Source: a virus. From it: DNA of 23,611 nucleotides. The notes beneath the pieces are model-generated. The model ran no database searches. It saw only the letters and a list, made by a program, of their open reading frames with translations, and was not told where the DNA came from. Positions within the stretch are counted from its first letter, which is position 1; every line of letters starts with the position of its first letter. Positions 1-23,611 of the stretch are shown here, one piece after another. The position numbers and the translations under genes were made by a program. The DNA is taken from positions 1 to 23,611 of IMG/VR virus record IMGVR_UViG_3300030102_002026. One strand, 5' to 3'.

Positions 1-1
1 C

Positions 2-337
2 CGCTTTCGCCGCGCAGACAACAGTAGGGTTGCCGGATGGGATCAGGTGCGCCAGCGCCTGATTGGAGATGATGGTTGCCCAATGCTTTTTGTTTTCAGC
101 GACTGTGTGGACACAATCCGCACGTTGCCAGTGCTTACGCACGACAAGCACAGGGTTGAGGACATTGACACGACTCAAGAAGATCATGCGGCGGATGACA
201 TTCGTTACGCTTGCATGGCGAGGCCGTTTCAGCGGCGCATACCTGAACTGGAAGAAGACCCTTGGCGACCGCCTACCATTGAAGAAATGATGGATGGTCT
301 GGAGCGTGCGTCTAAGCCGTCAGGCTGGAGAATGTAA
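2..337 (+). CDS. terL: Terminase large subunit, C-terminal fragment (partial at window start)
   Basis: The reading frame is open from base 2 and has lost its 5' end. It ends TAA at 335-337. The remaining 111 residues look like the end of the nuclease domain of a phage large terminase. A short hydrophobic strand (MLFVFSDCVDTIRTLP) is followed by EDHAADDIRYA at about 179-211; this D-x-x-x-D-D-x-R-Y signature carries the last acidic residue of the RNase H-like active site in TerL proteins. The C-terminal tail (PPTIEEMMDGLERA) is also typical. TerL is the ATP-driven motor and headful/end-cutting nuclease that packages DNA through the portal, which is encoded next. The stop overlaps the portal ATG by one base (TAATG). 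A start at 47 would be internal and artificial: the same frame continues upstream to the window edge with plausible protein sequence. Confidence 0.85.
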   Translation, partial: RFRRADNSRVAGWDQVRQRLIGDDGCPMLFVFSDCVDTIRTLPVLTHDKHRVEDIDTTQEDHAADDIRYACMARPFQRRIPELEEDPWRPPTIEEMMDGLERASKPSGWRM

Positions 338-2313
338 TGGCTGAATCCTACGCATATGACCGTGAGCCTAAAGGCAAAGGGGATCGTGCGCGTTACTGGA
401 ACGACCAGATCCGGCGGGCGCGTGGCTTTGAGGAGACGTGGCGCAACCGTTGCTATGAGATCATTGATCGTTATCGGGACGACAATCCTGATCGCATGAT
501 GCGCGATACGCGCATGAACATCTTTTATAGCAACGTGGACACGCTGAAGTCGGCTCTGTACTTCAAGACGCCGCGTCCTAAAGTACGGCGTCGTTTTCGT
601 GACAATGACCCTGTGGGCCGCACTGTGGCGACTGTCTTGGAGCGTGGGCTGCAGTACCAGCTCGATGTCTACAACTTTGACATGGCGGTGCGGCGGGCGA
701 TTGAGGACTATTTGATCGTTGGTCGCGGTGTTCTGCGGGTTACCTATGAGCCGGTGGTGGTCGAGGGTGATCCTGAGATGATCCCGGTGCGTCAACAGCC
801 AATCACTGGCATCGGTGAGGTTGCACCAGGCCAGATCGGTGATGTGCCGATTGGCAGTGCGTTTGTAGACGCTGAAGGCAACCAGGTAGACGCCGGCATG
901 GTCATGCAAGGCCCGATGGGGCCGTATGTGCTGGGCGAGCCGGTCGAATATGTCGGTGAACAGTCAATCCGGTGCGAATATGTGCATTGGGAAGACTTTG
1001 TTATGTCGCCGGCGCGTGGCTGGCCTGATGTGACCTGGATTGGCTTCCGTCACCTCATGACTAGGCAGGAACTGGTCGATTATTACGGCCCGAAAGGCGA
1101 AATGATCCCGCTGAGCTATCGCGGCGATGAGGGTGACGCCTACGAGGACAACAAGCAGCCGGATCGGGCTGAAATCTATGAAATCTGGGACAAGCGGTCA
1201 GGCAAGCAGATTTTCATTGCTGCGGACTATGATGAGCTGCTTGAGGAGTTCGATGATCCGTACAATTTGGATGGTTTCTGGCCTATTCCAGAGCCTCTGT
1301 ATGCCGTATCGACCACCGATACAACGCTTCCTGTCCCTGAGATCCTAACCTATGAAGATCAGCTCTATGAGCTTGATCTGATTACGCAGCGCATTGCCAA
1401 TCTGACAGAAGCGCTGAAGCGGCGCGGTGTATATGACGCATCGTTCCAGGAGCTGCAGCGTCTGGCGGGCGCATCGGACAATGAGTTTGTGCCGGTGGAC
1501 AACATGGCCATGCTGCAGGCTGGCGGCGGTCTTGCCAATGTGATGCAGGAAGCGCCGCTTGATAATCTTATCAAGGCTCTGGCGCAGCTCTACCAGTCGC
1601 GTCAGATAGTGATCCAGACGATCTATGAGATCACTGGCATCTCGGACATCATGCGCGGTTCTAGCGCCAGCCGTGAGACGGCTACGGCCCAGCGTATCAA
1701 GGGTCAGTTCGGTGCGATGCGCCTGGTCAACCGCCAGCGTTGCATTGAGATGTTCCTTGACCAGATTCTGGAGCTGAAGGCTGAGCTGATGGTCGAGAAC
1801 CTGGAGCCTGAGCTGCTTTCGCGGATTACAGGCGTTCCGGTATCGCCAGAGGCGGTTGCATTGATGCGTGATGAGCGTCTGCGTAGCTATCGCATCAGCA
1901 TCGACACTGACGAAAGCCAAGCTGTAGACAGCGCGATTGAACAGCAGCGCCGCACAGAGTTTTTGACGGCAACCGTGCAGTTTCTGCAGGCGATTGGCCC
2001 GATGGTCAGCTCTGGTGCCATTGGCTTTGAGCAAGCCAAGCAGATGCTGCTGTTTGCTGCCAGGGCGTTCCCTGGTGCGCGTGATCTTGAGGACACGCTT
2101 GAGGCGATCCAGCCCCCGCAGGGCAGGCCCAACCCGGCTGATAAATTGGTTGAGGTTGAAGCTGCCAAGGTTCAGGCGCAGGCAGACCAGGCCGCTGCCG
2201 ATGCACAGGTGAAGGTTGCACGTCTACAGCTCGATCAGCAGAAGGCGGCGCAGGATGCCCAGTTTAAGCAGCAAAAGCTGGAGATTGATGCGGCCAAGGT
2301 GGTGACGCAGTGA
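337..2313 (+). CDS. Portal protein (head-tail connector ring)
   Basis: A 658-residue protein, a usual size for portals of short-tailed phages. It starts at an ATG overlapping the terminase stop by one base, with GGAG about 7 bases upstream. The N-terminal third is charged and Arg-rich. Around residues 428-450 the segment IYEITGISDIMRGSS followed by ETATAQ is a pattern I recognise from podophage portals, lying in the region before the crown/barrel. The last 60 residues (about 600-655) are Ala/Gln/Lys-rich with heptad-like spacing and should form a long helix, as in portal barrel or C-terminal coiled-coil segments. The portal dodecamer sits at one capsid vertex, receives DNA from terminase and docks the adaptor encoded at 7106-7828. 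Position directly after terL is canonical. The gene overlaps the next by GTGA. Confidence 0.93.
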   Translation: MAESYAYDREPKGKGDRARYWNDQIRRARGFEETWRNRCYEIIDRYRDDNPDRMMRDTRMNIFYSNVDTLKSALYFKTPRPKVRRRFRDNDPVGRTVATVLERGLQYQLDVYNFDMAVRRAIEDYLIVGRGVLRVTYEPVVVEGDPEMIPVRQQPITGIGEVAPGQIGDVPIGSAFVDAEGNQVDAGMVMQGPMGPYVLGEPVEYVGEQSIRCEYVHWEDFVMSPARGWPDVTWIGFRHLMTRQELVDYYGPKGEMIPLSYRGDEGDAYEDNKQPDRAEIYEIWDKRSGKQIFIAADYDELLEEFDDPYNLDGFWPIPEPLYAVSTTDTTLPVPEILTYEDQLYELDLITQRIANLTEALKRRGVYDASFQELQRLAGASDNEFVPVDNMAMLQAGGGLANVMQEAPLDNLIKALAQLYQSRQIVIQTIYEITGISDIMRGSSASRETATAQRIKGQFGAMRLVNRQRCIEMFLDQILELKAELMVENLEPELLSRITGVPVSPEAVALMRDERLRSYRISIDTDESQAVDSAIEQQRRTEFLTATVQFLQAIGPMVSSGAIGFEQAKQMLLFAARAFPGARDLEDTLEAIQPPQGRPNPADKLVEVEAAKVQAQADQAAADAQVKVARLQLDQQKAAQDAQFKQQKLEIDAAKVVTQ

Positions 2314-2711
2314 AGAACACTGAGGCTGTCGGCAAGATCACCTGGCTGATGGGTCACAGCGATCAGCACTGTGATTGGACTGTTGATGACCTTCATCGGC
2401 TGATTATCCCGCCGGTAGCGCTGCAGCAGTTTAGAATCTGGCAAGTTGATGAGCATCCGGTCGGTTTGATGACTTGGGCGCTGTTCAATGAAAAAACAGA
2501 AGCCGGCTACCTAGACGGCAGTCGCAAGATACAGCCTGACGATTGGAACGCAGGCGACCGGCTGTGGCTGGTCGATTTCATTGCGCCCTATGGCAACGTG
2601 CGCGAAATGGTGCGCGAGGGCAGGGATCATCTGAGGTCAATATTTGGCAAAGGCGTCGTTGGCCGCGCCAACCGTTTGCATAGAGGTAAGCTATGGTACG
2701 CAGTTACCTGA
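2310..2711 (+). CDS. HlyC-like toxin-activating lysine acyltransferase homologue
   Basis: 133 residues, starting at GTG overlapping the portal stop (GTGA, 2310-2313). The sequence follows the HlyC/ApxC family (RTX toxin acyltransferase, GNAT-like fold), which moves a fatty acyl group from acyl-ACP to lysines of RTX toxins. Visible matches: GKITWLM then S-x-x-H-x-x-W with His20 at the place of the catalytic His; PVGLMTWALF (residues 50-59) matching the family strand P-V-x-x-x-x-W-A; DDWNAGDRLWLVDFIAPYG (77-95) with Asp89 at the place of the catalytic Asp; and a final R-x-x-R-G-K. It is shorter than HlyC (about 170 residues), missing C-terminal sequence. No RTX toxin or transporter is visible; its neighbours are portal and scaffold-region genes. 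The acceptor is unknown: a virion protein or a host protein are both open. Family assignment is strong, activity is inferred. Confidence 0.85.
   Translation: MKNTEAVGKITWLMGHSDQHCDWTVDDLHRLIIPPVALQQFRIWQVDEHPVGLMTWALFNEKTEAGYLDGSRKIQPDDWNAGDRLWLVDFIAPYGNVREMVREGRDHLRSIFGKGVVGRANRLHRGKLWYAVT
2683..2690 (+). promoter_or_regulatory. Ribosome binding site for the 335-residue protein
   Basis: GAGGTAAG lies inside the 3' end of the acyltransferase-like gene, two bases before the ATG at 2693. It supports a start that overlaps the upstream gene by 19 bases rather than a start further downstream. Confidence 0.6.
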
Positions 2712-3700
2712 TAGAGAGCCGCATCTGCTTCAAAGGCGATGGCGGTGGTGGCAGTGCTGCCGATGATGCGCGTGAGACAGCAACGCCGGCACAGACTGAC
2801 GACCAGGGCCGTCCGCTTGCGCGTGGCACGACCAATGTAATCGACACAAGTCGTCAGATTTTGCCACCTATTGGTGCAAGTGAAGCAGATGAAGATGTAG
2901 ATCAAGATCGTGAGCAAGCGATTGCCGCCGCTGCAACCTTAGCAAACCCTAGTGCGGATCCAGTTCAGCAGCAGATAATAAGGGACAATCTTACGCGGTT
3001 CCCAACCGGTGGCGGAGATCAGTCTGATTTTGAGAACCGAGTCAGAGAAACGGCAGCTATCAATCAGATACCTGTCGGGAACCAAGATGTTTTAGGCATG
3101 GTGCGGACTGCTGCGGCTGAATCCCTTTCGCGCCCAAACCGCCCTGATCCGGTTACACCGACTATGGCACCAGGGCGTCGTGACCCCATGAGCGGCTTTT
3201 ATGCTGACGCTTATGATGCGTTATACGGCACGCCTGATCCAAATGACGCGCCTGCCACTGCCCCAGGCACCTTTATCAATACGCTATTCGGTGGCGGGCC
3301 AATCGGTGAAATCTTCAACGCTCCTGACCCAGCAGATTCTGCAGCTTTTGCCTTTGGCCAGCGTCAGCGGATGCAGCAAGACCCAACATTTGTGCCGGCG
3401 ACCAGCAATGTTGCGATGACCGGCGGCGGTGGCGGCGGTAGCGATGAGCGTGCAGCGCCACCAGCGGCACCGGCAGACCCTGCCGACCCAGGCACGACGA
3501 CGCCAGAAGTGATTGACGATCTGGCAGCGAATTACTTGCTCAATCCGTTCTATCTCTATAGCGGCACAGGCAATCTGTATCAGCCCTATGGCTATGCCGG
3601 CGGCACCTTGGTTGATCTGTTGCAAACACGCGGCATGACACAGCCACAGCAGGCTGCGCCTAATCTCAACATCTTTGGCAACCCAAGGGACTTTGCATGA
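2693..3700 (+). CDS. Low-complexity Gly/Pro/Ala-rich protein, probable minor head protein
   Basis: 335 residues, family not recognised. It overlaps the acyltransferase-like gene by 19 bases and ends in an ATGA overlap with the next gene. Most of the chain looks disordered: a GGGG run near residue 17, another Gly run near 243 (TGGGGGG), and long Pro/Ala/Asp stretches (PPAAPADPADP). Two parts look ordered: an acidic, Gln-rich helical region around 65-105, and an aromatic C-terminal block (NPFYLYSGTGNLYQPYGYAG, about 283-302) that I have seen in proteins from the same slot in marine phage genomes. There is no signal peptide and no clear membrane span. Its place between portal and scaffold suggests a role in head assembly or as a minor virion protein; nothing in the sequence proves it. 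Confidence 0.7.
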   Translation: MVRSYLIESRICFKGDGGGGSAADDARETATPAQTDDQGRPLARGTTNVIDTSRQILPPIGASEADEDVDQDREQAIAAAATLANPSADPVQQQIIRDNLTRFPTGGGDQSDFENRVRETAAINQIPVGNQDVLGMVRTAAAESLSRPNRPDPVTPTMAPGRRDPMSGFYADAYDALYGTPDPNDAPATAPGTFINTLFGGGPIGEIFNAPDPADSAAFAFGQRQRMQQDPTFVPATSNVAMTGGGGGGSDERAAPPAAPADPADPGTTTPEVIDDLAANYLLNPFYLYSGTGNLYQPYGYAGGTLVDLLQTRGMTQPQQAAPNLNIFGNPRDFA

Positions 3701-3912
3701 TGGAAGTCGATATGGAACGCGCTGATGAAGCCTACCAGGCTTTGTCAGAGCAAGAAAAAGAAATCATCCGCGAGGCGATGGATAGCCCGCTTGCGGCTGT
3801 CCTGAACAAGATCTTTCCTGAGCTGATGCAGGCGATTGGCAGCTTGAACAAGCCGCGCCGCAAGATGGATCAGGCGCAGCGTGACATGGCAGCAAGGATG
3901 CTCATGGGATGA
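3697..3912 (+). CDS. Small helical protein of unknown function
   Basis: 71 residues. ATG at 3697 overlaps the upstream stop (ATGA), with AAGGGA at 3685-3690 giving good spacing; a second ATG follows at 3700. The sequence is charged and predicted helical (ERADEAYQALSEQEKEIIRE, then an amphipathic segment AAVLNKIFPELMQAIGSL, then a basic tail with PRRKMDQ). No family recognised. It is the first of two tiny genes joined by ATGA overlaps leading into the scaffold, so it is probably co-translated with them and may help procapsid assembly. Confidence 0.65.
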   Translation: MMEVDMERADEAYQALSEQEKEIIREAMDSPLAAVLNKIFPELMQAIGSLNKPRRKMDQAQRDMAARMLMG

Positions 3913-4121
3913 GCAAGCAGACATTTGTGTTCAGGGACGGTCAGATCGTTCCCAAGACAAGCGCCGCCCCCAAGGGCGGCGTTTCCATTTTGAGCGATAT
4001 CGAGCCTTACCAGAACATGAAAGATCGTGGCTGGATCACCAGCCGTTCCCAGCACCGCGAGTTTCTGCGGCGCAACAACTTTGTGGAGGTAGGCACTAGC
4101 CAAGACCATCTATTCAAATGA
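3909..4121 (+). CDS. Small conserved phage protein preceding the scaffold
   Basis: 70 residues, overlapping both neighbours by ATGA (3909-3912 and 4118-4121). AAGGA at 3894-3898 may serve as its ribosome site. The C-terminal half, with SDIEPYQNMKDRGWITSRSQ and then REFLRR-NN-FVEVG, is a pattern I recognise in small proteins encoded near scaffold or capsid genes of many phages (an I-x-P-Y strand, an ITSRSxHREFL helix, and a closing VEVG). No biochemical function is known to me. No cysteines or metal ligands are visible. The coding sequence contains a GC-rich inverted repeat at 3962-3981. Confidence 0.7.
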   Translation: MSKQTFVFRDGQIVPKTSAAPKGGVSILSDIEPYQNMKDRGWITSRSQHREFLRRNNFVEVGTSQDHLFK

Positions 4122-5209
4122 CAGAACAAGAACTCCCGCTTGATAGCACTCCCGCTGAGGCCGCAGCCGATGCTGCCGCACCAGCCGAGCCAGCAAGGCC
4201 GGAAACAGTCGCTGAGACAGTTGCCAGGACTTTGCAAGAACTGAACGCAGATGCCGGCGACGACCAGGAAGATGGTCTGCCTGAGCCACCCGCGCCGACA
4301 AGCACAGAAGAAGCTGATGATGAGCCTGACGCTGAGCTTGAGGACGCAGACGAGGCAGAAGAAGAAGAAGAAGCGCCAGAACTAGAGGCGCTGGAGCCAA
4401 TGAACCATTGGCCTGCTGAGTTCAAAGATGATTTTGCTTCTATGGAGCCTGCAGCGCAGCACTTTATGATGCGGCGCTACAAGGAAATGGAAGCCGATTA
4501 CACCAAGAAGACCCAAGGTGTAGCGGCCCTCCGCAAGCGCTCAGAAGCACTCGATGAGATTCTTGCGCCGCACCGCGATACATTCGCAAGGGCGGGCATG
4601 GATGACGTTGCAGCGGTCAGGCAACTGATGGCTGCTAACGAATATCTGCAGAAAGACCCTCAAAACGCCATTGCCTGGTTGGCCAACCAGTATGGCGTGG
4701 ATATTGGGGCAGTCGGTAACGATGCCGCCCTAGAGGATGAGTATGCAGATCCGCAAGTGAAGGCGTTGCAGCAGCAAGTAGCTCAGCTCACCGGCTTCAT
4801 CCAGAACCAACAGACACAACAACAGCAAAGCGTCCAGCAAAGCACGCAGTCTTTGATCGACCAATTTGCCGCTGAAACTGATGCAAACGGTAACCCAGCG
4901 CATCCGCATTTTGAAAAGGTGCGGTCTGTAATGGGTACGTTCATCAGCAACGGCAATGCTCCAGACCTGAAGTCAGCTTATGAAATGGCGGTTTACGCCG
5001 ACCCTGAGCTGCGGAAGGCAGAGATGGACAATTACGCGCTGAAAAAGTCGCAGGACACGGTGAAAACAGATGCCGTGAAGAAAGCGAAAAAAGCGCAAAG
5101 GTCGAAAGTCAGAGGCAGTGCCGCACCAGCTCAACAAGCGCTTCCAGCGGGGATGTCTGTCCGTGACACCATTATGGCGTCGATCCGTCAACTTGAGAAT
5201 GGAAGGTAG
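4118..5209 (+). CDS. Capsid scaffold protein
   Basis: 363 residues, directly upstream of the major capsid gene. The N-terminal 90 residues are strongly acidic, rich in Ala/Pro/Glu/Asp, with a Glu run (about residues 81-86, encoded by five GAA repeats) and are probably disordered. Then come W-P-A-E-F-K-D-D-F (about 94-102), a long helical region with Y-x-x-M-x-x-x-Y-x-x-K spacing, a Gln-rich stretch around 225-245, and a basic C-terminus (VKKAKKAQRSKVRG) followed by a short helix. Acidic N-terminus, helical middle and basic helical C-terminus is the usual layout of scaffold proteins, whose C-terminus binds coat protein inside the procapsid. No close Shine-Dalgarno is seen; GGAGG lies about 30 bases upstream, so the ATGA overlap probably gives coupled translation. 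No protease gene is seen nearby. Confidence 0.85.
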   Translation: MTEQELPLDSTPAEAAADAAAPAEPARPETVAETVARTLQELNADAGDDQEDGLPEPPAPTSTEEADDEPDAELEDADEAEEEEEAPELEALEPMNHWPAEFKDDFASMEPAAQHFMMRRYKEMEADYTKKTQGVAALRKRSEALDEILAPHRDTFARAGMDDVAAVRQLMAANEYLQKDPQNAIAWLANQYGVDIGAVGNDAALEDEYADPQVKALQQQVAQLTGFIQNQQTQQQQSVQQSTQSLIDQFAAETDANGNPAHPHFEKVRSVMGTFISNGNAPDLKSAYEMAVYADPELRKAEMDNYALKKSQDTVKTDAVKKAKKAQRSKVRGSAAPAQQALPAGMSVRDTIMASIRQLENGR

Positions 5210-5214
5210 AACCT

Positions 5215-6159
5215 ATGGCGACTAGCCCCAATCTCTCAGAGATCGTCACGACCACGCTTCGCAACCGGTCACGACAGCTCTCTGATAACGTAAGCAACCA
5301 CAATGCGTTGCTGCGTCGTATGCGCGAGAATGGCAACCAGACCACTGTGACTGGCCGCGATATCGTGCGTGAACTCGAATATGCTGCAAACGGAACTGTC
5401 CAGTTTTACAGCGGCTATGAAACCCTCGATGTCTCGCCGTCTGACGTGCTGACGGCTGCTGTATTCGATTACAAGCAGCTTGCCGGCAACGTCACCATCA
5501 GCGGCCTGGAGCAAGTCAAAAACTCCGGCACTGAGGCCATCATCAATTTGCTTGAGGCGCGTGTGAACGTCCTTGAGAAGTCGATGATGAACACGCTTTC
5601 GACTGCTATCTACTCCGATGGCACCGGCAGCGACGGCAAGGAGGTCGGTGGCCTTCAGCTCATCGTGGCTGATTCCGGCACCGGCACCGTGGGCGGGATC
5701 AACTCCTCGACCTACACCTTCTGGCAAAACGTGCAGACCACTGCCACGTCGAGCGCTTTCAGCACAGCAAACGTGCAGGCAGATATGAACAATATCTATC
5801 TGCAGCTTGTTCGCGGAGCTGACTCGCCTGACATGGTTATGGCCGGCACTAACGCCTACAAGGCTTTTCTCGGAAGCCTGCAGGCCATTCAGCGCATCAC
5901 CAGTGACGATCTGGCTAACTCTGGTTTCACCAGCGTCCAGTATCTGAACTCGGATGTCGTGTTCGATGACGCCTGTAACACCAACCGCATGTACTTCCTG
6001 AACACTGACTATCTGCGGCTTGAAGTTGCTGCGGGTCGTGATTTTGTGCCTGGTGAGGCACGAATGGCCGTGAACCAGGACGCATTGACCACTCCGATGT
6101 TTTGGAGCGGCGCTCTTACATGCTCCAACCGCGCCCTTCAGGGCGTCATCCACGTCTAG
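5215..6159 (+). CDS. Major capsid protein (HK97-fold, podophage type)
   Basis: 314 residues, five bases after the scaffold stop, with GGAAGG about 8 bases upstream of the ATG. The sequence matches the podophage coat family in style: a helical N-arm (SNHNALLRRMRENGNQTTVT), then the strand-rich E-loop-like segment FYSGYETLDVSPSDVLTAA, the long spine helix region around 105-130 (EAIINLLEARVNVLEKSMMN), a Gly-rich loop with DGKEVGGLQLIV, and a C-terminal A-domain with MVMAGTNAYKAF and YFLNTDYLRLEV. Many copies form the icosahedral shell. Context (scaffold before, decoration candidate and connector genes after) agrees. Codon use is rich in GC-ending codons and the gene lacks rare-looking codons, as expected for a highly expressed protein. 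Confidence 0.93.
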   Translation: MATSPNLSEIVTTTLRNRSRQLSDNVSNHNALLRRMRENGNQTTVTGRDIVRELEYAANGTVQFYSGYETLDVSPSDVLTAAVFDYKQLAGNVTISGLEQVKNSGTEAIINLLEARVNVLEKSMMNTLSTAIYSDGTGSDGKEVGGLQLIVADSGTGTVGGINSSTYTFWQNVQTTATSSAFSTANVQADMNNIYLQLVRGADSPDMVMAGTNAYKAFLGSLQAIQRITSDDLANSGFTSVQYLNSDVVFDDACNTNRMYFLNTDYLRLEVAAGRDFVPGEARMAVNQDALTTPMFWSGALTCSNRALQGVIHV

Positions 6160-6171
6160 AGGAGACTGGTA

Positions 6172-6645
6172 ATGGCTATTGCTTCAGTAATGGGGATCGA
6201 CCCCACCGCAGTCGCTGACACGCCTGAGTTTCAGCTAGGTCAGCTTGGTGCCATCATTGACGACACCAACGGAACGCGGATTTTCAAGTATGTGCAGTAT
6301 GACACTGGCGCTGGTTCGGTTGCAGCCGTATCCGGCAACGTGGCGTACTACTACACGCTTGATGGCTACAAGAACAACCAGGTGACCTCCGACCTCTCGG
6401 ATTCCGTAGAGGTTGGCGCTGGTGTTCTGCAGTCCGCACCGACAGATGGTCAGTATTGCTGGGTTCAGGTCAAAGGGCCGGCAACGCTCAACACTGCCCT
6501 CACTGCAGGCGCAGACGGCGACCCGCTGACCCCGACTGGATCGTCGGACGGCACGCTCGATGTAGCGGCAGCAGTCACAGACAACATCTGTGCGATTGCT
6601 GGCGATATCAGCGACAAGGAAATCATCTGCGATTTCCCGATGTAA
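6172..6645 (+). CDS. Probable capsid decoration (head-stabilising) protein
   Basis: 157 residues, 12 bases after the capsid stop, with a strong GAGGAG ribosome site. It is mostly short beta strands separated by Gly/Thr/Asp turns, with no long helices. The pattern TRIFKYVQYDTGAGSVAAV, then YCWVQVKGPATL and ALTAGADGDPLTPTG, is like small phage proteins that often follow the coat gene and cap or cement the shell (DUF2190-like in style). Pairing with the coat gene, a good ribosome site and a hairpin directly after its stop all suggest high expression. The name rests on position and fold style; I cannot exclude another head role. Confidence 0.7.
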   Translation: MAIASVMGIDPTAVADTPEFQLGQLGAIIDDTNGTRIFKYVQYDTGAGSVAAVSGNVAYYYTLDGYKNNQVTSDLSDSVEVGAGVLQSAPTDGQYCWVQVKGPATLNTALTAGADGDPLTPTGSSDGTLDVAAAVTDNICAIAGDISDKEIICDFPM

Positions 6646-6654
6646 ATCTCCCTA

Positions 6655-6680
6655 GAGGGGGCGGCTCCGGTCGCCCTCTC
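6655..6680 (+). terminator. Strong hairpin with UCCG tetraloop after the capsid genes
   Basis: Arms 6655-6665 and 6670-6680 pair over 11 base pairs (two G-U pairs) around a TCCG loop closed by C-G, so the RNA would carry a very stable UNCG tetraloop. It sits 9 bases after the stop at 6645 and fills most of the 57-base gap, the largest in the window. No T-run follows (the next bases are GCCCCTACATTT), so a classical Rho-independent terminator is not fully supported. A partial terminator, or an RNA processing/stability stem that protects the capsid messages, fits better. Confidence 0.55.
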
Positions 6681-6702
6681 GCCCCTACATTTGGAGGACT
6701 AA

Positions 6703-7140
6703 ATGGCCGCGAAAGGTATCTTTTTCGAGCGCGAGCTGAACGGTGATATGCGCGATTTCTGCCGCATCTCTGTTCCTGGCGTCAGAGACGTATGGGAAGG
6801 GCCGGTTCGGCCAGAAGATTTGGCCCGCTTTCCTGAGCAATGGGCTGAGTACAAGGCCGGCAAGAAGAAGCCCAAGAAGAAGGGTGGCGGCTTGAGTGAG
6901 CTGCCTGGCATGACTGAGCCGCGCCGGATTGAACTTGAACTGGCCGACATTGAAACCATTGAGGAGCTTGCTGAGGCTGAGGAGCCAAAGCTGCGCCAGA
7001 TGGGTGAGCCTTATGTGCAGCTCAAGAAGATTGCTGAGCTGCAGATGCAAGCCAAGCCGAAACGCGCTGCCAAGAAAGCCGCGCCAAAGGTTGAGGAAGT
7101 AGCTGATGAGCCTGCTGACGATAGCGCAGACGGTAGCTGA
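6703..7140 (+). CDS. Lys-rich head protein with a helix-hairpin-helix-like segment
   Basis: 145 residues, with GGAGGA at 6692-6697 as ribosome site. The first 50 residues are compact (FFERELNGDMRDFCRIS). A basic linker KKKPKKKGGG occupies residues 54-63. Next comes LSELPGMTEPRRIELELADI followed by ETIEELAEA; this resembles the L-P-x-[MIL]-x-x-x-x-x-x-x-L-x-x-x-x-[IV]-x-T-[IV]-E-[ED]-L-A element found in small head-region proteins of many phages and recalls a helix-hairpin-helix. The tail (about 120-145) is Lys/Ala-rich then acidic. The adaptor gene begins inside its last 35 bases. A role in DNA contact or in head completion is possible but not shown. Confidence 0.75.
   Translation: MAAKGIFFERELNGDMRDFCRISVPGVRDVWEGPVRPEDLARFPEQWAEYKAGKKKPKKKGGGLSELPGMTEPRRIELELADIETIEELAEAEEPKLRQMGEPYVQLKKIAELQMQAKPKRAAKKAAPKVEEVADEPADDSADGS
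7093..7098 (+). promoter_or_regulatory. Ribosome binding site for the head-tail adaptor
   Basis: GAGGAA lies 7 bases before the ATG at 7106 and inside the upstream gene. It supports the adaptor start that overlaps the Lys-rich head protein by 35 bases in another frame. Confidence 0.6.
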
Positions 7141-7828
7141 CTACACCGGATTTGAGCGCCCGACCACCGTTGTCGGCAATACAGATCCGATTGCACGTCA
7201 GCTCCTGGTCATAATCAACCGCGAGGGCAAGCAGCTCATGCGGGCCACGAACTGGCCGATATTGATGAAGGAGCATACCTTCACCACGGTCAACGGCACG
7301 CAATCCTATGACTTGCCCAGCGACTTTGACCGCTTTGTCAGTGGCACGGCTTACAACCGCACCGACCTCGATCAGATGGTCGGCCCGATCACGCCACAAC
7401 AGTTTCAGGCTGACCGGCACGGCACAGTTGATTCTGGCATTGTTGATCGCTTTCGTCTCAAGGCAAGCAGCAACGCGCTGAAGTTTGACATCACGCCAAC
7501 GCCCAGCGCTGCCGACAGCATTGGCTTTGAATATCTGTCGAGCCACTGGAACCAGACGACTGGCGGCACCTCGCAGGCTGCTTTTGCTGCTGATAGCGAT
7601 GTCGGCATCCTTGATGAAACCCTGATTGAAATGGGTGCCACCTATCGCTTCAAGCAGGCTCATGGCTTGGCATACGATGAAGACTTCCGTCAGTACCAGC
7701 TTGAGCTGCGCCAGGCGATCAGCCGCTCTGGTGGTGCGCCGATCATCACGCTCGATGATGCGCGGCGCTACTTGGTCAGCCCTTACTCTTACAATCTGCC
7801 TGACAGCGGGTATGGGGTCAGCAGCTAA
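7106..7828 (+). CDS. Head-to-tail adaptor protein (phage SU10-like adaptor)
   Basis: 240 residues. The start overlaps the preceding gene by 35 bases; the stop shares one base with the next ATG (TAATG). The N-terminal helices (SLLTIAQTVADYTGFERP, then VIINREGKQLMRATNWPIL) and the following strand segment TFTTVNGTQSYDLPSDFDRF are the hallmark order of short-tailed-phage adaptors: a helical bundle with a W, then a T-x-x-G-x-x-x-Y-x-L-P strand pair. The central part (about 75-160) is strand-rich and the C-terminus (160-215) helical (ETLIEMGATYRFKQAHGLAY, then FRQYQLELRQA). Such proteins form a dodecameric ring under the portal and carry the nozzle and fibres. Family assignment is by pattern; length and position agree well. 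Confidence 0.83.
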   Translation: MSLLTIAQTVADYTGFERPTTVVGNTDPIARQLLVIINREGKQLMRATNWPILMKEHTFTTVNGTQSYDLPSDFDRFVSGTAYNRTDLDQMVGPITPQQFQADRHGTVDSGIVDRFRLKASSNALKFDITPTPSAADSIGFEYLSSHWNQTTGGTSQAAFAADSDVGILDETLIEMGATYRFKQAHGLAYDEDFRQYQLELRQAISRSGGAPIITLDDARRYLVSPYSYNLPDSGYGVSS

Positions 7829-9378
7829 TGCTCCAAGCACTGCCAACAGCTTCTAGGTATCGCGTCAAAGCGGCATCTGTGCCAGCGCCTGTCGGTGGGT
7901 TGAACAGCCGTGACAGTTTGGATGCGATGCCGCCCACAGACGCCATCGTCATGTCCAACTTCTTCCCGACCGTTGAGAAGGTGACCCTGCGCGACGGCTT
8001 TACAGAGTTCTGCACCGGCATAGGCACTGGCAATGTTGAGACGCTTGTTGAACACAATGCTGGTGCAAACCGGCAGCTTCTGGCTATTGGCAGCAATGGC
8101 ACGCTGTATCAGATCGACACTGGCTCGGCTGTCAGCAAAAAGACCGGCCTCGCAAACGGCAGGGCCGAAAGCATCGAGTTCAACAATCTATCCATCTTTG
8201 TGCCGTCGGGGGCAAACGTGCCTTTTAGCTGGAATGGGTCAACCGCCAGCGACCTGTCGATCACGCTGTCTGATGGCGTCAACGCAAATACGCTGACCGG
8301 CGTCCATGCCTACAAAAACCGCGTTTATTATTTCACCGGCTCAGATCAGAACTTTTACTATTCGGCCACGGTAGACACTTTCCAGGGCAACTTCACTAAG
8401 TTCCCAGTGGGTCTGGTTGGCACCTTTGGTGGTAACCTCATCATGATCTCGACGCTGAACATTGACGGCGGCGAGGGTGTAGATGACTTGCTGGCACTCA
8501 TTATGAGTTCTGGTGAGGTATTGATTTACAGCGGCTCAGATCCTTCTGCGTCTAACTTTGCTTTGGTCGGCACATACCGGATTGCTGAGCCAGTTAACGA
8601 GAAACGTGCCATTGCCAAGCTCGGCGGCGACGTGATCGTGATGACCAAAGAAGGTTATTTGCCGCTCAGCCAAGTTGTGCGCCAGGATATCGTGGGTAAC
8701 AAGGCTGCAGCAATATCTGAAAAGATCCGCGGCACTGTCATCAACCAAGTGAAAGCAACTGGCAGCTCTATTGGCTGGCAAATTTTTGTCAGCCCTGACG
8801 GCGACAAGGTTTACTTTAATTATCCGACTGGCGAGGGAACTGACCCCTTTAACCAGCACGTCTTCAACCCGATCATTCGGGCCTGGTGCCTGTTCAAAAA
8901 CCTAGAGTCCTATGTGTGGGGCCAGTTCAACGGCGACACTTACTTTGGTGGCGCTGGCGGCAAGGTTTTCAAAGTTACCGGTGACAGTGACGGCGGCAGC
9001 GATATCACTGGCGATCTCGTCACTAGCTATAACTATTTCAACGACCGGGCTGGCATCAAGCGCTTCAGCAGCGTTCAGCCTATCCTTGAGGGTGACACAA
9101 CGGTTGATTTCTCATTTGGGGTTGGCGTCGATCTTGGCCCGCCGACCGCCATTGAGGTCACGCAAGTCTCATTTGCATCAAACCTAGCTGCCTGGGATGA
9201 GGCGACTTGGGACGACTTTTTCTGGGGTGACACGACCGGCGCTGGCGTTACCAAGCGGCGCAAGGCGGTCAACCGGCTCGGCTATTCAAGTGCATTGCGT
9301 ATCAAGGTGGCAACCAGCACGCAGACCATCAGCTTCATCTCCGCACACTATACCTTTGCACCAGGAGGGCCACTCTAA
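7828..9378 (+). CDS. Tail nozzle / hub protein with beta-propeller-like repeats
   Basis: 516 residues, joined to both neighbours by TAATG overlaps. The N-terminus has APVGGLNSRDSLDAMPPTDA then a strand ending R-D-G-F, a signature I associate with the protein after the adaptor in many short-tailed phages. The rest is strand-rich, with repeated short blocks of Gly/Asn/Asp turns such as LLAIGSNGTLYQIDTG, VYYFTGSDQNFYYSA, LIYSGSDPSASNF and NGDTYFGGAGGKVFKVTG that look like propeller blades. A Trp-rich segment (AAWDEATWDDFFWGD, about residues 455-469) precedes a C-terminal strand domain. The protein likely extends the tail below the adaptor as a closed nozzle. No enzyme motif is visible. Confidence 0.78.
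   Translation: MLQALPTASRYRVKAASVPAPVGGLNSRDSLDAMPPTDAIVMSNFFPTVEKVTLRDGFTEFCTGIGTGNVETLVEHNAGANRQLLAIGSNGTLYQIDTGSAVSKKTGLANGRAESIEFNNLSIFVPSGANVPFSWNGSTASDLSITLSDGVNANTLTGVHAYKNRVYYFTGSDQNFYYSATVDTFQGNFTKFPVGLVGTFGGNLIMISTLNIDGGEGVDDLLALIMSSGEVLIYSGSDPSASNFALVGTYRIAEPVNEKRAIAKLGGDVIVMTKEGYLPLSQVVRQDIVGNKAAAISEKIRGTVINQVKATGSSIGWQIFVSPDGDKVYFNYPTGEGTDPFNQHVFNPIIRAWCLFKNLESYVWGQFNGDTYFGGAGGKVFKVTGDSDGGSDITGDLVTSYNYFNDRAGIKRFSSVQPILEGDTTVDFSFGVGVDLGPPTAIEVTQVSFASNLAAWDEATWDDFFWGDTTGAGVTKRRKAVNRLGYSSALRIKVATSTQTISFISAHYTFAPGGPL
9363..9368 (+). promoter_or_regulatory. Ribosome binding site for the first fibre gene
   Basis: AGGAGG, a near-perfect Shine-Dalgarno, lies inside the end of the nozzle gene, 9 bases before the ATG at 9378. 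It confirms the one-base-overlap start. Confidence 0.7.
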
Positions 9379-10547
9379 TGCCTTTTTCCGGCGGCACATT
9401 TTCTAGAACTTTCGATTGCACGACCGACAGGGACAATGGCGTCAAGATTCTTGCGTCCAAGTTTGACACAGAGCTTGATGGCTTTGCGACCGGCCTCAGC
9501 ACAACGATCCTGAAGGACGGCACACAGACTTGCACCGCAGCCATTCCGTTTGCTGAAGGTCTGACAATCCCTGATGACAAGACGATTGTTTTTGGCACCA
9601 ACAGCGATGTCACCATCCAGTATGATGAGACGACCAACGACGCACTGGAGATCGCTGCCAACGTAGAGGGTGCAGCGCTGGGCGTCGTGCTGAAGGCCGA
9701 CCAGGGCGATGACAATGCAGATAGCTGGAAGCTGAACGTAGCTGACGGCGGCACCATGACCGTCAACAGCAAGATCAGCGGCAGCTTTGTGTCACAGATG
9801 ACACTGACGCCAAACGCGACGGTCGCCAGCAGCACCACCAATGTTCACGGCATCCTGCAATACGGAAGCCTGTCAGACGGCACGATCACAATCACGCAGT
9901 TCGTTGATGAAGACAATATGGCCAGCGACAGCGCGACTATGGTGCCAACGCAGCAGTCGGTCAAAGCGTATGTAGACAGCCAAGTCACTGCACAGGACTT
10001 TGATTTCTCTGGCGACAGCGGCGGCGCTCAAAGCGTTGATCTCGACAGCCAGTCAATGACCTTCACCGGCGGCACCGGTATCGACACGACAGGATCTGCA
10101 CAAACCCTTACCGTAGCCATCGACAGCACGGTTGCCACGCTGAGCGGCGCACAGACGCTGACCAACAAAAGCATTGATGCAACCCAGCTCACCGGCACAG
10201 TGGCCAACGCACGCCTTGACCAGCAGCTCCAAGACGTCGCCGGCCTGGCTGTTAGTGACGGCAACTTTATCGTCGGTGACGGCTCCAACTTTGTTGCCGA
10301 GTCTGGGGCGACAGCACGGACATCTCTCGGACTCGGCAGCATTGCCACCCAGGCAGCAAACAATGTGTCGATCACTGGCGGTTCAGTGGCCGGCATCACT
10401 GACCTGGCGATTGCAGACGGTGGCACCGGCGCGAGTAGCGCAAGCGCGGCCAGATCAAACCTGGGCCTTGGCTCAGCGGCCACTTCAAACACCACAGATT
10501 TTGACGCGGCAGGGACAGCGGTGGCCTTGGCGATTGCTTTGGGCTGA
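9378..10547 (+). CDS. Tail fibre protein, first of the fibre locus
   Basis: 389 residues, almost entirely Ser/Thr/Gly/Ala/Asp with very few aromatic residues, as in trimeric beta-rich fibres. Residues 60-180 contain strand repeats (TIPDDKTIVFGTNSDVTIQY and a following LEIAANVEG). At about 196 comes PTQQSVKAYVDSQV, a short helical hinge common in fibres. The C-terminal half has duplicated units: A-T-A-R-T-S-L-G-L-G-S and, later, A-S-A-A-R-S-N-L-G-L-G-S, plus TLTNKSIDATQLTGTVANARL, all typical of fibre shafts. First place after the nozzle gene suggests that its N-terminus attaches to the tail. No receptor-binding or chaperone domain is evident at its C-terminus; the later fibres may supply that. 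Confidence 0.83.
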   Translation: MPFSGGTFSRTFDCTTDRDNGVKILASKFDTELDGFATGLSTTILKDGTQTCTAAIPFAEGLTIPDDKTIVFGTNSDVTIQYDETTNDALEIAANVEGAALGVVLKADQGDDNADSWKLNVADGGTMTVNSKISGSFVSQMTLTPNATVASSTTNVHGILQYGSLSDGTITITQFVDEDNMASDSATMVPTQQSVKAYVDSQVTAQDFDFSGDSGGAQSVDLDSQSMTFTGGTGIDTTGSAQTLTVAIDSTVATLSGAQTLTNKSIDATQLTGTVANARLDQQLQDVAGLAVSDGNFIVGDGSNFVAESGATARTSLGLGSIATQAANNVSITGGSVAGITDLAIADGGTGASSASAARSNLGLGSAATSNTTDFDAAGTAVALAIALG

Positions 10548-10557
10548 GGAGTAGGAC

Positions 10558-10911
10558 ATGGCAAACAATTTTAAACTGAAGACCTTTGACGGTAGCAGCA
10601 CTGGCGCTAATACCGACATGACGATCTATACCTGTCCGTCGAGTACAGAAACGACGATCATCGGTATGTCGATTGCCAACATCACAAGCAGCCAGATCAC
10701 TGTAGACGTGAAGCTGGTGAGCGACACCAGCGACACTGAAACAAACTCAAATGTGTTCCTTGTGAAAGATGCGCCAGTGCCGGCTGGCGGTGCGCTTGTG
10801 CCGGTTGGCGGCGATCAGAAAATCGTTCTGCAGGCCACTGATGTCATCAAGGTGCAGAGCGACACGGCCAACTCTGCCGATACAACCCTAAGCATCCTGG
10901 AGATCACCTGA
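10558..10911 (+). CDS. Small beta-rich virion protein in the fibre locus
   Basis: 117 residues with GAGGAG at 10546-10551 as ribosome site and a TGATG overlap with the next gene. It has a regular strand pattern (MTIYTCPSSTETTIIGMSIA, then ITVDVKLVSD, NVFLVKDAPVPAGGALVPVG, and a final LSILEIT), consistent with a single immunoglobulin-like or jelly-roll sandwich. Proteins of this size and pattern sit among tail fibre genes of marine phages; their role is not known to me. It could decorate the fibre base or bind sugars. No cysteine pair or metal site stands out. Confidence 0.7.
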   Translation: MANNFKLKTFDGSSTGANTDMTIYTCPSSTETTIIGMSIANITSSQITVDVKLVSDTSDTETNSNVFLVKDAPVPAGGALVPVGGDQKIVLQATDVIKVQSDTANSADTTLSILEIT

Positions 10912-12047
10912 TGGCCTATGTTGGAGTGAAACCCGCTGCAATCACCAGCGCCACAGAAGCAGAGATTGCTGGTGATCTGACTGTTGATACCAATACCCTG
11001 TACGTTGACAGCACTAACAATAAAGTTGGGATTGGCACTCTGACACCGGGTGCTGAACTAGATATTGAAAGCACTGGCCCAAACATTCACCTCAACGATA
11101 GTGATGGTGTGCTTGGTGGCGCAATCACTTCTCGTGTTGTTATGCAGGCGTCGGGAAGCACACACGGAATTGTGGGTTTTGGCACAAGTGGCGGCACGAT
11201 GGCTGTCACAAACGCACAGGGCGACCTTTTCTTACAAGCAGATACAAACGGCGCACACAGCAGCAGCGCCATTAAGTTGACGGTTGATAATACTGAAAGG
11301 GCGCGTCTCAATGCCAGTGGCATTTTTTTAGTTGGTAAAACTTCAGCCAGTGCCACTGGTACTGGAGTTATTTTAGACAGAAACGGCCAGTCATTTTTCG
11401 GCGCAGATACTGAACCGCCTATTGTTATGAACCGCAACAATAATGATGGAAACTTAGTTCTATTTATGCAAGCCGACAGCGTGGAAGGCACAATCAGCGT
11501 ATCTGGGTCAACAGTATCTTATAACGGTGGACACCTGTCTCGTTGGTCACAGGCTACAGACGGCAACCGCATTGACGGCCTAGTCAAAGGCACTGTTATG
11601 ACTAACCTTGACCAGATGGCGGTGTGGTCACATGGTGCTACTGAAGCAGTAGATGCTGTATTAGATGCAGATGGAAATGTTGTTACAGAGGCAGTTGAGG
11701 CAAAAGATGCCTACACTGAAATTAACGAACAGCTTAACTGCATGGCTGTGTCATCCGTCGAGGGCGACCCTAATGTTGCTGGCGTATTCGTCAACTGGGA
11801 TGATGACGACGAGGACTTCACCGCCGACATGAACATCGCTATGACCGGCGATATGGTCATCCGCATTGCACAAGGCACGACAGTAGCACGAGGCGACTTG
11901 CTGATGTCTGCCGGTGACGGCACTGCCAAGCCGCAGGGCGATGACATTGTTCGCAGCAAGACGATTGCAAAGGTCACCAGCACCACCGTTTCACACACCT
12001 ACGACGACGGCAGCTTTCTTGTGCCGTGTGTCTTGATGGCTTGCTAG
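10911..12047 (+). CDS. Tail fibre protein with a non-S74 C-terminal domain
   Basis: 378 residues starting MAYVGVKPAAIT, a start style shared with the next fibre. The N-terminal part carries fibre blocks: NKVGIGTLTPGAELDIES (38-55) and NTERARLNASGIFLVGKT (about 126-143). Such blocks usually precede an S74 chaperone, yet no S-D-x-R-x-K site is present. Instead residues 208-378 form a separate domain beginning HLSRWSQATDGN, with acidic DWDDDDED-like sequence (NWDDDDEDF), then ARGDLLMSAGDGTAKPQGDD and HTYDDGSFLVPCVLMAC. It may be an alternative chaperone or receptor domain; a Peptidase_G2-like role is possible but I cannot confirm it. The C-terminal domain is more GC-rich than the middle of the gene. 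Overlaps upstream gene by TGATG. Confidence 0.8.
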   Translation: MAYVGVKPAAITSATEAEIAGDLTVDTNTLYVDSTNNKVGIGTLTPGAELDIESTGPNIHLNDSDGVLGGAITSRVVMQASGSTHGIVGFGTSGGTMAVTNAQGDLFLQADTNGAHSSSAIKLTVDNTERARLNASGIFLVGKTSASATGTGVILDRNGQSFFGADTEPPIVMNRNNNDGNLVLFMQADSVEGTISVSGSTVSYNGGHLSRWSQATDGNRIDGLVKGTVMTNLDQMAVWSHGATEAVDAVLDADGNVVTEAVEAKDAYTEINEQLNCMAVSSVEGDPNVAGVFVNWDDDDEDFTADMNIAMTGDMVIRIAQGTTVARGDLLMSAGDGTAKPQGDDIVRSKTIAKVTSTTVSHTYDDGSFLVPCVLMAC

Positions 12048-12056
12048 GAGAGGTTC

Positions 12057-13250
12057 ATGGCGTACATCGGTAAATCACCTGACGGCACTGGCGTCCGCTC
12101 ACGTTTCTACTACACGCAGACCAGTGGTGGCGGCACTAGCGTCAGCGGCTCCAGCGACGACGGCACGTCACTTGCGTTCTCTGATGGTGCTTACGTCGAT
12201 GTATTCCTCAACGGTGTACTGCTGGTAGCTGGCACTGACTACAACACCAGCACAGCCAATACGATTGCTGGCCTAGCTGCACTGGCTAACGGTGATGTTG
12301 TTGAGGTGGTTGTGTATGACATCTTCACTGTGGCTGACACCGTGTCGTCGCTGAATGGCGGTGCGTTTTCTGGTGCGGTGACTGTGCCGCAACTTAATGC
12401 AGACAACATCCGCATCGACGGCAACACCATCAGCAGCACCGACACGAATGGCGACATCACGCTCGACCCGAATGGCACGGGCGACACCATTGTTGCGTCG
12501 GGTAATTTGGGGATCAATACGGCTTCGCCATCAAAAGTTTTAGATGTGCGAGATAACGACGCAACAGGAACCACAACAAGTTCAAATCGTGTGGCGTTGT
12601 TCGCAACTAATGGAACCGGAAAAGACGCCCACATTACCTTTAGCAACTTGGTCGACAGCCCAGCAAGCATCGGCAACAAGGGTGCGCTTTATTTCGACTA
12701 TAACAACACAGAACGTATGCGTATCACCAGCGGCGGCGAGGTTCTTATTGGCACAACGTCTGGCGGGAGCAGCAGCCGGTTGCACCTTAAAGGTGCTGCA
12801 ACGCTTTGTGTTATGCAAAATGATGACGCAAACGGTGGCACATATCAAACAACAGTTCTTTTTAGGAATAGTTCCGGTACTCCTGTTGGCACAATTAAAT
12901 CGAACAGCACTTCCGTTGCATATAACTCCGCATCCGACTATCGCTTGAAAGAAAACGTAGCTGACATGACCGGCGCGATTGCTCGTGTGAAGACACTTGC
13001 ACCCAAGCGGTTCAACTTCATCGCAGACGCCGACACGACCGTCGATGGCTTCCTCGCACATGAGGCGCAGACTGTTGTGCCGGAAGCTGTTAGTGGCACA
13101 CACAACGAGGTTGATGAAGACGGCAACGCGATCATGCAGGGCATCGACCAAAGCAAGCTAGTTCCGCTACTGACCGGCGCACTGAAAGAAGCCATCGCCA
13201 AGATTGAGACACTCGAAACCAAGGTCGCCGCACTGGAGAACGCATCATGA
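12057..13250 (+). CDS. Tail fibre/spike with C-terminal S74 intramolecular chaperone
   Basis: 397 residues; ribosome site GGAGAGG just before ATG 12057. The N-terminus (MAYIGKSPDGTGVRSRFYYT, then FLNGVLLVAGTDYN and VVEVVVYDIFTVADTVS, to about 100) is a small attachment domain common in marine phage fibres. The middle holds shaft blocks DITLDPNGTGDTI, LGINTASPSKVLDVRD and NTERMRITSGGEVLIGTT. The end is a peptidase S74 domain: SDYRLKEN with Ser293 and Lys298 as the self-cleavage pair, then L-A-P-K-R-F-N-F, GFLAHEAQTVVPEAV, DQSKLVPLL and a final heptad coil IAKIETLETKVAALENA. S74 domains trimerise the fibre and then cut themselves off before Ser293, leaving a mature chain of about 292 residues. 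All the hallmark residues are present. ATGA overlap with the next gene. Confidence 0.92.
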   Translation: MAYIGKSPDGTGVRSRFYYTQTSGGGTSVSGSSDDGTSLAFSDGAYVDVFLNGVLLVAGTDYNTSTANTIAGLAALANGDVVEVVVYDIFTVADTVSSLNGGAFSGAVTVPQLNADNIRIDGNTISSTDTNGDITLDPNGTGDTIVASGNLGINTASPSKVLDVRDNDATGTTTSSNRVALFATNGTGKDAHITFSNLVDSPASIGNKGALYFDYNNTERMRITSGGEVLIGTTSGGSSSRLHLKGAATLCVMQNDDANGGTYQTTVLFRNSSGTPVGTIKSNSTSVAYNSASDYRLKENVADMTGAIARVKTLAPKRFNFIADADTTVDGFLAHEAQTVVPEAVSGTHNEVDEDGNAIMQGIDQSKLVPLLTGALKEAIAKIETLETKVAALENAS

Positions 13251-14338
13251 GCAGAGCAAGAGATTTCGCAGACCTCGCCGCTTCGGCAGATGCCGGTGGC
13301 CTGACAGGCAGGAACCTGATTATCAACGGTGCAGCATCTGTAAATCAACGCGGGGACAGCACTGGCGTTACTGCATCACAGTATGGTGGCCCCGACAGAT
13401 TCAAACTTGGCATAGCTACCGCAGGTACATTCGACATTTCTCAAAGTTCTACTGCACCCAACGGTTTTGCCAATAGTTACAAATTAGATTGCACAACAGC
13501 AGACGCTAGTCTCGCTGCTGGTGATTTAGTTGCTGCACAAACACGCATAGAAGGCCAAGATTTACAGCAGTTGAAAAAGGGTACATCAGATGCTGAATCT
13601 GTGACTCTATCTTTTTTCGTACGTTCTAACAAAACAGGAACATACGTAGCAGAACTGTTAGATAATCATAACAATAGACAAGTCACCAAAACTTACACAA
13701 TATCTTCTGCGAACACTTTTGAATACAAGTCTATAACTTTTCCGGCAGATACTACTGGTGCATTTAACGACAATAATAGTAATGCTTTAACAATTCTTTG
13801 GTGGCTTGCTGCCGGAACAAACTACACTTCAGGAACAGCAACGGGTTCTTGGGCAGCATCTACTGCTGCTAATCGTGCGGTGGGATTAAATGTTAATATT
13901 GCAGATAGCACTAGCAACGAGTGGCTCATCACCGGAGTGCAGCTTGAGGTCGGCGAAGTGGCCACGCCGTTTGAGCATCGGTCGTTTGCGGATGAGTGTG
14001 AAAGATGCAAAAGATATTATCAAAAAAGTTACGTTGATGGGGTTGCTGCTGGGACAGTTACGCAAACTGGTTGTAGCATGAACGCTGTTCCTACCTCTGG
14101 AAATACATGGAGATATACCCATGATTTTTATCATCAAATGAGAGCAACACCTACCTTCACTTTTTATGTGCCAGACACAGGTACATCTGGAAGCGGTGGT
14201 TTTGAAGGTGCTGGTGATACAAACAAAGAGGCCATTGTAGTCGCATTTAGCAGCAACAAGAGTGCTGTTTATTACAGTACGTCTATGGATCAGACTGGAT
14301 TTTTTATGTGGCACTACGAACTTAATGCAGAGTTGTAA
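13247..14338 (+). CDS. Tail fibre / receptor-binding protein with carbohydrate-binding-like module
   Basis: 363 residues, ATGA overlap with the S74 fibre, GGAG at 13235-13238. The N-terminus has GRNLIINGAASVNQRGD (21-37) and a nearby GPDRFK, a common start of fibre tip modules. Residues 40-225 are strand-rich with Thr/Asn/Ser and resemble a carbohydrate-binding jelly-roll (TLSFFVRSNKTGTYVAELLD, then FEYKSITFPAD and ILWWLAAG). Next is WLITGVQLEVGEVATPFEHR (226-245) followed by a C-E-R-C-K-R-Y-Y motif, a very widespread phage fibre signature. The last 100 residues form another strand-rich tip. GC content is patchy: the conserved signature is about 63% GC, while flanking segments drop to roughly 33-42%, suggesting exchange of tip domains. 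Probably contributes to host surface recognition. Confidence 0.83.
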   Translation: MSRARDFADLAASADAGGLTGRNLIINGAASVNQRGDSTGVTASQYGGPDRFKLGIATAGTFDISQSSTAPNGFANSYKLDCTTADASLAAGDLVAAQTRIEGQDLQQLKKGTSDAESVTLSFFVRSNKTGTYVAELLDNHNNRQVTKTYTISSANTFEYKSITFPADTTGAFNDNNSNALTILWWLAAGTNYTSGTATGSWAASTAANRAVGLNVNIADSTSNEWLITGVQLEVGEVATPFEHRSFADECERCKRYYQKSYVDGVAAGTVTQTGCSMNAVPTSGNTWRYTHDFYHQMRATPTFTFYVPDTGTSGSGGFEGAGDTNKEAIVVAFSSNKSAVYYSTSMDQTGFFMWHYELNAEL

Positions 14339-14340
14339 AC

Positions 14341-14520
14341 ATGAATGAAATAAATTTTACATCGGCAAAATATGTGGCTGTTGATGGTTCTAATGTTAGC
14401 ATCACAGTAGTGATTGATGGCATCACAAGTTCAGTTCCTCTCGACCCAGCCAACCGCCACTACGCAGAAATTCAAAAGCAAGTTGCTGCCGGTGAATTAA
14501 CAATCGCTGACGCCGACTGA
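14341..14520 (+). CDS. Small fibre-associated protein (59 residues)
   Basis: Two bases after the fibre stop, ATG 14341 to TGA 14520. The 59 residues begin MNEINFTSAKYVAVDGSNVS and end with VPLDPANRHYAEIQKQVAAG and a short acidic tail. The V-P-x-D-x-x-N-R-H-Y-x-E-I-x-x-x-V-x-x-G pattern is a common small phage protein found just after fibre genes; its function is not established to my knowledge, though a fibre-assembly role is often assumed. The ribosome site is weak, so translation may be coupled to the fibre gene. It shares one base with the next ATG (TGATG). Confidence 0.75.
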   Translation: MNEINFTSAKYVAVDGSNVSITVVIDGITSSVPLDPANRHYAEIQKQVAAGELTIADAD

Positions 14521-14720
14521 TGAAGCTGACGATGGAACCCGTACTCAAAACCCAGATGGAACTCGAAGCGCACGAGAAGGAGTGTGCTATCCGCTACGCT
14601 GCTGTCCAAGAGAAGCTCGACGCCCTCGACAAGCGCATGTGGCGTCTTGAGGCGATGATCATGGGGAGTACGATTCTGGTTGTGGCTATGGTCGTCACAG
14701 TATTTATGGGAATGAATTAG
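14520..14720 (+). CDS. Coiled-coil protein with C-terminal membrane anchor (XhlA-like, lysis candidate)
   Basis: 66 residues. A charged N-terminal helix with heptad-like spacing (EKLDALDKRMWRLEAM, about 31-46) is followed by one membrane span (STILVVAMVVTVFM, about 49-62) at the very C-terminus. This order of hydrophilic coil then terminal span matches hemolysin XhlA-type phage membrane proteins that work with holins. No second span, signal sequence or lipobox is seen, so it is not a typical multi-span holin or lipoprotein spanin. No endolysin is in the window. It has no nearby Shine-Dalgarno; the one-base overlap with the upstream stop suggests coupled translation. It could alternatively be a small internal virion membrane protein, because ejection genes follow. 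Confidence 0.65.
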   Translation: MKLTMEPVLKTQMELEAHEKECAIRYAAVQEKLDALDKRMWRLEAMIMGSTILVVAMVVTVFMGMN

Positions 14721-14721
14721 T

Positions 14722-16053
14722 ATGTCTACTAACATAAGTGAACAAGACAAAGCTGTTCAAAAACAGATGCAGGAACAGGCCAAACGCACCTCTACTCTGC
14801 AAGAAGGTGCGAAGATAAAGCCTGAAGATCAGGAGGTACAGACTGACGAGTTACTGACCACTGATCAAAAACTAATCGACGATCCCGTAGATGTTAGAAA
14901 GGGAGATGACATTAAGTCTGTAGATCAGGATGCTCCTAAAGAGTTTGATCCCGGAAGATACGATGCAGAGAGAGCCGCGCCAAAGGTGGGGAAAGCAGAC
15001 GCAGCAAAGGGCAAAGCATCTGAAGGCGCACTTATGGAAGCAGCACAGGGCAAAGTCTCAAAAGAGGCTCTTGCCGTAGCTGCAACACAAGAGCTTGACC
15101 CGAAGGCTACTACTCGTTACCAGCTTGCAGAACTATTCAAAGGCATCGAAGAGGGTGGGCCTCCCCCCGCATGGGCTGCACCGGCTGTACGACAAGTAAC
15201 CGCAGTCATGCAACAGCGTGGTTTGGGATCATCGTCTATGGCTGCTGCTGCTGTCATGCAAGCTATGATGGAGTCGGGCATCCCGATTGCTGCCCAAGAC
15301 GCACAAAAATATGCAGCTATCCAGTTGCAAAACTTGAACAACGAACAAGCTGCTGCGTTGCAAAACGCCGCCGCTGTGTTGCAAATGGACATGGCAAACC
15401 TTAATAATCGTCAGCAGGCTGCTGTGAATAACGCTAAAGCATTTTTGACGTTTGATGTTCAAAATTTAACAAACGAACAACAATCAAACACGCTTAGTTA
15501 TCAGACAAAAGCACAAGCTCTTCTTTCGGATGCTGCGGCGCAGAATGCTGCAAAACAATTCAATGCCAAGTCTGAAAACGAAATCCAAACATTCTTTGCC
15601 GAATTAGGTACAAGCGTAGAGTCTGCAAACATTCAGCGCGATCTGGCTATGAAGCAGTTTAATCAAAATCAGTCAGTAGCTGTACAGCAATTCAACGCGC
15701 AGATGGACGCACAGGCAGAACAATTTAACGCCAATATGCGTCTTGAGATAGATCAAAGCAATGCTGTCTGGCGTCGAAATGTAAACACACAAAATACAGC
15801 GCAGCAGAATGACGCTAACCGTCAAAATGCAATCAACCTGCTCGGTATTCAACAAAACGCTCTGAACAATCTGTGGCAGAAGTATCGGGACAAGGCATCA
15901 TGGGTCGTTAAGATTTCCGAAAATTCTCGTGATCGTGCCCACAATGCCGCCATGCAGGCTGCCGCATTCAAACAAAACGCTGATCTGTACAAACTAGAAT
16001 ACAAAAACTATTTGTTCACTAACGCTATTGATAAAATTTGGGGCACTGGATAA
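14722..16053 (+). CDS. Internal virion (ejection) protein with 11-residue repeats
   Basis: 443 residues. The first 150 are charged and low in hydrophobics (Lys/Glu/Asp/Gln-rich), probably flexible. Residues 155-190 include a Pro/Trp segment (GGPPPAWAAPAVRQVTAVMQ) and an Ala/Met-rich helix. Residues 191-377 are seventeen contiguous 11-residue repeats, mostly with Asn at position 3 (for example LQNLNNEQAAA, QFNAQMDAQAE, QFNANMRLEID), expected to form a long helix. The end has NLWQKYRDKASWVVKISEN and a basic helix. I recognise the QFN...WRR-x-V-N-T...NLWQ-x-x-R-D series from internal proteins of marine short-tailed phages. It likely forms part of the core ejected with DNA. It is first in a run of five such genes. 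Start ATG is one base after the previous stop. Confidence 0.8.
   Translation: MSTNISEQDKAVQKQMQEQAKRTSTLQEGAKIKPEDQEVQTDELLTTDQKLIDDPVDVRKGDDIKSVDQDAPKEFDPGRYDAERAAPKVGKADAAKGKASEGALMEAAQGKVSKEALAVAATQELDPKATTRYQLAELFKGIEEGGPPPAWAAPAVRQVTAVMQQRGLGSSSMAAAAVMQAMMESGIPIAAQDAQKYAAIQLQNLNNEQAAALQNAAAVLQMDMANLNNRQQAAVNNAKAFLTFDVQNLTNEQQSNTLSYQTKAQALLSDAAAQNAAKQFNAKSENEIQTFFAELGTSVESANIQRDLAMKQFNQNQSVAVQQFNAQMDAQAEQFNANMRLEIDQSNAVWRRNVNTQNTAQQNDANRQNAINLLGIQQNALNNLWQKYRDKASWVVKISENSRDRAHNAAMQAAAFKQNADLYKLEYKNYLFTNAIDKIWGTG
15292..15852 (+). repeat. Seventeen tandem 11-residue (33-base) coding repeats
   Basis: Residues 191-377 of the 443-residue internal protein divide without gaps into 17 units of 11 residues. 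Thirteen of them have Asn at position 3; two have Asp, one Ser and one Phe. Early units alternate in type (N-L-N/T-N-x-Q, then N-A-x-A), giving a 22-residue super-repeat; later units share Q-F/S-N. At the DNA level the copies are diverged, so this is an old protein repeat rather than a recent tandem duplication. Confidence 0.85.
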
Positions 16054-16055
16054 CA

Positions 16056-16646
16056 ATGAGTTGGCTATCTAAGGCATTAAAGAACGACACGCTTAGAATC
16101 GGCCTGACCGTGGCAGGAGCCGCGTTGGCTGGTAAGTATGTGTTTGGGGACTACGAGGTTAGTAATCCGTACAGAGTAGAGGCGTTCGGAGAAGCTGCAA
16201 AATATAGCTACACCGGCACCGACATCAGCAGTAGAGCCTTAAATTTCTTAGGTGTAAAACCGTTCGGGGCTACCTCCGTGGGACAGTTTGTAAGTCCTGT
16301 GACAGATTTTGTAAAGAGCCTGAATCTAGGCACAGGTAAAAGTCTTGCAGACTTGATTTCGGGTTTTGGAAAAGCTCCCAAAGCGGCAAAAATAAGTCCT
16401 ACCGCCATCCGTACCGACACTAATTTTATGAACAGTCAAGCACAAATGATTCCTGTGGGTGGCAATGGACGTGTTGGGGGCATGCTTGCCCAAGATGCAG
16501 TGCAACAGTATCTTGCCAGAAGGGGACGAATATTCGGTATGCCCCAGTCTAAAACCGCACAGGCAACTATCAGTCTTGCAGGTTCAGGATCGTTGGCTCC
16601 TACCACTGCGTCTAAAAAACTTGCACGTAGTCGTCTTGTAGATTGA
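16056..16646 (+). CDS. Internal virion protein candidate with hydrophobic N-terminus (196 residues)
   Basis: The start at ATG 16056 is chosen because it follows the upstream stop (16051-16053) by two bases and gives MSWLSKALKNDTLRIGLTVA; an ATG at 16038 would add six residues and overlap the upstream gene without a ribosome site. Residues 13-30 (TLRIGLTVAGAALAGKYV) form a short Gly/Ala-rich hydrophobic helix that could insert in or lie on a membrane. The middle has aromatic and Pro/Gly-rich segments (NFLGVKPFGATSVGQFV, FVKSLNLGTGKSLADL). The C-terminal 60 residues are basic and Ser/Thr-rich (KTAQATISLAGSGSL, KKLARSRL). I do not recognise a family. Its size, place and hydrophobic N-terminus suit the smallest of the internal ejection proteins. 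Confidence 0.7.
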   Translation: MSWLSKALKNDTLRIGLTVAGAALAGKYVFGDYEVSNPYRVEAFGEAAKYSYTGTDISSRALNFLGVKPFGATSVGQFVSPVTDFVKSLNLGTGKSLADLISGFGKAPKAAKISPTAIRTDTNFMNSQAQMIPVGGNGRVGGMLAQDAVQQYLARRGRIFGMPQSKTAQATISLAGSGSLAPTTASKKLARSRLVD

Positions 16647-16655
16647 GGATAAATT

Positions 16656-17204
16656 ATGCAGGATATGATAAGCGCTTTAGCTGTGCCCCCCGGAAACTCT
16701 CTGACAGATGCACCGGGCAAGTGGCCGTGGGAAAAACCCGCTCGTTTTCCGGACCCAAATGATGCCATTGACTTTATCACCGACGACATAGCTAATGGCC
16801 CCACTCAAAACGATATGCTTCGTCTTATGATGGCGGGTATTACTGTTGAGGAATTGGTAGAACAAATTTCATTCAAGGGCTTTATGGCAGGGGCAATCAG
16901 CCCGGATGTTGCAGAACTTATCAAGCCTGCAATAGGAATTTTTTTGTACGGACTTGCAATTGAAAATGGATTTGAGCCGCAGATGCTAATTGACGAAAGT
17001 CCACCCGAGGGTGCCGTGTCTGACGCCACGTTCTTTGAGACTGCAAAACTTCGCAACCCAGAGCTATACGCTGCAATGACTGAAGAGATGAATCGTCAGA
17101 CACGAATGGGTACAGACGACATTCGCGTAGAAGAGAAGCCTGCTGATCTTAGCAAGTCATTTATTGCCGTCGTACCAGAGCGGCCAGAGGAGACACAGTC
17201 GTGA
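16656..17204 (+). CDS. Structural protein of unknown function in the ejection module
   Basis: 182 residues with GAGGA at 16645-16649 as ribosome site. The N-terminus is Pro/Trp-rich (GKWPWEKPARFPDPNDAIDF), then comes a helical core: DMLRLMMAGITVEELVEQIS, FMAGAISPDVAELIKPAIGI and FLYGLAIENGF (residues 50-110), moderately hydrophobic but with charges, so probably not membrane spans. The end is acidic and probably flexible. Proteins of this pattern occur beside very large internal proteins in marine short-tailed phages; no biochemical role is known to me. The stop overlaps the start of the 1210-residue gene (GTGA, 17201-17204), suggesting linked expression. Confidence 0.7.
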   Translation: MQDMISALAVPPGNSLTDAPGKWPWEKPARFPDPNDAIDFITDDIANGPTQNDMLRLMMAGITVEELVEQISFKGFMAGAISPDVAELIKPAIGIFLYGLAIENGFEPQMLIDESPPEGAVSDATFFETAKLRNPELYAAMTEEMNRQTRMGTDDIRVEEKPADLSKSFIAVVPERPEETQS

Positions 17205-20200
17205 TTGATGTAGGTGGCTTGGCAGACAACCTGTTGATTACCGGATTGCAAATTCTCGGTAACAAGGAACAGACACGCAGAAAAGAAGAAGAGGACGCAG
17301 CGGTTGTTGCGGCGGAAGCTGCAAAACAACAGGCAGAACTGACCAAAGCTCTCAGAACAGAAGAGGCAAAGGGCGTACAGGCACGCATAACAGCCCAACG
17401 ACAGTCTGAATTGGACACCATGAAAGAACTACGGATGTCTAGGATATTCGAGGGATTGGTCCTTACGCCTAATGGGCAAATGATGCCTTTGGTCTACGAT
17501 ATGTCCACGCAGCTACCTCCCGATCTCCCTATCGTTGCTACTAAAAATAAACAGGGTAAGTACGATTACCGTCCTGACTTTAAGAGGATGGCAGGTCCGT
17601 ATGCCAACCGAGATGTCGTTCCTATTTACAGGGGCAATAGGGGCACGGGAACCAAGCGTGATTTGAATGCCACTGAAGGATTCGGATGGGAGTTGACTGC
17701 TGGTTACAATCAAGTGGGAACTTATAATCCTGCGAATGATACTATCAATATGTTTGACAAAGATCAAAACATGATGATGGGCAACCTTATTGAGACCACG
17801 ATACCTGTTGTTGGAGGTGTAGGAAAGCCTGAACTGTCTCTATCACAAGCCATGGACCTTTCTGTAAAGTCGCGTCAGCCTTTGCTTCTTAGCACTCAAC
17901 TTACTTCGGCCTTTACTGGACGACCTATCGGCGCGCCTACCCTGAAAGAAGTTGCAGGATATAAACAGCCTGCAACGACGCGGACAGTACCGATTGTGAA
18001 AAACGCAAAGATTGGAGATACAACATATCCGATTCTTCATGCAGATGACTTTGCAAAGAAGGTTGCTGAAGAAGACCTTGATCCCCGAGATGTCTTTCAT
18101 CAGCCGGGAGCGATTACAGTAGACTCTCGTCTCATTACACAGGGCATGAAGAAGGCGGACATTATCGCTTTGGGTGGTGATGTCACTATCTCAAGCACAG
18201 TTCACCCCCGCGACAAGAAGGTGACACGAGACTTAGTAGACATTTACTTGCCTCATGCGTTTAAGAATGCAGAGGGTGTTCAACAGGACATGCTTGACAA
18301 CGTCACCTTTGCGGAGGGGACGGAGATACTAAGTCGTATGGGACTATCATACGATGATGTTATATGGCAAGAGTATGCTGTGACCACTGTGAACGGCGAA
18401 ATCACAGTGGAGGACATGATCAGCAACAACACGCCAAAGGGCACAGAAATAAACCGACATCTCGTCTTGTTCGAGACTATGGAAGACGGCAAAAAAGTAA
18501 ATAGGGAGATGCAGTTCTTTACAAAGGGACAGGCAGAAAAGTTCATACTTGAAAACCCAGATGCCAAGGGAGAATATGTCGGTCTAGCCACCATGAACAG
18601 CTTCACTGGTGATGTTAAAAGCGTTGCTGATCCTACCGGTAGAGATGTATTGCTACGATTCGCTCAAGGGACAGAAGAGTTTCGCAGGCATCCCGACGGC
18701 GTTTTAGAAAGTGAGGCTACGGACGCAGAAAAGCAGGTGGCTATAAGCCGTCAAGACGCCACAGTAAATACCATAACGGGAACGATAGAAAGCACTACAG
18801 GCGCTGCAGGTGAAACCTACCGCGCAAAGATCGAGGCTGATCACAAGCATCCCTTGCGTCTGGGTAACAGACAAGACGGTATGCTGCTTTCGCACAGAAA
18901 GACCGAACAAAAAGCGGCTGCACTAAGCACCATGCACGGCAAACTTGCACAGCCGGGAGTCATAGAGGAAATAATCGAGTCAGAACAAAGTAATCAGTAC
19001 GTGATGACGCTTGGTTCAGATATTGTAAATAACGCTGCTGCCTTTCTGGCATCGTTGGGCGCTAATCGCGATCCTGAACTTGGAATGCCCCTGCCGCAAA
19101 CCAACAGTGTGTACAAGCATATTAAAGACACGTACCCTCTGTTTTTCCAAATACCCGGAATGGAACAGTATATCATAGGTGTTCAACGCGCCAACATAAA
19201 GAAACGAGAGGACAACGCAACCACGAGCGCAAGTGGTGATTCTACGACCGCATCGTCAAGTGTCGGTGCAAATCCGGATGAAGATAACGCTCTTCCGGGT
19301 GGTCCCGCAGATTCCGCATCTCCCATAGTAACACTTAACATCGACAAAATACCGCCCAAAGTTTCTGCGTTTATAAATTCAGGAGAAGGCTACGAGGGCC
19401 GATTGTACTCTATGCTTTTAGGTGCAAACGTAGGTGAAGGTCAGGTAACACAGGGAGCAATTAATCAAACCACCCTCGACATACAGGGTATGATCAATGT
19501 TAAGCGTGACTTGGCTCTTCTGCCTACCCAGACAGCTATACCGGGCACATTTGATCCTGCTACGAACACGTATTTTGGTGAGGCGCTACGTCAGGAAGCT
19601 CTCCCGCAAAGCAGTCAAACCCGTATAAACGCCCTTATGAAACTTGACACCACTGCGTCTGGAATTCGCGTAGACGGAAAAGCTCTGACGATGCTAGACG
19701 TAATGAGTGATCACATAAACGGTTTACGTGATATCCAAGAAGCCGATCATTTGGCGCTTGCCAACACGCTTGTTAATTCAGTGACAAGCCTGCAGGAAGG
19801 CATTGATCTTGTAGAGCCGTTTATTATAGCAGCCACACAAGATGCAAATAGCATGAACCCAACGATGTACTACTCCCCCGCCGTCTTAGACGCGATGGAA
19901 GCGCGAGGAATTGGGGAGATGTTTAAAACTCGTCGCACAGAAGACAAGCGTCTGGCTGAATTAGAGCGTTTGGACGGCGCTGTAGAGTTAGCAGCAGACG
20001 CTCAAAAAGTTCTCTCGGGCTACATTGATCCAAACAATTCTAATCAGTATACCAGCCCCACATTCGTTGGCAACTTAGAGCTTGCATTAGACGCAGCCCC
20101 CGCTGTGTTCAGAGGTGTGACTGGTGCCTTGGGCAACTTCTTAAACACAGCTTCCGGTGCTGATATTGTTCGTCTATACGATCAGAACATCGATTCTCTA

Positions 20201-20833
20201 CTGGATGAACTTGCAGCAGACAATCCTGATATGCGGATTGATTCGGCAAGTGACTTAGGTCGAACCGGAAGACAAAAAGTAAAGGCAATTCTTAACGATA
20301 TTGCAAAAGAAATCGATGACGCCGGTAATAACGAAGCCAAGCGTCAACTTGCAGTTCGCCAGCTTAACATTGTCACCCTTGTCTACAAGCTGTCCAGTGT
20401 GTTGCAGGGCGGAACCGGCGGTAGAACCATTTCTGACAATGACGTGGCAATCATTCTGCAGGCCATGCGGCAGAGTCCGTTGTCCACCGCTGATCAACAA
20501 GCAGCAGTTGTACGAGAGATCGTAAAACTGGCCCGAGAGATCAAGGTCCGCGCTGAACACTTGTCCTCTACTGATCCGCATAAAGTTGCAGCTTACATGT
20601 ACTTCACTGGCCTGTCGGCAATGACGGATCAAGGTGTATATCACAAAGAATTGACTGCAAGTAATGTTGCAGCAAGACTTACAAGACCCGGTAGAGGACC
20701 ACAAGTATCTGAAGAACAGCTTGCTGCCATCGTGGCTAACATGAGAGTGCAGGGAGGCGATAATACAAGTCTTGCGGACAAACCCGCAACACCGGAAGAG
20801 CTTGAAAAAGCACGACAGACACTTCAAAGGTAA
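17201..20833 (+). CDS. Large internal virion / ejection protein (1210 residues)
   Basis: Starts at GTG overlapping the upstream stop, with AGAGGAG about 9 bases before it. Residues 1-20 are hydrophobic (VGGLADNLLITGLQILG). Residues 23-75 are a highly charged Lys/Glu/Ala/Gln coil. Residues 80-650 are mixed helix and strand without a motif I know. A Ser/Thr/Asp-rich linker lies at about 670-705. Residues 710-1180 look mainly helical (TLVNSVTSLQEGIDLVEPFI, LDELAADNPDMRID, VRQLNIVTLVYKLSSVLQ). I looked for lysozyme or transglycosylase signatures, as in T7 gp16, and found none I would defend. Size, helical content and position match the large ejection proteins of short-tailed phages, which leave the capsid first and build a channel across the cell envelope. 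The exact role is inferred. Confidence 0.75.
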   Translation: MIDVGGLADNLLITGLQILGNKEQTRRKEEEDAAVVAAEAAKQQAELTKALRTEEAKGVQARITAQRQSELDTMKELRMSRIFEGLVLTPNGQMMPLVYDMSTQLPPDLPIVATKNKQGKYDYRPDFKRMAGPYANRDVVPIYRGNRGTGTKRDLNATEGFGWELTAGYNQVGTYNPANDTINMFDKDQNMMMGNLIETTIPVVGGVGKPELSLSQAMDLSVKSRQPLLLSTQLTSAFTGRPIGAPTLKEVAGYKQPATTRTVPIVKNAKIGDTTYPILHADDFAKKVAEEDLDPRDVFHQPGAITVDSRLITQGMKKADIIALGGDVTISSTVHPRDKKVTRDLVDIYLPHAFKNAEGVQQDMLDNVTFAEGTEILSRMGLSYDDVIWQEYAVTTVNGEITVEDMISNNTPKGTEINRHLVLFETMEDGKKVNREMQFFTKGQAEKFILENPDAKGEYVGLATMNSFTGDVKSVADPTGRDVLLRFAQGTEEFRRHPDGVLESEATDAEKQVAISRQDATVNTITGTIESTTGAAGETYRAKIEADHKHPLRLGNRQDGMLLSHRKTEQKAAALSTMHGKLAQPGVIEEIIESEQSNQYVMTLGSDIVNNAAAFLASLGANRDPELGMPLPQTNSVYKHIKDTYPLFFQIPGMEQYIIGVQRANIKKREDNATTSASGDSTTASSSVGANPDEDNALPGGPADSASPIVTLNIDKIPPKVSAFINSGEGYEGRLYSMLLGANVGEGQVTQGAINQTTLDIQGMINVKRDLALLPTQTAIPGTFDPATNTYFGEALRQEALPQSSQTRINALMKLDTTASGIRVDGKALTMLDVMSDHINGLRDIQEADHLALANTLVNSVTSLQEGIDLVEPFIIAATQDANSMNPTMYYSPAVLDAMEARGIGEMFKTRRTEDKRLAELERLDGAVELAADAQKVLSGYIDPNNSNQYTSPTFVGNLELALDAAPAVFRGVTGALGNFLNTASGADIVRLYDQNIDSLLDELAADNPDMRIDSASDLGRTGRQKVKAILNDIAKEIDDAGNNEAKRQLAVRQLNIVTLVYKLSSVLQGGTGGRTISDNDVAIILQAMRQSPLSTADQQAAVVREIVKLAREIKVRAEHLSSTDPHKVAAYMYFTGLSAMTDQGVYHKELTASNVAARLTRPGRGPQVSEEQLAAIVANMRVQGGDNTSLADKPATPEELEKARQTLQR

Positions 20834-20841
20834 CAGTAAGC

Positions 20842-23611
20842 ATGGCTGAAAACGAAGATACGCAAACTCCTGAAGAACAAGCACAGGCGTACGCAGCGCA
20901 AACACCTCCGCAACAGCAGGACTTCGTAGACCCTGCAGGGCGGTACGCTGCTCCGGGTGAGACAGTCACTATCGGTCCCGGTGGCGTGTATTCGCCCTTC
21001 CGGTTCACTCCTCTGTATGACGACCCTCAAAAGGATGCGTCGGGTAAAGTGACTTCGTTCCAGACACGGCCCTTCAAAGCCGTTCTGGGAGAGGAAAGTG
21101 TAACACTTGATCCGTTCCCTTTTAGTGGTGCTGCATTTATAACTAATCGCAAAAACCTTGTGGACAATGATGCTGCTTACGAAAATGCTATCGTTACAGC
21201 TACGGAAGCCTTCAAGGCCAATAACGTGGATGTCGAAAGTGACGAATTCCGCGAGATGATTATGCGTCAAACGGGTTATTATCGTAACCCACGGGGAACA
21301 GAGGCTACAAACTTAGAGCCTATACCATTTGTATTCCCCGAAGGCGAGGACACATTTGAAAATCGCATGTTAGCACTGGATCGAAATCGTGCCCAGTCTA
21401 TATATCAACAATTCGACAACCCCGTTGACCCCTCGGAACCACTCATTTCGTCAACATCAGTGCCGTATTCTGCGATCACCAAAAGTCTCGTTGGCAACCT
21501 AGAGGCGGTAGAGGGATGGGAAAAAGTTAATCTTCCTAAGTTTGGACTAGACAGAAGCGAGGACGCTAACTCTAACAGCGTATTCATACAGGATCGATTT
21601 TTTGGGGGTGTAGGTCGATCAATCAAAGCTATGTTCGACGATGAAACTGCTGCACAAATGGCGGACGAGTCGGCCATGATTTTTGCCAGCAAGTTTGTAA
21701 AGTGGGCAAGGAAAAATGGCTTTGACGAGCGAGATATTGCCGGTGTACTCAAGCACAGACTTACTCTACCCGATGTGACTCCCGGCACACAGTTTTTGGC
21801 ATACGGCGAACAGTCTCTGCTGCGGAGTGCCGTGACTGAGTCGCTACGATTTGGAGCCGAGGCAAGTCTGTATCTTGCGGGTGAGGGTCTTGACGCAATT
21901 AATTTGTGGAATGACGAAGTAAAGTCAGACCTGTTCACGGGAAACTACGACATCAGTGCCCCGGCTGATCGTGAAGCAATCCTAGAGAGGTGGTTCCCGT
22001 CACGTAGTAAGTTGGTTCAAGATCAGTACGACGCATTGAATCTTGACTTGGATTATGTGGGCGCAGAAAGGGTTGCAAACTTCTACACATCTGCCCCCGG
22101 ACAACTCGTAGGCACAGCCATGATGGTAAAGTCTGCGGGTCAGCTTGACAAATTTCGCAAAACATTATCAGCCAATTCAGAAAGAAAGTTGTTTAACAAG
22201 TTTATAGCTGATCAACGCATCCTGTTTCCGGGTTCGAGCGAAGATGAAATAATTATGAAGTACAGAGAGATGCGAAGAAAGCAGGCATTCGGCTTTACCT
22301 TCAATCTCAACACCAAAGAAATACACGACAAGATTCTAAAAGCTCCGGGGATAGGCGCACCGACATCTGCCGCCCTTTCTGGGGCGTCTACAGTTGCCGC
22401 CTTTATAAACGGTGTTCGCACCAGCAATCGTCTAGTCGCAGGTATGCAACTAGAAGAAGCTACCCTGCGAGTCCATGCGCGTCCTGAAGTTCGTAGGTTT
22501 ATCGCTTACGGATCGGGTCGAAAAAAGGACCGTGCTGCAATATACGACAGAGCAAAGCAAGAGCAACGCAGTCTCACACAAGCAGAGGCAGTAGACGTAA
22601 AACTTCTGGACAGGGAAATTGACGCCTATCGCACAGAACTCCGCCTAATGATTGCGGAAACGTCTGTTCCAAAGTACATGCGTAGCGAAGCAGGAAAAGC
22701 GCTTGCTCGAATAGGCCGCGTACCGGGAACGAAATACGACTTGCTTACTTACTCTGGAGGTCTTGATCAGTCTGTAATCTTGACTGCGGCCACCGCATCC
22801 AGTGTCGCATCTGTCTATGGTGGTGACACAATGCTGTGGGACTTCTTTGGATCGGCAGGTGGACTGTTGGGCTACTCCCTCCGCAAGACTCCGGGAGGGG
22901 CTATAGATTTTGCCAACCAAGTAATGCGAGGCGAAATCGAATTTATCAATCCGCTAAAGAATCGAGGCAAGTTTCTCCGGAACGAAGTTCGTCTTGCTGA
23001 AAAACTAGTGGGTCAACTAGGTGCGTTTGACGACGAATTTCGTGCAGGAGTCATGGAGCGTATCCGTTATCACGACAATCTCAAACAGGAACTTGTCCGC
23101 GACGGTGTAGGCGGAGAACTACTCGAACGCTCTGCAGGACGCATCATGGGTCTCACCATCCTGCAGACTATCGAAGAAGGCTTGCGTGTGTCACTTGATG
23201 CTCCGGGTGCAGCGCAATTCAACGACAATGTCGCAAAAGCACTGCAAGAAAATCGCAACGCACAAGACCTTCTCCTTAACGATTTGCGTGGCGTCTTTGT
23301 AGCCATAGAAAACGTAGAGGGTTACAAGGATGCTGACACGCCAATAGGTAGACTGTACGACACTGTCAAGGCAGCCATTAATAACGGCGAAGCAAAAGTC
23401 CAACAACTTGACGACGACATGGAGCGTCTCAACATTGGTTTGGAAGATTACCTGTACGGCATCATCAGCAGCACTAGCAGCGTTGGTATGCAGCGTGTTA
23501 TGCACGAAGCCGACGACGCTCTGCCGGAACTGATAAACAGACTGACAGGAGAGGGCATCAGCTTCCTATCCGTTCAAGCAGCACAAGATCAACGTCGTAG
23601 AATCGAGCGTG
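20842..23611 (+). CDS. Large internal virion / ejection protein (partial, runs off the window)
   Basis: ATG at 20842, eight bases after the upstream stop, with AAGG at 20827-20830. I read the frame to base 23611 with no stop: at least 923 residues. The first 30 residues are Gln/Pro/Glu-rich. Residues 30-250 are mixed, with many Pro and aromatic residues. From about 260 it is mostly helical (ADESAMIFASKFVKWARKNG). Hydrophobic helices occur near 509-530 (TSAALSGASTVAAFINGV) and 645-682 (ILTAATASSVASVYGG, then MLWDFFGSAGGLLGYSL), which could insert into membrane during ejection. A long Arg/Glu-rich helical part follows (EFRAGVMERIRYHDNLKQEL). No catalytic motif recognised. It pairs with the 1210-residue neighbour as a second giant internal protein; the domain that might identify it could lie beyond the window. 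Confidence 0.75.
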   Translation, partial: MAENEDTQTPEEQAQAYAAQTPPQQQDFVDPAGRYAAPGETVTIGPGGVYSPFRFTPLYDDPQKDASGKVTSFQTRPFKAVLGEESVTLDPFPFSGAAFITNRKNLVDNDAAYENAIVTATEAFKANNVDVESDEFREMIMRQTGYYRNPRGTEATNLEPIPFVFPEGEDTFENRMLALDRNRAQSIYQQFDNPVDPSEPLISSTSVPYSAITKSLVGNLEAVEGWEKVNLPKFGLDRSEDANSNSVFIQDRFFGGVGRSIKAMFDDETAAQMADESAMIFASKFVKWARKNGFDERDIAGVLKHRLTLPDVTPGTQFLAYGEQSLLRSAVTESLRFGAEASLYLAGEGLDAINLWNDEVKSDLFTGNYDISAPADREAILERWFPSRSKLVQDQYDALNLDLDYVGAERVANFYTSAPGQLVGTAMMVKSAGQLDKFRKTLSANSERKLFNKFIADQRILFPGSSEDEIIMKYREMRRKQAFGFTFNLNTKEIHDKILKAPGIGAPTSAALSGASTVAAFINGVRTSNRLVAGMQLEEATLRVHARPEVRRFIAYGSGRKKDRAAIYDRAKQEQRSLTQAEAVDVKLLDREIDAYRTELRLMIAETSVPKYMRSEAGKALARIGRVPGTKYDLLTYSGGLDQSVILTAATASSVASVYGGDTMLWDFFGSAGGLLGYSLRKTPGGAIDFANQVMRGEIEFINPLKNRGKFLRNEVRLAEKLVGQLGAFDDEFRAGVMERIRYHDNLKQELVRDGVGGELLERSAGRIMGLTILQTIEEGLRVSLDAPGAAQFNDNVAKALQENRNAQDLLLNDLRGVFVAIENVEGYKDADTPIGRLYDTVKAAINNGEAKVQQLDDDMERLNIGLEDYLYGIISSTSSVGMQRVMHEADDALPELINRLTGEGISFLSVQAAQDQRRRIER

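Follow-up and report, generated by a model that had tools for sequence, protein, structure and literature searches.

The H protein of phage phiX174, whose coil has a solved PDB structure, forms a decameric alpha-helical tube of 17 nm; Asn, Gln or Arg occupies 18 of the 23 positions in its lumen (PMC7354561). Sf6 gp12 is also a decamer, with a tube-like stem in an assembly of approximately 15 nm, and the H tube fits this stem (PMC4755594). The internal proteins of T7 and of DEV/N4 refold into a periplasmic tunnel (PMC11784390, PMC10925440, PMC12633501); DEV gp72, in particular, forms a ring of 12 inside the virion and later a 9-mer tunnel (PMC10925440). In the searched literature (open-licence papers), phiX174 is the only phage in which hendecads have been linked to ejection. 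We focused our attention on a widespread marine hendecad-repeat protein without a family name, found in HMO-2011-type phages, which together with their relatives are common in marine viromes. This protein may bear on how the short tails of HMO-2011-type phages bridge the host envelope.

The stretch of DNA analyzed, hereafter the window, comprises bases 1-23,611 of a 26,985-base IMG/VR virus record. It is a podovirus late module, containing the portal, an SU10-type head-tail adaptor, a tail protein and fibre genes (among them a Peptidase_S74 chaperone domain), and then proteins that belong to no known family. In the parent record, a run of N lies right at the window end (23,611), within the giant gene of the cassette described below. 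The following features are referred to in the text:

337..2313, + strand, portal protein (context; phrog_12082, 1.7e-149)
7106..7828, + strand, head-tail adaptor of the SU10 type (context; PF24175, 2.7e-9; phrog_6013, 5.5e-47)
14520..14720, + strand, 66-aa ORF with a hydrophobic C-terminal segment, a possible holin-like gene as judged from its sequence, just 5' of the repeat gene
14722..16053, + strand, ORF of the 443-aa hendecad-repeat protein, a proposed ejectosome (internal virion) protein
15169..15936, + strand, register-locked region, residues 150-405, in which net length changes among homologues are multiples of 11 only
15169..15303, + strand, conserved upstream non-repeat anchor PAWAAxAxR..MxxRGLGASSMAA..PIAxxDA, residues 150-194 (alignment invariants P149, R166, G167, S171)
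15292..15852, + strand, 17 gap-free hendecads with Asn at position 3, residues 191-377
15292..15522, + strand, variable N-part with a 22-residue alternation (NLNNRQQAA / NAxAFLQMD), 7 units in the window
15523..15852, + strand, near-constant C-part of QFNA hendecads, 10 units in the window
15856..15936, + strand, downstream non-repeat anchor LWQxxRDxxxW...R, residues 379-405
16038..16646, + strand, cassette gene 2, 202 aa (65-260 aa in most relatives)
16656..17204, + strand, cassette gene 3, 182 aa (166-214 aa in nearly all relatives)
17201..20833, + strand, cassette gene 4, 1210 aa (309-1210 aa in relatives)
20842..23611, + strand, cassette gene 5, giant protein that continues past the window end

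The periodicity of the repeat was confirmed. Seventeen units run without insertion from residue 191 (base 15,292) to residue 377 (base 15,852), as the preliminary description had read them, and Asn occupies position 3 in 13 of the 17, which none of 20,000 shuffles matched in any phase. The four top lags in residues 191-377 were 22, 33, 11 and 44 (identity z of 4.9, 4.2, 3.9 and 2.9, respectively; BLOSUM z of 7.4 at lag 22). Against shuffles, the family-wise P was 0.0065 for lag 11 and below 0.0005 for lag 22, and the 22-residue alternation that had been noticed in the first half proved to be real. For the complete 443-aa protein, the strongest period was 11 (z 8.9), which was significant in no other tested window ORF. 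Moreover, the only DNA tandem repeat that TRF found in the window was a 23-bp array with a score of 32; as the window DNA is not a tandem repeat, the periodicity resides in the protein. It is also shared by the family: lags 11, 22, 33 and 44 were prominent in 73/73 homologues of the first set, usually as the top four, and the top Asn phase was position 3 in both halves of all 134 proteins.

The length of the repeat was measured between two ungapped anchors outside it (residues 150-194 and 379-405), with the window as the reference. In each of the first 74 proteins, the anchor distance differed from that of the window by a multiple of 11, and the same held, with exact multiples of 11, for all 128 unique complete homologues from IMG/VR, which fall into 44 clusters and gave differences of -22, -11, 0, 22, 55, 66, 77, 88 and 176. 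A further 21 homologues (12 genome contigs and 9 named phages) obeyed the same rule without exception, up to +374, corresponding to 51 units; three of them have weak anchor scores (<0.35), yet display the same Asn phase. The rule covers homologues with recognisable anchors, so that phage Y3, a remote relative without the downstream anchor, falls outside the length test. Unit counts across homologues ranged from 15 to 51, and the longest ones, with 41, 51 and 41 units (loci L190, L192 and L193), would measure approximately 68-84 nm if fully helical. When a third anchor was placed in the middle of the region, both parts were found to obey the rule separately, with one mid-anchor apparently misplaced (+8/-8).

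Outside the region, gaps in pairwise alignments were of arbitrary size: upstream, 16 of 468 were multiples of 11, and downstream, none of 37; inside it, 107 of 150 gaps were multiples of 11 before neighbouring gaps were summed. On a tree of the 44 clusters, the unit count changed at least 8 times (12 by parsimony), and if each change had random phase, the chance of all of them being in phase would be (1/11)^8 to (1/11)^12, or approximately 5e-9 to 3e-13. Sliding of an anchor by one unit is unlikely, because the anchors lack periodicity and most of them reach more than 0.5 of their self score. Altogether, these results show that residues 150-405 are a register-locked hendecad repeat, in which evolution gains or loses whole units only. 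The lock runs from approximately residue 150 to 405 (15,169-15,936), past the limits first drawn for the repeat, and such a whole-unit length rule is a rare and sharp signature of structural constraint.

The two parts of the repeat differ in how much they vary. In most clusters, the C-part comprises 10 QFNA units, and its range over all reliable cases is 9 to 14; ten units correspond to a helix of 16.5 nm (~17 nm), next to 17 nm for the phiX174 H tube. The N-part, which carries the 22-residue alternation, has 5 to 39 units, and its changes are usually even-numbered.

Over the 44 clusters, the repeat region contains no proline and 1.1% glycine, and Asn plus Gln account for 30% of it. Asn is found at position 3 in 70% of the cases; positions 10, 2 and 4, and additionally 1 in the N-part, are hydrophobic, positions 7 and 11 are charged, and positions 5 and 9 hold Gln, Ala, Asn or Ser. 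Plotted on an 11/3 helix, this pattern yields two nearly opposite hydrophobic stripes, between which lie a charged face and an uncharged amide/Ala face. In helix propensity, the repeat matched the coils of phiX174 H and of the Sf6 needle, but not the P22 tailspike and fibres. The AF2 model of a single chain is helical over residues 172-440, with helices of 34, 53 and 104 residues and low-confidence breaks near residues 206-212 and 266-269 (pLDDT 45-78, pTM 0.23); an earlier AF2 model, built with fewer sequences, has a single helix over 271-440 (170 residues). Flexible loops at these breaks would be unlikely, because no out-of-register net change occurs across them. The preliminary description had set a continuous coil against short broken helices; the latter were not seen, and the models fall short of establishing one continuous helix. 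The angle of the hydrophobic seam was 168 degrees here, as compared to 138-144 for H (expected 144) and approximately 150 for a trimeric needle (expected 60). Fitting the seam to an oligomer number was dropped as non-discriminating, given the disagreement between observed and expected values in this needle control.

In HMO-2011-type podoviruses, the late module closes with a conserved cassette of five genes, of which the repeat gene is the first. Behind it come a small gene (65-260 aa in most cases), one of approximately 180 aa, one of 309-1210 aa and a giant gene, an order established from the clusters readable that far, with few exceptions in automatic gene calls. Opposite-strand genes often come after the cassette, and lysozyme/holin genes lie 5' of the repeat gene in relatives. 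A cassette placed after the tail genes, with the giant gene last, at the end of the late module, is a layout of the ejectosome type. Among the giant genes, that of Slicky01 has matches to virion structural PHROGs, and LPD38 is found in that of HTVC033P. Other neighbours were also observed. In Pelagibacter phage HTVC115P, a toxin-activating lysine-acyltransferase, not expected in an ejection-like cassette, is annotated directly after the repeat gene (L200 3739-4188), and Pelagibacter phage HTVC033P has, just upstream of the repeat gene, a putative ferrochelatase and two 2OG-Fe(II) oxygenases, placed between the fibre genes and the cassette (L083 6661-8775).

Homologues were found in at least 26 phage records and in hundreds of IMG/VR contigs, and relatives detected by tblastn include HMO-2011, HTVC033P, CRP roseophages, CHOED, MQM1, Slicky01, phiM6 and Rhizobium phages. 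HMO-2011 gene 25, CRP-1 gp35, HTVC033P gp56, CHOED_13, MQM1_018, phiM6_25 and the Slicky01 protein are true homologues that share anchors, register and cassette with the window protein and differ from it in unit count (16-33 in named phages). The window protein itself has the RGLGASS..PIAxxDA and LWQxxRD anchors at whole-hendecad spacing that characterize the family. At its C-terminus, the homologue from HMO-2011 has a glycine-rich stretch and then a CWVAREVYG...DPRW tail that was not seen in the window protein (L082 ~12700-12909). None of the relatives is annotated as an internal virion protein, the term used in the preliminary description; those with a name are called hypothetical protein or are misnamed. 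Spurious names do occur on these Gln/Asn-rich phage proteins: one homologue of the repeat protein is called 'huntingtin' (L198 1933-4524), and a neighbour in the cassette 'nuclear receptor coactivator 2' (L170 14473-15123).

Pfam, PHROGs and NCBIfam hold no family for the repeat protein, apart from marginal PHROG matches of a few homologues. A profile search of the PDB returned chance-level helical matches only (V-ATPase subunit H, KMP-11) and none to the phiX174 H protein, and Foldseek against the PDB gave nothing at E < 1. Against viral models, Foldseek gave significant matches, including W8FPS3 (460 aa, presumably the relative from CHOED), and no lead outside the family. A profile search for a more distant relationship to SU10 gp21/gp22, a putative DNA injection protein, was negative, with relatives too few for a profile. 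The searched literature contained neither virion proteomics nor a structure of any family member. Genome-contig matches were all from uncultured organisms, mostly MAG contigs. The phage contigs MHASMcontig_807657 and 84293 (L184-L187) are binned in both a Flavobacteriales MAG and a Neomarinimicrobiota MAG and, since the same contigs sit in two different MAGs, host assignment from these is unsafe.

The reading that we favor, with a probability of roughly one half, is that the repeat protein is an ejectosome protein whose hendecad helices assemble as a hollow conduit barrel. Copies of the protein would be packaged in the capsid near the portal and exit first through the tail; parallel helices with a right-handed drift would then assemble side by side into a hollow alpha-helical barrel, lengthening the short tail and guiding the DNA. 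The tube itself would be built by the near-constant QFNA part (~10 units, 17 nm), and the variable 22-residue part may set its reach or stack as an extension. Asn-3, beside a hydrophobic stripe, could hold adjacent helices in register; the Gln/Asn face may point into the lumen and line it, as is seen in phiX174 H. Presence in the virion, oligomeric state and lumen lining are what we infer for this protein, whose placement among ejectosome proteins comes from gene position and not from homology.

In favor of an ejection conduit are the periodicity, the multiples of 11, the Asn phase, the lack of Pro, the stripes and amide faces, the H-like helical propensity, the AF2 helices, the five-gene cassette, the PHROG and LPD38 matches of the giant genes, and the occurrence of period 11 in H. 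Against it stand the lack of homology to H, Sf6 gp12, T7 gp14 or T7 gp15, the absence of period 11 from the ejection proteins of T7, DEV, N4 and Sf6 and its presence in scaffolds, a range of 15-51 units that is wide for an envelope-spanning part, and the modest AF2 confidence. From the preliminary proposal of an ejection-tube wall made of hendecad helices, the register-constrained, gap-free helix is retained, with its helix propensity, its lack of proline in 44 clusters and its ejection-type gene context. A helix length tuned to the envelope is not, as 15-51 units, approximately 25-84 nm if fully helical, represent more than threefold variation; nor did we find evidence for likeness to apolipoproteins. 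The hendecad region, changing in whole units only, is a good candidate for a wall element of a DNA tube across the bacterial envelope.

The wide range of unit counts would be better suited to a spacer inside the head than to a conduit of fixed reach, and the packaged protein might sit as a helical bundle or ring that encircles the portal or lies above it, a core adapter or spacer whose repeats organise the core or the DNA spool, with other cassette proteins acting as the conduit. Pre-ejection forms are known for DEV gp72 (PMC10925440) and PhiM1 EP3 (PMC11440229). However, a ring protein does not need a gap-free register of 17-51 units, and a ring by itself leaves the amide-rich faces and the near-constant 10-unit part unexplained; we regard this possibility as rather unlikely. 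Less probable still is a solid coiled-coil shaft, trimeric or similar, serving outside the head as a tail needle, plug or fibre stalk. The repeat gene does lie downstream of tail-fibre genes, whole-unit indels are common in fibre shafts, and the seam geometry does not discriminate against a trimer, but the P22-type needle coil of Sf6 has, by the same test, a period of 7/14 and not the 11 of the window protein, which thus departs from a heptad-trimer needle. Moreover, the place in the cassette beside the giant gene is that of internal proteins, and 30% Asn plus Gln, with charged and uncharged faces, would be unusual in a solid core.

It could also be argued that the register says little about structure, the quantised indels being purely mutational products of unequal recombination between DNA repeats of 66 or 33 nt. 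A 33-unit relative (L132) indeed has DNA copies 60-80% alike at 66-nt spacing, and N-part changes are mostly even in units. Yet, with no DNA tandem repeat in the window, recombination could hardly keep phase there, and the 44 clusters display no out-of-register net changes despite frequent arbitrary indels on both sides. The supply of whole-unit changes may be mutational, but the absence of other changes needs selection, and a purely mutational origin is, in our view, improbable. Finally, instead of being alpha-helical, each 11-residue unit could correspond to a single beta-solenoid coil, with its Asn forming a ladder. Asn ladders and whole-coil indels are typical of beta-solenoids, and the strong hydrophobicity power at 164 degrees is also expected from beta alternation; this signal, however, is equally the second harmonic of a two-striped helix. 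A helix propensity equal to that of known phage coils and different from that of beta proteins, together with 1% Gly, no Pro and only helices in AF2 in place of a beta-rich composition with turns, makes a solenoid very improbable.

Returning to the conduit barrel, a more specific version of it, which we put forward tentatively and as somewhat less probable than the barrel in general, is that abundant ocean podoviruses independently evolved an H-like tube, namely an amide-faced hendecad barrel with a core of constant length and a modular 22-residue extension that changes length in whole units. If true, these phages would hold a natural length series of DNA conduits, and the 15 to 51 units offer such a series for asking whether ejection conduits act as rulers.

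Comparison with known systems was extended to the period itself. Using the same test, phiX174 H was the only tested ejection protein with a strong signal at 11 (z 5.4); P22 gp20 gave a weak one (z 2.7), and T7 gp13-16, Sf6 gp11-13, DEV gp72/gp73 and the N4 proteins examined gave none. The scaffolding proteins LUZ24 gp63 (z 5.1; L175) and SU10_08 (z 3.9; L176) also have period 11. As it occurs in these two scaffolds and is missing from the ejection proteins of T7, DEV, N4 and Sf6, period 11 is not specific to ejectosomes. In gene layout, the cassette is comparable to the ejection genes of T7 (13-14-15-16) and P22 (7-20-16). T7 gp14-gp15-gp16 and DEV/N4 gp72-gp73-gp71 likewise combine small genes with a giant gene, but their proteins have no hendecad repeat, and T7 gp14 and gp15 are not homologous to the repeat protein, hhalign having detected no homology to them or to Sf6 gp12. 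Sf6 gp12 and P22 gp20 are podophage ejection genes of similar size in a three-gene cassette; gp12, in contrast, lacks both period 11 and homology to the hendecad family. As to phiX174 H, the hhalign probability of homology is 0.3%, and the resemblance would be an analogy at most. H belongs to a tailless ssDNA phage and has 3 hendecads followed by 11 heptads, in contrast to 15-51 hendecads in a tailed dsDNA phage here. Nevertheless, both have Gln/Asn-rich hendecads in a long proline-free helix, which in H is part of a proposed DNA conduit through the cell wall (PMC7354561), and the protein described here may provide an independent case for the idea, raised by phiX174, that amide-lined helical tubes suit the transit of DNA.
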